From positions 204,368 through 268,367 of the forward strand of contig NZ_JAUXVR010000041.1 in assembly GCF_030680395.1 (NCBI RefSeq): a DNA stretch of 64,000 nucleotides, read 5' to 3'. This DNA is from Methylobacter sp. GTDB lineage: Bacteria; Pseudomonadota; Gammaproteobacteria; Methylococcales; Methylomonadaceae. The notes below the pieces were generated by a model. The model saw nothing but the letters and a program-made list of their open reading frames with translations, made no database searches and was not told where the DNA came from. A program made the translations under genes and the position numbers. Positions 1 to 64,000 of this stretch are shown piece by piece (position 1 is the first letter of the stretch; every line of letters starts with the position of its first letter).

Positions 1-1124
1 TGCCGCATCGTTTCCGGGGAATTTAATAAACCGGTCACGGCTTGTGCAAAGGCATCGCCATCTAACGTTATACATATTCCGGCACCACTCTCTTCGATCA
101 CTTGTGCCTGGTCAGGATTGTCGTTGGCCACGACGGGCAATCCCAAAGCCATGTATTCCATAGCTTTAGTAGGTGAGGCGCTGTCTAATAAAAAACCGCG
201 AGGAAATGGAGAAAGCCCGATTTCTGCCGACCGCACATAGCTCCAGGCTTGCGACGCGGGTAACCATCCTGTCCAGATAACATAATCCGCAACTCCCGTA
301 CGCTCAGCTTCCTGCTTCAACCAGTTTCGATGTGCTGCATCTTCAATATCGCCAACAAGTACCAGCATGATATTGGGAATCTGTTGTTTGATTAGTGCGA
401 GCATTTGAAAAAGAATTTCGATTTTCCTGACACGATCCAAGGTGCCTAGGTAGGACAAGACACGCTTTCCTTCGAGACGCGGGTCATCAGCCGGCTGAAT
501 GCTCTCCGGAGTAGCCGTTTCCATATCGACTCCCATGGGCACCGGCGTCATCTTCGCCATGGGGATACCCTGTTGTGCAACATCCAGTTGCATCTGGCGA
601 CTTTGCACAAACACACGGTCAGCCTTGGGTAACACGACCCGATACAATAACCATTTGCCGAATATGCCCTGCACCAGAGGGAACCAGAATCGCATGCCCC
701 CCTTGATCCCTCTGGCCATTGCCCGATCGATCTGCCCTTCTGATTGCGGATAGGAAAGCCAGTAAAAGAACGGAATTCCTTTCAGTCTGGCCGCGATAAG
801 CCCTGCGAGAGCCGTCACCGACATGTCGCGCACCTGGATCGCATCGTATTTCTTTCCATCCATGGCGATCAGCACTCGCAGGTTATGCCAAAATTTAACC
901 AAATGCTGGCTGGCGCGATTGCGAGGCACATTGCATAACACTGCCTGGCCGCCGCCCCATGGCGTTTCAGGATTATCTTCTACCGCACTATTGCGCTCTG
1001 TTACCAGATCGCATGTGATTCCATACCGGGGCAGATATTTGCCGAACAAAGCGACAACATCAGGACGGAATGTTGGCCATTGTTCTGCGGTAAAGTACAA
1101 CAAATGAAAGCGATTGTTATGCAT
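1..1124 (-). CDS. Glycosyltransferase family 4 (group 1), partial, runs off the left window edge
   Basis: Reverse-strand reading from ATG at 1124 gives MHNNRFHLLYFTAEQWPTFRPDVVALFGKYLPRYGITCDLVTERN...; open to the window edge; overlaps the upstream gene stop by 8 bp. Confidence 0.75.
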   Translation of the reverse strand, partial: MHNNRFHLLYFTAEQWPTFRPDVVALFGKYLPRYGITCDLVTERNSAVEDNPETPWGGGQAVLCNVPRNRASQHLVKFWHNLRVLIAMDGKKYDAIQVRDMSVTALAGLIAARLKGIPFFYWLSYPQSEGQIDRAMARGIKGGMRFWFPLVQGIFGKWLLYRVVLPKADRVFVQSRQMQLDVAQQGIPMAKMTPVPMGVDMETATPESIQPADDPRLEGKRVLSYLGTLDRVRKIEILFQMLALIKQQIPNIMLVLVGDIEDAAHRNWLKQEAERTGVADYVIWTGWLPASQAWSYVRSAEIGLSPFPRGFLLDSASPTKAMEYMALGLPVVANDNPDQAQVIEESGAGICITLDGDAFAQAVTGLLNSPETMR

Positions 1125-4020
1125 TGAGCTTTACCGAAGTTTGTTTGGATGAAGATACTGGACAGCGCTGTCTGCCGAGAAGGCCGTGGTAATTCATTAA
1201 ATACCCCAGATAGCCCAGCACAATCGCGTAGATCAACTCCATAGAAACCAGATTGACGCTTGAGGCCGAATACACCACATCCAAAAGAAAGAGCGAAATC
1301 GCCATCTGAATTGCGAGAGCATCCGCCCTCACTGTTGGATCGCTAACTGACCGGCGCAGCTTACCGGCAGCGCCCCACGCTGCAATAAAGATGCTCACGA
1401 ACATCATGAAACCAATCAGGCCGGTATCCCAGAGCAGTGTAGAAGCAGCTGTCAAATCGATGCCGTAGTTTAAATATTTTAACCCAAGGTGACCTGCCAA
1501 ATTATTTAGGGAAGTATAAGAACTACCCAACCCGTTTCCGATAATAAAACCTAAGAGATCGTGCCAATTATGCTGAGCCCAGAATGTGATGGCGGTCCAA
1601 CGATTAAGAGACCCCGCCTCCCCTGAGTAGCCCTGATCTCCGACGTTGTACCGTAGCGTTGCAGCCACAACCTGATCCAGACTGCTATGCATTATGATCA
1701 CCACATACAGGTAACCAAGCAACATCGTTAGTAAAGCCAGCATAATAATGGCGGGCAGAAACCGTAGCGGCGCACTGATCAAATCATCTTTGAGCAAAAT
1801 CAATCCCACCAACGGCAGCATAATGACAGCAATCTTCGTCTCCCCCATGCCTAAAGGCAGTAGGCATATAAAAGCCAACGGATAAAAAATCTTGCTGCTG
1901 ATTAATCCTGCTCGCCAGCGCGCTGAAAGAAATGATAGAGCGATAAAAAGGTAAATCACCATAACCGAGTTGGGGCTGCCACCCTCTAAATTAGCCCCGA
2001 ATGTGCCGGCGACAACATCAGTTGTATAACTCGACAGGGACAACCCGCCACGTAAGGGAACAAGCACCACCAACTCGTAGAGTGCGAATGGAAATTGCAA
2101 CAAGGCCACTGCCATCAAAAACTGGCGCCATCGAACATAGTTTTGAGGTGTAAATGCGATCATGGTCAACGCCATCATCAGGCCAAACGACTGAAAATAT
2201 CGCTTGAACCCTGCAACAAACTCCACAAGGGAATAGCACTGAACTATGCTGACCCCAACCGCATAGACAAGAAATAGCAGCGCAATCAGCATAAAACCCG
2301 GCGCACGTCTTTGCTTGCTCCACAAGATATTAGTCAGCGAGGGTATAAGCAGCAGCATACTCAGCAGAGAAACACCCCAGGTAACCTTACTTAGCGCGCC
2401 GGCTGAAAGTACGCCCAACAGAAACCCGATAACAAGTATCAACCATATGGTTAATTCAGGCATGATCAGCAGCACTGGGCCCAACACCAAGCACACGCCC
2501 AGGCCAATCATGACCGGGTTGGCAGTGACGGCCAACAATCCCATCAACACTGCGCAAATTCCAAGACCTGAAATCAAGGCCAGATTACTTATTTTGGCAT
2601 GACCGGAAGCATAATTTCTGGGAGCGGCGCCCAACCCCATACTGCGCCATCGTTGGCTGCCGATAGACATCAACCCTGTGCATGAGGCTCGAAAACGCCG
2701 AGTTTTGTTTATCGCAATACTGTAAATACCGGCCAGCAAAGGTCGAACTTCGTTTATCGCAAGACGGTAAATACCAAACACATCCCGTAATGGCGGATAT
2801 AACATCGGCAGCACCAGCACTGTCGCAGTCTGAGCAATCAAGGTTGCCACAGCAGCGCCTGGCGCCCCGTAACGCGGCACCAGAAACAGCGCCAGACCGA
2901 AATTAAATAGCAATAACACCACGGACTTGACCACTAATTGAGACTGCCGGTAAGTGGCCAGTAAATACTGGTTCACTGGCGCATCAATGAAGATCAGCAC
3001 CGCCATCCATATATGAATCATGAGAACACTACTAGCCCCCAGATACTGATCGCCGAGAAGCATGCTGATCATCTCCGGGCCAATTGCCGAAATAAAAACG
3101 CAAGGAATCAAAGACAACAATGCCATGCCGGCAATAATGCGCGCCACATTACTCTGGAGTTGTTCGCCCAAGTCTTTGGGATAGATGTAACGCGAAGCCA
3201 GCGATTGAACAATCATCGGCGGCACCACCCACCAGATTCCGGAAAAACGCATAGCAGCGGCGTACACACCAACCTCGGTCATACTCGTAAGGCGGCCAAG
3301 CATAACTTGGTCGACTCCTGCGTTAAGCGACGCCACCAGCGTATTGAGAATAATAGGCAAGCCGGTTAGCAGCATTCGCCAGGCGTGGCGAGTGTCAAAT
3401 CGCCAATGGGAGAAGCGCTCACCATACCACCAATACGCCCCTACCAGACACATCCAATATAAAACGGATTCCAACGTCAATACTGTCATCAAGCCGATCA
3501 ATCCCGCACCGGCAACAATGACACCCACTCTCAACAAAGCACCTATAATAATAGAGATATTCTTGCCCAAAACTGCAGGCCCAATATTGGTGTGCGAGGC
3601 AAACCATATCCAAATGCCTCCCGTAGTCTCGGCAAAGGGAACTCCGACACACAAGATGGCAAGCAGCATGAAATCGGTCTCATTAAAGCCCCCCAGCGGT
3701 CTGGCCGCCGCGAGCATTAATGCGATGGCCAGCAGGGAACCGCACAGGCGAATCATGAAAGCGCTGCCCATAATGCGGTCTTCGTCGGCGCGGTCGCGCA
3801 CCATGTCGCGCATCATGGTATCGCCCACCCCCAACCAAGCTATGGCCCCAAACATGCCAAGCCAAGCCGTAATGTAGTTGAAGCGCCCGAACTGCTCGGG
3901 ACCCAAATAACGCGCAAGCCAGAGGCCCACCAAAAAGCCGATGAGCATACGCAGCGCCTTCTCGCTGGAATGCCATGCGATATTGCGCAACACCTGGACG
4001 TGTCCTTTGTTTGAAGTCAT
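1117..4020 (-). CDS. Polysaccharide flippase (Wzx-like) fused to O-antigen ligase/polymerase (Wzy/WaaL-like) domain, 967 aa
   Basis: N-terminal half resembles a polysaccharide transporter (LARYLGPEQFGRFNYITAWLGMFGAIAWLGVGD...); C-terminal half is a second polytopic region resembling O-antigen polymerase/ligase (MGETKIAVIMLPLVGLILL..., GNGLGSS...). Confidence 0.75.
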   Translation of the reverse strand: MTSNKGHVQVLRNIAWHSSEKALRMLIGFLVGLWLARYLGPEQFGRFNYITAWLGMFGAIAWLGVGDTMMRDMVRDRADEDRIMGSAFMIRLCGSLLAIALMLAAARPLGGFNETDFMLLAILCVGVPFAETTGGIWIWFASHTNIGPAVLGKNISIIIGALLRVGVIVAGAGLIGLMTVLTLESVLYWMCLVGAYWWYGERFSHWRFDTRHAWRMLLTGLPIILNTLVASLNAGVDQVMLGRLTSMTEVGVYAAAMRFSGIWWVVPPMIVQSLASRYIYPKDLGEQLQSNVARIIAGMALLSLIPCVFISAIGPEMISMLLGDQYLGASSVLMIHIWMAVLIFIDAPVNQYLLATYRQSQLVVKSVVLLLFNFGLALFLVPRYGAPGAAVATLIAQTATVLVLPMLYPPLRDVFGIYRLAINEVRPLLAGIYSIAINKTRRFRASCTGLMSIGSQRWRSMGLGAAPRNYASGHAKISNLALISGLGICAVLMGLLAVTANPVMIGLGVCLVLGPVLLIMPELTIWLILVIGFLLGVLSAGALSKVTWGVSLLSMLLLIPSLTNILWSKQRRAPGFMLIALLFLVYAVGVSIVQCYSLVEFVAGFKRYFQSFGLMMALTMIAFTPQNYVRWRQFLMAVALLQFPFALYELVVLVPLRGGLSLSSYTTDVVAGTFGANLEGGSPNSVMVIYLFIALSFLSARWRAGLISSKIFYPLAFICLLPLGMGETKIAVIMLPLVGLILLKDDLISAPLRFLPAIIMLALLTMLLGYLYVVIIMHSSLDQVVAATLRYNVGDQGYSGEAGSLNRWTAITFWAQHNWHDLLGFIIGNGLGSSYTSLNNLAGHLGLKYLNYGIDLTAASTLLWDTGLIGFMMFVSIFIAAWGAAGKLRRSVSDPTVRADALAIQMAISLFLLDVVYSASSVNLVSMELIYAIVLGYLGYLMNYHGLLGRQRCPVSSSKQTSVKLNA

Positions 4021-4142
4021 GGCATCAACTCTTCAGTGCCGAGGGAGGCATGCGCGCCAACACCAAGTACGCTACCCGCCGCATAGGCTGCGCTATTTAA
4101 CGCCGACATGATGACGAAAATACGAATAGTTACAGGAGTCAT
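4017..4142 (-). CDS. Possible small membrane/secreted peptide, 41 aa (MTPVTIRIFVIMSALNSAAYAAGSVLGVGAHASLGTEELMP)
   Basis: Manual translation; ATG overlaps the upstream GT stop (ATGA) and its own TGA overlaps the downstream ATG (ATGA); hydrophobic N-terminus; absent from the ORF track because it is short. Confidence 0.4.
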   Translation of the reverse strand: MTPVTIRIFVIMSALNSAAYAAGSVLGVGAHASLGTEELMP

Positions 4143-4813
4143 AGGGCACCAATAAGTTGCAGCGTGCGCTTGATCTTACGAAGAACCCGTGTGACAAATT
4201 GATGGTTGCTATCGCTCCAAGAGCTAGCCCAGCGATGCACTGCATAGGCCTGCGGAAAATGATCGTTGGCGCGATGGGGCTCATTCCAGTTGTATGGGTA
4301 GAACCACTCGCGGGGAAACAGTGTAAAGTCTCCGGCTAGGCCACCGCCGAGCAGAACCCGAGTAAACAAACCGGGCCCCGTCTCAACAGCAGTATTTATT
4401 TCTCCCACCCGCTCCGGCAGCGCACTTAGGCAGCGCTCCATATAGATGGAATTTGGCTCTACGCCGATGATGCCAATGGATACGCTAAGTCCGTCCTCTG
4501 AGCATGAAAAATTTTTCACGCCAACCAGGATCGGGTCAATATTACGCAAACATTCAAAATCGGTGTCCAGATAGACGCCGCCGTGTCGCAGCAATATCTC
4601 ATAACGCAAAATATCCGCCATTTGCGCATAGTTCGACGCAGCGCTTATGAGATCCATGCGCCGTGGTGTGAAACCGAGATTATCAAGATTCCACAGCTTG
4701 TATTCCCAATCCGGATGCAATGCTAACCAACCATCCCGGTAAACACGGAATTTCTCGGGCAACTCCGGGTTATCCCGGTTAATCCAGATTTGGTGAAAAA
4801 CTTTCGGGATCAT
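4139..4813 (-). CDS. Glycosyltransferase with DXD sugar-binding motif (GT32/OCH1-like)
   Basis: MIPKVFHQIWINRDNPELPEKF... ADILRYEILLRHGGVYLDTDFECLRNI is typical of the Gly_transf_sug family. Confidence 0.85.
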   Translation of the reverse strand: MIPKVFHQIWINRDNPELPEKFRVYRDGWLALHPDWEYKLWNLDNLGFTPRRMDLISAASNYAQMADILRYEILLRHGGVYLDTDFECLRNIDPILVGVKNFSCSEDGLSVSIGIIGVEPNSIYMERCLSALPERVGEINTAVETGPGLFTRVLLGGGLAGDFTLFPREWFYPYNWNEPHRANDHFPQAYAVHRWASSWSDSNHQFVTRVLRKIKRTLQLIGAL

Positions 4814-5088
4814 AACGCTCTCCTGGAAATGTTGTGATGTGTCTTCTTTAATACAGTGAATGTTTTTTCGGCACAGCAGGACATAACCCGTCCAAAATGC
4901 AGGAAAAAAACTTGAGTTTCCGATGAGTCGACCAGGTTTCGTTTATCCGGATTGATCGGGAGATTAAACAACAGCATCACAGCAAAACTGATCCGCTGAA
5001 TCGAAATTTCTTCGTCACCGACCTTGGGTAGGTGTAAGTTGAGGATTGCGATGTTGTTGAAAGCATTGATTTTATTTGTCATGATCAT
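4810..5088 (-). CDS. Hypothetical protein, 92 aa
   Basis: ORF whose TGA overlaps the following GT start codon (ATGA); no recognised family. Confidence 0.35.
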   Translation of the reverse strand: MIMTNKINAFNNIAILNLHLPKVGDEEISIQRISFAVMLLFNLPINPDKRNLVDSSETQVFFLHFGRVMSCCAEKTFTVLKKTHHNISRRAL

Positions 5089-5285
5089 AGCCGGGTTTAC
5101 CCTTATTTCTAATACTTAAGACCCCGATGGTAATGCTGCCCGGTAGGTAACATCAATTTAAAGCCGATACTACCGGCATTGTATGTTGGCGTTCAAAACT
5201 AACGCCGTTGGTACCTGCATTGCCCAAGACATGGGCAATGCAGCCCTCTTCTACCATCCGCCGGTTACAAATAGCGGAACAGGGT

Positions 5286-8200
5286 TCAAGATAATGGATC
5301 GTCATCGTTAATAACTTTATCCATGCAAGCGATTAGTTTTTTAGCCAGGATTCTGACATGAGGCTCTCTGAATATATCAAAATGCGCTCCGGAAACCTGT
5401 TGAACTTCCAGCTTGTGACCCAGAAGTTTTTTCCATGCCTGTTCTGGACGGACATAGCTAATAAACTTACTCGTCGACTCCCATCCTTGAAATAGAGTTA
5501 CATGACTGCCGTTATAACTTTTTGGTTGATAATTATTGTGACAAGCGTTGTCAGGTGCTGATGTATAAATATGGGGCCAGAAATCCGTGCCGTATTTATA
5601 GGAAGTTCCCAGATCATTGATTTTATTTTTGATCTTTTTCAAGAGCTGGCTTGGGCTTAGACTAAAAAAATTACAGATAACCCGATGATAAGGCAGCCAC
5701 TGCTTTTCATGTGTCAGGTGGGTATCCATCAATCCTACCAAGTTCACTTGATGTCCATTTGTAACTAATTGGCAGGCCATTTCATAGGCAATCACGCCAC
5801 CAAAGGAAAACCCGATCAAATAGTAGGGGCCATGCGGCTGTATCTGTTGCAGTTCCTTAATATAGTGGCTGGCCAGATCTTCCAATAAGGGTAGGGAGAG
5901 AGAACGATTGCCAATCTCTGCTGCCATACCGTATCGTAAGAAATATAGCGGCTGATCCTTTCCAAGATGTCGCGGCAAGTCTACTAGGGATAATGTGTGA
6001 ATCGCGAATAAGGGAGGCCGTGAACCTTGCGTTTGAATCGGAACAAGGGAATACCATGAAGGCTGCCGGTTACCGGACGATATTATTATTCCAAGTTCTT
6101 CAACTAGTGGAGATTGGTAAATTGCGCCCAAGGGTAAGTCGATATTGAACAGCTTATTAACCTCAGCAACCATCTTAACCACTAACAAAGAATGCCCGCC
6201 CAACTCGAAGAAATTGTCGCGAATGCCGACCCGATCAATCTCCAAAACATTGCACCATATCTCGGCCAGCTGCTTCTCCACCGGATTGCGAGGGGCGATA
6301 AAATCGGCTTCCAGTTCTTGCTGACTTTGATCCGGCTTCGGCAGAGCCTTTCGATCCAGCTTGCCATTGGGAGTGAGCGGCAACGCGTCGAGGCATACAA
6401 ACGCCGAAGGGATCATGAACTCCGGCAACTTAGGCTTAAGAAAGTCTCGTAGCTCGGAAACGAGTGGTGCGGGAGTACTTTGGGGTACTAGATATGCCAC
6501 CAGGCGTTTGTTCCCGGGAACGGGTTCGTACACTTCCACCACGACCTCAAACAGTTGCGGGTGTTGTCCCAGCACCGATTCAATTTCACCCAGCTCAATA
6601 CGAAACCCGCGAATCTTAACCTGATGATCTATACGCCCCAGAAATTCAATAGTGCCGTCAGGCAGATAACGAGCCAGATCGCCGGTTTTATATAAGCGAG
6701 CATGCGGATCATCATTGAAAGGATGTTTAATGAATTTTTCAGCGGTTAACTCAGGACGATTGAGGTAACCTAGCGCTAAACCATCGCCGCCAACATGAAT
6801 TTCTCCTGATACACCGATAGGGACCGGCTGTAAGAGCGCATCCAGAATATAGATTTGGGTGTTGGCAATGGGGTATCCAATGGGAATTGAAGTCGCTTGA
6901 TCAGCAATCGTTTTCGGAATCGGGTAACAGCAGGCAAATGTAGTACTCTCGGTAGGACCGTAACCATTAATTAATTGAGTGTCAGGTAATTGCTTAAGAG
7001 CGCGATTAATATGGCTTATAGATAAAGCTTCTCCGCCAGTCAGGACTTGTGCAACGGTGCTGAGAATCTGGGGCTTTTCATCGATAACGGTATTAAATAA
7101 TGAGGCTGTTAACCATAGAATACTGATTTGCTGCTGCTTGATTATTTTTTCCAGACTACTCAAAATCGGGACTCGTTCAGGATAAATAACACAGCGAGCA
7201 CCATGAAGCAGCGCACCCCATACTTCAAAGGTAGAGGCATCAAATGCAATGGATGCTAATAATAAGAATTTCTGCTTATCATCAAATCGGGCATAGGTAT
7301 TATTTAATATCAATCTTGCAATATTGTAATGGCATACCTCAACGCCTTTAGGCACTCCGGTAGAGCCCGAAGTGTACATAACATAAGCCGGATTGTTCAA
7401 GGCAGTATTGCAATGCAGATTGTCGGTACTTCCCTGATTAATATCATTCCAGCATGTATCGAGACAAACAAGCCGGCCTGAACAAATCGGTAATTGTGCA
7501 ACCAGTGAAGAATGCGTCAATAGTACCCGGGCATTTGTATCCTCCAGCATAAAAGCCAGACGATCCCGAGGGTAAGTCAGATCAAGCGGCACATAAGCCC
7601 CACCTGCTTTGAGTATAGCCAGCAGGCCGATCACCAGATCAATAGAGCGATCCATGCAAATAGCCACCCGGGTACCCGGTTTGACACCCACTGTTTGCAG
7701 GTAATGCGCCAGTTGATTGGCTTTGGCGTTAAGCACCTGATAACTCAGTTGTTGATCTTCAAAAACCAGCGCGATGGCATCCGGTATCTTTGCCACCTGC
7801 TCTTCAAAGAGTTGATGGATACATTTATCTTTCGGATAGTCAGTACGGGTGGCATTCCATTCGACCAATAACTGGTGACGTTCAGGTGCAGTGAGTAGCG
7901 GCAATTCAGCAACGGCGGTTTCCGGGTGCTCGACTATTGCTTCCAGTAAAGTTTGAAAATGGCTGCCCAGCCGGGTAATGGTTTCGGGATTGTACAAGTC
8001 CGTTCTGTATTCAATCGTACCGGTTAAGCCATCGCGATGCTCCACTAATGAAAGTGTCAAATCAAACTTGGCCGTCTCGTTGGTTACAGTAAGGTCGGTA
8101 ATCGTCAGGCCGGGTAATTGCATGTCTTGCAATGCCGTAGATTGCAAGACCATCATGACCTGAAACAACGGATTCCGACTCATATCCCGTTGTACCGGCA

Positions 8201-11200
8201 ATTCAGCGACCAGTTTTTCAAAAGGTAAGTCCTGATGAGCGTATGCACTCAGGCAGACCTCACGTACTCGGCTTAACAGCTGGCGAAAACTCGGCTTTCC
8301 TGATACATCGGTCCGTAATGCCAGTGTATTGACGAAAGAGCCGATCAGATTTTCAGTTTCCTGCAGGTTGCGCCCGGCAATCGCAGTGCCGACAACAATA
8401 TCTTCCTGACCGCTGTAACGGTGTAGCAGCACTTGAAAGGCCGCCAATAGCGTCATGAATAAGGTCACGTTTTGCTGTCTGCTCAAGTCTTTTAAACCCT
8501 GGGCTAATGCTGCCGATAATTGAATGACTTCTTGTGCGCCCTGGTAAGACGGTTGCTTCGGGCGGGGCTTATCAGTAGGTAACTCCAGCACGGTCAGATC
8601 GGCCAGTTGGGTTTTCCAATAGCTGAGCTGTCTTTCCAGTACCTCACCTTGTAACCATTCGCGTTGCCAGACCGAGTAGTCCGCATACTGAACAGGCAAT
8701 TCAGGTAAGTAAGCCGATTTATTCTGGCTAAAAGCACAATAAAGGCTTGCTAATTCCTGCCTGAATACGGCCATGGACCATCCATCAGAAACAATGTGAT
8801 GGATGATTACCAACAGAATATGTTCTTGTTCGGATATCTTGAACAGCAAGGCGCGTATTAAGGGCGTCTCTTTAAGATTGAACGGTTTGTGGCTTTCAGT
8901 ATGGAGCAGGCGTTGGATTTCGCTATCCCGATTTTCTTGAGGATATGTCGGCAACGTCACCAAAGCGCATTCAAAGGGCATTGATGCTCTGATGATCTGC
9001 AGGAGTTCGCCGTCCTGTTCAACAAAACAAGTCCGCAAGACTTCATGACGAGCGACAATTTCATTAAGGCTTTGTTGTAATGCAGAGGTATTCAGGCTGC
9101 CATTGAGTTGAATGGCCCAGGGAATGTTATAAAGGCCACTGGCGCCGAGCAATCGATCTAAAAACCAGAGCCGTTGTTGGGCATAGGATGCAGGAAGCGG
9201 CAGGTCGCGTACAATTGTATGAATTTGTTCTACATTCGCCGCCGGTGTCTGTTCAAGCGTTGTTGTTAATAACTTTGATACCCCGGCAACGGTTGGCGCT
9301 TCAAACAACAAGTGCATCGGAAAATCAGTTTGAAATTGCTTGTTGACACGCACAATCAATTGCACGGCCAGTAATGAATGTCCGCCCAATTCAAAGAAAT
9401 TATCATGAATGCCAATCCGGTCAATATTCAGAACCTCTCGCCAAATAGCGACCAGCATCTCTTCAATAGGAGAACGGGGCGGAACATAGGATTGTTCAAA
9501 TTCAGGGCGTGTGTGATCAGGAGTAGGCAAGGCTTTCCGGTCGATTTTGCCACTGGGAGTAAGGGGTAATTTATCCAATAAAACAAATGCCGAAGGTACC
9601 ATGAACTCCGGTAACTTTGGTTTAAGAAAGTCTCGCAGCTCCGACGGGGTCGGCATGGAATCGCTTTGGGGCACTAAATAAGCCGCCAGTTGTTTGTTCC
9701 CGGGAGCAGACTCGTACACGCCCACCACCACCTCGCGTAGCAGCGGGTGCTGGCGTAATGCCGCCTCGATTTCACCCAGCTCGATGCGAAAGCCCCGAAC
9801 CTTGACCTGGAAGTCGTTGCGCCCCAGGTATTCGATGGTGCCGTCAGCCAGCCACCGGGCCAAGTCACCGGTCTTGTACATCTTCGCATCTGTTTCTTCA
9901 ATGAACGGGTCACGCACAAAGCGCTCTGCGGTCAGTTCCGGCCGGTTCAGATAGCCGCGCCCGACCGGCATGCCACCAATATGAATTTCTCCCATCACGC
10001 CAATCGGCACCAGTTGCAGACGATTATCCAGGATGTAGATGCGGGCGTTGGCAATCGGCCTTCCTATGGGTACAGACCGGTTGCGGTATTGCTCAAGATC
10101 AGGAGGCAGCCGGTAAAATGTAGACGAAGAAGTGCACTCAGTCGGCCCGTAAATATTAATAAACTCGGGCCGCGGTTCCGGCAGTTCCAATAGTTTGGAG
10201 GGATTCATCTGTTCGCCGCCGAGAATAACCCGCCGCAGCCCACCGAGTTCCCCGTTGGTGTCGGTATCGATCAGCACATGAAACCCGCTCGGCGTCAGGT
10301 TCATCATGCTGATACCTTCCTTTGCCACCAATGTCACGATTGCCTGCGGGTCAAAGGGTTCGCTCGCCAAAACTACCCGCGCGCCGACGAGTAAAGGGGC
10401 GAAAATGACCTTTTGAGTAAGATCAAAAGCTATCGACGATACGACTAAAACCGTATCCTCGCACGAAAGACGCGCCTCTCCTGAATACCAGGGAAACAGG
10501 TTTTGCAAGCCTTGATGCACGGCACCTGCACCCTTGGGCTTTCCGGTCGAACCGGAGGTATAGATCACATAAGCCAAATTTTCAGGTGTGAGTCCCACCT
10601 TGCTGTGCTCAGGGTTGGTCTCCGGCAGATTCGCCCACAACGGGCACTTGGCCGACAGATTAATCAACGGCGGACATGTCGGCATATCTGCGAACAACGC
10701 GTCATACTTACCATCGGTCAGCAATACCAACGGGGCGCTGTCTTCAAGCATGAAGGCCAGACGTTCCCCGGGATAAGCAGGATCAAGCGGCACATAGGCT
10801 CCTCCGGCCTTAAGGATACCGAGTAATCCGATCACCATCTCCAGAGATCGCTCAAGACAGATACCCACCAGCACCTCCGGTTTCACACCGATATTGCGCA
10901 GATGATGGGCCAATTGGTTGGCGTGGGCATTAAGCTCGTCATAGGTTAGCTGCCGGTCTTCATAGCTCACTGCCACAGCCTCAGGAGAGCGGGCGGCTTG
11001 TTCTTCGAACAACTGATGGATGCAGCGCTCAGGAACCGCTACGGCAGGGCCTTTCCACTCCTCCAATAATTGCCGACGTTCGGAATCGGTCAACAGGGGC
11101 AAGCCGGACAGTCGCGTTTCGGGCTGTCCGACGATACCTTCGAGCAGGGTCTGAAAATGGCCTATCAGACGGCCTATGGTCGCGGCCTCGAACAAGTCAG

Positions 11201-12476
11201 TAGCGTATTCCACCCGGCCTGTCAGACCATGCAAGGTTTCCGTCAGTTCGAGGGTAAGGTCGAATTTGGCCGTTTCGTTATCGGCCTGTATGTATTCTTC
11301 GGTAATTTCATTTAACTGTAGATTGTAATCGGGGGTGTTCTGAAGTATGAACATGACCTGAAACAGCGGATTGCGACTGAGATCGCGTTGCGGATGGAGC
11401 ACCTCGACCAGTTTTTCAAACGGCATATTCTGATTAGCGTAAGCTCCAAGCGCGACTTCCCGCACCTGTTTCAGCAGATCACGGAAACTCGGATCACCTG
11501 AAAGATCGGTACGCAGCACCAGGGTGCTGATGAAAAAGCCGATTAAGCCTTCGAGCTCCAAACGGTTTCGTCCGGCGCTCGGGGTACCGAGCACAATGTC
11601 GTCCTGACCGCTGTAGCGGTGCAACAATACTTGAAAAGCCGCCACCAGGGTCATGAACAAGGTTACGCCTTCGCGTTGGCTCAACGCTTTCAGTCCTTCG
11701 GTCAAATCGGGCGACAAGCTGAATTGCTGACTCTCCCCGCGGTACGACTGTACTGCCGGGCGCGGCTTATCGGTAGGCAGTTCCAGCGTTGGCGCATCCG
11801 CCAGTCGCGCTTTCCAATAATCCAAAAGCTGTTCAATGGCCTCACCTTGCAGCGCTTCCCGCTGCCAGACGGCGTAGTCGGCGTACTGGATCGGCAATTC
11901 GGGTAAGGCTGAAGGCCGCTCTTGAATGAACGCCCCATACAGGGCCGACAACTCGCGCGCAAAAACCGTCATTGACCAACCATCAAAGATGATGTGATGG
12001 AAAACGAGGAGGAAAATGTATTTTTCCTCCTCTAAGCGTAGTAACTGAGCCCGCAGCAGCGGGAGCTTGTCCAGATCGAAGACTGTCAACTGATCGGCCT
12101 GAACAATTCGCGCCGATTCTGCCGTTCTTTGTTCTTCGGGATAGCCACGAAGGTCCATTATCGTCAACGGGATAGAAAGCGAGGATTGGATGATTTGCAC
12201 CGGCTCACCATCCCGCTCGGCGAAATAGGTTCGCAACGCTTCATGACGAAGGATAATCGCGTTGAGCGCAGCTTCCAAAGCCGTTACGTCCAGTCTGCCC
12301 TGAAGCTCGAATGCACAGGGTATGTTGTAGTTTCCGGTTGAGCCCGCCAGCTTATCTTGAAGCCAGAGACGCAGCTGTGGAAAGGACATGGGGAAAACGA
12401 ACAGCTCGGTAGCTGCATCGGTTGCCTCCGCTGAACATTCAACGCAACTGTGTGAGGTATCTTCAAAAAGCTTCAT
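5286..12476 (-). CDS. Non-ribosomal peptide synthetase, two modules plus thioesterase (C-A-T-C-A-T-TE), 2396 aa
   Basis: C motifs HHIIFDGWSM and HHIVSDGWSM; A motifs YTSGSTGKPKG / YTSGSTGVPKG, YGPTE, YKTGDLARW / YKTGDLARY; T motifs LGGHSLL x2; TE motif GFSFGG with HFDIF near the C-terminus. Confidence 0.97.
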   Translation of the reverse strand: MKLFEDTSHSCVECSAEATDAATELFVFPMSFPQLRLWLQDKLAGSTGNYNIPCAFELQGRLDVTALEAALNAIILRHEALRTYFAERDGEPVQIIQSSLSIPLTIMDLRGYPEEQRTAESARIVQADQLTVFDLDKLPLLRAQLLRLEEEKYIFLLVFHHIIFDGWSMTVFARELSALYGAFIQERPSALPELPIQYADYAVWQREALQGEAIEQLLDYWKARLADAPTLELPTDKPRPAVQSYRGESQQFSLSPDLTEGLKALSQREGVTLFMTLVAAFQVLLHRYSGQDDIVLGTPSAGRNRLELEGLIGFFISTLVLRTDLSGDPSFRDLLKQVREVALGAYANQNMPFEKLVEVLHPQRDLSRNPLFQVMFILQNTPDYNLQLNEITEEYIQADNETAKFDLTLELTETLHGLTGRVEYATDLFEAATIGRLIGHFQTLLEGIVGQPETRLSGLPLLTDSERRQLLEEWKGPAVAVPERCIHQLFEEQAARSPEAVAVSYEDRQLTYDELNAHANQLAHHLRNIGVKPEVLVGICLERSLEMVIGLLGILKAGGAYVPLDPAYPGERLAFMLEDSAPLVLLTDGKYDALFADMPTCPPLINLSAKCPLWANLPETNPEHSKVGLTPENLAYVIYTSGSTGKPKGAGAVHQGLQNLFPWYSGEARLSCEDTVLVVSSIAFDLTQKVIFAPLLVGARVVLASEPFDPQAIVTLVAKEGISMMNLTPSGFHVLIDTDTNGELGGLRRVILGGEQMNPSKLLELPEPRPEFINIYGPTECTSSSTFYRLPPDLEQYRNRSVPIGRPIANARIYILDNRLQLVPIGVMGEIHIGGMPVGRGYLNRPELTAERFVRDPFIEETDAKMYKTGDLARWLADGTIEYLGRNDFQVKVRGFRIELGEIEAALRQHPLLREVVVGVYESAPGNKQLAAYLVPQSDSMPTPSELRDFLKPKLPEFMVPSAFVLLDKLPLTPSGKIDRKALPTPDHTRPEFEQSYVPPRSPIEEMLVAIWREVLNIDRIGIHDNFFELGGHSLLAVQLIVRVNKQFQTDFPMHLLFEAPTVAGVSKLLTTTLEQTPAANVEQIHTIVRDLPLPASYAQQRLWFLDRLLGASGLYNIPWAIQLNGSLNTSALQQSLNEIVARHEVLRTCFVEQDGELLQIIRASMPFECALVTLPTYPQENRDSEIQRLLHTESHKPFNLKETPLIRALLFKISEQEHILLVIIHHIVSDGWSMAVFRQELASLYCAFSQNKSAYLPELPVQYADYSVWQREWLQGEVLERQLSYWKTQLADLTVLELPTDKPRPKQPSYQGAQEVIQLSAALAQGLKDLSRQQNVTLFMTLLAAFQVLLHRYSGQEDIVVGTAIAGRNLQETENLIGSFVNTLALRTDVSGKPSFRQLLSRVREVCLSAYAHQDLPFEKLVAELPVQRDMSRNPLFQVMMVLQSTALQDMQLPGLTITDLTVTNETAKFDLTLSLVEHRDGLTGTIEYRTDLYNPETITRLGSHFQTLLEAIVEHPETAVAELPLLTAPERHQLLVEWNATRTDYPKDKCIHQLFEEQVAKIPDAIALVFEDQQLSYQVLNAKANQLAHYLQTVGVKPGTRVAICMDRSIDLVIGLLAILKAGGAYVPLDLTYPRDRLAFMLEDTNARVLLTHSSLVAQLPICSGRLVCLDTCWNDINQGSTDNLHCNTALNNPAYVMYTSGSTGVPKGVEVCHYNIARLILNNTYARFDDKQKFLLLASIAFDASTFEVWGALLHGARCVIYPERVPILSSLEKIIKQQQISILWLTASLFNTVIDEKPQILSTVAQVLTGGEALSISHINRALKQLPDTQLINGYGPTESTTFACCYPIPKTIADQATSIPIGYPIANTQIYILDALLQPVPIGVSGEIHVGGDGLALGYLNRPELTAEKFIKHPFNDDPHARLYKTGDLARYLPDGTIEFLGRIDHQVKIRGFRIELGEIESVLGQHPQLFEVVVEVYEPVPGNKRLVAYLVPQSTPAPLVSELRDFLKPKLPEFMIPSAFVCLDALPLTPNGKLDRKALPKPDQSQQELEADFIAPRNPVEKQLAEIWCNVLEIDRVGIRDNFFELGGHSLLVVKMVAEVNKLFNIDLPLGAIYQSPLVEELGIIISSGNRQPSWYSLVPIQTQGSRPPLFAIHTLSLVDLPRHLGKDQPLYFLRYGMAAEIGNRSLSLPLLEDLASHYIKELQQIQPHGPYYLIGFSFGGVIAYEMACQLVTNGHQVNLVGLMDTHLTHEKQWLPYHRVICNFFSLSPSQLLKKIKNKINDLGTSYKYGTDFWPHIYTSAPDNACHNNYQPKSYNGSHVTLFQGWESTSKFISYVRPEQAWKKLLGHKLEVQQVSGAHFDIFREPHVRILAKKLIACMDKVINDDDPLS

Positions 12477-12551
12477 ATTTATTCCTGTTTATTTATTGCT
12501 GCGCCAGACTTTTTTGAAAACCTTGATAAAAAACAATCCGCTGTCGCTGAG

Positions 12552-15299
12552 TTATATTAAGAATTGAGTGTTAACCTTATAAGCCGAGCGACGCTGAGGG
12601 ATAATGCGATTGGCATGGTTTAGCGCTATTGCTTCAGTATTTTCAATCAACTTCGCCAATGCCGCGATAGTCGGCGTTTCAAACAAACGGGTTAGTGGAA
12701 TGTCCACCGATAGTTGTTCTTCAACACGGATAATCATTTGCGTAGCGAGCAATGATTGCCCGCCCAACTCGAAGAAATTGTCATGAATACCGACATCATT
12801 CATTCTTAAAATTTCTCCCCATATCCCGGCTAGTTGTTTCTCTACCGGACTTTGTGGAGCAACAAAATCATGGTTCACAGCCTGCCGGCTAATGTCCGGC
12901 TTGGGGAGGGCCTCGCGGTCCAGTTTGCCATTAAGGGTAATTGGCAACGTATCAAGAAACATAAATACCGAAGGCACCATGAACTCGGGTATCTTTTCCT
13001 TAAGGAAGTCCCGTAGCTCAGAGACGCCGGACGTAAAATTATGTTTCAGCACTAAATAAGCCACCAGGCGCTTGGCGCCGTCACCGTCATCATCCGCCAA
13101 TACCGCCACTTCGTGCACCGACGGGTGTGTCGCCAGCTTTGCTTCGATATCGCCCAACTCGATCCGGAAGCCCCGGATCTTGACCTGGAAGTCGTTGCGG
13201 CCCAGAAATTCAATGGTGCCGTCGGCCCGCCATCGAGCCAAGTCGCCGGTCTTGTACATTCGCGCACCAGCTTGCGCAGTATACGGATCGGCTACAAAGT
13301 GTTCCTCAGTCAGTTCCAATCGATTGAGGTAGCCTCTGGCAACGCCCACACCACCGATATAAAGCTCTCCTGTCAAGCCGATCGGAACCGGTTGGTTGTT
13401 GGTATCGAGAATGTAAATACGGGTGTTGCTGATGGGGCGGCCGATGGATTGCCAACTTACAGAATCGGCCAACGGCTCATGAACAGTTGCCTTGACCGTC
13501 GCTTCCGTCGGACCATACTCGTTAAATACCTTGGGACGGTAACTTTTGCGTTCAAACCAGGCCGCCAGGATCTTATTGTTGACGGCCTCTCCGCCAAAGA
13601 TGATCTGGCGAATAACGGGAGGGATGACGGCCTGCTCATCTTGGGCCAATTGTTGCCAAAAAAGAGTTGGCAGAGTGATCATCGAGACATTATTCTTTTC
13701 GCACAACGCCCAAAACTTCTTCGCACCGGCTATCCAATCATCATTGCGCAGCACTAATGCAGCGCCCGAGAGTAAAGCACCGAAGATTTCCTGTATAGAC
13801 ACGTCAAAGCCGATAGCGACGAACTGCAGAATTCGGTCCTCGGCACGAATATTGTAACGGTTCTTCAGGTCCGAGATCAGGTTACACACACTCCTATGCT
13901 CGATCATCACACCCTTGGGTTTGCCGGTGGAGCCGGAAGTGTAGATCATGTAAGCCAGGTGGTTAGGGGTAAGCCCTTCTTCATGGCTAACCGGATTGGT
14001 GTCCGGTCGGTTCGTCCACGGGGGAAGCTCGGCATCCAGATAGATTACCGGCAAAGCTTTTGCCATACCCGTAAACAGACCGTCAAGCCGACCTTGAGTC
14101 AGTAATGCCACTGGAGCGCTGTCTTCGATCATGAAGGCCAGACGTTCTTTGGGATGAGTCGGATCAAGCGGCACATAAGCGCCTCCGGCCTTAAGAATAG
14201 CCAGCACTCCCACCACCATATTCAAGCTGCGCTCGGCGCAAATAGCCACCAGCGCATCCGGCTTAACGCCCAATTCGCCGAGGAGATGTGCTAACTGGTT
14301 GGCTTGGGTATTCAGTTCGGCATAGGTCAGTTGGTTCTGCTCACACACCAGGGCCACGGCCTGTGGAGTTGCTGCTACCTGCGCCTCAAACAGCTCATGG
14401 ATGCATTTATCTCGTGGAAACCAAGTCCCTGTGTCATTCCATTCTATCAACAGTTGCCGACGTTCGGGTTCGGTCAGCAGGGGCAACTCGGACAGGTGTG
14501 CATCAGGGTCGGCGGCGATGCCTTCAAGAAGGGTCTGAAAATGGCCGATCAGGCGATCTATGGTCGCAGCCTCGAACAAGTCGGCAGCGTATTCCATCCT
14601 GCCTGCCAAGCCATGCGGGGTTTCCGACAGTTCAAGAGTAAGATCGAATTGGGTAGTTCCGGCACTGAGCTGTGGAAGTTCCGGGGTATCCTGAAGCACG
14701 AACATGACCTGAAACAGCGGATTGCGACTGGGGTCGCGTTGCGGATGGAGCGCATCGACCAGTTTTTCAACGGGTATATCCTGGTTGGCATAAGCTCCTA
14801 CAGTAACTTCGCGCACCTGCGCCAGCAGTTCCCGGAAGCCCGGATTGCCTGAAAGATCCGCACGCAACGCCAAGGTGTTGACGAAGAAGCCGCTTAAACT
14901 TTCGGGTTCCAGGCGACTCCGCCCTGCGCTCGGCGTACCGATCACAATATCGTCCTGGCCGCTATAGCGATGCAACAGCACATAGAAAGCCGCCACCAGA
15001 GTCATGAACAAGGTCACACTCTCGTCTCGACTCAGGGCTTTCAGTCCCTTGGTCAAATCGGACGACAAGCTGAATTGCCGACTTGCCCCGCGGTACGACG
15101 GTATCGCCGGGCGCGGCCTGTCAGTGGGCAACTCCAGTATTGGCGCATCCGACAGCCGACCCGTCCAGTAATCCAGCCGCTGCTCCATCGACTCAATCAT
15201 TTCCGGTGTTAGCCCTACCCTTTCTAGAAATGGTTCAGTTACTGGTTCTGAGGACTGCTTTAGTGATTCCATAGATGGATCAAGTAAGCTCATTTTCAT
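12552..15299 (-). CDS. Non-ribosomal peptide synthetase, starter module with truncated condensation domain (half-C)-A-T, 915 aa
   Basis: Starts in the C-terminal half of a C domain (LDYWTGRLSDAPILELPTDRPRP...), no HHxxxDG; A domain YTSGSTGKPKGV, NEYGPTE; T domain LGGQSLLATQ. Confidence 0.95.
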   Translation of the reverse strand: MKMSLLDPSMESLKQSSEPVTEPFLERVGLTPEMIESMEQRLDYWTGRLSDAPILELPTDRPRPAIPSYRGASRQFSLSSDLTKGLKALSRDESVTLFMTLVAAFYVLLHRYSGQDDIVIGTPSAGRSRLEPESLSGFFVNTLALRADLSGNPGFRELLAQVREVTVGAYANQDIPVEKLVDALHPQRDPSRNPLFQVMFVLQDTPELPQLSAGTTQFDLTLELSETPHGLAGRMEYAADLFEAATIDRLIGHFQTLLEGIAADPDAHLSELPLLTEPERRQLLIEWNDTGTWFPRDKCIHELFEAQVAATPQAVALVCEQNQLTYAELNTQANQLAHLLGELGVKPDALVAICAERSLNMVVGVLAILKAGGAYVPLDPTHPKERLAFMIEDSAPVALLTQGRLDGLFTGMAKALPVIYLDAELPPWTNRPDTNPVSHEEGLTPNHLAYMIYTSGSTGKPKGVMIEHRSVCNLISDLKNRYNIRAEDRILQFVAIGFDVSIQEIFGALLSGAALVLRNDDWIAGAKKFWALCEKNNVSMITLPTLFWQQLAQDEQAVIPPVIRQIIFGGEAVNNKILAAWFERKSYRPKVFNEYGPTEATVKATVHEPLADSVSWQSIGRPISNTRIYILDTNNQPVPIGLTGELYIGGVGVARGYLNRLELTEEHFVADPYTAQAGARMYKTGDLARWRADGTIEFLGRNDFQVKIRGFRIELGDIEAKLATHPSVHEVAVLADDDGDGAKRLVAYLVLKHNFTSGVSELRDFLKEKIPEFMVPSVFMFLDTLPITLNGKLDREALPKPDISRQAVNHDFVAPQSPVEKQLAGIWGEILRMNDVGIHDNFFELGGQSLLATQMIIRVEEQLSVDIPLTRLFETPTIAALAKLIENTEAIALNHANRIIPQRRSAYKVNTQFLI

Positions 15300-15519
15300 A
15301 TTTCCCTAAAATTAAGAATTGTCGTCTTGGCGAAACAGCGCTTTATACTCAGTTGCATTAACCTAAAAAGATCAGTTGCTGTCGTATATGTGTTTCTAGG
15401 ATAGAAGTTTCAACTTCTTCAATCAATAAGTGCGATTACCTATCGGAGAAGCCGGTTTTATTGATTCGGAACATCTGATGAAGCTATCCCGCACTCCCCC
15501 TACAATCACCCTAACCTAT

Positions 15520-15990
15520 TTCCTAAGTCTGTATGCGTGACAACTTGCGAGCCGATATAGGCCTCAAAGCGGGACGACATAAACTTCCAGCGGCAGCCGC
15601 TATGGTTAGATAGCCAACGCGTTAAAACGACACCATTGACTGGCGAATGACTGGCGAACAAGGCTATAACCCGGACCAAAAGATTCAAGGATTAAACGCC
15701 ACATTTTGGCGGGATTATTAATTGTCGTGATGACAACGGCCATTCAAGACTGTGATGGTGAAAAGCTTGTTTTGAAGGTTAACGGGTACTGTCAGAAGCT
15801 TCGTAGAATATGGATAGATGGGAGACTATTGAGGAGCTTTGGGGGGCTGAGACGAACACTTTTATGTGTATTGGATGGTTTAATGCGCTTGCTCGCGCTC
15901 CTCAATTTATCAAGATGGCGGATGATCCGTTAATGGGATTAAATGGGCTTAAATGGGCTTATAAACTGAAAGACGTGAGATAAATACGAA
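15520..15990 (+). pseudogene. Decayed IS5-type transposase remnant
   Basis: Translation with stops/frameshifts: AGRHKLPAAAA..., GEQGYNPDQKIQGLNATFW..., VVMTTAIQDCDGEKLVLKVNGYCQKLRRIWIDG, ...LNLSRWRMIR, an IS5-like order of blocks. Confidence 0.6.
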
Positions 15991-16149
15991 GTCAAACGTC
16001 GTCAAAAAAATACCACTACTGGAACTGAACGAGGAGACTCACTGCGGCTATAAAAACCGCACTGTCGACCAACAACACAAGCTAATACAAAGCTATCGAT
16101 GACTTATACTTCGACACACCGATGTATCAAGACTTTCTACCGATAGAAT

Positions 16150-17424
16150 TTAGAAATCCGCTTGTAAATTAACACCGGCGGATTTGCTTTCGTAGGATGA
16201 GGCCGGATTGTTGGAATCGCGTTTTTCGTAATTCAGCACGGGACCGATACTGATGCTGTCTAATGGCTGATACATGACATTAAAGCCGATATTACCGACT
16301 TTATCTTTTTGTTGCCCAAAACTAAAGTCAGCGACGCTGGTACCGCTACCGCCCAGATAATCTTGCTGTTGATAGGACATGGGTAACCTTATAGCAATTT
16401 TGGGGGTAGACTGCCAACTCAGGTTAAACCACACACCTTGGGTTAGCACAAAGCTGGAAAACAGGTTATCGGCTTGGGCAATTTGGCGTCTTGCGGACAG
16501 CGCCAACAATGTTTTGTCGCTGGCTTGCCAGTTCAGACTAAGCTCCGCGACTATGTCGTCAAAATTACGGATACCAAAATTCGCATAGTCTTGTTGAGTG
16601 TAACCGACAAGCCCATCAATACGTGTTTTACTGTTGGAATGCCAATCCCAGACCATTGCATAGTTCATTCGGGTGTAGGCGTTATCCTGAGTGCTGCCGA
16701 CGGTTAACTCGCGCTGCGGATATTGACCATCGGTTGCGATTACTCGCAACCCTAAACTGCTGCCTGTGGGGCTTAGGTATTGCAGATTGGCTTCAGCATT
16801 ATCTTCAGTGTTATTGCTGAATTGCCGGCCTGTACCGTCAAACTCGATCTCTGTCCGAAACAGGCCGAGCCTGATCTTGCCGTTGGGGTGAAACAGGTAC
16901 CCGGCGTTGGCAAAGTAACGTTGGTTATTTGTCAGGTTGCCTACCAGATTATTCAATTGACCAAAACCGCCCAGTGTTTGAGCGTTGGTATAACCAATCT
17001 CGCCATCCAGATTATTCCCTATTCGCCAATTCCATTGGGCTTGGGTGTCCCAGCCGGTGTAATCCAAAGTGGTGAAGTTTTGGAACCAGTTCTGGTTAAC
17101 ACTTCCTTTGACAATAATATGTTGTCTGCCGATCGTCCAATCTACATCAAATCCGGCCGCGACTTGTTTAACAAATTCGCTTTTGTCGCTTTTACCTGTA
17201 ACCGACACTGGATCGACACTGTCAGATAGCCGTAAAAAATTGCTGTCGTATAACAAGGTGGAGGCAACGTATGGCCTGATGGTATCGTCTGGCGATGCCA
17301 AGGCATAGGTTTTACTTGGCATCGCCGCTGCTAGCAACAACATGAAACACGACAATAAGTACCGATTTTGAGTCGTATTGTTTTTGCGGCCGCGCTGCAA
17401 ACTGTCCAAAAATAACATTACCAT
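16150..17424 (-). CDS. epsL: EpsL-like exopolysaccharide operon outer-membrane beta-barrel protein (true start probably ~17424, not 17829)
   Basis: Signal peptide NRYLLSCFMLLLAAAMPSKTYA then barrel-like repeats ending in an aromatic residue (...SAGVNLQADF); position in epsB-E-F-G locus; upstream 135 codons look like transposase. Confidence 0.65.
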   Translation of the reverse strand: MVMLFLDSLQRGRKNNTTQNRYLLSCFMLLLAAAMPSKTYALASPDDTIRPYVASTLLYDSNFLRLSDSVDPVSVTGKSDKSEFVKQVAAGFDVDWTIGRQHIIVKGSVNQNWFQNFTTLDYTGWDTQAQWNWRIGNNLDGEIGYTNAQTLGGFGQLNNLVGNLTNNQRYFANAGYLFHPNGKIRLGLFRTEIEFDGTGRQFSNNTEDNAEANLQYLSPTGSSLGLRVIATDGQYPQRELTVGSTQDNAYTRMNYAMVWDWHSNSKTRIDGLVGYTQQDYANFGIRNFDDIVAELSLNWQASDKTLLALSARRQIAQADNLFSSFVLTQGVWFNLSWQSTPKIAIRLPMSYQQQDYLGGSGTSVADFSFGQQKDKVGNIGFNVMYQPLDSISIGPVLNYEKRDSNNPASSYESKSAGVNLQADF

Positions 17425-17935
17425 TATGTGCACCGCTATAGGTAATAAGCTTTTAAAGCTATTGTTAATTGCTTCATCCTTACCATTGGTAAGCCCTGGT
17501 CCGGTGTTTTTGCCGAGAAGGGCATTACGTGACAATAAGCCGGGCAATATGATGGTCTTGAAAGCCTTGGAGAACTTGAGTCGATACAAGAGCTGGCTCC
17601 TAAACTCTTCACTGGATATGTGCCAAGTTTGCTCGACGGAATGCACTATGTCTTTGACTGCCTGAGAGATGTTTTGCTGGAGTTGCTGAGACAGCTGTTT
17701 GTTTTTCAGGGTCGCTTCACTACCCGTATCGTAATTAAGTAAAGAGGCCAAGCCGCCTTTGGGATATCGCTTATAGTGGTTACGTATTGTTTTAAGGTCA
17801 ATCATTAAAGCCTCGGCCACTTTTGTCATCGACCAACCTGCTCCTCTCTGATAAACAATCCTGATGCGGTCGTCATAGCGTTTATTGGATTTATGACGAT
17901 GCTCGGACTGTAAATCTTCGAGTTCCTAGAGGGTA
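17425..17935 (-). pseudogene. IS630-type transposase N-terminal remnant (HTH region), in frame with epsL
   Basis: ELEDLQSEHRHKSNKRYDDRIRIVYQRGAGWSMTKVAEALMIDLKTIRNHYKRYPKGGLASLL... VKDIVHSVEQTWHIS...LLYRLKFSKAFK resembles an IS630 N-terminal region; catalytic DDE part absent. Confidence 0.65.
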
Positions 17936-18040
17936 AGATGATAGTATAAAATTATAGAATAATTATATACTATTCATTTTATTAACACTATTACTTAAAC
18001 CAAACTTTCACTAAAAACGAATATACCTTTGTTTTAACTG

Positions 18041-18934
18041 CTAAAAATCCGTCAATACAACACCGAGACATTGACTGCCTGTGTCTTGCAAAGCTTCTTT
18101 TAACAACTGCAAATCATTCATCCGGGTTTTGTGTTGTCGCACCACTAAAAGGGCGCCACCACAATTTGAGGCGATAATTTGTGCATCGATAGCCTGTTCT
18201 GCCGGCGGGGTGTCTATCAGGATTACGTCAAATTGTGTTTGCAATTCTTGCAGACAGGTCTTTAAGCCTCTGCTGATTAATTCGACCGGATTGGGCGGCA
18301 CTGTGCCTGCCGGCAAGATCGATAAATCCCGGAACGCCGGAATTCGTGTAATAACCGTTAAATCAGCGCGCCCTGCTAACACATCCGACAGGCCATAAAT
18401 ACTTTGTAGCTTGAATAATGTATGCTGCCGCGGCTGTCGCAGATCGGCATCGATTAACAGGGTACGCTCGCCAAGCTGAGAAAAAACAATCGCCAGATTG
18501 GCCGCCATGAGGCTGCGCCCCTCACCACGACTGAGACTGACCAACGTCAAGGTTTTATGGATATCGTCAAACCAGCGTAGCATCAATTGTCCTCGCACCG
18601 CCCGCAACGCTTCCACCTGCATACTCATGGGCTCGTACGCGGCGACCAGTTCCCGGCTGATATTCTCTTCACTTCCAGTCAGGAATGGAAAGTCAAATTG
18701 ATATGATAAGGCTTTTTGTATGTCATCATCGGTGACTAACCCGAGCTCCTTTGCGGCATCGCCAAAGAGCATGCCATTCTGTTTTTGCAAGGCGATGATA
18801 CGTTCGGCATCCCGGACGCTGATTTTGCCGGCATCAAGCAATAAAGCCCCCATCGACGCGGTATTTTGTATTTTGGTTATTTTGCTGCTCATCTTGCCGT
18901 TCATCTTGCTGTTGATTATAGTTTCTGCTTGCAT
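18041..18934 (-). CDS. epsG: Chain-length-determinant-associated tyrosine kinase/ATPase, EpsG-like
   Basis: LVSLSRGEGRSLMAANLAIVFSQLGERTLLIDADLRQPRQH and FDVILIDTPPA; adjacent to EpsF. Confidence 0.85.
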   Translation of the reverse strand: MQAETIINSKMNGKMSSKITKIQNTASMGALLLDAGKISVRDAERIIALQKQNGMLFGDAAKELGLVTDDDIQKALSYQFDFPFLTGSEENISRELVAAYEPMSMQVEALRAVRGQLMLRWFDDIHKTLTLVSLSRGEGRSLMAANLAIVFSQLGERTLLIDADLRQPRQHTLFKLQSIYGLSDVLAGRADLTVITRIPAFRDLSILPAGTVPPNPVELISRGLKTCLQELQTQFDVILIDTPPAEQAIDAQIIASNCGGALLVVRQHKTRMNDLQLLKEALQDTGSQCLGVVLTDF

Positions 18935-20370
18935 TATGCATTACCTCGATTATTGGAACCGTCATTGGGGCTGTCAAGATGAGGTAGCTGAGCCATCCGA
19001 CTTGGCTTCGAAACCGGAAGTGAAATTACAGCAAGCACAGGAACAGTCAACAGCTCGGAAATATCAAAGGCAGATCGCACCCGACGATCCATAAACTCTG
19101 CCACTAACGCCGAACCCACGCCTAACATGCCACCCAGAAAAACCGACAGAATCAAGTTTATCAGCACCTTGGGTTTGGCGAATTTTTGCGGCGGAACGGC
19201 GGGATTAAGGACAGCAGTATTGGTTTGGCGCATTTCGCTTTCCATGCGGCTTTGTACCGCTCGCTGCAGGGCGGCATCGTATATCCGCTGTGCGCTTTCC
19301 ACCTCACGGTTAAGCACTCTTATTTCATCATGCTGTTGTTTTAGCTCCAACACCTTGGCTTTCTGTTCAGCAAAGGCATTGGCAATTATCTTGTCATGTT
19401 GATTGGAGGAGGAAACCCCTCCTGCGATGCTGTATAGCACCATTTTAACTTCAGACTGAACTTTCTGTTTCAGGCTATCTACTTCGGCTTTCATTTGCTT
19501 ATATTGCGGATGATTTATATCGACACGCTTGGACAATTCGGCAAATTTGGCTTCTGATTTCGCTAATTCCGACTTCAGCGATTGAATCACAGGACTGTTT
19601 AATACCTCTTGCAACGACTCTGACGATATGCCTTGCTTGAGGGTGGACGTCAGCAAATCTTTTCTGGATTGCAATTCGCTGGTGCGAGCCTGATTCTCTA
19701 CCAATTGCCTTGACAGATCAGCCAGGCGAGAACTTTCCAAATCAAGACGATCGTCAGTTGCGACGATACCGTGTTGTTGTTGATAGGTGGACAGCACCGA
19801 TTGTGCATGCTCAAGATTATTTCTCAATGAAGCCATTTGCGAGTCGAACCAGTCTGCACTCAATTTGGCTGGTTGAGCCTGCAACTCAATACTGGTTTGT
19901 ATGTAGCCATCGGCAAAAGCATTGGCAATATTCGCGGCCAATTGCGGATCGGAAAAAGTAAAGTCAACCTGCATCACACTGCTTTCGCGTGACGGCATGA
20001 TTTCCAGATTTTTCAGCAATGATTCCGCAACCCAATCCTTGATATTGCCAATGCTACCGGCTTTTACAAAGTCTTCTTGTATTTTCGAGTCTTCGCTGAG
20101 TTTTAACTTTTCTACCACTTTGCGCGCTACATTCCGGCTACTGATGATATCGACCTGCGTCGCTATATACCCGGGCAGCAGCTGTACCGGTAAAGTCAGG
20201 CCGGTCACCGGATCGACACTGCGCTGATCAACTACGATCGAAGTCGTGGCAACATATTGCTTGGGTAACGACAAGCTTACCCCCAAGGTTGTCATTACCG
20301 CCACCATCAATACCGACAAGACAATCGATCTGTGTGATAGGAGAATATTAATTAATTGATAAAAGTTCAT
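18934..20370 (-). CDS. epsF: Polysaccharide chain length determinant (Wzz/EpsF-like)
   Basis: N-terminal TM, QYVATTSIVVDQRSVDPVTG, long coiled coil, C-terminal PPQKFAKPKVLINLILSVFLGGMLG. Confidence 0.9.
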   Translation of the reverse strand: MNFYQLINILLSHRSIVLSVLMVAVMTTLGVSLSLPKQYVATTSIVVDQRSVDPVTGLTLPVQLLPGYIATQVDIISSRNVARKVVEKLKLSEDSKIQEDFVKAGSIGNIKDWVAESLLKNLEIMPSRESSVMQVDFTFSDPQLAANIANAFADGYIQTSIELQAQPAKLSADWFDSQMASLRNNLEHAQSVLSTYQQQHGIVATDDRLDLESSRLADLSRQLVENQARTSELQSRKDLLTSTLKQGISSESLQEVLNSPVIQSLKSELAKSEAKFAELSKRVDINHPQYKQMKAEVDSLKQKVQSEVKMVLYSIAGGVSSSNQHDKIIANAFAEQKAKVLELKQQHDEIRVLNREVESAQRIYDAALQRAVQSRMESEMRQTNTAVLNPAVPPQKFAKPKVLINLILSVFLGGMLGVGSALVAEFMDRRVRSAFDISELLTVPVLAVISLPVSKPSRMAQLPHLDSPNDGSNNRGNA

Positions 20371-20451
20371 AATGTTCCGTTACGTTATTGGCTCTACCTG
20401 AGCAATCGATAAAGGCAAGATAATTAATTACCTAACATTGTTTGCCACATG

Positions 20452-21261
20452 CTAAAACCAACGTTCGCCAACATAAATCACATCATCTTTTAATACGGCG
20501 TCGCCCAGCTCTACATCAACTTCCTGCAGAGCGCCGCTTTTGTCCTTGCGTTTGATGACTATACCGTTTTCAGTACCGCGTAGCGTTAGACCGCCACCCA
20601 TCGGTAAAGCTTTTACCACCGAAATATCCGGTTCAACCCGATAACCGCCCGGACGCTGTACTTCGCCATAAATATAGAACATGGGGGCCTTGGGTACATA
20701 AACCTGATCACCTTGCCGCATCTTAAAAGGCGCGATGCTTTTAACATCCTCCAGATAAACTTTTAAATCCAGTTCCTGCTTTTGCGGCTTACCCTCGACA
20801 GTACGGGTTACTATTACCTTGCTGTCGCCCATTTCGTTAATTCCTTCGGCCATGGCGATCAAATCGACTATTGAACTATCGGAGTCCAGGGGATAGCGCC
20901 CCGGCCGATTAACATAGCCCAATACCGATACCTGCTGACTGACATGATTTAACACAGTGACATTGACTTGGGCATCATGAACAAATCCCCCTTCGATTAG
21001 ACGTACGGCAATAGCTTCCTCCAGTTCTATACTGGATTTTCCGTTAACGGCGACCTCACCGATGAGAGGAAAGGTAATTCGGCCATCGGCTGAAACGCGA
21101 ACCTCAGTTCTTAAATCGTCATAACCGTACACAGAAATACGCAAAAGATCATCCGGACCAATGGTATAGGCTGCCATACTTTTCTGAATGGACAATACCA
21201 ATAAAACCATTAGCAACAGATAACGTTTATCAAACCAGTGTAATTTAATATTAGTAAGCAT
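20452..21261 (-). CDS. epsE: Polysaccharide export protein (Wza/EpsE-like, Poly_export/SLBB)
   Basis: YTIGPDDLLRISVYGYDDLRTEVRVSADGRITFPLIGEVAVNGKS...; VSVLGYVNRPGRYPL. Confidence 0.9.
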   Translation of the reverse strand: MLTNIKLHWFDKRYLLLMVLLVLSIQKSMAAYTIGPDDLLRISVYGYDDLRTEVRVSADGRITFPLIGEVAVNGKSSIELEEAIAVRLIEGGFVHDAQVNVTVLNHVSQQVSVLGYVNRPGRYPLDSDSSIVDLIAMAEGINEMGDSKVIVTRTVEGKPQKQELDLKVYLEDVKSIAPFKMRQGDQVYVPKAPMFYIYGEVQRPGGYRVEPDISVVKALPMGGGLTLRGTENGIVIKRKDKSGALQEVDVELGDAVLKDDVIYVGERWF

Positions 21262-22333
21262 TTTTATCCCTGATGACCACGCTGATAGTTTTAAATATGA
21301 TCAATAAGTCGAGAAATAATGACCAGTTGCGCAGGTAGTCGAGATCGTAATCAATCCGGGCCTGCATCTTTTCCAGAACATCGGTTTCACCGCGAAAACC
21401 GTTGATCTGCGCCCAGCCGGTAATGCCGGGCTTTACCTTATGCCTGATCATGTATCCTTTGATCAGGCTGCGGTACATTTCATTATGACTGATAGCATGC
21501 GGCCTGGGACCGACAACGCTCATGTGCCCCTGTAATACATTGATAAACTGCGGTAACTCATCCAGAGATGTTTTTCTTAAAAAACCACCCAGCCGAGTGA
21601 TTCTAGGATCATTTCGGGTTGCCTGGTTAACCTGTTCATTGTCTTCCATCACCGTCATGCTACGAAATTTATAAACCACAATTTCCTTGCCATCTAATCC
21701 ATAACGACGCTGTTTGAATAGTACCGGCCCGGGTGAGCTGAGCTTTATGCCAATGGCAATCAACAACATCAACGGTGCAATCAATAGCAAAATAAACAGC
21801 GATAACACCACATCGCTGATCCGTTTAATTATGCTGTTGATGCCGACAAACGGGCTTTCGCATATTGCCACTATGGGAATGCCGTCTATAGTACTGATGT
21901 TGGCCTGAATTAAATCAAACGAAACTATATCGGGTACAAAGTAAATTGATGCGGTGGTATCGCGTAATTCATCCAGTAACGCCATAACCCGCGGCTGTGC
22001 GGACAAGGGCAAAGCGATATAAATGTGCTGAACATTATAGGTTTTAACAAATTCAGCAGCCGATGCAATACTGCCAAGCAGCGTTTCCGGCTGATGTTGC
22101 TTGTCTTCCGATAAGCGTTCCGACCAACGATCATCAAAAAATCCCATACAGCCCACTCTCAATAGCGGATTTTGCCTAAATTTATGGGTTAATTTACGGC
22201 TTAAATCGCTAAGCCCGACAATAACTGCACGGGATGTCTCACCTTTGGTAAAAGGCCATCGCTGTAACACTAAGCTAGCCATGGAATTCTTCCAAAAGAC
22301 TTTATTGAATTCTAAATCTATGCTGTTAATCAT
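21251..22333 (-). CDS. epsB: Undecaprenyl-phosphate sugar phosphotransferase (EpsB/WcaJ-like), N-terminal TM region apparently missing
   Basis: KRISDVVLSLFILLLIAPLMLLIAIGIKLSSPGPVLFKQRRYGLDGKEIVVYKFRSM... VGPRPHAISHNEMYRSLIKGYMIRHKVKPGITGWAQINGFRGET. Confidence 0.9.
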   Translation of the reverse strand: MINSIDLEFNKVFWKNSMASLVLQRWPFTKGETSRAVIVGLSDLSRKLTHKFRQNPLLRVGCMGFFDDRWSERLSEDKQHQPETLLGSIASAAEFVKTYNVQHIYIALPLSAQPRVMALLDELRDTTASIYFVPDIVSFDLIQANISTIDGIPIVAICESPFVGINSIIKRISDVVLSLFILLLIAPLMLLIAIGIKLSSPGPVLFKQRRYGLDGKEIVVYKFRSMTVMEDNEQVNQATRNDPRITRLGGFLRKTSLDELPQFINVLQGHMSVVGPRPHAISHNEMYRSLIKGYMIRHKVKPGITGWAQINGFRGETDVLEKMQARIDYDLDYLRNWSLFLDLLIIFKTISVVIRDKNAY

Positions 22334-23089
22334 AATAAATGACCAGTAAAAGCGACAATGACATAACTCAAAACAACCATCTTCAACTCGTGTATGAGTT
22401 ATTATTCAAAGAACCTGAATTCCATGTCAGCCCTCCCTCTCCTGCACAGCACCGATCAACTACGAACGAGCTTATAGACAACAAAACCAAGACATCCGCT
22501 TTAATACATTTCATGATGAACTCCTAAAAGGATTATGAAAGAAATTTGCTTTACATCGACCAATCAATTTAAAACAGGCTTAGACTGTAATTTAATGATA
22601 AATCCAGTCCGATATTGATGATGCAAACACCTCTATGTCCTAAAAATAAGTTGGTCCGTTGGAAAAATAGAAACAGCTTCAGGTTATAGGAAACAAACCA
22701 TGTGAACAATTAGTAGAAACACCTAACGGCTTTCATATGCTTAACCTCTGACTCACTGCAACAGAGTGTCAATCCCTGATCACGGGGTATTACATTTTTC
22801 AGGCGAAAAGTTAAATGTTAGCTGCATTATTGGGTGTCCGTTGTCAGCAAACACAGCACTAAACTAAAAACGTATGACAACATTGAATCAATGGAAAAAT
22901 GAACCTGCCACATGCTTTTGGAGCGCAAGACTTCATTTTCCCCGCTTGCTAAATCTTGAGTTAAACGCGCATCTGCAGGGGATACACACTAAATTAAATG
23001 ACGAGTCATTGCTATATCGCTAAATACTTAGAAACGCTGGTTAAAATCTTGCCGACGGCGGGTAAATCTGTAGTTTGCAGTCGCATGAA

Positions 23090-23440
23090 ATACTTTCAGG
23101 AAATCGTCTGTCCCAAGTGTGGCAGCAACCACATGGCAAGTCAGGTCGCACAGAGCGTTATTGATGTAATGAGGATGGCTCAATCAAGATATTCCTTCTT
23201 GACTATCGTTATAAAGCTTACGTACAGAATCAATCGCCAAGTGATGGAGATGACGATCAATGGCAGCGGTATTCGTAAAATACGGAGGCGGGTATGGGGG
23301 AATTAACAAAAACAGTACGCTAAAAAGCAAGCCCTGTTTACACAGGCAAACCTTATAGTTACGCTGGTTGCGTCAGATAATATGGAGGACAGGCAGCCTT
23401 CTTTGAAGCCGAAATGGACGAACACAAGCATTGACTCATC
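23090..23440 (+). pseudogene. Possible decayed IS1-like transposase remnant
   Basis: VCPKCGSNHM and VMEMTINGSGIRKIRRRVWG resemble IS1 InsA blocks; later blocks only with frameshifts. Confidence 0.4.
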
Positions 23441-23543
23441 AGCTTTACCGAATGTAATGAATATACTTATTGCTCTTAATAAAACCTAATAAACCACTGT
23501 AAAATAAAAGTTTTATCGACATGAAAAAGAAGTATTGAGTTAA

Positions 23544-24590
23544 TCAAAACCCATCATTATTCATAATATCATTCCCCAAAAACATCGCATCTCCATAGCT
23601 GAAGAATCGATAAGAGCGGTCAATAGCGTGGCTGTAAGCATTCATAATATGCTCATAACCGGCAAACGCCGAAACCAGCATCAATAAGGTAGACTCGGGA
23701 AGGTGAAAGTTGGTCAACATCGCATCGACCGATTTGAATTGATAGCCGGGAGTAATAAACAAGTCGGTATCACCAAAACCGGCCTCAAGTTGGCCGCTTC
23801 CGGATGCCGATTCCAACGCCCTGACCGCCGTCGTGCCTATGGCGATAACCCGTCCTCCTCTTGCTCTGGCTTGCTGAACGGCCGCTACCGTCTCCGGCAG
23901 CACGGCAAAATATTCCTTGTGCATTAAATGTTCGGATAACTCTTCCACCCTGACCGGCTGAAAAGTACCGCTGCCGACATGCAAGGTCACAAAAGCGCTT
24001 TGCACACCTTTGGCTTTAAGTTTTTCCATCATGATTTGATCAAAATGCAGACCTGCGGTAGGCGCGGCAACAGCTCCCGCCTCTCTGGCAAAAACCGTCT
24101 GATAGCGGGTTAGATCGGATTGATCATCCTCACGGGTAATATAAGGCGGCAACGGAATGTGGCCGATTTGCTCCAATAATGCGAGCAAACTGTTGTCGCC
24201 TTTAAATTCCAGCTGAAACAGATCGTCCGCCCTGCCCAATACTTCGCAGCAATAGCCCTTATCCAACTCTATTAAGGTACCGGCTTTCGACGACTTGCTT
24301 GATCTGACATGAGCAATAGCACGATGGTCATCCAGAATACGCTCGATAAGAATCTCAACCTTGCCGCCGCTTTGTTTTTTGCCAAACAATCTAGCCGGAA
24401 TCACTTTGGTATCATTAAAAACCAACACGTCACGCTGATCGATTAAATCGATAAAATCGATAAATTGCCGGTCAGCTATTCGTCCGACGTTCCGCTCCAT
24501 ACATAACAGACGACTTGCATCGCGCTCTGCCAAGGGTTTTTGCGCGATTAGCGCTTCAGGCAACTGGTAATTAAAATCACTTTTTTTCAT
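23544..24590 (-). CDS. queA: S-adenosylmethionine:tRNA ribosyltransferase-isomerase
   Basis: [29 protein letters not shown]... [16 protein letters not shown]... APTAGLHFD... [19 protein letters not shown]. Confidence 0.98.
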
Positions 24591-24679
24591 AGCGGGCGAT
24601 ATTATCAGGTTAAGCTTTTAAATACACATTAAAAAAAACTAGCATTATGGATAAACGTTGCCTATAATGCACGTTCTTT

Positions 24680-24766
24680 GCCGGGGTGGCGGAACTGGTA
24701 GACGCGCCGGATTCAAAATCCGGTTGGGGTGACTCAGTGCCGGTTCGATTCCGGCCCTCGGTACCA
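24680..24766 (+). tRNA. tRNA-Leu(CAA)
   Basis: GCCGGGGTGGCGGAACTGGTAGACGCGCCGGATTCAAAATCCGG...GGTTCGATTCCGGCCCTCGGTACCA; anticodon loop TTCAAAA gives CAA; encoded CCA; class II variable arm. Confidence 0.95.
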
Positions 24767-24839
24767 AACATTGGTTCAGAGCCGTGCAAAGAACTACAAA
24801 AACCCGCAAGTCATAAGGCTTCGCGGGTTTTTTATTGTC
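24744..24839 (+). repeat. Left direct repeat (att) comprising tRNA 3' end plus terminator
   Basis: TTCGATTCCGGCCCTCGGTACCAAACATTGGTTCAGAGCCGTGCAAAGAACTAC...TTTATTGTC, nearly identical to 32321-32415. Confidence 0.93.
24799..24836 (+). terminator. Rho-independent terminator after tRNA-Leu
   Basis: AACCCGC...GCGGGTT stem followed by a T run; duplicated at the island's right end (~32375-32412). Confidence 0.8.
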
Positions 24840-24880
24840 CAGCGAAATGCAACCAAATACAGCGGTATTCATCCAAAAGT

Positions 24881-24901
24881 ATGTCCTTTATTATGTCCTT
24901 T
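24881..24901 (+). promoter_or_regulatory. Candidate integrase arm-type sites, left pair (ATGTCCTTT x2, 12-bp period)
   Basis: ATGTCCTTTattATGTCCTTT, matched by an equivalent pair at 32252-32272. Confidence 0.5.
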
Positions 24902-24943
24902 GCTATAGTGCTTAAAAAAAGGATATAAATTAAAGGGTATAAA

Positions 24944-26197
24944 ATGGCTAAGAATATCAATAAAGATGTGGTCTACAAGTCGGCCAAGTCTAAAGAAAAA
25001 GATTACATGCTTAATGATGGTGAGGGCCTGTATTTGTTTGTTGGTAAAACCGGCGCTAAGTTGTGGCGGTTTATTTATACGTTTGACAGAAAACAAAAGA
25101 AACTCGCTCTTGGTGGTTACCCCGGTATTACTTTAGAAGCAGCCCGAGACAAAGCAGAAAAAGCGCGTGACAATATCACCAAGGGCAACGACCCCGGAGA
25201 GATCAGAAGCGAAGATAAAAAAGCGCGGCAACTCTTAGCATCAAATAAAGAGCGATTAGCTGAAGGCCTGCCGATACTAAACAGTTTTAAACATATCACC
25301 CTAGAATGGTTAAGCTCTATTGAGCACCTGACAAAAGCAACCACTCAAACCAAGAAAACATCAAGACTTGAACGCCTAGCCTTTCCTTTAATTGGCGACA
25401 TGGCTATCAATCAGATTAAATCATCCGACGTACTGGCCGTCATTAAACCCGTAATAGATAAAAAACAGCTTGAGACAGCTCACAGACTACACAGCGAAAT
25501 AAGCGCCATTTTTGCTTATGCCATTGTTCATAACTTCACTGATTACGACCCCGCTCAACCTGTAGCCAAACAGATACCCGCTCAAAAACCCAAACACAGA
25601 GCTGCTATCATAGACCCTAACTTGTTTGGGCAATTGCTCAGGGACATAAATAACTACAACGGCACCTTTGTTGTACAGTTAGCCTTTCGATTTTCACCGC
25701 TGGTCTTTCAACGACCTGGAGAGATACGTCAATTATTATGGTCAGATATTGACCTCGTAGCGCGTGAATGGCGACCTTATATTAGCAAGACTGACTTCTA
25801 TCACATTGTGCCTCTGTCCTCTCAAGCTGTCAGCATACTGGAAGCAATCAAACCGCTAACAGGTACAGGTCAATATGTTTTTCCGTCTAGTCGTGGTGAT
25901 GGTCGGCCTATGTCAGATGGTACGATTAGAACGGCGTTAAAGTCGCTAGGTTATGATTCCGATGTAATGACCGCGCACGGATTTAGGACAACAGCCTCAA
26001 CGCTTCTTAATGAGCAGGGATGGAGTCCTGACGCAATCGAAAGGCAACTAGCACACGCTCCAAGAGATCATGTTAGGGCCGCTTACAACAGGGCGCAATA
26101 TCTTGAAGAACGTAGACGGATGATGCAAAGCTGGGCTGATTACCTGGACAGCTTAAAGAATGGCGCGCAAGTGATACCATTTAAGAAGATCGGGTAA
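24944..26197 (+). CDS. Tyrosine recombinase/integrase, DUF4102 (P4-like) family
   Basis: DGEGLYLFVGKTGAKLWRFIYTFDRKQKKLALGGYPGITLEAARDKAEKAR; C-terminal RPGEIRQLLWSDID, HGFRTTASTLLNEQG, ERQLAHAPRDHVRAAYNRAQYLEERRRMMQ. Confidence 0.97.
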   Translation: MAKNINKDVVYKSAKSKEKDYMLNDGEGLYLFVGKTGAKLWRFIYTFDRKQKKLALGGYPGITLEAARDKAEKARDNITKGNDPGEIRSEDKKARQLLASNKERLAEGLPILNSFKHITLEWLSSIEHLTKATTQTKKTSRLERLAFPLIGDMAINQIKSSDVLAVIKPVIDKKQLETAHRLHSEISAIFAYAIVHNFTDYDPAQPVAKQIPAQKPKHRAAIIDPNLFGQLLRDINNYNGTFVVQLAFRFSPLVFQRPGEIRQLLWSDIDLVAREWRPYISKTDFYHIVPLSSQAVSILEAIKPLTGTGQYVFPSSRGDGRPMSDGTIRTALKSLGYDSDVMTAHGFRTTASTLLNEQGWSPDAIERQLAHAPRDHVRAAYNRAQYLEERRRMMQSWADYLDSLKNGAQVIPFKKIG

Positions 26198-26341
26198 ATC
26201 CGCTAACAACCAAGAACTACTAAATTAACACCTGATACAATCAAATTAACCGGATAGCTCGACGGAGCAATAAGCAGGATTCGTTGCCCTGTTTCCGGTT
26301 ATTCCTGCTTAACGCACTTCACTTTAACTAGGTACTTTTTT

Positions 26342-27010
26342 ATGTTGGTCATGTATAGAGGATGGGGCTGTTTTGATTATGAATTAGATATTGATGCCAT
26401 GAATGTATGTACAAGCAAGGACTGGGAAATCGGCGAAAGATGGCGCGAACCTGAACAATGGGTGGAAGCCTGTGTATTTGAGCTAACAAAACATAATGAA
26501 AGTGAGATTGCAGCTCGGGGAGAATCAAACGTTGAATACCTATTGCTATCTGAACACTCATACCTTGATGAAATGGAACTGAATTTTCCTTATTCGAATA
26601 AGAAAGATATTCGATTTTACTTGTGCGAGGATGAGCCAGCATATGCAAACGGCTACTATCAACGACGCGAACAAAAAACGTTTCCGTATGCAATTGGTGA
26701 CATCTTTGAAGCTGCGTGCATTGGCAATGTACCGAAAAAGCAGACCGAAACCGAATTAAACAACTTATTAATGCCGCCAGCATATCTTAATCCAAATCAT
26801 CCCACGTTCAGTTTAGAACTAGATATTGCTATCAAGGCCTGGACTGCTGTTCTTGAATGTAATCCTGACAAGCCAAAACAGGGTAGCCGAAGGAAGTTTA
26901 TAGCAGAATGGCTAGAAAAACATCATTCGACATTAACTGAAGAAGCAAAAAATCGCATAATCACTTTGCTGAATCCAGATAAAAACGGCGGCGCTCCTAA
27001 ATCTATTTAG
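26342..27010 (+). CDS. Hypothetical island protein, 222 aa
   Basis: Long ORF between integrase and alpA-like gene; no recognised family. Confidence 0.7.
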   Translation: MLVMYRGWGCFDYELDIDAMNVCTSKDWEIGERWREPEQWVEACVFELTKHNESEIAARGESNVEYLLLSEHSYLDEMELNFPYSNKKDIRFYLCEDEPAYANGYYQRREQKTFPYAIGDIFEAACIGNVPKKQTETELNNLLMPPAYLNPNHPTFSLELDIAIKAWTAVLECNPDKPKQGSRRKFIAEWLEKHHSTLTEEAKNRIITLLNPDKNGGAPKSI

Positions 27011-27167
27011 AAAACCTACCCACCCAACAAAGCCATATAAAACAAGGCTTACAGAGAACTTGCCCACCTAAAAACCATAAACATCTGGAACTGTTCCAGC
27101 TATTCATAAGCAAAAATATTCCCATAATAGACAACCATGTTAACTAAGCACAGAGGAGTGCAACAAC

Positions 27168-27398
27168 ATGGCAACAGTATCAAATCATCTACCCGAAACC
27201 GGTTTTATAAGATTGCCGCAAATAATTGGCAATAAAAAAACCAACATCCCCGCACTTATTCCCATAAGTCGCACATCGTTCTTAAATGGCGTTAAGTCTG
27301 GTAAATATCCAAAGCCAGTAAAGTTAGGCGAAAGAACAACAGCATGGCGCGTTGAAGATGTTCGCGCCTTAATAGCCAGCCTTGGAAGTGCAGCATGA
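27168..27398 (+). CDS. AlpA-family-like DNA-binding regulator
   Basis: IPISRTSFLNGVKSGKYPKPVKLGERTTAWRVEDVRALIASL is a typical AlpA wHTH. Confidence 0.85.
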   Translation: MATVSNHLPETGFIRLPQIIGNKKTNIPALIPISRTSFLNGVKSGKYPKPVKLGERTTAWRVEDVRALIASLGSAA

Positions 27399-28624
27399 CC
27401 AACGCACTCACCGGTAAAGAAAAAATACTACGTTATATTGAACAAAAAGCTGAAGATACAAAACAACAGTTAGCAACAACTGAAAGTGCGCCACCACTAC
27501 AGTTAAAAAATATTGCAGTAAGAACAGGGCAAAAAGAAATATCATTCCCATTGGTATCAGCAGCAACGATGACTGACAACCAAGTTCAAATTGAATGGCT
27601 AGTTGAAAATGTTATTGAACAAGGTAGTTTAAATTTACTGTTTGGCGAACCTGCTTCAGGCAAGTCTCTATTTGCATTGGATTGGGGGTTTTGTATAGCA
27701 GCAGATATGAGTTGGCATGGCTACCGTACTAAACAAACAGATGTAGTTATTATTGCTGGAGAAGGTTTTGCTGGTATGCAGCGGCGATTAAAAGCGTTAG
27801 AAGTTAAGTACAATATGAAAGCCCCGGAAAGTCTATTTATTAGTCAACAGCCTGCGCAATTACTGGACAAAATAAACGCGCAATTAGTAGCCAATAGCAT
27901 TAAGGCAATATGTCCTAACCCCGGCCTTGTTATTATCGACACTTTGCATAGAAATATGGACGGCGATGAGAACAGCAGCCAAGATATAGGTAAGTTTATC
28001 AATAACCTTGATATGTATATGAAGCCATTGGGAGCAGCTATTCTTGTTGTGCATCACAGTGGGCATGGAAATAAAGACCGAAGCCGGGGCAGCAGTTCAA
28101 TTAGAGCAGCAATGGATGGCGAATTTTCAACCATAAAGAAAGATAATTGCATTACACTAACTTGTCATAAAGCTAAAGATTTTGAAGCACTTAATCCACT
28201 GCAATTCACTTTAAAAACTACTGAACTTGGGTGGCTAGATAGTGATGATAAGCCGATGACTAGCGTTTATCTTGAATATGGAGGCCTAGCAACTACCGAT
28301 AAGAAGAACAAATTAACGGCTAAAGATGAGGCAATCTTAACCTGCTTGGATGCTGCAATTGTGGAGCATGGAATAGAGCCGACAGCAGAAATTAAACTCA
28401 AGTTTGGTGAATTTAATTCCCCGACTGGCAAGATGCAAAAGATTGTTAATATCGACCATTGGCGGGAAAAGGCTTATCCGTCTATGGTAGTGACTGGAAA
28501 AGACCCCGAAAACGCCAAGAGAGTGGCATTTAAACGGTGTAGTGACAAACTGTTGAATCAAGGTCTGATTGTTAAATGCGACAATTATGTATGGCGAGTA
28601 TTTGACGAAAAAACCGAACACTGA
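27395..28624 (+). CDS. RepA-like AAA ATPase/helicase (AAA_25)
   Basis: Walker A NLLFGEPASGKSLFALDWGFCIA; PGLVIIDTLHRNMDGDENSSQDIGKFINNLD; VVHHSGHGNKDRSRGSSSIRAAMD; overlaps the alpA-like gene by 4 bp. Confidence 0.88.
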   Translation: MTNALTGKEKILRYIEQKAEDTKQQLATTESAPPLQLKNIAVRTGQKEISFPLVSAATMTDNQVQIEWLVENVIEQGSLNLLFGEPASGKSLFALDWGFCIAADMSWHGYRTKQTDVVIIAGEGFAGMQRRLKALEVKYNMKAPESLFISQQPAQLLDKINAQLVANSIKAICPNPGLVIIDTLHRNMDGDENSSQDIGKFINNLDMYMKPLGAAILVVHHSGHGNKDRSRGSSSIRAAMDGEFSTIKKDNCITLTCHKAKDFEALNPLQFTLKTTELGWLDSDDKPMTSVYLEYGGLATTDKKNKLTAKDEAILTCLDAAIVEHGIEPTAEIKLKFGEFNSPTGKMQKIVNIDHWREKAYPSMVVTGKDPENAKRVAFKRCSDKLLNQGLIVKCDNYVWRVFDEKTEH

Positions 28625-28724
28625 ACAGAACCGAACAAAATCGAACAAGTGTTCAGGGGTACATAGCGAACGAACACGAACACACTTCTTTAGAAGTGTT
28701 CGGTTGTTCACTAACCAGTTCACC
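28614..28724 (+). repeat. GAACA/TGTTC repeat cluster, candidate replication origin (iterons)
   Basis: GAACA at 28616, 28623, 28633, 28643, 28672, 28678 plus GAACG at 28668; TGTTC at 28650, 28697, 28705; GTTCACC at 28718; at the 3' end of the RepA-like gene. Confidence 0.5.
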
Positions 28725-29116
28725 ATAATAATAATTGATGCCCAAATTATTTTATTTAACGAACTACGCATTATAAGAACATTTGCAGGAGGTGTTACTT
28801 GCAGGATGAATAACCTTGCTAGTACTTAGTAGGAGCAACTAATAAAGCCAATGCTACTAGCACCAAGCCAGCAGGCTAAGGTACTCCCTGTGCTTCTACT
28901 AACAGGCGCACACTTAACAGCCTATTGAAATTCAACTCCAGTATTTCCCGGTTTAGTGTAGTAACTAATTAATGCTACTTATAGGGTAATTAAGACAATT
29001 ACTACTTGCAGAGGTAAGGTAGTTACTTAGTTATACCTTTTGTAGGTTTGTCTTTACTATGAATATTTAAAATAAATTATAATTAAAATAAGTTTTATTT
29101 TAATTAACCCGGAAAG

Positions 29117-29548
29117 TTAAAAGATCCAAGTTGAATTACAGTTATCGCAATGTGCTTGTGTATTATCTTCCTTCCTGGATAAACCTACTGCAAGTATTGA
29201 CAACCCTCCTGTAAGTATTGCCCCGGTAGCTTTAGCCCCACTTAATCCTTTCTTGAGTTTTACGTATTTTGCATGAACCTTTCCTTTAGTTTGGCAATGT
29301 GGACATATTATTGCTGTATTGATTGCCCCATATTCAATTTCTAGTTTTCTTTGGTTCTCTTCTGCTAAACGAAGTTGCCGCTCCTGCTCTTTATGCATCT
29401 TCTGCTCTTCATACATCTGTTTTTCCTCGGGAGTCATAGAAGCTATTTTCTCTTGCTCTTGCTCCCACCGCCTTTTATCTCTGAGTATAAGTCCACTTAT
29501 CATGATAATGAAGGGTAAAAGTACTATATAGAAAAATGTTGAATTCAT
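29117..29548 (-). CDS. Hypothetical membrane-anchored zinc-ribbon-like protein
   Basis: N-terminal TM (FFYIVLLPFIIMISGLIL), charged coiled region, CPHC...HCDNC cysteine pairs. Confidence 0.65.
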   Translation of the reverse strand: MNSTFFYIVLLPFIIMISGLILRDKRRWEQEQEKIASMTPEEKQMYEEQKMHKEQERQLRLAEENQRKLEIEYGAINTAIICPHCQTKGKVHAKYVKLKKGLSGAKATGAILTGGLSILAVGLSRKEDNTQAHCDNCNSTWIF

Positions 29549-29701
29549 GGATACTCACCACATAGATATTGAAAGGTTCTTATAGCTTTATAGGCACCTG
29601 TTTTAATTGTAGAAATAAATAAGCAAATAACCCGCGCATATTTAACTTTGCCTAGTACCTTGCTATCTGGCATATAAAGGTACATAAAGACTAATCCTAT
29701 C

Positions 29702-30883
29702 TTACTTAGGTGGTAGCACTATATCAGCTAATTTTTTAATCTGTTCAGGCGATGCCATCTTTAGCATTTTATTTAAATCATTTTGTACTTGTTGCTTTTC
29801 AGCCGCCGTCATTTCGGCATATTCTTTAGAAGGTAATTCCACCCCATCTTTGAGGCGTATTTCACTATTTTTTTGCCCGTTTTCATCCCACAACGTCATT
29901 AATCCATCATATTTCCCATCTTTTAAATGGGCTACACCTTTTTTATTTCCATTTGAATAATATGTTTTATATCTTCCAGTAAAAGGTTTATCCTCATTTG
30001 GTAAATAAGCAATATCATTTCTAATGTCTAAATCTTCTTTAGTGACTCGCTCCTCTTGTGTTGTAGATGTAGGCGTGGTTTCAGCACTTGGTGCGGTAGG
30101 GCTGTGGGTGGCTTCAGTCACTACAATCATACGTTCATCAATTGCAGGCCCGTGGTCATAAGTATATTTAAGAGTAAACTTAGCTGAAGTAATTGTTTTA
30201 TTAGTATTTCCTAAAAATAATTTATTCAATTCCTTTGCTTTTTCGGGTGCGTATAACTCTATAAGTACTTTTAATGCCTTATTAGCTTCTTGTTTATCTG
30301 AATGGAGTCCATACCCCATATCCTTAAACCAATCATTCCAAAGAAACTTTACATTGCTAACACGCTTAGATACTGGGTTTTCATTAATAAACCACTTGAC
30401 GGTTCCTGCTTTTCCTAGAATACACCCGTATAAAGCACCATCCCCCTCAAAGGATGCTGGAGTTATATCGGAATCAACTGAATTAGAGCAGTCAAGTTTA
30501 TTTTTTGTCGTTTCGGCCTCAGTACGAAAGGAGCCGAAGAAAACATTTTTCTTATCATTAACTTTGGTAGGCGAAGTTGCAAGTACGGGCGCGGGCGGTT
30601 TCTTAGTTGATTCATCACTTATAGAGCCTCCCTTTACAAACCCTTTCTCTTTAAAGCATTCATCTTTTGCATATTCACCCAAATGACCTGCATCACTATA
30701 ATTTTTTGGGTTTCTATACAACTCCCTGTCAATTGCACTATTTTTAGAGTTTTCGCATTCCTCTAAAACTCTTTTATATTCATCATTAGTTACATCTTTT
30801 TTGTAATAATTCTGTGTTGGATATGTGGAGTCACATTTCACTACAACAAAAATAATAACAATAACAATAATGATTAATGGCAT
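29702..30883 (-). CDS. Membrane-anchored protein with MORN/YwqK-like repeats
   Basis: N-terminal TM; FTGRYKTYYSNGNKKGVAHLKDGKYDGLMTLWDENGQKNSEIRLKDG. Confidence 0.6.
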   Translation of the reverse strand: MPLIIIVIVIIFVVVKCDSTYPTQNYYKKDVTNDEYKRVLEECENSKNSAIDRELYRNPKNYSDAGHLGEYAKDECFKEKGFVKGGSISDESTKKPPAPVLATSPTKVNDKKNVFFGSFRTEAETTKNKLDCSNSVDSDITPASFEGDGALYGCILGKAGTVKWFINENPVSKRVSNVKFLWNDWFKDMGYGLHSDKQEANKALKVLIELYAPEKAKELNKLFLGNTNKTITSAKFTLKYTYDHGPAIDERMIVVTEATHSPTAPSAETTPTSTTQEERVTKEDLDIRNDIAYLPNEDKPFTGRYKTYYSNGNKKGVAHLKDGKYDGLMTLWDENGQKNSEIRLKDGVELPSKEYAEMTAAEKQQVQNDLNKMLKMASPEQIKKLADIVLPPK

Positions 30884-31158
30884 TTTTTCACCTAATTATT
30901 TTAATTTTCCTTAATGGGCAATCAATCTCATTGATCAGTTTAGCGACTTATCATTGCTTAGTTCGGATTGTAGCAATCAATAGGTACAGAGACTTAGCAG
31001 TTAGGGAAATTCGACTAAATACTCAATATCTTAAGGGTGGCTCGGTTACTGCTAAACCAAAAGTTTAATTACTTACTCTCATTTAGCTATTATAGATATA
31101 TCTAGTGCTGCGTATTGAACGCGACAAGTACCGAAATACTAAAGTGCTAACATTTTAA

Positions 31159-31689
31159 CTATTGAATACATGCTTTAATTTTGTCAGCAATTGTCTTAAT
31201 TGCGTCAAGTGCATTTCCTGGTCTACATCCAGACAATACGCAAATATGCTCAAATCCATCATTAGATAAATAACCGGTATTTTTCATAGCATGAGCGATA
31301 TTGTAGAACTTAAGCGTTATATTGCTACCCTTAGCCGAAGCCTTTAAGTCATATTGGATAAAGTCTATACTCCCTCCATCCGCAATACCTTTTGCAATTA
31401 TTGTTGAAGTGGATTCATCTGAATATTTAAATATATCCCCACCCTGAATAGTTTGTCCTGTATGTGGGCCGGCAAATAAGCTTGAACTTGAAGCGTCCTT
31501 CAGTGTCACTGTTTTATTATCTACATTTTCAGCAATACAAAGCTTAATATTAGCAAACTCTTTTGGTTTATCCGCTTGGTATGAAAAATCCATTGTATCT
31601 ATATTTTTGTCTTTTACTGTCACGTTACTTGGTAAATTTACCGTGGCACATCCAGATAGCAATGCACACAAAACCATTATTTTCTTCAC
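31159..31689 (-). CDS. Predicted lipoprotein
   Basis: MKKIMVLCALLSGCATVNLP lipobox; no known domain. Confidence 0.7.
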   Translation of the reverse strand: MKKIMVLCALLSGCATVNLPSNVTVKDKNIDTMDFSYQADKPKEFANIKLCIAENVDNKTVTLKDASSSSLFAGPHTGQTIQGGDIFKYSDESTSTIIAKGIADGGSIDFIQYDLKASAKGSNITLKFYNIAHAMKNTGYLSNDGFEHICVLSGCRPGNALDAIKTIADKIKACIQ

Positions 31690-32251
31690 ATTTACCCTCT
31701 CGATTAATTAATTTGCCACGATACCAAAAATCCTGCCGGATTAATTTAAACACTACAATAATCTATTAGCCGACTGATTCATAGTCAGCCAAAGCTTACA
31801 CTACCCACAACGATTATATTATCTATAGGTACTTACCAAAATTTGAACTGAGAAAGTTGGTAGATAAAATCTGACAGCCTTGTATCTGTACGCACACTGG
31901 CAAACCCTCGCGGAGTACCTTAGCCCAACATAAAGCTTGGTATTACTAATTTTGAGTTGTTAAGCGGAAATGATAGCCTTAACGGTTGATAGCGGTTACA
32001 CACATATAGGCTTTATCTGTGCTACGCTTTAACATTCACACCAATTATTCAGCTGTCCATATTGTCCACTGGTTGCCCACTTGGTAATAAATTAAGGCAA
32101 TAGATGTCAATTCACCACCGCTATAGATGCAAAGTTGGCGGTCAGGGTGATAACGTAAAGATTAAGGCTAGGTAACATTGCTTTTTTTATGGCTGAAATT
32201 CCGGCAAGTGTTGCGGGTGTTTTTCATTTTTAGGAGGTAGAAATCAAATTT

Positions 32252-32272
32252 ATGTCCTTTTTTATGTCCTTT
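32252..32272 (+). promoter_or_regulatory. Candidate integrase arm-type sites, right pair (ATGTCCTTT x2, 12-bp period)
   Basis: ATGTCCTTTtttATGTCCTTT, same orientation and spacing as 24881-24901. Confidence 0.5.
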
Positions 32273-32320
32273 TGATTGATTATGTTTTTATGCTATTTAT
32301 TATCAATAAGTTATAGCTTA

Positions 32321-32415
32321 TTCGATTCCGGCCATCGTACCAAACATTGGTTCAGAGCCGTGCAAAGAACTATAAAAACCCGCAAGCCGTAAGGCTTCGC
32401 GGGTTTTTTATTGTC
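32321..32415 (+). repeat. Right direct repeat (att)
   Basis: TTCGATTCCGGCCATCGTACCAAACATTGGTTCAGAGCCGTGCAAAGAACTATAAAAACCCGCAAGCCGTAAGG...TTTATTGTC. Confidence 0.93.
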
Positions 32416-32670
32416 TGAAATTTTTAGCTGTCTTCCCCCCAAATCTTCTTAATTGATCACGTTGATGGTTTGACAAGCTCGCCACGAACGCAACCGATCA
32501 ATAATGTAAGACCCATTCGCGCTGAGTTTGTCTAAATATTTTATTTTTACTTGAATCCCCCTGTTACACAAAAGGGCACTGTGCATGGTTGATCGTTACG
32601 GAGCAGCTATATCAACTTTTGTGGCATGTAGTGATCGGCGCGTCGACCTGCAAACACTTTTCACATCACT

Positions 32671-33105
32671 TTACTGCGGGTCAGCCCCCTCCACCTGACA
32701 ACCCTGCTTAACGAGTAAGGTAAATTCGCAAGGTGCAACACGGCTTACCTGGCGATCCAGGCGGACAGAACAACCTGCGTCTTCCATGATCGTCCGGCTA
32801 CTGTCCTTACTGCACAACAACAGCACTGCATACGATTTTTGGTACTGCACTTTCAGCAAATAAGGCTCAAATTCAGTGGCTAACAGATGGGTATTGTGAC
32901 GAGTGGCATTATCCAAAATATCGGCATCGCTGTCGATAGGCGCCTCGGCTAGGTCGGCAAAATATGCATCTACCGCCGAACTCAGATTTACCATTTTGGA
33001 GGACAATCGACTCCGCTCTTTGGCATCGGGAGCTGCGGTAATGGGGGCGGCACAGGCTCCCACAAGCAGAGCGGTGACAAGACTAATCAATAGACGGGGT
33101 TTCAT
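32671..33105 (-). CDS. Predicted lipoprotein, unknown function
   Basis: MKPRLLISLVTALLVGACAAP lipobox-like N-terminus. Confidence 0.65.
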   Translation of the reverse strand: MKPRLLISLVTALLVGACAAPITAAPDAKERSRLSSKMVNLSSAVDAYFADLAEAPIDSDADILDNATRHNTHLLATEFEPYLLKVQYQKSYAVLLLCSKDSSRTIMEDAGCSVRLDRQVSRVAPCEFTLLVKQGCQVEGADPQ

Positions 33106-33109
33106 TACA

Positions 33110-33532
33110 TCAGCTCCAGTAAATCATGTGGTTATTTTCGTGAATATCTGCATCCAAACTCCAACTTGTCAGGGTATCCAGTGAAGATTCCCGGTTTTTC
33201 AGCGACAATACCAACCAATCCCATATTAGGCGTAGCAGGTCATGCCGGAATTTATCGCCATTCTCTTTGGCGGCAATAAAACCAGCCGGCAGACTTGGCT
33301 CTGGGCTCCTGGGATTAGGCAAATAGGCGTACCGGCCAAGACTATCCGCCATGAAAGGAGCGCCTTCCGCCTGTTCCAAAGCGTTAATCCGTTGCAACGG
33401 CATGACTCGCGAATCCTGATCCTGAGTATAGAATGTTTCCGAGGCGGAAACGCTCTGATCGGTCAACACTGCCGACGTAGCGGCTGTCGATGACAGCGGT
33501 ACAAGCATAGTCATAATGGGAACTGTGCCCAC
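33110..33532 (-). CDS. Hypothetical protein
   Basis: ORF directly upstream of, and co-oriented with, 32671-33105. Confidence 0.5.
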   Translation of the reverse strand: MGTVPIMTMLVPLSSTAATSAVLTDQSVSASETFYTQDQDSRVMPLQRINALEQAEGAPFMADSLGRYAYLPNPRSPEPSLPAGFIAAKENGDKFRHDLLRLIWDWLVLSLKNRESSLDTLTSWSLDADIHENNHMIYWS

Positions 33533-34101
33533 AAGGCATCTGATCCTCGATACAGACTCAAATTTTTCATTTATCCTTTCCTCAAAATTTAAAAAGATTT
33601 TTTAATCGCCTACCATTCGCCAGCTCGCAACGTGCGGCTAAAAGGCTGCATCCCAAAAGAAACACCAGTTGAAAAGCCAAGCAGTTTATTTGTAGGCTTA
33701 ACAAGTCGCGCTTATCAACCACGCCGCCGAATATAAACCGAAGCACGTGCAAACACTGATATGTTTGCCTTTTCTTATGAGCAAAGCCGTTTGTGATTAG
33801 CCCCACGAAAGTTGTGCTGTGCCATTAACAAGGCGCCCTATACTCTATATGCCGGGCTGCGCCGCCAGTTAAACCCGGCATTGTTCCGGCGGGACACTCT
33901 AGCTCAAACGAAAACCGATGTATGCAAGCCAAAGATTATTTAGCTGTAAGCTTTTTGCTCGCCGTAAAACCCTGAAACAAACAATAGGGTAAAAATCGTA
34001 TAGAAAATATCGGGAGGGTCAGAGATATTGCTATGCTCGCTAAAAGGTACGCACAGCGTACCCTGCGTGACTGGCAGCTAAGCTAACATGTGAAATACCA
34101 A

Positions 34102-35295
34102 TCACTCAGCCCGCAAAGCCTCTAACGGTTCCAACCTAGCGGCTTTCATGGCCGGGGCTACACCGGCGGCTATGCCGATCAGCAACGAGACCATAAAAGC
34201 CGCGACAATATAGGCCCAAGCAAGCTCTACCGGCAAGGCGGGCAGCGCGGCATCAAGTATCCTGACTATGGTTATGCCCAACACCACACCGCAAAGCCCC
34301 CCTGCCCCGCTTAACGCCAAGGCCTCACACAAGAACAACTGAAAAATAGTTCTGCGTTCTGCACCTACCGCACGCAGCAGGCCGATTTCTGAAATCCGCT
34401 CGGAAACGGCGATGGTCATGATAGTTAATATGCCGACCGAGCCGACCAGCAACGAAATACTGCCCAACGCCGCGACCGCCAGCGTCAGGATGTTCAGGAT
34501 CGAATCCATGCTTTTGAGCATCTGGTTCTGAGTGACGAGGGTGAAGTCTTCACTGCCATGCCGGGCAATCAGGTTTCGTTTGATCGTATTTTCTACTTCG
34601 GCAATCGCAGCATTGCTTTTATAAAGCAGGTGAATTTCCATCAGGCTTTCCCTGTCAAACAGCTCCAACGCTTTGGCGGCCGGGATATAAACGGTGTCAT
34701 CCATGTCAAAGCCGATCATCTGGCCTTTTTTTTCCATCACGCCGATAACCCGGAAACGGTCGCTGCCGATCCTGATGCGCTGACCTAACGGACTGGCTGT
34801 GCCAAACAGTTCGGTCGCCAATTTATTGCCCAGCACCGCAAAGGCGCGGGGGTTGCTTTCTTCCGGAAAAAAACGCCCGCTGATAACCCTGATTTTCCAA
34901 ATCCCCGGCACCGCAGAACCGACCCCCAGCACATTGGTACGCCGTTGTTTTTCTCCTGCTTCAACACGCGCATTGCCTTGCACCATCGGAGATGCGGCAA
35001 TGATGTTTTCCAATTTGCTTAAGCTGACCGCATCGGCTATGACCAGCGGCCTAACCGTGCTTATCGATGCGCCCGACACACCGAAAGTGGTGGTTTTACC
35101 GGGATGAACGCCGATCAGGTTGGTGCCGAACTGGGTGAATTCGGCCAGTACAAAGGTATGGATGCCGCGACCTATCGAGGTTAATACCACTACCGCCGCG
35201 ATACCGATAATCAGCCCCAACGCGGTCAGCGCCGAACGCAGTTTGTGGCTGACAACCGTCCGGTATGACAATAAAATCAAGTCGGCGTAGCGCAT
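34102..35295 (-). CDS. MacB-like ABC transporter permease
   Basis: SHKLRSALTALGLIIGIAAVVVLTSIGRG...; FtsX-like C-terminus EIGLLRAVGAERRTIFQLFLCEALALS. Confidence 0.92.
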   Translation of the reverse strand: MRYADLILLSYRTVVSHKLRSALTALGLIIGIAAVVVLTSIGRGIHTFVLAEFTQFGTNLIGVHPGKTTTFGVSGASISTVRPLVIADAVSLSKLENIIAASPMVQGNARVEAGEKQRRTNVLGVGSAVPGIWKIRVISGRFFPEESNPRAFAVLGNKLATELFGTASPLGQRIRIGSDRFRVIGVMEKKGQMIGFDMDDTVYIPAAKALELFDRESLMEIHLLYKSNAAIAEVENTIKRNLIARHGSEDFTLVTQNQMLKSMDSILNILTLAVAALGSISLLVGSVGILTIMTIAVSERISEIGLLRAVGAERRTIFQLFLCEALALSGAGGLCGVVLGITIVRILDAALPALPVELAWAYIVAAFMVSLLIGIAAGVAPAMKAARLEPLEALRAE

Positions 35296-35298
35296 ATT

Positions 35299-36504
35299 TT
35301 ACCGCTTCGCCAATGCAACAACAGGGTCGAGACCAGCCGCTTTTCTGGCTGGCAATACGCCAAACACCAGCCCGGTAAACAACGAAACCGCCAAGGCGGC
35401 AAGCAATGCCCAACCCGGTAATTCCATCGGAAAATCAGGGTACATCACCTGCAACACGCCTAAGGTTATATAGCCCAGCATCACGCCCAGCACTGCGCCT
35501 GCCAGCGATAACATGGCCGCTTCGGCCAAAAACAGCCACAATAGCTGTCGCTTGGTCGCGCCTAATGCTTTCAGTAAGCCGATTTCGGCGGTCCGTTGCG
35601 TGACGCTGACCAGCATCACATTCATCACCAACACACCGGCTACCGCCAGACTGATTCCGGCAATTCCCGCTACGGTCAGGGTCAACGCGGTCAATATCTT
35701 ATCGAAGGTGCTGACTACGCTATCTTGGGTAATCAGCGTGACGTCGTCTTCGCCTTCATGACGGGCCTTAATTATTTCCCTGATTTCATCGACGGCCTTG
35801 TACATGTCCGGCTTGGATTTGGTTTCCACCAGCACCCTGAATAGTGAATGGGTATCGAATAAAGCCTGCGCGGAAGCCACCGGAATAATCACGATTTCGT
35901 CAAAATCGATACCGACCGATTGTCCTTCCGACGCCAATACGCCAATCACCCGAAAGCGCCGGTCATTAATCCGTAACCATTGCCCCAGCGCCGGTTGATT
36001 GGCAAATAGTTCCTTGCGTATGGTTTGGCCGATCACGCAAACCGACAAGGCTTTATCGACCTCGGTTTGGGGCAGAAAACTGCCCTGCGCCACGGTCAGA
36101 CGGCGTACCCGTCTTAATGCGTTCGTCGAACCCAGCACATTGGTTTCGCGCTCCAAACCCAGCGATGAAACAGGCGCGGAGCCGATGGTCAGCGGTGCGA
36201 TGGCGGCAATATAACGACTGCGGAATAAGGCTTCGGCATCATCCAGCGTTAGGTCCCTCGGCGTTTCGCCGAATAGCGGCGGCTGCCCACCGGTGGTTTC
36301 GGTGCGTCCCGGCAGCACGATAACCAGGTTTGTGCCCAAGGCTTCGAACTCGTTAACTACATAGCGACGGGCGCTGTCGCCCAAGGCGGTCAGCACCGAA
36401 ACCGAAGCTATGCCGATACTCATTGCCAGGATAATCAACCCGGCACGCAAACGCTGCGTGCTGATTGCGGCTAATGATTGGGTTAATGTGTCTTTAATGA
36501 GCAT
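35299..36504 (-). CDS. MacB-like ABC transporter permease (second paralogue)
   Basis: STQRLRAGLIILAMSIGIASVSVLTALGD...; EIGLLKALGATKRQLLWLFLAEAAMLS. Confidence 0.92.
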   Translation of the reverse strand: MLIKDTLTQSLAAISTQRLRAGLIILAMSIGIASVSVLTALGDSARRYVVNEFEALGTNLVIVLPGRTETTGGQPPLFGETPRDLTLDDAEALFRSRYIAAIAPLTIGSAPVSSLGLERETNVLGSTNALRRVRRLTVAQGSFLPQTEVDKALSVCVIGQTIRKELFANQPALGQWLRINDRRFRVIGVLASEGQSVGIDFDEIVIIPVASAQALFDTHSLFRVLVETKSKPDMYKAVDEIREIIKARHEGEDDVTLITQDSVVSTFDKILTALTLTVAGIAGISLAVAGVLVMNVMLVSVTQRTAEIGLLKALGATKRQLLWLFLAEAAMLSLAGAVLGVMLGYITLGVLQVMYPDFPMELPGWALLAALAVSLFTGLVFGVLPARKAAGLDPVVALAKR

Positions 36505-36516
36505 GGCTTATCAGTC

Positions 36517-36655
36517 TTCCCCATTCTCGTTCCCAAGCTGCGGCAACTTGGGAACCAACTCCTACTAAAATCCTTAACTTAATGACAGTGACGCGTTGCG
36601 TGGAAACGCCATAATGGACGCGCTGCATTCCCACGCAGCGCGTGGGAACGAGGTA
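36517..36655. repeat. REP-like palindromic intergenic elements
   Basis: TTCTCGTTCCCAAGCTGCGGCAACTTGGGAACCA and GCATTCCCACGCAGCGCGTGGGAACGAGG palindromes between two genes. Confidence 0.65.
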
Positions 36656-36699
36656 AAACTTCGTGCATTCCTGGTGATCTTTTATATTTTGATGACTCA

Positions 36700-37359
36700 T
36701 CACCCTATCTGTCCATCGACAATGCGGATTTTCCGCCGCGCCCTGTCGCCCAAACTTTGGTCATGGGTAATAATCATCAACGTTACGCCCTGCCGGTTAA
36801 GCCCTTCCAGCAACTCGATAATTTCCTTGCCGGATTTGCTGTCGAGATTGCCGGTCGGCTCGTCCGCCAATAAAATCTCCGGGCGCATGATCATGGCCCT
36901 GGCAATGGCGACACGCTGCAGTTGTCCGCCGGAAAGCTGATCCGGTTTGTGGTCGGCCCGGTCCAGCAGACTGACCGACGCCAGCGCTTCCTGCACCCGT
37001 TGCTTGCGCTCCTTAACCGTCACACCCGCCAGTATCATCGGCATTTCGATGTTTTCAGCCGCCGACAAGCGTGGAATCAGGTGAAAAAACTGGAACACAA
37101 AACCGATATTTTCGCGGCGAATTTTGGCGAGCTGATCATCGTCAAGCTGCGTAACCGGCTGATCGTTTAACAGATACCGGCCTGAGCTTGGCTGGTCAAG
37201 CAAGGCTATGACATTTAGCAAAGTCGATTTGCCGGAACCCGACGGCCCCATCACCGACACATATTCGCCTTTTTCGATGCTGACATTAATGTCATTCAAG
37301 GCATGAACGGTTTGCTCGCCTACCTGAAAATAACGGTGGATATGTTCCAGGCGTATCAT
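36700..37359 (-). CDS. ABC transporter ATP-binding protein (LolD/MacB-type)
   Basis: Walker [10 protein letters not shown], signature [14 protein letters not shown], Walker [13 protein letters not shown]. Confidence 0.97.
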
Positions 37360-38555
37360 TTTTGTGCGCGGGCATAAGCGCCTGCCACCACGCCCTCCCG
37401 GCCTACCGACAACACGACTTTGTCGCCGACATTCAGGCCTGACAATACTTCTACGGTGTTCCAGTTGACCAAACCCGGTGTAAAGCTGCGTTCTTCCAGC
37501 AAGCCGTCCGCCCGCATGACCAACACCCGGTTATTTTCCAGCACCGCCTCGGCAGGCACCCGGAGCGCCTGAGGTTTGCTGGTTAACAAGACTTCAATGT
37601 CGGCGCTGTAACCGGGCAGCAAATCTTTAAGGTCTGTCGGGTCGGTTAATTTAACTTCAACTTCGACGGTACGCGCCTGCTTTTCCTTTTCCAGCACATA
37701 GGGGGCAATGCGGCTTACCGTGCCGGAACAGCGTTTATCGGTAAAGGCATCCAGCGACACACAGGCGCTCATGCCGGTTTTGATCTGCGGCGCATCCACT
37801 TCATCAATCGGCGCGGATACATACAAACAGCTGACATCCAGCAAGTCGATAGCGGGCAAAGTCGGAATGCCGGGCGGCGATGGCGTTATAAACTCTCCCA
37901 GCTCGGCATTGATTTCAGCCACGGTGCCGTCGAAAGGCGCGAGAACCAGGGTACGTTCGACAGCGGCCTGAACTGCATCGCGGTTGGCTTGGCTAACGGC
38001 GATGGCCTCAAGAGCGGCGTTGCAGGATGCCCGCTTGGCTCGTGCACCGGTCGCTTTCATATCGACCTGTTCTTCAGAAATAATATGATCGAATTTTTGC
38101 AAACGCAACGCACGGTCCGCCTCGCGTTCGGCGCCTGCGCCAAGCTGACAGGCTTGTTCGGCCGATGCCCGGTTAGCCCTGATTTGAGCATCCTGCAATT
38201 TGACCTGCGCTTTCAGATCCTTATTCCATATCTCCATCAACAACTGGTTTTGTTTAACGGTGTCGCCTTCCTTGACGTGCAACTCGGCAACCTGCCCACC
38301 TGTTGCAGGCGCAAGGTAGGCGCGTCTACAGGCTTTAACCGTACCGACGCGGGTGTTGGATACCGTTGCCCTCACCTCGCCTTGTTCCAAAGTAACTATT
38401 TCAACATCAACAAATTCCGGCTGTTTAGTAAAAAAATAAGCAGCAATAATCAGCCCAATACCGGCGATGATAATAAGCGGTTTTTTACCCGGTGAAATCA
38501 TATTTAGCTGTTCCAAAAAGTCCTGTCCTGTTTTTCCAAATTGTAGCAGGGACAA
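37356..38555 (-). CDS. HlyD/RND-type periplasmic adaptor
   Basis: VGTVKACRRAYLAPATGGQVAELHVKEGDTVKQNQLLMEI; LAPFDGTVAEINAELGEF. Confidence 0.93.
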   Translation of the reverse strand: MSLLQFGKTGQDFLEQLNMISPGKKPLIIIAGIGLIIAAYFFTKQPEFVDVEIVTLEQGEVRATVSNTRVGTVKACRRAYLAPATGGQVAELHVKEGDTVKQNQLLMEIWNKDLKAQVKLQDAQIRANRASAEQACQLGAGAEREADRALRLQKFDHIISEEQVDMKATGARAKRASCNAALEAIAVSQANRDAVQAAVERTLVLAPFDGTVAEINAELGEFITPSPPGIPTLPAIDLLDVSCLYVSAPIDEVDAPQIKTGMSACVSLDAFTDKRCSGTVSRIAPYVLEKEKQARTVEVEVKLTDPTDLKDLLPGYSADIEVLLTSKPQALRVPAEAVLENNRVLVMRADGLLEERSFTPGLVNWNTVEVLSGLNVGDKVVLSVGREGVVAGAYARAQK

Positions 38556-38688
38556 AATAGTCCCAGTTAACTATAATCAATGTGCCTGTCTGTCAGAATC
38601 AGCCATCAAATCTTCCCAATCTGTATGGCAAAAAATTCCTAATCACACCTACCATAACATTAATGGTTCCCTGTATCGGAGATTCACA

Positions 38689-39477
38689 TTGAAAAAGATT
38701 TTAGCATTGATGTTCATAACGCTGCTTGGCAGCAGCGCTTTTGCCGCAGAAACAATTATTGAAGTCATCCCCTTAAGCAATCGACCGGCTTTCGAGATAG
38801 TGCCGTTGCTTGCGCCATTGCTGGGCAATACTGCCCAACTTATTGATAACGGCTCCAATCTGCTGGTCAAAACTACGCCTGACAAGCTGGCTGAAATCAA
38901 GGACATCGTCAATCAACTCGATGTACGCCAGAGCAATCTGGTTATCACTGTGATTCAGAGCAGGCAGACTACTGCCGATGAACTTAACGCGGCGATCAGA
39001 GCTCGACTGAATGTCCGGGCCAATGCCCCATCAAGATCCAGCGGCAGAATAATCGGCCATTTATATCAGACTCAAGATAAAGACATCGATCAAAACACCC
39101 AGTTCATTCGGACGATGGAAGGCGTCCCTGCTCAGATTAAAGCAGGCAAAGTTTACCCGAGGCAACGTTTTTCAGGCTACGGTTACCCCACGGAAATTGA
39201 ATATTCAGAAGCGACAACTGGTTTTGCGGTAACCCCCCGATTGGCAGGGCAACAAGTCATTCTTAGCATATTGCCCTGGTCGGACAGAATGAACGGACGC
39301 GGACAAATCGAGACCCAGAATGCGCAATCGACACTCAGAGTTAATCTTGGCGAATGGGTAGAACTCGGAGGCGCCGGCAAAACCAGTAATAGCAGTACAA
39401 GCGGTGCGCTTGTTAATATCCGCCAAATAGACAAAAGCCAAATGCATATTTTGATTAAGGTTGACCGGGTGAATTAG
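38689..39477 (+). CDS. Secretin N-domain-like periplasmic protein (TTG start; ORF track begins at 38467)
   Basis: Signal peptide LKKILALMFITLLGSSAFAA; ETIIEVIPLSNRPAFEIVPLLAPLLGNTAQLIDNGSNLLVKTTPDKLAEIKDIVNQLD. Confidence 0.75.
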   Translation: MKKILALMFITLLGSSAFAAETIIEVIPLSNRPAFEIVPLLAPLLGNTAQLIDNGSNLLVKTTPDKLAEIKDIVNQLDVRQSNLVITVIQSRQTTADELNAAIRARLNVRANAPSRSSGRIIGHLYQTQDKDIDQNTQFIRTMEGVPAQIKAGKVYPRQRFSGYGYPTEIEYSEATTGFAVTPRLAGQQVILSILPWSDRMNGRGQIETQNAQSTLRVNLGEWVELGGAGKTSNSSTSGALVNIRQIDKSQMHILIKVDRVN

Positions 39478-39756
39478 CCGGATGATCGAAATAAAGAGCC
39501 GGCCCAGCCAGGGCTTTAATTAATCGGCCCGGCGTATCCAACCCCCGTTTAATTTCCGCACAAAAGGCAGCAAGAAATAAAAGGGCATGTCCCTCCCCGT
39601 ACACGGCTAATTTCAACAGTAATTTTCAGAATCCGCACGGTCCCGAATAGATATAACCCCTCGTGAAATGGAAATAAACGCCTAAATCTGGCATTATGTC
39701 GCCTCAATACGCCTTGTATTCCACAAGGTTGAAACAACTCTACATTAAGGAAAGCA

Positions 39757-40098
39757 ATGAATAGTCTCCCCAAATGTCCCGCATGCGGCTCAGAATTCAC
39801 TTACGAAGACGATATGATGTATGTCTGCCCTGAATGCGCACACGAATGGCCAAAAGATGGGACCGCCGAAGATAGCTCCGATGTCCGTATCATTAAGGAT
39901 GCAAACGGCAACGTGCTACAAGACGGAGATACCGTCACCGTAATCAAAGATCTCAAAGTTAAAGGCTCATCATCGGTTGTCAAAGTCGGCACCAAAGTCA
40001 AAATCATCCGCCTGGTCGACGGTGACCATGATATTGATTGCAGAATCGACGGTATTGGTGCAATGAAACTTAAATCAGAGTTTGTTAAAAAGGTCTAA
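39757..40098 (+). CDS. yjdM: PhnA/YjdM family zinc-ribbon protein
   Basis: [28 protein letters not shown] ... [52 protein letters not shown]. Confidence 0.95.
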
Positions 40099-40434
40099 TA
40101 CGGGCATGGTGATAAGCTCGAGCCCATTCAGGAATCGATGAAGAGTGAATGCTTTGTATTACCCGAAAGCTCCGGTTTTTATAATGTGTTTGAGTGTCGT
40201 CACGAGCCCGGCACTGGCGGACGTGTTGACTAAGCACGGCATCAACGGCAACAAGTTACGCGACACCGGAAAGTCCGTATTTCAGCACATCAGCCTGGTG
40301 CCCAAGAACCTGTTTTCTTTGAACAAGTTTAATCTATAGCAGTCAAAATCCGTTGTTTTCCGATTTTTCCGGTTAGGGGGTTCATAAAACCCCCTACCTC
40401 GTCACTGTCCTTAAGCTTGTTGTGGGGCAACCCG

Positions 40435-41679
40435 CTATACAAACAAACTAAACGGTTCAACGGTTACTTTGTCACCTGCCTGCACGCCGTTACACTCTTC
40501 CGGCAAAACGATATAGCACCCGCTCTGACTCATGGAACTGAGGATATGCGAGCCTTGCTGACCCGCTGAGGCGACAAAAAACTCGCCGCGTTGATCTTGA
40601 CTGAGGATGCCGCGCTGATATTCCTGCCGTCCGGGAGCTTTTTTTAATACCGAGGTGCACGTCGCTGTAAATCTTAACGGTTTGGATAGCGGCGCGCCGG
40701 AAAGTTGCCTGAGTGCGGGCGCTACAATCTGGTGAAAGGTTACGACAACGGCAACCGGATTGCCGGGCAACCCGAAAAAGTAACACTGCCCTATTTTTCC
40801 GAAGGCCAGCGGTTTGCCGGGTTTTATCGCAATTTTCCAGAAATTGACTTCTCCGCAGCTTTGCAGGATTTCTTTGACATAATCGGCTTCACCGACTGAA
40901 GCCCCGCCGGTGGTTATGATGACATCATAGTTAAGGGAAGCTTCAATAAAGCTATTTTCAAGCAACTGTTTATTGTCGGGAATGACCCCCAGATCAACAA
41001 CGCTGTAGCCGGGGTCTGCCAATAATCCGCCTAACATAGTGCGATTGCTGTCGTATATTTTTCCAGGCTGAAGCGGCAGGCCCAATGCGGTCAGCTCGTC
41101 GCCGGTAGAAAAATGAGCGATTTTTAACTGTCGTTTAACAATCACCTCATCAATACCGGCAGAGGCCAGTAAACCCAGATCAACCGCTGTCAACTTTTTA
41201 GGCTCGGCTATTAAACAGGCGCCTTGTTTTACGTCTTCACCGATTTGCCTGATATTTTGCTGCGCTCGTGTGTCGGCCGGAAAATGTATGGTTTGTCCCT
41301 GAACCTGCACATGTTCCTGCATGATGACTGAATCGGCTTGCTCCGGCACGACAGCGCCGGTAAAAATCCTGACGCATTGGCCCGGTTGCAACTGCCCCTC
41401 AAACGGCCGCCCGGCCCAGGAAGTTCCTGTCACAACCAGCATAAACGCTTGCCCGCCAGCCATGTCCCGACTTGCAAAAGCATAGCCATCCATAGCCGCA
41501 TTCCGGTCATGAGGGATATTGATCGGCGAATAAACCGCTTCTGCCAGTACCCGTCCCAAGGCGTTTTTTAACGATGCTTTTACTGTGCTGTTTACGGGAT
41601 TTACAGCGGCTTTGATCCTGTCCAGCGCATCGTCAATAGACAATAACGACCTGGATTCCGGGCTGCATGCGTCAATCAT
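40435..41679 (-). CDS. moeA: Molybdopterin molybdenumtransferase
   Basis: DRNAAMDGYAF; VITTGGASVGEADYVKEIL; IKPGKPLAFG; FGLPGNPVAVVVTF. Confidence 0.97.
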   Translation of the reverse strand: MIDACSPESRSLLSIDDALDRIKAAVNPVNSTVKASLKNALGRVLAEAVYSPINIPHDRNAAMDGYAFASRDMAGGQAFMLVVTGTSWAGRPFEGQLQPGQCVRIFTGAVVPEQADSVIMQEHVQVQGQTIHFPADTRAQQNIRQIGEDVKQGACLIAEPKKLTAVDLGLLASAGIDEVIVKRQLKIAHFSTGDELTALGLPLQPGKIYDSNRTMLGGLLADPGYSVVDLGVIPDNKQLLENSFIEASLNYDVIITTGGASVGEADYVKEILQSCGEVNFWKIAIKPGKPLAFGKIGQCYFFGLPGNPVAVVVTFHQIVAPALRQLSGAPLSKPLRFTATCTSVLKKAPGRQEYQRGILSQDQRGEFFVASAGQQGSHILSSMSQSGCYIVLPEECNGVQAGDKVTVEPFSLFV

Positions 41680-42208
41680 GGCTGGTCATAACATGGTTTT
41701 GGATAAAGGCGGCAATCATTTCAGGCCGGTTAAGTTCCAGTTGCATCAAATAGTCTGGCGTTTCCAGCGCTGCATCCGTAGCTATCGCGATGATGTCCGG
41801 GTCGTTTGGGTAAAGCAAGGTTTTTTCAAGCGAGGGTCGATGCAATTCAATTTTAGGAAACTGTTCCGCCCTAAAGCCTTCAACCAGGATTAGATCCAGT
41901 TCAGCTTGATCGAATTGCTTCAACTGATCAGCCAAGCGGGGTTCTTTTTCCGGGGTGAATTCGGTAATAATCGCGCGGCGATATCGGGATACCAGCATGA
42001 CAGACGTGGCACCGGCCTTCCTTAAGCGAAAACTGTCTTTTCCCGGCTGATCAATTTCAAAATCATGATGACTATGCTTGATCAGGCCTATACGCAAACC
42101 GTTTTGTTTTAAAATCGGGATCAATTCAGTCAGTAACGTGGTTTTGCCGGTTCCGCTTGCGGCAACAAAACCTAAAACCGGAATTTGTGCATTCTGCATA
42201 TCAACCAA
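41672..42208 (-). CDS. mobB: Molybdopterin-guanine dinucleotide biosynthesis protein B
   Basis: PVLGFVAASGTGKTTLLTELIPILKQNGLRIGLIKHSHHDFEIDQPGKDSFRLRKAGA. Confidence 0.96.
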   Translation of the reverse strand: MVDMQNAQIPVLGFVAASGTGKTTLLTELIPILKQNGLRIGLIKHSHHDFEIDQPGKDSFRLRKAGATSVMLVSRYRRAIITEFTPEKEPRLADQLKQFDQAELDLILVEGFRAEQFPKIELHRPSLEKTLLYPNDPDIIAIATDAALETPDYLMQLELNRPEMIAAFIQNHVMTSHD

Positions 42209-42410
42209 ATTGTTAGATTGTTATCATAAGATGTCATATTCTAAGGTATTATTTATCCAAATACCATGCCTACATGGATGCAGACATGGGGCGTAAGCTT
42301 TGCATACATGGCCGCTACCGAGAAGTGAAAACCTTATCTATATTAGGTATAAGTGAGGAACGGAAGTCTTGAGAACGACCTTAAGCAGATCATTAATTCA
42401 GGAGTAAACC

Positions 42411-42905
42411 TTGATTCGAATTTTTCTGATTTTGTTATTTATCATCATCGCATTTTTTTGGATGCGTGCGTTTTTAAAAACCTCACCCGTCATACCAGCT
42501 CGTTATATCAAACTGTTGTTTCTATTTGTTACAGGGCTGATCCTGTTTTATTTGGGCGCAACCGGACGCTTGAGCTGGTTTTTTGCGCTGGCAGGCGTGA
42601 TTGTCGCCTTTATACTCCGCTTAATGCCGGTATTGTTACGTTATGCACCCTATTTACACCGACTATGGTCCGACTTCAATTCTGCAAAACAAAACACGTC
42701 ACAGCGGCAAAATAAAACCGGCACTAAAGGCAATATGTCTATTGAAGAGGCTTATGAAGTATTAGGGTTGAAGATAGGGGCATCGGAATCTGAAATTATT
42801 GCTGCTCATCGCAAATTGATGCAAAAAATGCACCCCGATCGTGGCGGATCGGATTATTTGGCCGCAAAAATAAATCTGGCTAAAAAGATTTTGTTAAAAA
42901 AATAA
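42411..42905 (+). CDS. Membrane DnaJ-domain protein (TIM14-like)
   Basis: TM segments then MSIEEAYEVLGLKIGASESEIIAAHRKLMQKMHPDRGGSDYLAAKINLAKKILL. Confidence 0.93.
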   Translation: MIRIFLILLFIIIAFFWMRAFLKTSPVIPARYIKLLFLFVTGLILFYLGATGRLSWFFALAGVIVAFILRLMPVLLRYAPYLHRLWSDFNSAKQNTSQRQNKTGTKGNMSIEEAYEVLGLKIGASESEIIAAHRKLMQKMHPDRGGSDYLAAKINLAKKILLKK

Positions 42906-42911
42906 CCCGCT

Positions 42912-43799
42912 ATGACATCCGCTACTCCAAAGCTAATTTTCCTTGTAATACTGTCGGCTTTATTGCATGGCTGTACTTCTGTCAGTCCAAACTATGCCCC
43001 TGTCAGCACAAATTACCCTGATACGTCTAAATACGAGACAAAATATTATCAGGTAAAAAAAGGCGATACCTTGTCCGCAATAAGCTTGATTTATGATTTG
43101 GATTATCGGCAATTAGCTCTATGGAACCGGATTGCGCCACCTTATACGATAGAAATAGGTCAAAAAATAAGGCTCTCCGACCCGAATCCGGAAAACACCC
43201 CCATGCATGATCGCATGGATGCGGGAGTACAAAAAAAAGCAAAACAGAACATCGCAACGGCAACAAATAGAATCAGCTCACAGAAAAAAACCGCTATTTC
43301 ATTAGATACTAAATCCAATCTGACTTACAAACCGCTCTATAACAGCCAACCTTTTAATAAAATCGCTGTAAAAAACGGAAGCAGTCCACAAAAAAAATCA
43401 ATTATTTCAATTGATAATGGAAACATGTTAAAGTTAAACTTTCAATGGCCGATAAAGGGAAAAGTTTTAAAATATTTTTCTCAAGCCGGTAACAAGGGCA
43501 TTGATATAGCCGGCAAAATGGGACAGGACGTCAGTGCGGCTGAAGCGGGTAAAGTTGTATATAGCGGGCAAGGCCTGATTGGCTACGGTAATTTGCTTAT
43601 TATCAAGCACAACGATTTGTATTTAAGCGCTTATGCAAATAATAGCCGGCTACTCGTTGCAGAAGGCTATACCGTAGAAAAAGGCGAGGTTATTGCAAAA
43701 GTTGGGCGGGCAGGATCAAACAAAACATCACTGCATTTTGAAATAAGAAAAAACGGAAAACCGGTAAACCCAGTTAACTTTTTACCGGAAAATAATTAA
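42912..43799 (+). CDS. nlpD: NlpD-like lipoprotein, LysM plus M23 (LytM) domains
   Basis: Lipobox [37 protein letters not shown]-terminal M23 [35 protein letters not shown]; followed by rpoS. Confidence 0.92.
43202..43230 (+). repeat. Short related repeat fragment in frame within nlpD linker
   Basis: CATGCATGATCGCATGGATGCGGGAGTAC (protein MHDRMDAGV) versus CGACTGCATGGATGCAGGAGGTAC (protein DCMDAGGT). Confidence 0.5.
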
Positions 43800-43836
43800 A
43801 CCATTTCGACTTAAGTCGAACAATGTAGAGGTTATC

Positions 43837-44916
43837 ATGAAAGCAGAATTGGTTGAGCTATTAGACGATGATGTTTGTGTATTATTTGATGACGATTTGT
43901 CTTTCGACGATGAACTCCAGACAAATTCCGCTATCGGTGAAGCATTCGACTGCATGGATGCAGGAGGTACGACCACATGGATGGGGGAGGTAGAATCGCG
44001 TCTGGAACGGCGGTCGAGAGCAATGCATGAAACAATTACCGAGGATATTGATGAGATAATTACTGTTGAATCGCGGGAAGATAAGAGCATGGATGCGACC
44101 CGGGTTTATTTAAATGAACTGGCTCGTTCACAATTACTGACCGCCGATCAGGAAAAAATCTACGGCTCCAGAGCCTTACTCGGCGATGAGGCTGCCCGCA
44201 AGATCATGATCGAAAGTAATTTACGCCTGGTCGTTAAAATTTCCCGTCGTTACCTGAATAGAGGCTTGCCGTTACTGGATTTGATTGAGGAAGGTAATCT
44301 TGGCTTGATGCGCGCAGTTGAAAAATTCGATCCTGAAAGAGGTTTTAGATTTTCAACCTATGCAACCTGGTGGATCAGGCAAACTATTGAGCGAGCCATC
44401 ATGAATCAGACGCGAACCATTCGTTTGCCGATTCATATTGTTAAAGAAATGAATACTTATCTTAAAGCCCAACGCCATTTGTCACAATTACTCGATCATG
44501 AACCCAATGCCGAAGATATCGCAGTGCATCTGGATATACCGGTCAATAAAGTTGAAAAAATGCTCAAACTCAATGAGCGGGTTACCTCCATCGATATTCC
44601 GGGCGGCAAGGATTTTGACAAACCTTTAGTTGAGTCAATTTCTGATGGCGAGAGCTTATCGCCCGCCGAAAAAATACAAGAAGACGGCATTAAGCACAAT
44701 ATTGCCAAATGGGTATTTCAGCTTCCCGAGAAACAACGCGAAGTTATTTGCCGTCGCTATGGACTTTGCGGTTATGAAGGTTCAACTCTTGAGCAAGTTG
44801 CTCAAGAGTTGGGCGTAACCAGGGAACGTGTCAGACAGATTCAAATGGATGCCTTAAAAAGAATGAAAGAAATTCTGGAATTTAACGGCTATTCTTTTGA
44901 AGCAATTTTTAATTGA
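43837..44916 (+). CDS. rpoS: RNA polymerase sigma factor RpoS
   Basis: [83 protein letters not shown]; nlpD-rpoS synteny. Confidence 0.96.
43947..44043 (+). repeat. Dispersed 97-bp repeat, copy A, in frame within rpoS
   Basis: CGACTGCATGGATGCAGGAGGTAC... first 24 bp identical to 49371-49394; same length and frame as copy B. Confidence 0.85.
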
Positions 44917-44966
44917 TGATAAATAAGGCTCAAGGTGAAAGGCGAATAATTCCTTAAACCTTGAAC

Positions 44967-45827
44967 CTAAAATGCATTTTGCAGCGGCCAGTCCCTGTAA
45001 TTAAAAACCTGTCCTTGTTCCCGAACTGTACCGCAAGCGCTGAGCGATACTTCGGCAATAACCCATTGCACTGCATTGAGCTTGCCATCCGCTAGAATGC
45101 CGTTATCAGGAAAACCACGATCCACAGGCGTATAGATGGCCGCCGCACCGATATTGACATCCACGGCTTCAGACCACGGCGCATTGCCTACCAGAGTAGA
45201 CTGAACGACATAACACTGGTTTTCCAGGGCTCTTGCCTGACAACCTATTTTAACGCGATGGTATCCGGCCAAGGTATCAGTGCAACTGGGCACTAAAATC
45301 AGATTCGCTCCGGCCTCGACCTGCTTTCTTGCCAACATCGGAAATTCACTGTCATAGCAAACGTTGATAGCGATTTTCCCGTAATCGGTATTAAAACACC
45401 TCAATTCCTCACCGCTTTGAATCAGCCATTGCTCATTTTCAAAACGGGTCATCATCAGTTTATCCTGATAATCAATTTGACCATCCGGCATAAAAAGGTA
45501 AGCCCGATTTCGATAAGCGCCGGAATCTGTTTTTACCGGAAACGTACCCGATTGAATGATGCACCGGTATTTTTTAGCCAAGCTCAGGAACAAGTCCAGA
45601 TAATCGTCATGCAATGACTGCATGGCGGCCAGCTGCTTGCTTAAGGATGAATAAATAGATTCGCCGAACAGCGAGGCCAGCTCCATACTGGCATACTCGG
45701 GGAAAAGCAGAATTTTCGCATCCTGTTCAGCCGCTTCAATAACCCAGCGTTCAACTTTACTTCGATACTGTTGCCAGTTTCCCAGAAAACTGATGTCGTA
45801 TTGGGCGGTTGCAATTTTAACGTTCAT
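44967..45827 (-). CDS. Carbon-nitrogen hydrolase (nitrilase superfamily)
   Basis: KILLFPEYASMELASL (Glu), DYQDKLMMTRFE (Lys), INVCYDSEFPMLARKQVEAGANLILVPSCTD (Cys). Confidence 0.95.
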   Translation of the reverse strand: MNVKIATAQYDISFLGNWQQYRSKVERWVIEAAEQDAKILLFPEYASMELASLFGESIYSSLSKQLAAMQSLHDDYLDLFLSLAKKYRCIIQSGTFPVKTDSGAYRNRAYLFMPDGQIDYQDKLMMTRFENEQWLIQSGEELRCFNTDYGKIAINVCYDSEFPMLARKQVEAGANLILVPSCTDTLAGYHRVKIGCQARALENQCYVVQSTLVGNAPWSEAVDVNIGAAAIYTPVDRGFPDNGILADGKLNAVQWVIAEVSLSACGTVREQGQVFNYRDWPLQNAF

Positions 45828-46416
45828 GTTTCAACCAGAAAGTCATAGGCTTAGGCGTTTCATTAACATCATCCAGATCTTTCCAGATATAGGTTGTGTT
45901 AAGCTCAGGATGTTTGACGTAGCCGCGCTTGTTCCAGAATTGATCCAGTGCCATATAGTCGGCTGGTCGCCTGGGATGATCCGCAGGCCGTTCTACACAA
46001 CAAAAACAAATGGTTTTAAAGCCCCCCAAGTCCTCGGCATGAGCCTCTCTTTGTTCAAAAAACCGAACGCCGATACCCAAGCCGCGATAGTTCTTGTTGA
46101 GCACCGATTCGCTGCAATAAAAAACTTCATCGAGATTATACCCATTATCAAGAAACGGCTTTTTTAGCTCATCGGTTTCATATTTCATCGGGATTGCTGT
46201 CGATGCCCCGACCACTTTATCGCCATCAAAAGCGATTACAATAACGCTTTCGGGGCAATCGATATAAGTTTGTAAATATTTTTTCTCATAATCGATATCC
46301 CCGTCGTATAAATACGGAAAATCGCGAAACACTTCAATTCTAAGCCGGGCGAGTTCAGGGATAAATTGTTCGAGAGCGTGGCCGCTCCATCTTTCAATAC
46401 GAATATCTTTAGCCAT
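45817..46416 (-). CDS. GNAT family N-acetyltransferase
   Basis: LRIEVFRDFPYLYDGDIDYEKKYLQTY... SVLNKNYRGLGIGVRFFEQREAHAEDLGG; overlaps the downstream nitrilase by 11 bp. Confidence 0.85.
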   Translation of the reverse strand: MAKDIRIERWSGHALEQFIPELARLRIEVFRDFPYLYDGDIDYEKKYLQTYIDCPESVIVIAFDGDKVVGASTAIPMKYETDELKKPFLDNGYNLDEVFYCSESVLNKNYRGLGIGVRFFEQREAHAEDLGGFKTICFCCVERPADHPRRPADYMALDQFWNKRGYVKHPELNTTYIWKDLDDVNETPKPMTFWLKHER

Positions 46417-46622
46417 AAAGTTATATAAGAAAAAAGATGCGCATTTTAGCTGAACGCTGATAATTTGCGTAGATCACGCTGTAAAAAAACCGGTATTGTT
46501 CAATTCTGCGCCAAGAGCGGCCCATATTAAAAAAATGGTAATTATGAGATGATGTGACAACGATTTACTCGGCGTGTTTCATAACGCCTTTCTTCAAATT
46601 TTTTTGTGTTATTGATTTATTT

Positions 46623-48329
46623 ATGAAAATTGCTTCATTCGTTGTATTAGTTGTTTTGCTTAATGGCTTACTGGGCTGGTCAATCAACTTACCCCAGGAT
46701 GTAGGGGCGGACGTTCCGTCAGGAAAACTCAACAGTCTCTCATTCGCCCCGTTTCGGGAAGGCCAAGGACCTTTGGATGAGAAATTCCCTAGCTCCGAAC
46801 AAATTGATGCCGACTTGCGTTTGATGGGTGAAAAAACCCACACTATTCGCACTTATGCCAGCGCGGAAGGCAACATGCCGACCATTCCCGCCTTAGCTCG
46901 AAAGTATGGCTTGAAGATGATTCAAGGCGCTTGGCTGGGCTCTATAAAAGAAGACAATAAAGCGGAAATCGCCGAAGTCATCCGTTCCGCCAATGCAAAC
47001 CCCGATGTGGTCAAGCGGGTTATCGTCGGCAATGAAGTGCTGTTACGAGGCGACCTGGATTCTAAAAAAATAATTGAATACATACGGGAAGTCAAACGCT
47101 CGGTAAAACAGCCGGTTTCTTATGCCGATGTGTGGTCCATGTACATGAAGCATCCCGAGTTAATCAAGGAAGTGGATTTTATTACCATCCATATTCTGCC
47201 CTACTGGGAGGATGAGCCAATCACCGTAGACCAGGCGCCAAAGCATATCGAGCGCATTTTCAAGCAGGTTCAACAGGAGGCCGATGCGATAGCTCCCGGT
47301 AAACGGATACTGATTGGCGAATCCGGCTGGCCTGGTGAAGGTCGTCAACGCGGCTGGTCGGTGCCGAGCGTAGTAAACGAAGCAAAATTCATCCGCGCAT
47401 TAATTGAAGTCGCCAATAAAAACGGCTTCGATTACAACATTGTCGAAGCCTTTAACCAATCATGGAAAAGCGAGCTTGAAGGCGTGGTCGGGGCAAACTG
47501 GGGACTTTATTCGGTTGATCGTAAAGAGGTCTTTCCTTTAACCGGCCTGGTCTACGAAAATCCTGACTGGCTTAAGGGCGTTATAGCGTCAACGATACTT
47601 TTTCTAATCATCGTTGCCTTCTACTGGAAGTCGTTGCAATCATTATCCTTGTCGCGTGTTGCATTTTTTTTACTATTCTCGCAATTGCTTACCTTGCTGC
47701 TGGCAAACATGGCCGAGAACCTGTGGTATACCAGTTATAGCGACTGGCAGCGCTTACAGACGGTGTTAACCGTAGGACTGAACGCCATCTTGGCCGGTTT
47801 GATATTGCAGCGCGGCCATGGTCTGTTAGCCAACAATACAGCCAATCCAAAATTTGGCGCCTGGATATATACGCTCTACATGCTGTTTGCCGGGTTTGCC
47901 GTTTATAAAACCTTTGGTCTGGCACTGGATGGGCGTTACATCAGCTTTCCAACGGTAGCCGTTTATGTCCCGGTTGCAGGCATGTTCGGATTAATGATCA
48001 TCAGTTATATGACCGAACTTTCTTGGTCGCTAAAAGCCGTTGAGATTAACCGGTTGGCCGGGCATCAAAATAGCAAAGCCGATCAGGATAAGATAATAGG
48101 TTACGCGTTGCTGGCCGTAGGTATGACTCTTATCATCTGGGAAGCCAAAGCCTTCATGATAAGCCGCGACTTTATCCTTGCTTATCCTAATGTCGGCGAA
48201 AGAATCGGCGTGGCGTTTATTTTTTCAGTAACCAATTATCAACTGATGGCATGGCTAATATGTCTGGCCATTCTCGCGTTACCGCTTCTGGTTAGCGACA
48301 ATAAATCCGGCAAACGAATGCACGGATAA
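46623..48329 (+). CDS. Membrane protein with glycoside hydrolase family 17-like domain (beta-1,3-glucanase-like); ORF track starts at 46554
   Basis: LNSLSFAPFREGQGP... TIRTYAS... RVIVGNEVLLRGDL... VDFITIHILPYWE... ILIGESGWPGEGRQRG, then multiple C-terminal TM helices. Confidence 0.88.
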   Translation: MKIASFVVLVVLLNGLLGWSINLPQDVGADVPSGKLNSLSFAPFREGQGPLDEKFPSSEQIDADLRLMGEKTHTIRTYASAEGNMPTIPALARKYGLKMIQGAWLGSIKEDNKAEIAEVIRSANANPDVVKRVIVGNEVLLRGDLDSKKIIEYIREVKRSVKQPVSYADVWSMYMKHPELIKEVDFITIHILPYWEDEPITVDQAPKHIERIFKQVQQEADAIAPGKRILIGESGWPGEGRQRGWSVPSVVNEAKFIRALIEVANKNGFDYNIVEAFNQSWKSELEGVVGANWGLYSVDRKEVFPLTGLVYENPDWLKGVIASTILFLIIVAFYWKSLQSLSLSRVAFFLLFSQLLTLLLANMAENLWYTSYSDWQRLQTVLTVGLNAILAGLILQRGHGLLANNTANPKFGAWIYTLYMLFAGFAVYKTFGLALDGRYISFPTVAVYVPVAGMFGLMIISYMTELSWSLKAVEINRLAGHQNSKADQDKIIGYALLAVGMTLIIWEAKAFMISRDFILAYPNVGERIGVAFIFSVTNYQLMAWLICLAILALPLLVSDNKSGKRMHG

Positions 48330-48332
48330 GAG

Positions 48333-48401
48333 GCAGTACCTCCTCACGGACAGCAATGCATGGAGCACGCGTAGCGCGGTGTGCCGAGAAATAATCGGCA
48401 C
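48333..48401. repeat. Degenerate intergenic relative of the 97-bp repeat
   Basis: CAGTACCTCCTCACGGACAGCAATGCATGGAGCACG...TGCCGAGA; includes hairpin GTGCCGAgaaataaTCGGCAC (48381-48401). Confidence 0.5.
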
Positions 48402-48580
48402 GCCATCTTGTCGCCGATCGCCTGCCCCCATGACTATTTCTTAACATCAGTCTGCTCCGACAATGCAAGATTCCCCAGTCTTATTTATTAAAAAAAGACT
48501 ATCTCTATACTTTTTAAAATAACCTGAAGTAAACTAGGGTAAATATAAAAATTCTAGCCTGGCAGAAGATTAGGGAAAAT

Positions 48581-49351
48581 ATGCGCAACATTAAATTATT
48601 TGAGTCCGTTAATCACCGTTTTATTTTGCTCAACGAGAGTGAACCGGGCGAAGAGGACGGCATACGTTCTAACCAGTATCTCATCACCCATCATAATGAC
48701 GGCGTGTTGCTTGATCCGGGCGGTTTTGGAGTGATGCCGCGGGTACTGGCGGAAATGTTGCGTTACGTGGGACCCGAGCAAATTAAAGCCATTTTTCTGT
48801 CCCATCAAGACCCTGATATAGTCGGCGGTCTGTCAACCTGGCTGGAACTGTGTCACTCGCCCGTCTATGTTTCCAGCATCTGGATACGCTTTTTGCCCCA
48901 TTACGGTCTAAAAGACATGGCGCGATTTATCGGGGTGCCCAACGAAGGCAAGGATTGCGAGCTATCGCCCGGTTTTAAACTAAAAATTGTGCCCGCGCAT
49001 TTTTTGCATTCCGAAGGCCAGATTAATGTCTACGACCCGATTTCTAAAATCCTGTTCACCGGCGACATCGGTGCGGCAATGCTGCCCGTAGATAAAAACG
49101 AAGCATTTGTAGATAATTTTGCCGCTCACATCCCCTATATCAAGGGGTTTCACCGCCGCTATATGTGCTCTAACAAGGCGATACGCTGTTGGTTGGACAC
49201 CATTGCCGACCTCGATATTGCGATGATCGCCCCCCAACACGGCCCGATTTACCGAGGCGCTGCAGTACAGGATTTCCTAAACTGGCTCAAAGACCTGCAA
49301 TGCGGCGTTGATATAATGCAACCTGGCGGGCACTTTCCGCCTGAGGACTGA
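48581..49351 (+). CDS. MBL-fold protein, ODP/flavodiiron-like oxygen-binding domain
   Basis: ILLNESEPGEEDGIRSNQYLITHHNDGVLLDPGG... IKAIFLSHQDPDIVGGL... PAHFLHSEGQINVYDPISKILFTGDIGAA... IAPQHGPI. Confidence 0.88.
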   Translation: MRNIKLFESVNHRFILLNESEPGEEDGIRSNQYLITHHNDGVLLDPGGFGVMPRVLAEMLRYVGPEQIKAIFLSHQDPDIVGGLSTWLELCHSPVYVSSIWIRFLPHYGLKDMARFIGVPNEGKDCELSPGFKLKIVPAHFLHSEGQINVYDPISKILFTGDIGAAMLPVDKNEAFVDNFAAHIPYIKGFHRRYMCSNKAIRCWLDTIADLDIAMIAPQHGPIYRGAAVQDFLNWLKDLQCGVDIMQPGGHFPPED

Positions 49352-49353
49352 TC

Positions 49354-51636
49354 ATGAGTCATCTATCGCACGACTGCATGGATGCAGGAGGTACCACTCC
49401 AAGGATGGAGGAGGTAGAGCAACGCACGGAGCAGTTGCCGAGAGCAACGCATGGAGCAGTTGCCGAGCCCACTCATCTGGAAGCCTTGCGCTTGAGAATT
49501 ATCAGCCAGATTGCCGAAATCCTGGAAAATCAAACTCACACCCAACGTTATGCAACAGGTTTATCCGAACTTAACCATAACATGCATCAAGAGATTGTCA
49601 GCAAATTAGTAGCGGCTATGGCGACTATGGCTACCGACGACTCCGCCGCCATGATTGCCATGATCCCAACGATTTCACAGGTCATTGACACCTGCTCCCG
49701 GCTGGATCAAAGTCTTGACTTATTATTTCAGCAACGCAGTCAGCAGTGGGCATCCAGCGATCAGCACATCCAAAACCTGATGATCGAGTTTAATCAAACC
49801 TTGCTTGAGCTGTCTTCTGTTTTGATTGAAAAAGACTTACTGGAACGACAAAGTCGGGTGTTGGAACGGATCATCCTATCGCACGAACACATCTCGCAAT
49901 GGAAAGAGTTTGTGCAGGAAATCCTAGCGGATTTTTACGCCATTTTTCCGTTTAACTTTTTTTACATCGCCTTTGCAGAAGCCAATGGCTTATCTCTCTA
50001 TTTGTATTATCTGGGTCAGTGCCCGGACGAGGTACGCGCCCAGGCGCGCGGCTTGCTGAGCCAACAAATGCTGCAAAGTATTGGCTTGCCGCCTGATTCC
50101 GCAGTGGATATTGAAGAATTCAATATCCACTGCGGAGCCGAAATCAAAACAGATCTCAATATTCGCATGATCAGTGTGCCTGTGCCTGATCATGCCCCCA
50201 ATCTGGCAGGCTTGCTGGGGGTCGCTTACGCGGCTGAAAACAACCTGTCCGCGCAAGAAGCCAGCGTCATTCGCGCGATACTCGCGGTCATGGTCATGGT
50301 GGTGGGTTCCAGTAAGGTGCTATCGCGCACGCTGTTGGAACTTGAATACTACGCCGTGCATGATCCCCTTACCGGACTGCACAACCGCCGCCAGTTTAAT
50401 GACATCTTGCACTATGAAATCGGTCGTTCCGAACGTCATAAGCATGAGTTTAGCGTGCTGATGCTTGACCTGGACGACTTCAAGGACATCAACGATTCCT
50501 ACGGACACCCCACCGGCGATACATCGCTGTGTGCAATCGCTACCGCCCTGCTTGAACATACCCGTAATGGCGATTTGTGCGCCCGCATCGGCGGGGATGA
50601 GTTCGCCATTATCCTGACCGAAACCGGCCCCGAAGGCGCGCGGGTAGTCGCTGAAAATGTAAGTCATGCACTACGGGAAATGGCCATCACATCGGCACAA
50701 GGCAACCGTTTTCATTTAACCGTCTCCATAGGCGTGAGCAGCTATCCCATTGATGGGCAAACCATCGATACCCTGCTGGAGGGTGTCGATGCCGCCATGT
50801 ACAAAGCCAAGGACATGGGTAAAGATAGCGTTTGCACCTTTGACGCAACAGAAACACGCGTCAGTATACGCGAGACGCGCGATAATGCGGAAAACCTGCG
50901 CGAAGCCTTAAAGGAAGGGCGCATTGTTCCTTATTATCAATCGATTGTTAATTGCCAATCCGGCGAATTATTTGCTTTTGAGACGCTGGCTAGGCTTAAA
51001 TCGCCAACGGGAGAAACAACTTCGGCGGCGATGTTTATCGAAACCATTGACAAATATGGCCTGGCGCGCGAACTCGACCTCGCCATGATCAACAACTCTT
51101 TTGCCGCTAAACGCGCTTGCATGGATGCCAACCGCCCCGAGGCAAACGCAAAAATTTTTATCAATTTATCGGTGCAGGAAATTCAAGGCCGCGGCATTTT
51201 AGGTTATGCCGAAGAACTCTGCCAGAAACTGGAACTCCCCCCCGAAAGCATTGTCTTTGAATTACTGGAACGCGATGCGATTGGCGATATGACCAACATG
51301 CGCCGGTTCCTGACCAATTTGCGCCGCAAAGGCTTTGCCTTTGCCCTGGATGATTTCGGCACCGGTTATAATTCGTTTCATTATTTGCGTGAACTGCGTT
51401 TTGAATACGTCAAGATTGATGGGGCGTTCGTACGCAACATACTGACCTCTAAAGTGGATTACGCCTTGGTGCATAACCTGTCCCGGTTATGCCAGGACAT
51501 CGACATTCTCACCGTTGCCGAATTTGTCGAAAATCAGGAAATTTGGGAGGCGCTCAAGGATATGGGCATCAATTACGCCCAAGGCTATCATATCAGTATG
51601 CCGCTGCCTGAAATGAAGCAAACCCTCAGACCCTAA
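49354..51636 (+). CDS. GGDEF-EAL protein (diguanylate cyclase/phosphodiesterase) with N-terminal sensor regions
   Basis: ARIGGDEFAIIL (GGDEF variant with preserved signature) ... PYYQSIVNCQSGELFAFETLARLK (EAL-like, ETL) ... ALDDFGTGYNSFHYLREL. Confidence 0.95.
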   Translation: MSHLSHDCMDAGGTTPRMEEVEQRTEQLPRATHGAVAEPTHLEALRLRIISQIAEILENQTHTQRYATGLSELNHNMHQEIVSKLVAAMATMATDDSAAMIAMIPTISQVIDTCSRLDQSLDLLFQQRSQQWASSDQHIQNLMIEFNQTLLELSSVLIEKDLLERQSRVLERIILSHEHISQWKEFVQEILADFYAIFPFNFFYIAFAEANGLSLYLYYLGQCPDEVRAQARGLLSQQMLQSIGLPPDSAVDIEEFNIHCGAEIKTDLNIRMISVPVPDHAPNLAGLLGVAYAAENNLSAQEASVIRAILAVMVMVVGSSKVLSRTLLELEYYAVHDPLTGLHNRRQFNDILHYEIGRSERHKHEFSVLMLDLDDFKDINDSYGHPTGDTSLCAIATALLEHTRNGDLCARIGGDEFAIILTETGPEGARVVAENVSHALREMAITSAQGNRFHLTVSIGVSSYPIDGQTIDTLLEGVDAAMYKAKDMGKDSVCTFDATETRVSIRETRDNAENLREALKEGRIVPYYQSIVNCQSGELFAFETLARLKSPTGETTSAAMFIETIDKYGLARELDLAMINNSFAAKRACMDANRPEANAKIFINLSVQEIQGRGILGYAEELCQKLELPPESIVFELLERDAIGDMTNMRRFLTNLRRKGFAFALDDFGTGYNSFHYLRELRFEYVKIDGAFVRNILTSKVDYALVHNLSRLCQDIDILTVAEFVENQEIWEALKDMGINYAQGYHISMPLPEMKQTLRP
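49371..49467 (+). repeat. Dispersed 97-bp repeat, copy B, in frame within the GGDEF-EAL gene
   Basis: CGACTGCATGGATGCAGGAGGTACCACTCC...GGAGCAGTTGCCGAG; contains a 25-bp tandem duplication 49419-49443 / 49444-49468. Confidence 0.85.
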
Positions 51637-51715
51637 TTTAAACGCTACGCGATAGCCATCAGGATAGGTGACATCATCGTTCTTACCGGATCACAAAAAA
51701 GAAATAACCCCAAGC

Positions 51716-52843
51716 TTATCGATCCAGCGGCTTTAAAGCGGCAATAGCCTCGGCCAGCCCCTGCTTTGCTGCCTTACGATACAAAACAGCAGCTTGCTTG
51801 CTATCCTTTGTCACACCCACGCCATTTGCATACATATCGCCCAGATTGTATTGAGCGTGAGCATCGCCCTGTCCAGCGGCCTTGCTGTACCAGGAAACGG
51901 CCAAACTATTATCCTTTGCCACACCTTGTCCTTTTGCATACATCAGGCCCAAGTTATATTGCGCAATGACATCGCCCTGTTCAGCGGCTTTGTAACACCA
52001 ATAAACTGCCGAGCTATAATTCTGCGCCACACCTCGTCCAGTCGCGTACATAAAGCCCAATTTAGTTTGCGCTTCCCTATGTCCCTGTTCGGCCGCCTTG
52101 GCAAGCCAGCCGACGGCCTGTTTGTCATCTTTTGCTTGGCCCTGTCCATTGGCATATATCAAGCCTGCCTGGAATTGAGCCTCCGCATTCCCCTGCTCCG
52201 CCAACTGCAAATAAAACGACAACGCTTTTGCAACTTGCCCCTTGTTTAACGTGTGCTTTGCCTTTTTTAAAATTGCCTCAATATCCTGATTAACCGATGC
52301 TGTTGCTACTGTCTTTGTTTTCAAGTCAGGCCCGTAAAGAATAATTGCAGTAAATACAATGCCGACGAAACCTATGGACCCAAGAATCAAATTTAATTTT
52401 TTTGATCTTGGGATACTGATGAGTCGTACCTTATTGCCGACGGAACAGACCTTTTTCCAAAATTCATAAACAGTTGCCAAGTAGCTGACAGAGAGGTTTT
52501 TTCTGGGGGTTACCGGCGGCTCAACATAAGTGTTTGTAATGATCGTCATTATCCGTTGCGCTTTATCAGTGGCGTGTTCTCTTTCTTGTCTGTCTATCCA
52601 TCGATCATGCTCGGCTCTTTTGCCAGAATCCGATAAAACCGTATACGCTACATTGATTATTTTCATTATCCGAAGCGCTTCTTCAGGTCTGCCTGTATAT
52701 TTATCCGGATGATAATTTTGGCAAAGCACCTTATAGGCCGCCTTGATAACGCTTACAGGCGCATTACGCGATACATTTAAGTTGTCATAATGAGTTTTGA
52801 ATTTAGCCATACACTTTTTGTAGATATTGTGCCTGACGATCAA
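51716..52843 (-). CDS. J-domain protein with C-terminal Sel1-like repeats
   Basis: NLNVSRNAPVSVIKAAYKVLCQNYHPDKYTG; TM; repeats AEQGNAEAQFQAGLIYANGQGQAKDDKQAVGWLAKAAEQGH... Confidence 0.94.
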   Translation of the reverse strand: MIVRHNIYKKCMAKFKTHYDNLNVSRNAPVSVIKAAYKVLCQNYHPDKYTGRPEEALRIMKIINVAYTVLSDSGKRAEHDRWIDRQEREHATDKAQRIMTIITNTYVEPPVTPRKNLSVSYLATVYEFWKKVCSVGNKVRLISIPRSKKLNLILGSIGFVGIVFTAIILYGPDLKTKTVATASVNQDIEAILKKAKHTLNKGQVAKALSFYLQLAEQGNAEAQFQAGLIYANGQGQAKDDKQAVGWLAKAAEQGHREAQTKLGFMYATGRGVAQNYSSAVYWCYKAAEQGDVIAQYNLGLMYAKGQGVAKDNSLAVSWYSKAAGQGDAHAQYNLGDMYANGVGVTKDSKQAAVLYRKAAKQGLAEAIAALKPLDR

Positions 52844-53673
52844 CCAATAAGCCTGATTCCGCTTTTATCGATTGTGATTAATTGTTGCTTATACAGTGCG
52901 CCGATAGCCTGTTTAAACACTTTTTTACTAACTCCGAATGCGGCATAGATGGCTTCCGGCGGACTTTTATCGCTCAGCATCAACACACCGTTATTGGCTT
53001 CCAGCTTGGCTATAATGCTATCGGTCAACGATACGACTTTGCCGTATCCCGGCTGATGCAAACTGAGGTCGATCTTATGGTCTTCCCGTACTTGCTTAAT
53101 ATAGCCGTCCAGCTTCTGGCCTTTCTTGACCGGCTGATACAACTCGTTTTGATATAACATGCCCCAGTGGCTATTGTTGATGATAGCTTTAATGCCCAAA
53201 TCAGAGGCATCGGCGATGATCAGCGACACTTTTTGGCCGACTTCGAAATCGACCGATTCATCGCTGAGCAATTTATCAATCTTGGTGGTCGCGGCGATGC
53301 GGTTTTTGTCGTCGAGAAACACCTTGACCAGATAAGACCGCCCTACTTCCATCTCATGGTATTGCTCACTGAAGGGAACCAGCAAATCTTTAGGTAGCCC
53401 CCAACCCAGAAACGCACCCACATAATTAAGCGACACGACTTTTAGCCATGCTATATCGCCCACCTCGGCCAACGGTTTTTTGGTGGTGGCGGCCAGATGG
53501 CCTTCCGAATCCACGTAAACAAATACGTCCAGACTATCGCCGACCTGACAGTTTGCCGGCAGTTTGCTGTCCGCCAGCCGCACTTTTTTTCCCGAGGCGC
53601 CGTCATCGAGGTAAATGTCAGCGCCTTGTTGTTTAACTACATTCAGCTTATTTATTTTGCCGATATTTATCAT
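52840..53673 (-). CDS. CvfB/YitL-like S1 RNA-binding protein
   Basis: IYLDDGASGKKVRLADSKLPANCQVGDSLDVFVYVDSEGHLAATTKKP; winged-helix C-terminus. Confidence 0.9.
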   Translation of the reverse strand: MINIGKINKLNVVKQQGADIYLDDGASGKKVRLADSKLPANCQVGDSLDVFVYVDSEGHLAATTKKPLAEVGDIAWLKVVSLNYVGAFLGWGLPKDLLVPFSEQYHEMEVGRSYLVKVFLDDKNRIAATTKIDKLLSDESVDFEVGQKVSLIIADASDLGIKAIINNSHWGMLYQNELYQPVKKGQKLDGYIKQVREDHKIDLSLHQPGYGKVVSLTDSIIAKLEANNGVLMLSDKSPPEAIYAAFGVSKKVFKQAIGALYKQQLITIDKSGIRLIG

Positions 53674-53735
53674 AATTTATTGGATAGATTGGGGTTTAAT
53701 GCATTGCCATCATTTTCAACAAAGAGTTTTTAACT

Positions 53736-53801
53736 CACCACGAAGACACGAAGGTCACGAAGTTTTATATTTTTCTTCGTGTCCTTCGTGCCTTCGTGGT
53801 G
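53736..53801. repeat. Long inverted repeat with CACGAAG heptamers
   Basis: Arms CACCACGAAGACACGAAGGTCACGAAG (53736-53762) and CTTCGTGTCCTTCGTGCCTTCGTGGTG (53775-53801), 2 mismatches over 27 bp. Confidence 0.9.
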
Positions 53802-53837
53802 AATCCTTTTAGCTTCGTTCGCGGTAAATCTTCAACA

Positions 53838-56705
53838 TCAACTGGTAATCACAAACCTCACCGCGTCCAGTCTTAGCTGCGCGGCCTGGATATTTTCATG
53901 CGCCAGCATGGTCATATCCTTTAACTGCTCAATTTCTTCGGTCCTGATAGTCGGGTTCACTTTTTTCAATCTGACCAGACGCTTGATTTCATTGCTTAGC
54001 GATTCCAGCATGGCTTGGGTCGCCTCATCGACTAGCTGCTGCATATCGGCTTTGGCTTTTTGCTCGGCTACGCTCAATATGTTGATCAAATGCGGCCTTT
54101 GGCTGCTCAAAAAAGCAATGATTTTGTGTTTATCAAACTTGATACCGGCTTCAACCAGGTCGCGGTGATCAATGTCCGCACTTAAATCCTTTTTGTTTTG
54201 ATCGATCAATACCCGAATCGGCGTATGAGGCAGGAACCGCCCGATTTGCAATTCGGCAGGCGCACTACACTCGACAATAAACAAGCACTCCAGCAAAAAC
54301 TGCCCGGCTTTAAGATCGCTGTGTTTGATCACACTGATCGCAGCATTGCCGGTTTCACTGGACAACACCATATCCATCGATGCGGTGACCACCGGATGTT
54401 CCCAGCTCATGAACTGCATGTCTTCCCGCGCCAAGGCGATCTGCCGGTTAACGGTGATGGTCATGCCGTCTTCAGTCAATCCGGGGAAATGCGAAACACG
54501 CAAATGGTCGCTGGGACGGATAATAAAGCAATCGGGCGAATGGAACTCGGTATCTACCCCGTAGCATTCAAAGACATCTTCCATATACGGCCAAAGTACG
54601 CCTTCCTTTTCGTAGGCATTCAGTTGCTCGATAAGCTCATCGGCCAGTTCCTTGCGACAGGAATTCAACTCCAGCAACTGATCACGACCGTTATGCATTT
54701 TTGCTTCAAGTTCAATACTGAGTGCTTGGGTCTTGGCGATAAGCGCATCAATAGCGGCTGGATTTTTACAATCCAAAACCGCCGCCAGCTCATCGTGCAA
54801 CATATCCGCGACCTGTTGCGCGGACGAACTGTTACAGGCAAACGCATTCAAACCTTCATCATACCAGCGATACAACACGGCACACTCGGTATGCTCCAGA
54901 TACGGAACATGAATTTGGATAATATGTTTCTGTCCGATACGATCAAGACGACCTATGCGTTGTTGTAGTAAATCAGGATTAGTCGGCAAATCCATCAGTA
55001 TCAGATGATGCACAAACTGGAAGTTCCTGCCTTCACTGCCGATTTCAGAACAAATCAACAACCGCGCCGCACTTTCGGGATCGGCAAAATAAGCCGCCGC
55101 CCGATCACGCTCGATAATGCTCATGCCTTCATGAAACACGGCCGAAGCAATACCGGCGCGGTTTTTCAGGGCTTGCTCCAGGTCAATCGCGGTTTGCGCC
55201 TGTTTACAAATCACCAGGGCTTTATCGCCAGGGAGGGTGTGTATGCCCCCAACCGGCTGGGAGCCGGTGCGGCGTTGGCCGGCCAGTTGCTTAACCTTGT
55301 CCACCAGCCATACATAGCGAGGATCCTGCTGCAAGTCATCGGTATTTGCCGCCCCGGTTAACGCATAGCCATAACGTTCCCGCTCCGGGAAACCCTGTAC
55401 GGTTTGCCGCGAGTTTCTAAACAAAATCCGTCCGGTGCCATGATGATCCAGCAGCACCTTAATCAGCGCATCGCGCGCCGCCGCCGACTGTTCAGGATCA
55501 TTCAGGTTTTTCAGCAAGCCGTCGACATTGTCATCTTTCAACAGCGCGGTTAAATGTTGCTGCGCGGCTTCATTCAAGACTTCCTCCGCCAGCAACAATT
55601 TGGCCGCGTTAGCTACCGGCTCAAACAAGCGCTCTTCTTCCACAAAAGCGGCGAAACTGTAAAACCGGTCGGGATCGAGCAATCTTAATCGTGCAAAATG
55701 ACTTTCCTTACCCAGTTGCTCCGGCGTAGCTGTCAACAATATCAGGCTGGGCGAAATCCGGCCGAGTTGTTCGACAAACAGATAGTCGGGACTGGGCGCT
55801 TGTTCGCTCCATTCCAGATGGTGCGCCTCGTCCACAATCACCATATCCCAACCTGCGGCTATGGCTTGTTGTTGGCGGCGCGGATAATTGGAAAAAAAGC
55901 CCTGACTGCATAGAATCAATTGCTCGGTTAAGAACGGATTATCGGCAGCGTCATCATCCGGTTCCGCTTCAGCGAGCATGTCGTCTTCTGCATAGGTATC
56001 GAGACAACGCGCCTCGTCAAAAATACTAAAACGCAGATTAAAGCGCCGGAGCATTTCCACCAGCCATTGATGCAACAGCGTTTCCGGCACGATAATCAAG
56101 ACCCGGTTGCTCAAGCCGTTAATCAGCCGATGGTGCAAAATCAAACCGGCTTCTATGGTTTTACCCAAACCCACTTCATCGGCCAGCATGATGCGTGGCG
56201 CAGAGCGGTTAGCCGATTCATGCGCAATAAACAACTGATGCGGAATAAGCGAGGCACGACCGCCCAGCAAGCCTTTAACCGGCGATTGCTGATGCTGTTG
56301 CAACCTGCGCCAGGTTTCATAACGCAGCAAAAACCAGGCGGAAGGATCGACTTGCCCGATAAACAACCGATCCTGAGGCTTGTTAAATTGAATATGATGA
56401 TTCAGTTCTACCTCATCCAGCTGAACGTCCTGTCCATCCTCGTCTTTGCCCACATAAGTAATCAGACCGTTCTGCTCAGTTAAACCGGTAACGGTCACTT
56501 TATCTTCGTCAATCGATTCGATAACGTCACCTACCGAAAACCGGACGCGCGTTAACGGCGCGTTATCTTGCGCATACATACGCTTTTCGTCACACGCCAA
56601 AAAAAGCACCGTGACCCGCTTGTGTGCTACATCAAGAATAAGACCTAAGCCGAGTTCAGACTCGGTGTTACTAATCCAGCGTTGGCCGGGGATAAACTGT
56701 TCCAT
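53838..56705 (-). CDS. rapA: RNA polymerase-associated protein RapA (SNF2-type ATPase)
   Basis: RIMLADEVGLGKTIEAGLILHHRL; VIVDEAHHLEW; LLTATPEQLG; CSEIGSEGRNFQFVHHLILMDLPTNPDLLQQRIGRLDRIGQ. Confidence 0.97.
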   Translation of the reverse strand: MEQFIPGQRWISNTESELGLGLILDVAHKRVTVLFLACDEKRMYAQDNAPLTRVRFSVGDVIESIDEDKVTVTGLTEQNGLITYVGKDEDGQDVQLDEVELNHHIQFNKPQDRLFIGQVDPSAWFLLRYETWRRLQQHQQSPVKGLLGGRASLIPHQLFIAHESANRSAPRIMLADEVGLGKTIEAGLILHHRLINGLSNRVLIIVPETLLHQWLVEMLRRFNLRFSIFDEARCLDTYAEDDMLAEAEPDDDAADNPFLTEQLILCSQGFFSNYPRRQQQAIAAGWDMVIVDEAHHLEWSEQAPSPDYLFVEQLGRISPSLILLTATPEQLGKESHFARLRLLDPDRFYSFAAFVEEERLFEPVANAAKLLLAEEVLNEAAQQHLTALLKDDNVDGLLKNLNDPEQSAAARDALIKVLLDHHGTGRILFRNSRQTVQGFPERERYGYALTGAANTDDLQQDPRYVWLVDKVKQLAGQRRTGSQPVGGIHTLPGDKALVICKQAQTAIDLEQALKNRAGIASAVFHEGMSIIERDRAAAYFADPESAARLLICSEIGSEGRNFQFVHHLILMDLPTNPDLLQQRIGRLDRIGQKHIIQIHVPYLEHTECAVLYRWYDEGLNAFACNSSSAQQVADMLHDELAAVLDCKNPAAIDALIAKTQALSIELEAKMHNGRDQLLELNSCRKELADELIEQLNAYEKEGVLWPYMEDVFECYGVDTEFHSPDCFIIRPSDHLRVSHFPGLTEDGMTITVNRQIALAREDMQFMSWEHPVVTASMDMVLSSETGNAAISVIKHSDLKAGQFLLECLFIVECSAPAELQIGRFLPHTPIRVLIDQNKKDLSADIDHRDLVEAGIKFDKHKIIAFLSSQRPHLINILSVAEQKAKADMQQLVDEATQAMLESLSNEIKRLVRLKKVNPTIRTEEIEQLKDMTMLAHENIQAAQLRLDAVRFVITS

Positions 56706-56979
56706 TTATTAAGATGCCATTAAGATTGGGTAAATATTGAATCAAGTAGGCTATTATTATAAGCGACACAGCGGAATTATTCCGGCAATTAATTGGCGCA
56801 TGTAACGGACGGTATTGTGATTCGAGAATAGACTTTAACGCCCCATCAAGCGGATTGCATTTGTTAAGCAGCCATTAAGGTTAAAGCGAATAATATGAAT
56901 CCAAAGTTTATCACTGGCCAACCGCCTTTGTCGGCTTAATCCAGATCTACATTAAATCCATTATTTAAGGAAGATACCC

Positions 56980-57297
56980 ATGAATAAATCGTTTTTTTTA
57001 AGTCCGGTGCTTATGTTTGCAATTATTTATTCATCTGCATCCTACGCATCCGGGGGGGAAGGTCATGGTCATGGTCACGGCAGAGGACACCGCAATCATC
57101 ATTCCGAAGGGCCGAGGTATTATCCGGAGCAGCCCCGCCATTCAAACTACCAGGATCCGCGCTCTCACCAGGGTTTGGCCGGTGGTGTTGTCGGTAGCGT
57201 TTTAGGCTACGAAATAGGTAACGGCGATCCCATTGCTACCGGATTGGGCGCTGCCGCCGGGTCTTATCTCGGCAACGGAGTCGCCGGAAGACGTTAA
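56980..57297 (+). CDS. Secreted His-rich glycine-zipper protein (paralogue 1)
   Basis: Signal peptide; GGEGHGHGHGRGHRNHH; NYQDPRSHQGLAGGVVGSVLGYEIGNGDPIATGLGAAAGSYLGNG. Confidence 0.85.
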   Translation: MNKSFFLSPVLMFAIIYSSASYASGGEGHGHGHGRGHRNHHSEGPRYYPEQPRHSNYQDPRSHQGLAGGVVGSVLGYEIGNGDPIATGLGAAAGSYLGNGVAGRR

Positions 57298-57387
57298 CCC
57301 GATTTGATTTTAATGACGTATCTGTTTAACCGGCAAGCTTGATTTTGTTAATTTAACAACAAACCAAATAATGTAGAGGGAAAAACC

Positions 57388-57789
57388 ATGAAAAAGTTAC
57401 TTTTTTTAATTCAATTAACCGCTATTGCAATCCTGTTTTCACCACTATCTTATGCTGATCGCGACTGGGGACACCATGATCGCGGTTGGGGACATCATCA
57501 TGGCCACCACCATCGTCACCACGACCACGGCTATTATCCTCAACCGCAGGTCAACTATTACCCAGCGCCGCAAATTAATTATTATCCCCAACCCCAAGTT
57601 AATTATTATCAGCGGCAAGCGCAGTATTCAAACTACCAGGATCCACGCTCTCACCAGGGTTTGGCCGGGGGTGTTGTCGGTAGTGTTTTAGGCTATGAAC
57701 TGGGTAGCGGCGACCCTATTGCCACCGGATTGGGGGCCGCCGCCGGTTCTTTTCTGGGTAATGGAATGAACGATGGTTACCGAAGATAG
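57388..57789 (+). CDS. Secreted His-rich glycine-zipper protein (paralogue 2) with Tyr/Pro repeats
   Basis: DRGWGHHHGHHHRHHDHGYYPQPQVNYYPAPQINYYPQPQVNYY; NYQDPRSHQGLAGGVVGSVLGYELGSGDPIATGLGAAAGSFLGNG. Confidence 0.85.
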   Translation: MKKLLFLIQLTAIAILFSPLSYADRDWGHHDRGWGHHHGHHHRHHDHGYYPQPQVNYYPAPQINYYPQPQVNYYQRQAQYSNYQDPRSHQGLAGGVVGSVLGYELGSGDPIATGLGAAAGSFLGNGMNDGYRR

Positions 57790-57835
57790 TCATCCCAGTC
57801 GGCTATGGACTATGTGACTAGCTAAACAAGTAAGA

Positions 57836-57878
57836 AGAGGATTCAGCACTCATTTTCGGGCTGAATCCTCTTTATTTT
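57836..57878 (+). terminator. Rho-independent terminator
   Basis: AGAGGATTCAG ... CTGAATCCTCT perfect 11-bp stem followed by TTTATTTT. Confidence 0.85.
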
Positions 57879-58603
57879 GCTTCACACCCTCCACTCAATT
57901 TGTCTCCCGTTAAACGCTTGCAATCTACCGCACACCTGAACCAAATGCGTTTTCACATTACGCGCCACGCTAGACCCAAATTATATTGAGCGCACAGGAT
58001 GTTTGATTGAAATCATAAAGCCCTCAATAGCCCTGTCAATAACTCAGAACACCAGAACCTGTAAGACAACGCGGGATTTTCGATAGCATATCGATAGTCG
58101 TTCATGCGCCAGATACCGCTGACTTTCACCTCCGGCAATACTTAGCATTACCTAAATAGCATCAAGATACTTGATCATGCAGCAGATACCCCCTTGAAAG
58201 CACTGACAGCTGTGACTGTAACGAATATCTGCTGTCAGGCAATAAAGTCAGGAGGCAATCCTCTGCCGGATAAAAAAGGTGTTATACTCAATGCCTTGGA
58301 AGCAGAATGACCTGATATTATCAAGGCAATCTGCGCGGCAAAAGTTCATTGTCATTAATCTAAACGACTATTAAAATTGACACTTTCGACTCTGCCAAGA
58401 CGCTAACCCAATATACTGAGCATGCGTCTAAACCTAAGAGCGCAAAAATCAGCAAGTGTATATATATTAATTTTATATAAACTACGTAGAAACCAGTTGT
58501 GATTCTGCATAAGACATTCTGATTTTTGAATTTTTCGAAGCCCTCTTGCGCTGTTTTTTACCTTGAGTGGCAAACCCTGAAATACAATTTTTAGTATCCG
58601 CTT

Positions 58604-59452
58604 ATGAGTGAATTATCACAAATTTCACGCACTATTCTGCTGGTAGATGATGAAGCCAACATCATTAATGCTCTTAAGCGTACTTTACGGCCTGATGGTT
58701 ATATCATCCTGACCGCCAACAGCGGCGAAGAAGGTCTTGCCTTATTGGCAAAGCACGAAGTGGGCGTCATCATTTCCGATCAACGCATGCCGCATATGAC
58801 CGGCGTGGAATTTCTACGCAAAGTTAAAATACTTTATCCCAAGACATTACGTATTGTGTTATCCGGTTATACCGAGCTTGAATCAGTCACCAGTGTTATT
58901 AACGAAGGTGCGATTTGTAAATTTTTAACTAAGCCCTGGGATGATGATTTGCTTCGGGATAACATTCGCGAGGCGTTTCAGCACTATGAAATGGAACAGG
59001 AGAATTTGCGTTTAACGCGCGAACTTCAATCTGCCAATAATGAACTTTCCATACTGAATCAAAATCTTGAACAAAAAGTAGTCGATAAATCGCACGAAAT
59101 TATACACAGCATTAATTTATTGCAAATTTCACAGGAAATTCTTGAGCATTTACCGATAGGCATTATTGGTATTGACGAACAGGATATGATAGTAATCTCC
59201 AACAAACGCGCTGAAGAAATATTCGGCCAACCTCCCGGCACTTGTCTACTCGGCCTTATGGCGGGTGATGCTTTACCCGACGAGCTTTTACAATTATTAC
59301 AAAAAGTCTATCCTGGCGACCTTGTACAATTTGATGGTGAAATCGTAACGTTGAATAAAGGTGTTTCCATACGGGTGCTAATAAACACAATGGGAGATAT
59401 CAGCCAATCGAAAGGAATCATTATTGTATTGTCGCCATTAAAGAAGAGCTGA
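58604..59452 (+). CDS. Response regulator (REC) with C-terminal PAS-like domain
   Basis: ILLVDDEANIINALKRTL... VIISDQRMPHMTGVEFLRKV... FLTKPWDDDLL; C-terminal IGIIGIDEQDMIVISNKRAEEIFG. Confidence 0.93.
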   Translation: MSELSQISRTILLVDDEANIINALKRTLRPDGYIILTANSGEEGLALLAKHEVGVIISDQRMPHMTGVEFLRKVKILYPKTLRIVLSGYTELESVTSVINEGAICKFLTKPWDDDLLRDNIREAFQHYEMEQENLRLTRELQSANNELSILNQNLEQKVVDKSHEIIHSINLLQISQEILEHLPIGIIGIDEQDMIVISNKRAEEIFGQPPGTCLLGLMAGDALPDELLQLLQKVYPGDLVQFDGEIVTLNKGVSIRVLINTMGDISQSKGIIIVLSPLKKS

Positions 59453-59454
59453 GA

Positions 59455-60273
59455 ATGCCCGAGTTAAAAAATAAATTTGCCTGTTTGAAGAATCTGCCGT
59501 CAATGCCGGTACTGCTTATGGAAGCTTTACAACAGATTAGCGGCAAGCAAAACTTAACGACACTGGTTGATAAGATTGGTGAGGACCCGTCAATGGTCGT
59601 TCGGATTTTACGTATTGCCAATTCGCCTTTTTACGGCATGTCCAGGGAAATAGGTTCTTTGCGCGAAGCCATTGTATTACTCGGCATTAACCGAATAAAA
59701 GACATGTTGATCAGTCTATGTTTTTCAAAAATGCTCCCTGCACAACATAAAGATTTTAATTTCGACCTGTTCCGGCATCACAGCATGGCCGTTGCCGAAT
59801 GCACCCGGCAACTTGCAAACTGTACCCATACCAGTTCTGATTTTGCATTCACAGCCGGATTATTACATGACATTGGAAACTTGGTGATTGTCATTCTTTT
59901 TCCTGACGAATTCAGCCGGCTTGTTAAAATATCCGCAAAATTTGGGATCGAAGAAGAGCAAAACATATTAGGTTTTAATCATACCACCATAGGTGGCAAA
60001 GCCGCACAATACTGGAATTTTCCCCAAGAGATTCAAGAGGCTATTGAACAACATGAAACATATCCTGAGTCCGCTACAAGCAAGTCGCTCGGTTTACTGG
60101 TCTATACCGCCAACTTGTTGATCGTCAATACTGAACAACCCGACAAATCGGCTCTGGAAGAACACCAACCCATTTGCACTGCACTTGCCACGCTCAACGT
60201 TTCAATTGACCAAGCCGCGCATTGTACTGACAGTGGACGGCAGTTTGCCGACCAAATTCTTACCCTGTATTAA
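59455..60273 (+). CDS. HDOD domain protein
   Basis: LKNLPSMPVLLMEALQQISGKQNLTTLVDKIGEDPSMVVRILRIANSPFYGMSREIGSLREAIVLLGINRIKDMLIS; LLHDIGNLV. Confidence 0.95.
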   Translation: MPELKNKFACLKNLPSMPVLLMEALQQISGKQNLTTLVDKIGEDPSMVVRILRIANSPFYGMSREIGSLREAIVLLGINRIKDMLISLCFSKMLPAQHKDFNFDLFRHHSMAVAECTRQLANCTHTSSDFAFTAGLLHDIGNLVIVILFPDEFSRLVKISAKFGIEEEQNILGFNHTTIGGKAAQYWNFPQEIQEAIEQHETYPESATSKSLGLLVYTANLLIVNTEQPDKSALEEHQPICTALATLNVSIDQAAHCTDSGRQFADQILTLY

Positions 60274-60347
60274 ACAGGAAAAAATATGTCATTAAAGGAT
60301 TGTGCCATAATGCATGGAGTATCCTTCTTAAATTTATTGCAAACGAC

Positions 60348-62138
60348 ATGGCTATTTTGAATTGGAATGATCAACTGGTGCTAGGCATAGAGTCCGTTGA
60401 CAATCAACATAAACATCTTATCGATTTAACCAACCAATTAGACGAAGCTGTCGCCATTGGCGCTGACCGTGACACGATCATCAAAATTATAAATAACCTG
60501 GTTGAGTATACGGTGTACCACTTTCAGGATGAAGAACAACTGATGTTGGCTGCAAAGTTTAACCCCACGCTATATGCCGTACATGAAGCGGAGCATAAAG
60601 AATTTGTGGACAAAATGATAGCTGTCCAGCGCGAAGTCGAGGCCGATATTAACGCTCTTTCGGAAGACTTGATGGACTACCTAGTCAACTGGCTCTGCCA
60701 TCATATTCTCAGTACCGATAAACGGATGGCGCTCAGCCTTATTAACGGTATTGATGCCGCGCAAATCCAAATCGACAAGCAAGAACACCATGAAATTATT
60801 CAGAGCAATCTATACTCGGCCTTACGCGAAAGTGAAAGCCGCTTTAAGGAATTAGCCGAAAATATTTCCGCACTCATCTGGATTACCAACGCTAATCATA
60901 TGCCGATTTTTTGCAATCACTTTTGGTTAGCCACTTTCAATTTACCACCCGGCATACCCAGCCGTGAGCAATGGCTAAACGCCATTCATCCTGAAGACCG
61001 GGACAAAGTAACCCAAACCTATAGCCGTGCGGCTGAAGAACGCAGTAAGTTCAAAATTCAATATCGCTTGCTGACCGTCGACGGTAAAATCACATGGATC
61101 TATGAAACAGCAGCCCCCAGAGTGCGCAAGAACGGGAGCTTTGCCGGATTGATGGGTTGCGGCATGGACATTACTTCGCAAAAACAAGCCGAAACCGTAC
61201 TGGCTCGCAGCAATGTGCAATTGGAAGAAGAAGTTAAAAAGCGCACTCAGGAACTTATCAAAATCAATCAAACTTTGGAATTTGAAAAAAACCAACAGTT
61301 GCTGTTGAATACTCAATTACAAGAAGCGCAAGTACATCTGCTGCAATCTGAGAAAATGGCATCTATCGGTCAATTGGCTGCCGGTGTGGCCCATGAAATC
61401 AATAATCCTATCGGTTATATCAATTCCAATCTGACCTCCTTAAAAAACTATATCGATAATTTACTGGCATTGATTGCGATCTACGAAAAAGCAGAAGCAA
61501 CGAGCGACAATATCGATCAACTCGCACAAATTAAAGCGTTTAAACAAAAAATAGATCTGGAGTTTATAAAGACCGATGTGCTCGACTTACTGGAAGAATC
61601 CCATGAAGGCGCGACACGGGTGAAAGAAATCATTCAAGATCTTAAAGACTTCTCTCACCTTGATATTAATGATGACTGGCAATGGACTAATTTGCACGTC
61701 GGGCTCGAAAGCACGCTCAATATTGTTAACAATGAAATTAAATACAAGGCAAAAATTGTTAAGGAATTTGGCGATCTGCCTGAAGTAAAATGTCTGCCAC
61801 ACCAGCTTAACCAGGTATTTATGAATTTGCTGATCAATGCAGCACACGCTATTGAAAGCGAAGGCACTATCACCTTACGTACCGGAACAGAAAATGATCG
61901 CGCGTGGGTGGAAGTCAGCGATACCGGTAAAGGCATAGCCCCTGAGCACCAAAGTAAAATTTTTGACCCTTTTTTTACTACCAAACCGGTCGGTAAAGGC
62001 ACCGGATTAGGGCTTTCGGTTTCTTACACTATTATCAAAAAGCATCAAGGGGAAATTCAGCTGACCAGCCAGTTAGGTCAAGGGACAACCTTTCGGATTA
62101 TCCTGCCTATTGGCGGAGCGATTATTGAAAATGCGTAA
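60348..62138 (+). CDS. Bacteriohemerythrin-PAS-histidine kinase (start probably 60348; ORF track 60300)
   Basis: LNWNDQLVLGIESVDNQHKHLIDLTNQL... YTVYHFQDEEQLM... HEAEHKEF... WLCHHILSTDKRM; PAS; HK H-box GVAHEINNPIGYINSNL; ATPase MNLLINAAHAIES, DTGKGIAPEHQSKIFDPFFTTKPVGKGTGLGLSVSY. Confidence 0.95.
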   Translation: MAILNWNDQLVLGIESVDNQHKHLIDLTNQLDEAVAIGADRDTIIKIINNLVEYTVYHFQDEEQLMLAAKFNPTLYAVHEAEHKEFVDKMIAVQREVEADINALSEDLMDYLVNWLCHHILSTDKRMALSLINGIDAAQIQIDKQEHHEIIQSNLYSALRESESRFKELAENISALIWITNANHMPIFCNHFWLATFNLPPGIPSREQWLNAIHPEDRDKVTQTYSRAAEERSKFKIQYRLLTVDGKITWIYETAAPRVRKNGSFAGLMGCGMDITSQKQAETVLARSNVQLEEEVKKRTQELIKINQTLEFEKNQQLLLNTQLQEAQVHLLQSEKMASIGQLAAGVAHEINNPIGYINSNLTSLKNYIDNLLALIAIYEKAEATSDNIDQLAQIKAFKQKIDLEFIKTDVLDLLEESHEGATRVKEIIQDLKDFSHLDINDDWQWTNLHVGLESTLNIVNNEIKYKAKIVKEFGDLPEVKCLPHQLNQVFMNLLINAAHAIESEGTITLRTGTENDRAWVEVSDTGKGIAPEHQSKIFDPFFTTKPVGKGTGLGLSVSYTIIKKHQGEIQLTSQLGQGTTFRIILPIGGAIIENA

Positions 62139-62177
62139 AATGGCAGCTATGCCGATTAAAATAAATTTGGAGTAATT

Positions 62178-63578
62178 ATGCTGACTGAACTGGCTAGCGA
62201 TGCGCATGATAAATCTGCCGCGATATTGTTTGTCGATGATGAAGCGAATGTGCTTAAAGCCTTACGCCGCTTGTTTCATAATGAACCGTATACCATCTAC
62301 TTTGCTTCAAGCGGCGCAGAAGGACTGGAGATATTACGGCAAAATACCGTTGACCTGATTATTTCCGATATGCGTATGCCGGAAATGAGCGGTGCGGAAT
62401 TTTTAACTCAGGTTTTCACGCAATGGCCGGAGACCATCCGTATTTTACTGACCGGTTATGCCGACTTTCAATCAACGATTGATGCCGTCAATAAGGGCCG
62501 TATTTACAATTACTGCAATAAGCCCTGGAATGATGAGGAACTTAAATTACTGGTTCGCAATGCCCTGGAACAAAAGCATCTGCGCGAGGAACGGGATCGT
62601 TTATCCGGCATTGTTCTCCAACAAAATACAGAATTAAAAGAGCTCAACGAACATCTGGAAGAAAAAGTCGAGCAGCGTACCGAACAGCTCAAGAACACTA
62701 TGCAGCATCTTGACCGGGCAAATAACAATCTAAAAAAGCAATATATTGATTCCATCAAGGCATTCTCACGCATTATTGAAATGCGTCCCGGCATTAAAAG
62801 CGGACAGTCAAAATATATCGCCGAAAAAGCCTTACTGGTTGCGCGCAAACTGGGCATGAACTCAGAGGAGAAACAAAATATTTTTTATGCCGGATTGCTG
62901 ATACAAATCGGCAAGATGAGCTTGCAGGATAGCTTGCTGGCAGAACCTTACTACTCCATACCTCTTGTCGACATACGCCGTTATTTAAAACATGCGGTAG
63001 AAGGTGAAGCTTTATTACAGGGGTTGACTCAGTTAAAAGGCGCCTCTATTTTAATCCGCCACCAATACGAACGCTATGACGGCTCAGGCTTTCCCGATGG
63101 GCTGGCTAAACAAAAAATCCCTCTGGGCTCCCGTATTCTGAATGTGGTCGGCGATTATATTGCGTATCTTGAAGGTTCAATGACAGGTGAAGTTATGTCC
63201 GTCAGCACCGCAATAACTCAATTAGTGAATCGGAAAGAAAGCTATTATGATCCTGATGTCATCGATACTTTTATTAAAGTACTCAAAGAAGACATAACCA
63301 TTGAAGAGGATGTGGTTGTGGAACTCCCTACGGTTAAAAAATCATGGAAGAACAGCAAACTATTTAATGGATCACAAAATACTACCGTGGAGCGTCCGGT
63401 TATGGAAATTTCATGGATGCAACTGAAACCCGGTATGGAAGTGGATAGCGTTTATTTTGAGAATAAACCTTATATTAAAAATTGCATTGTCGATCAAAAA
63501 ATAATTAACAACATCAATTCATTAAGAGAGAACACCGGTAAAAACCCAGTCATTAAAATTCGTATGGGCAAGAAATGA
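62178..63578 (+). CDS. Response regulator with degenerate HD-GYP-like output domain
   Basis: REC: ILFVDDEANVLKALRRLF, LIISDMRMPEMSGAEFL; output: YAGLLIQIGKMSLQDSLL... IRHQYERYDGSGFPDGLAKQKIPLGSRIL. Confidence 0.92.
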   Translation: MLTELASDAHDKSAAILFVDDEANVLKALRRLFHNEPYTIYFASSGAEGLEILRQNTVDLIISDMRMPEMSGAEFLTQVFTQWPETIRILLTGYADFQSTIDAVNKGRIYNYCNKPWNDEELKLLVRNALEQKHLREERDRLSGIVLQQNTELKELNEHLEEKVEQRTEQLKNTMQHLDRANNNLKKQYIDSIKAFSRIIEMRPGIKSGQSKYIAEKALLVARKLGMNSEEKQNIFYAGLLIQIGKMSLQDSLLAEPYYSIPLVDIRRYLKHAVEGEALLQGLTQLKGASILIRHQYERYDGSGFPDGLAKQKIPLGSRILNVVGDYIAYLEGSMTGEVMSVSTAITQLVNRKESYYDPDVIDTFIKVLKEDITIEEDVVVELPTVKKSWKNSKLFNGSQNTTVERPVMEISWMQLKPGMEVDSVYFENKPYIKNCIVDQKIINNINSLRENTGKNPVIKIRMGKK

Positions 63579-63580
63579 TT

Positions 63581-63724
63581 CATGCATGGCTATCCCTGCC
63601 ATGCACCCTTCGGGTAAATATAAATCTGCTCCAGACATATTTGTCATGCAAGACTATCCCGCCATGCACCCTTCCGGTAAATGCAAATCTGTTCCGGACA
63701 TATTTGTCATGCATGGCAATGTTT
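63581..63724 (+). repeat. 63-64-bp tandem repeat, two units plus partial third
   Basis: CATGCATGGCTATCCCTGCCATGCACCCTTCGGGTAAATATAAATCTGCTCCAGACATATTTGT / CATGCAAGACTATCCCGCCATGCACCCTTCCGGTAAATGCAAATCTGTTCCGGACATATTTGT / CATGCATGGCAATG. Confidence 0.9.
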
Positions 63725-63781
63725 ATCTCCATCAACCGGCCAGGGAATACCGTTAAAACAACAACCTAAAAAACTTAGTGA

Positions 63782-64000
63782 ATGGAAGAAAAAGTCAAAG
63801 CATATATCGAGCAATTCAAGAGTGCTACGCAACACCTTGACCATGCAGATATACATCTAAAAAAACTGGACATTGATTTCGTCAAAAGACTCTCGCATAT
63901 TATTGAAATGCACCCCGGCATTAAAAGCGGACAGTCAAAGTTTATCGCCGAAAACGCCTTGCTGATTGCAGGTGGATTGGACATGAGCGCAGAAGAGAAG
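63782..64000 (+). CDS. Truncated duplicate of the REC/HD-GYP-like gene (output domain only), partial at right window edge
   Basis: MEEKVKAYIEQFKSATQHLDHADIHLKKLDIDFVKRLSHIIEMHPGIKSGQSKFIAENALLIAGGLDMSAEEK aligns with LEEKVEQRTEQLKNTMQHLDRANNNLKKQYIDSIKAFSRIIEMRPGIKSGQSKYIAEKALLVARKLGMNSEEK upstream. Confidence 0.8.
   Translation, partial: MEEKVKAYIEQFKSATQHLDHADIHLKKLDIDFVKRLSHIIEMHPGIKSGQSKFIAENALLIAGGLDMSAEEK

What the first reader, a model, noticed from the sequence alone, without database searches (positions are those of the whole stretch)
24744..32415. 7.7-kb integrative element at tRNA-Leu(CAA) with unusually long duplicated att region
Flanking direct repeats of 96 and 95 bp run from the tRNA T-arm through CCA to the end of a Rho-independent terminator. 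Inside are a P4-type integrase next to the tRNA, an AlpA-like regulator and a RepA-like ATPase with 4-bp overlap, then divergently oriented envelope-type cargo. No capsid, tail or conjugation genes are visible, so it looks like a minimal satellite-like or mobilisable island that may depend on a helper. The long att repeat carries a second copy of the terminator.
Basis: partly seen in the sequence, partly recalled or inferred. Interest (0 to 1): 0.65.

Follow-up and report, generated by a model that had tools for sequence, protein, structure and literature searches.

The report
PICI-like phage satellite in a methanotroph
A 7.6-kb piece of mobile DNA sits in a leucine tRNA gene of a methane-eating bacterium; its parts, and the scar it left in the duplicated tRNA end, match a family of parasites that are thought to travel inside virus particles and may penalise cells that lose them.

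Summary
In detail: a 96/95-bp direct repeat (tRNA T-arm through terminator) brackets a 7.6-kb island with int, orf222, alpA, an RSF1010-RepA-like helicase and three exported or unknown cargo proteins. No structural or transfer gene was recognised. Two same-genus genomes have this tRNA-Leu(CAA) locus without the island; relatives carry the same module at several tRNAs.

The long repeat is not itself odd: strand exchange falls in the tRNA acceptor stem, so the element brings a replacement tRNA end and terminator. (1) Every readable attR of this integrase clade (11/11; Leu, Ser, Cys) has a deletion of 1 to about 20 nt starting after tRNA position 69, while three excised-form (attP) junctions in viral contigs are intact. 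This attR 'tRNA damage' was published as PICI-specific and proposed to act as an addiction. (2) A doubled, 12-bp-period motif flanks the core at fixed distances, as in helper-embedded PICIs, but its sequence changes per element.

Induction, helper and packaging are untested, and the att core here carries a mismatch, so this copy may be locked in. Best filed as a new, small variant of Gram-negative PICI-like satellites, in Methylococcales.

The parts
24680..24766 (+). tRNA-Leu(CAA), target gene; its 3' end was rebuilt by the element (attL)
   Evidence: ARAGORN
24744..24839 (+). attL repeat copy: T-arm, acceptor stem, CCA, spacer, terminator; downstream of the core it is element-derived
24752..24759 (+). 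probable strand-exchange core CGGCCCTC (tRNA positions 62-69), inferred
24797..24833 (+). element-borne rho-independent terminator, left copy
   Evidence: hairpin -19.5 kcal/mol, z -5.2
24880..24901 (+). doubled arm-type motif TATGTCCTTTAT-TATGTCCTTT, 12-bp period, 113 bp after the tRNA end
24944..26197 (+). int, tyrosine integrase, 417 aa
   Evidence: Pfam, PHROGs, NCBIfam
26342..27010 (+). orf222, no family match; same place as the int-neighbour gene (iolg) of PICMIs; 48% to the G018 copy; absent in the closest complete relative L163
27168..27398 (+). alpA, AlpA-family excisionase/regulator, 76 aa
   Evidence: conserved in relatives
27395..28624 (+). repA, AAA_25 hexameric-helicase-like replication protein, 409 aa, overlaps alpA by ATGA
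29117..29548 (-). cargo: 143-aa membrane-anchored zinc-ribbon-like protein
29702..30883 (-). cargo: 393-aa lipoprotein-like protein with C-terminal MORN_2 domain; weak EexN match at its N-terminus
31159..31689 (-). cargo: 176-aa lipoprotein (GTG start), phrog_29243; not found in 60 relatives
32251..32272 (+). doubled arm-type motif, right end
32321..32415 (+). attR repeat copy: tRNA 3' fragment plus the chromosome's own terminator
32329..32336 (+). core CGGCCATC in attR (one mismatch to attL), followed directly by the 1-nt deletion (CTCGGTACCA -> ATCGTACCA) after tRNA position 69

Best explanation
A small Gram-negative PICI-like phage satellite, integrated by its own tyrosine integrase into tRNA-Leu(CAA). 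Int binds doubled arm motifs on both sides of the core and exchanges strands in the acceptor stem near tRNA position 69, so the island supplies a new acceptor end and a new terminator (attL), and the chromosome's own end and terminator are pushed to attR. During integration the displaced tRNA end is damaged just past the core (1 nt here). AlpA, probably switched on by a helper phage, acts with Int to excise; RepA drives replication; a helper's packaging machinery would carry the DNA. Because excision joins the tRNA body to the damaged end, it should leave a broken tRNA-Leu(CAA), which would penalise loss. Shown: the element, its anatomy, the locus without island, related insertions, damage in attR and its absence in attP forms. 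Inferred: excision, helper, packaging and addiction.
For: Locus without island in two same-genus genomes. The same int plus alpA module at tRNA-Leu(CAA), Leu(GAG), Leu(UAA), Ser, Cys and tmRNA across the family. attR damage starts after tRNA position 69 in 11/11 readable attRs of this integrase clade (8 Leu 1 nt; Ser 3 and 4 nt; Cys 20 nt), whereas three attP-form junctions in viral contigs (L061, L065, L078) are intact. PMC10111431 reports such damage only for PICIs. Doubled motif 112-115 bp past the attachment gene in 10 elements, 0/200 shuffles; attP motif spacing 208-211 bp in four viral contigs and 205-208 predicted for seven integrated copies, against 81+132 bp in HE-PICIs. Viral relative L061 (int 63%, alpA 70%) carries a TerS homologue. 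int-alpA-replication order with no structural genes fits published PICI criteria (PMC6092414).
Against: No excision, induction, helper or particle data. No terS, capsid-remodelling or interference gene found in this copy. 7.6 kb is below the 12-15 kb given for Gram-negative PICIs. The att core differs at one base between attL and attR, which could block excision. IMG/VR contigs are predicted, often from bulk metagenomes, so attP junctions show excision but not packaging. PICI specificity of tRNA damage comes from one study of mostly Enterobacteriaceae. That the deletion arises at integration rests on three attP forms from diverged relatives.
Confidence: 0.66

Rival explanations
1. A decayed, now immobile island: once mobile, today locked in by drift in attR and kept for its cargo or by chance.
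For: attL/attR core mismatch; the G010 copy has lost int, alpA and repA and other relatives keep only attL remnants or a broken int (G015, G007, G001).
Against: int, alpA and repA are intact open frames with conserved arm motifs at both ends and the alpA/repA overlap; decayed relatives show what loss looks like.
Confidence: 0.2
2. A mobilisable element moved by conjugation machinery of a resident ICE or plasmid, with RepA only for copy maintenance.
For: RepA belongs to the IncQ RSF1010 RepA fold family; weak EexN (entry-exclusion lipoprotein) match in the 393-aa cargo.
Against: No relaxase, MobC-like or T4SS gene; closest int/alpA/rep relatives are viral contigs with TerS or chromosomal islands; RepA matches 827 phage records but 21 plasmids.
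Confidence: 0.07
3. A minimal island that rides in phage particles without a dedicated satellite cycle (generalised or jumbo-phage transduction), with AlpA only controlling excision.
For: Pseudomonas int+alpA islands without transfer genes are carried by a jumbo phage (PMC12595487); no packaging gene in this copy.
Against: Dedicated replication gene coupled to alpA; relatives with TerS or with a capsid-protease fusion; PICI-type att damage.
Confidence: 0.1
4. The 1-nt attR deletion is an inherited property of attP or shared ancestry, not damage at integration; the elements are ordinary integrative islands.
For: All Leu copies have the same 1-nt loss, so common descent could explain part of it.
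Against: Deletion length differs by tRNA (1, 3, 4, 20 nt) but starts at the same position; three attP-form relatives are intact; downstream of the deletion the attR copy is host-type, not element-type, in G006 and L163.
Confidence: 0.2

Closest known systems
Gram-negative PICIs and helper-embedded PICIs (PMC6092414, PMC10111431)
   Same: int-alpA-replication order, no structural genes, tRNA targets, attR tRNA damage starting at a fixed acceptor-stem site, doubled 12-bp-period motif at fixed distances on both sides of the core (HE-PICIs).
   Different: 7.6 kb instead of 12-15 kb; RepA-type AAA_25 helicase rather than a pri/rep primase; doubled motif varies in sequence per element; damage seen at tRNA-Leu and Cys, not in the published list; host order Methylococcales.
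PICMI (PMC10803314)
   Same: Size 6-8 kb, int, gene beside int, alpA, replication gene, cargo, no capsid-remodelling gene.
   Different: PICMIs sit at fis with a 17-bp repeat, carry a DUF3987/DUF5906 primase and complete ones are reported only from Vibrionaceae.
tmRNA islands I23/I44/I55, one moved by a jumbo phage (PMC12595487)
   Same: int plus alpA, no transfer genes, RNA-gene target.
   Different: Larger, 14-bp repeat at tmRNA, alpA at the far end, defence cargo.
Methylotuvimicrobium buryatense 5G island (L173/L057) and Lac Pavin MAG island (L163)
   Same: Same int-alpA-repA module; L163 is 73/64/64% identical and about 7 kb.
   Different: Inserted at tRNA-Leu(UAA) and tRNA-Leu(GAG) with other cargo.

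Membership tests
Gram-negative PICI | Integrase, master regulator (AlpA) and replication module in conserved order | tested here: met
[quoted passage not shown]
Gram-negative PICI | Size about 12-15 kb | tested here: not met
   7.6 kb; described as typical rather than absolute in PMC6092414
Gram-negative PICI | Attachment site never used by prophages | not tested
   Only islands were seen at this tRNA in the relatives read; no prophage survey done
Gram-negative PICI | Phage-dependent induction | not testable with these tools
   needs culture
Gram-negative PICI | Specific packaging into phage particles | not testable with these tools
   attP-form relatives in IMG/VR are suggestive only
Gram-negative PICI | attR tRNA damage at a fixed acceptor-stem site (reported for some tRNA-targeting PICIs) | tested here: met
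   criterion
HE-PICI | Doubled motif TGTATTGC x2 about 81 bp up and 132 bp down of the core | tested here: inconclusive
   Geometry and 12-bp period met, sequence not (TATGTCC here)
HE-PICI | Integration in a prophage late gene | tested here: not met
   tRNA-Leu next to queA
PICMI | Integration at fis | tested here: not met
PICMI | Primase with DUF3987/DUF5906 | tested here: not met
   AAA_25 only
cf-PICI / capsid-bearing satellite | Own capsid and packaging genes | tested here: not met
P4-like satellite | P4 structural regulators (sid, psu, delta) and alpha replication protein | tested here: inconclusive
   No PHROG or Pfam match to such genes; dedicated P4 models not run
Integrative mobilisable element | Relaxase and/or oriT | tested here: not met
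   No relaxase by Pfam/NCBIfam; oriT not searched

The most novel reading that the evidence does not exclude
Satellites of this integrase clade actively damage the displaced tRNA end when they integrate, always just past tRNA position 69, so that excision leaves the host with a broken, here apparently single-copy, tRNA-Leu(CAA): an addiction that needs no toxin, spread through methane-oxidising bacteria, with arm motifs that change sequence but never spacing.
Probability: 0.35. Interest if true: 0.75.

Novelty: new variant of a known kind. Interest (0 to 1): 0.52.

Why it matters
My literature searches found no description of phage satellites in methanotrophs, a group that matters for methane budgets (open-access library only). 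If the reading holds, the attR damage published for PICIs extends to another bacterial order and to tRNA-Leu and tRNA-Cys. The contrast between intact attP and damaged attR makes the proposed tRNA addiction testable, and a simple sequence signature (doubled motif, attR deletion after position 69) could find such satellites in other genomes. A relative lies in the workhorse methanotroph Methylotuvimicrobium buryatense 5G, where experiments are possible.

Tried and rejected
Crossover inside the terminator hairpin: rejected, since left and right copies differ in the loop and in L163 the whole spacer after CCA differs. Early idea that the G deletion belongs to attP: made less likely by intact attP forms. 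Membership in PICMI: rejected on site and primase. Conjugative mobilisation: no gene support. G010 as a refutation of the element: it is a decayed copy. orf222 structure: AlphaFold gave pLDDT 41, not usable. RepA single-sequence scan of viral contigs found nothing; the profile scan found phage-type Toprim-helicase neighbourhoods only. Close DNA matches in phage records are tRNA genes only, as far as listed.

Full report
OBSERVATION. The window holds one tRNA gene, tRNA-Leu(CAA) at 24680-24766. Its last 22 bases or so and the following 73 recur at 32321-32415 (79 bp at 96% plus a 1-nt indel). Both copies fold as terminators. Between them lie int, orf222, alpA, repA on + and three cargo genes on -. 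Domain searches give a P4-type integrase, a weak AlpA, an AAA_25 ATPase and no structural, packaging or conjugation gene; the ATPase family profile matches RSF1010 RepA. GC is 38.7% in the island against 46.6% in the window.

LOCUS WITHOUT THE ISLAND, RELATED ISLANDS. In G019 and G011 the order tRNA-Leu(CAA), terminator, right-flank genes occurs without the island, with short unrelated spacers (about 264 and 880 bp). Related int+alpA islands occupy the same tRNA in G018, G006 and, in another genus, G034 (int 69-85%); the rep module there can differ (G034 has a VapE-type protein). G010 keeps both repeats 5.9 kb apart but has lost int, alpA and repA and holds a transposase; G001 has a broken int, and G015 and G007 have attL remnants. 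The closest full relative, from a Lac Pavin methanotroph MAG (L163), sits at tRNA-Leu(GAG): int 73%, alpA 64% (74% in the local match), repA 64%, same ATGA overlap, about 7.0 kb, lipoprotein cargo. Close RepA relatives were found only in Methylococcales. AlpA relatives (E <= 1e-10) occur in 63 of 151 genomes of the family and in 36 viral contigs. Two of the 'same genus' genomes match records titled Methylobacter, so the host is probably Methylobacter (inference from contig lengths).

ATT ARCHITECTURE. A doubled motif of 12-bp period starts 112-115 bp after the attachment gene in ten elements and recurs at the right end; its sequence is element-specific (TATGTCC here, GTTACC in G006, CGTGTCC in G034, GGGGGTAT in the tRNA-Cys element), 0 of 200 shuffles reaching the observed score (L170 was measured from its repeat, not from an RNA gene). 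Joined at the ends, seven integrated copies predict 205-208 bp between motifs; four viral contigs (L061, L065, L078, L190) show that junction directly, at 208-211 bp, and ARAGORN finds no tRNA in L061. The long repeat is thus the fixed-length stretch between core and arm motif, used as replacement tRNA end and terminator.

WHERE STRANDS EXCHANGE. In G006, G034 and L061 the element-side T-loop differs from the tRNA upstream of the core; in G006 and L163 the left copy is element-type and the right copy host-type just after CCA. The exchange therefore lies in the acceptor stem or CCA region. All eight readable tRNA-Leu attRs lack one G directly after position 69; tRNA-Ser attRs lack 3 and 4 nt and the tRNA-Cys attR about 20 nt from the same position. 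The Ser and Cys cases are hand alignments of the printed sequences. The attP-form junctions L061, L065 and L078 have full-length ends (my reading). Two alpA elements at tRNA-Pro with a distant integrase (L268, L271; int about 23%) have intact repeats, so the damage follows the integrase clade.

COMPARISON. [quoted passage not shown] Published PICI criteria (PMC6092414) are met except for size; induction and packaging were not testable. PICMIs have the same minimal gene order but differ in site and primase. A viral relative, L061, carries a protein 35% identical over 67% of its length to an annotated terminase small subunit (E 7e-10); Pfam and PHROGs gave no match for it.

MECHANISM. Shown: integration module, att geometry, damaged attR, intact attP relatives. 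Inferred: AlpA-triggered excision, RepA replication, helper packaging, and a tRNA penalty on loss. Only one tRNA-Leu(CAA) copy was seen among the listed DNA matches in this draft genome, but tRNA-Leu(UAA) might partly cover UUG, so the strength of any addiction is unknown. The own genome holds a prophage head and packaging module on contig C42 that could be a helper; this was not tested. The one-base core mismatch between attL and attR leaves open that this copy no longer excises.

Noticed in passing
L055:5604-15766 (G000:C23): Second island of the same genome, at tRNA-Cys(GCA): int 47%, alpA, Toprim protein, 658-aa protein and an S78-protease/HK97-type capsid fusion (phrog_4523, E 7e-127); possibly a capsid-bearing satellite.
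   Followed up: partly
L303 (G000:C42:104000-123500): Prophage head module: terminase small and large subunits, portal, head morphogenesis, scaffold, major head protein.
   Followed up: partly
window 24797-24838, 32373-32414; relatives L273-L302: The terminator ACCCGCnnGnnnnnAGGCTTnGCGGGTTTTTTATTG has four copies in the own genome, all at ends of the two islands; among the copies read in relatives, those with an RNA gene beside them lie at Leu, Ser or Cys tRNA or tmRNA genes. Islands may be replacing host terminators over time.
   Followed up: partly
L061:1-349 and 6874-7075: Arrays of ~85-bp repeats at both contig ends, inverted to each other, with related copies at the start and end of the primase gene; possible replication origin or assembly break.
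   Followed up: no
L053 (G007), downstream of tRNA-Leu: attL remnant of an island runs straight into a CRISPR-like repeat (TTCATCCCCACGGGTGTGGGGAACAC).
   Followed up: no
L170/L264 (Methylobacter marinus A45): 9-kb relative at the 3' end of a protein gene (30-bp repeat), with anti-repressor, CHC2-type primase fragment, RepA and a phage-type 130-aa protein.
   Followed up: partly
L049 (G034): Related island with a VapE-type replication protein and a UmuC-like polymerase as cargo.
   Followed up: no
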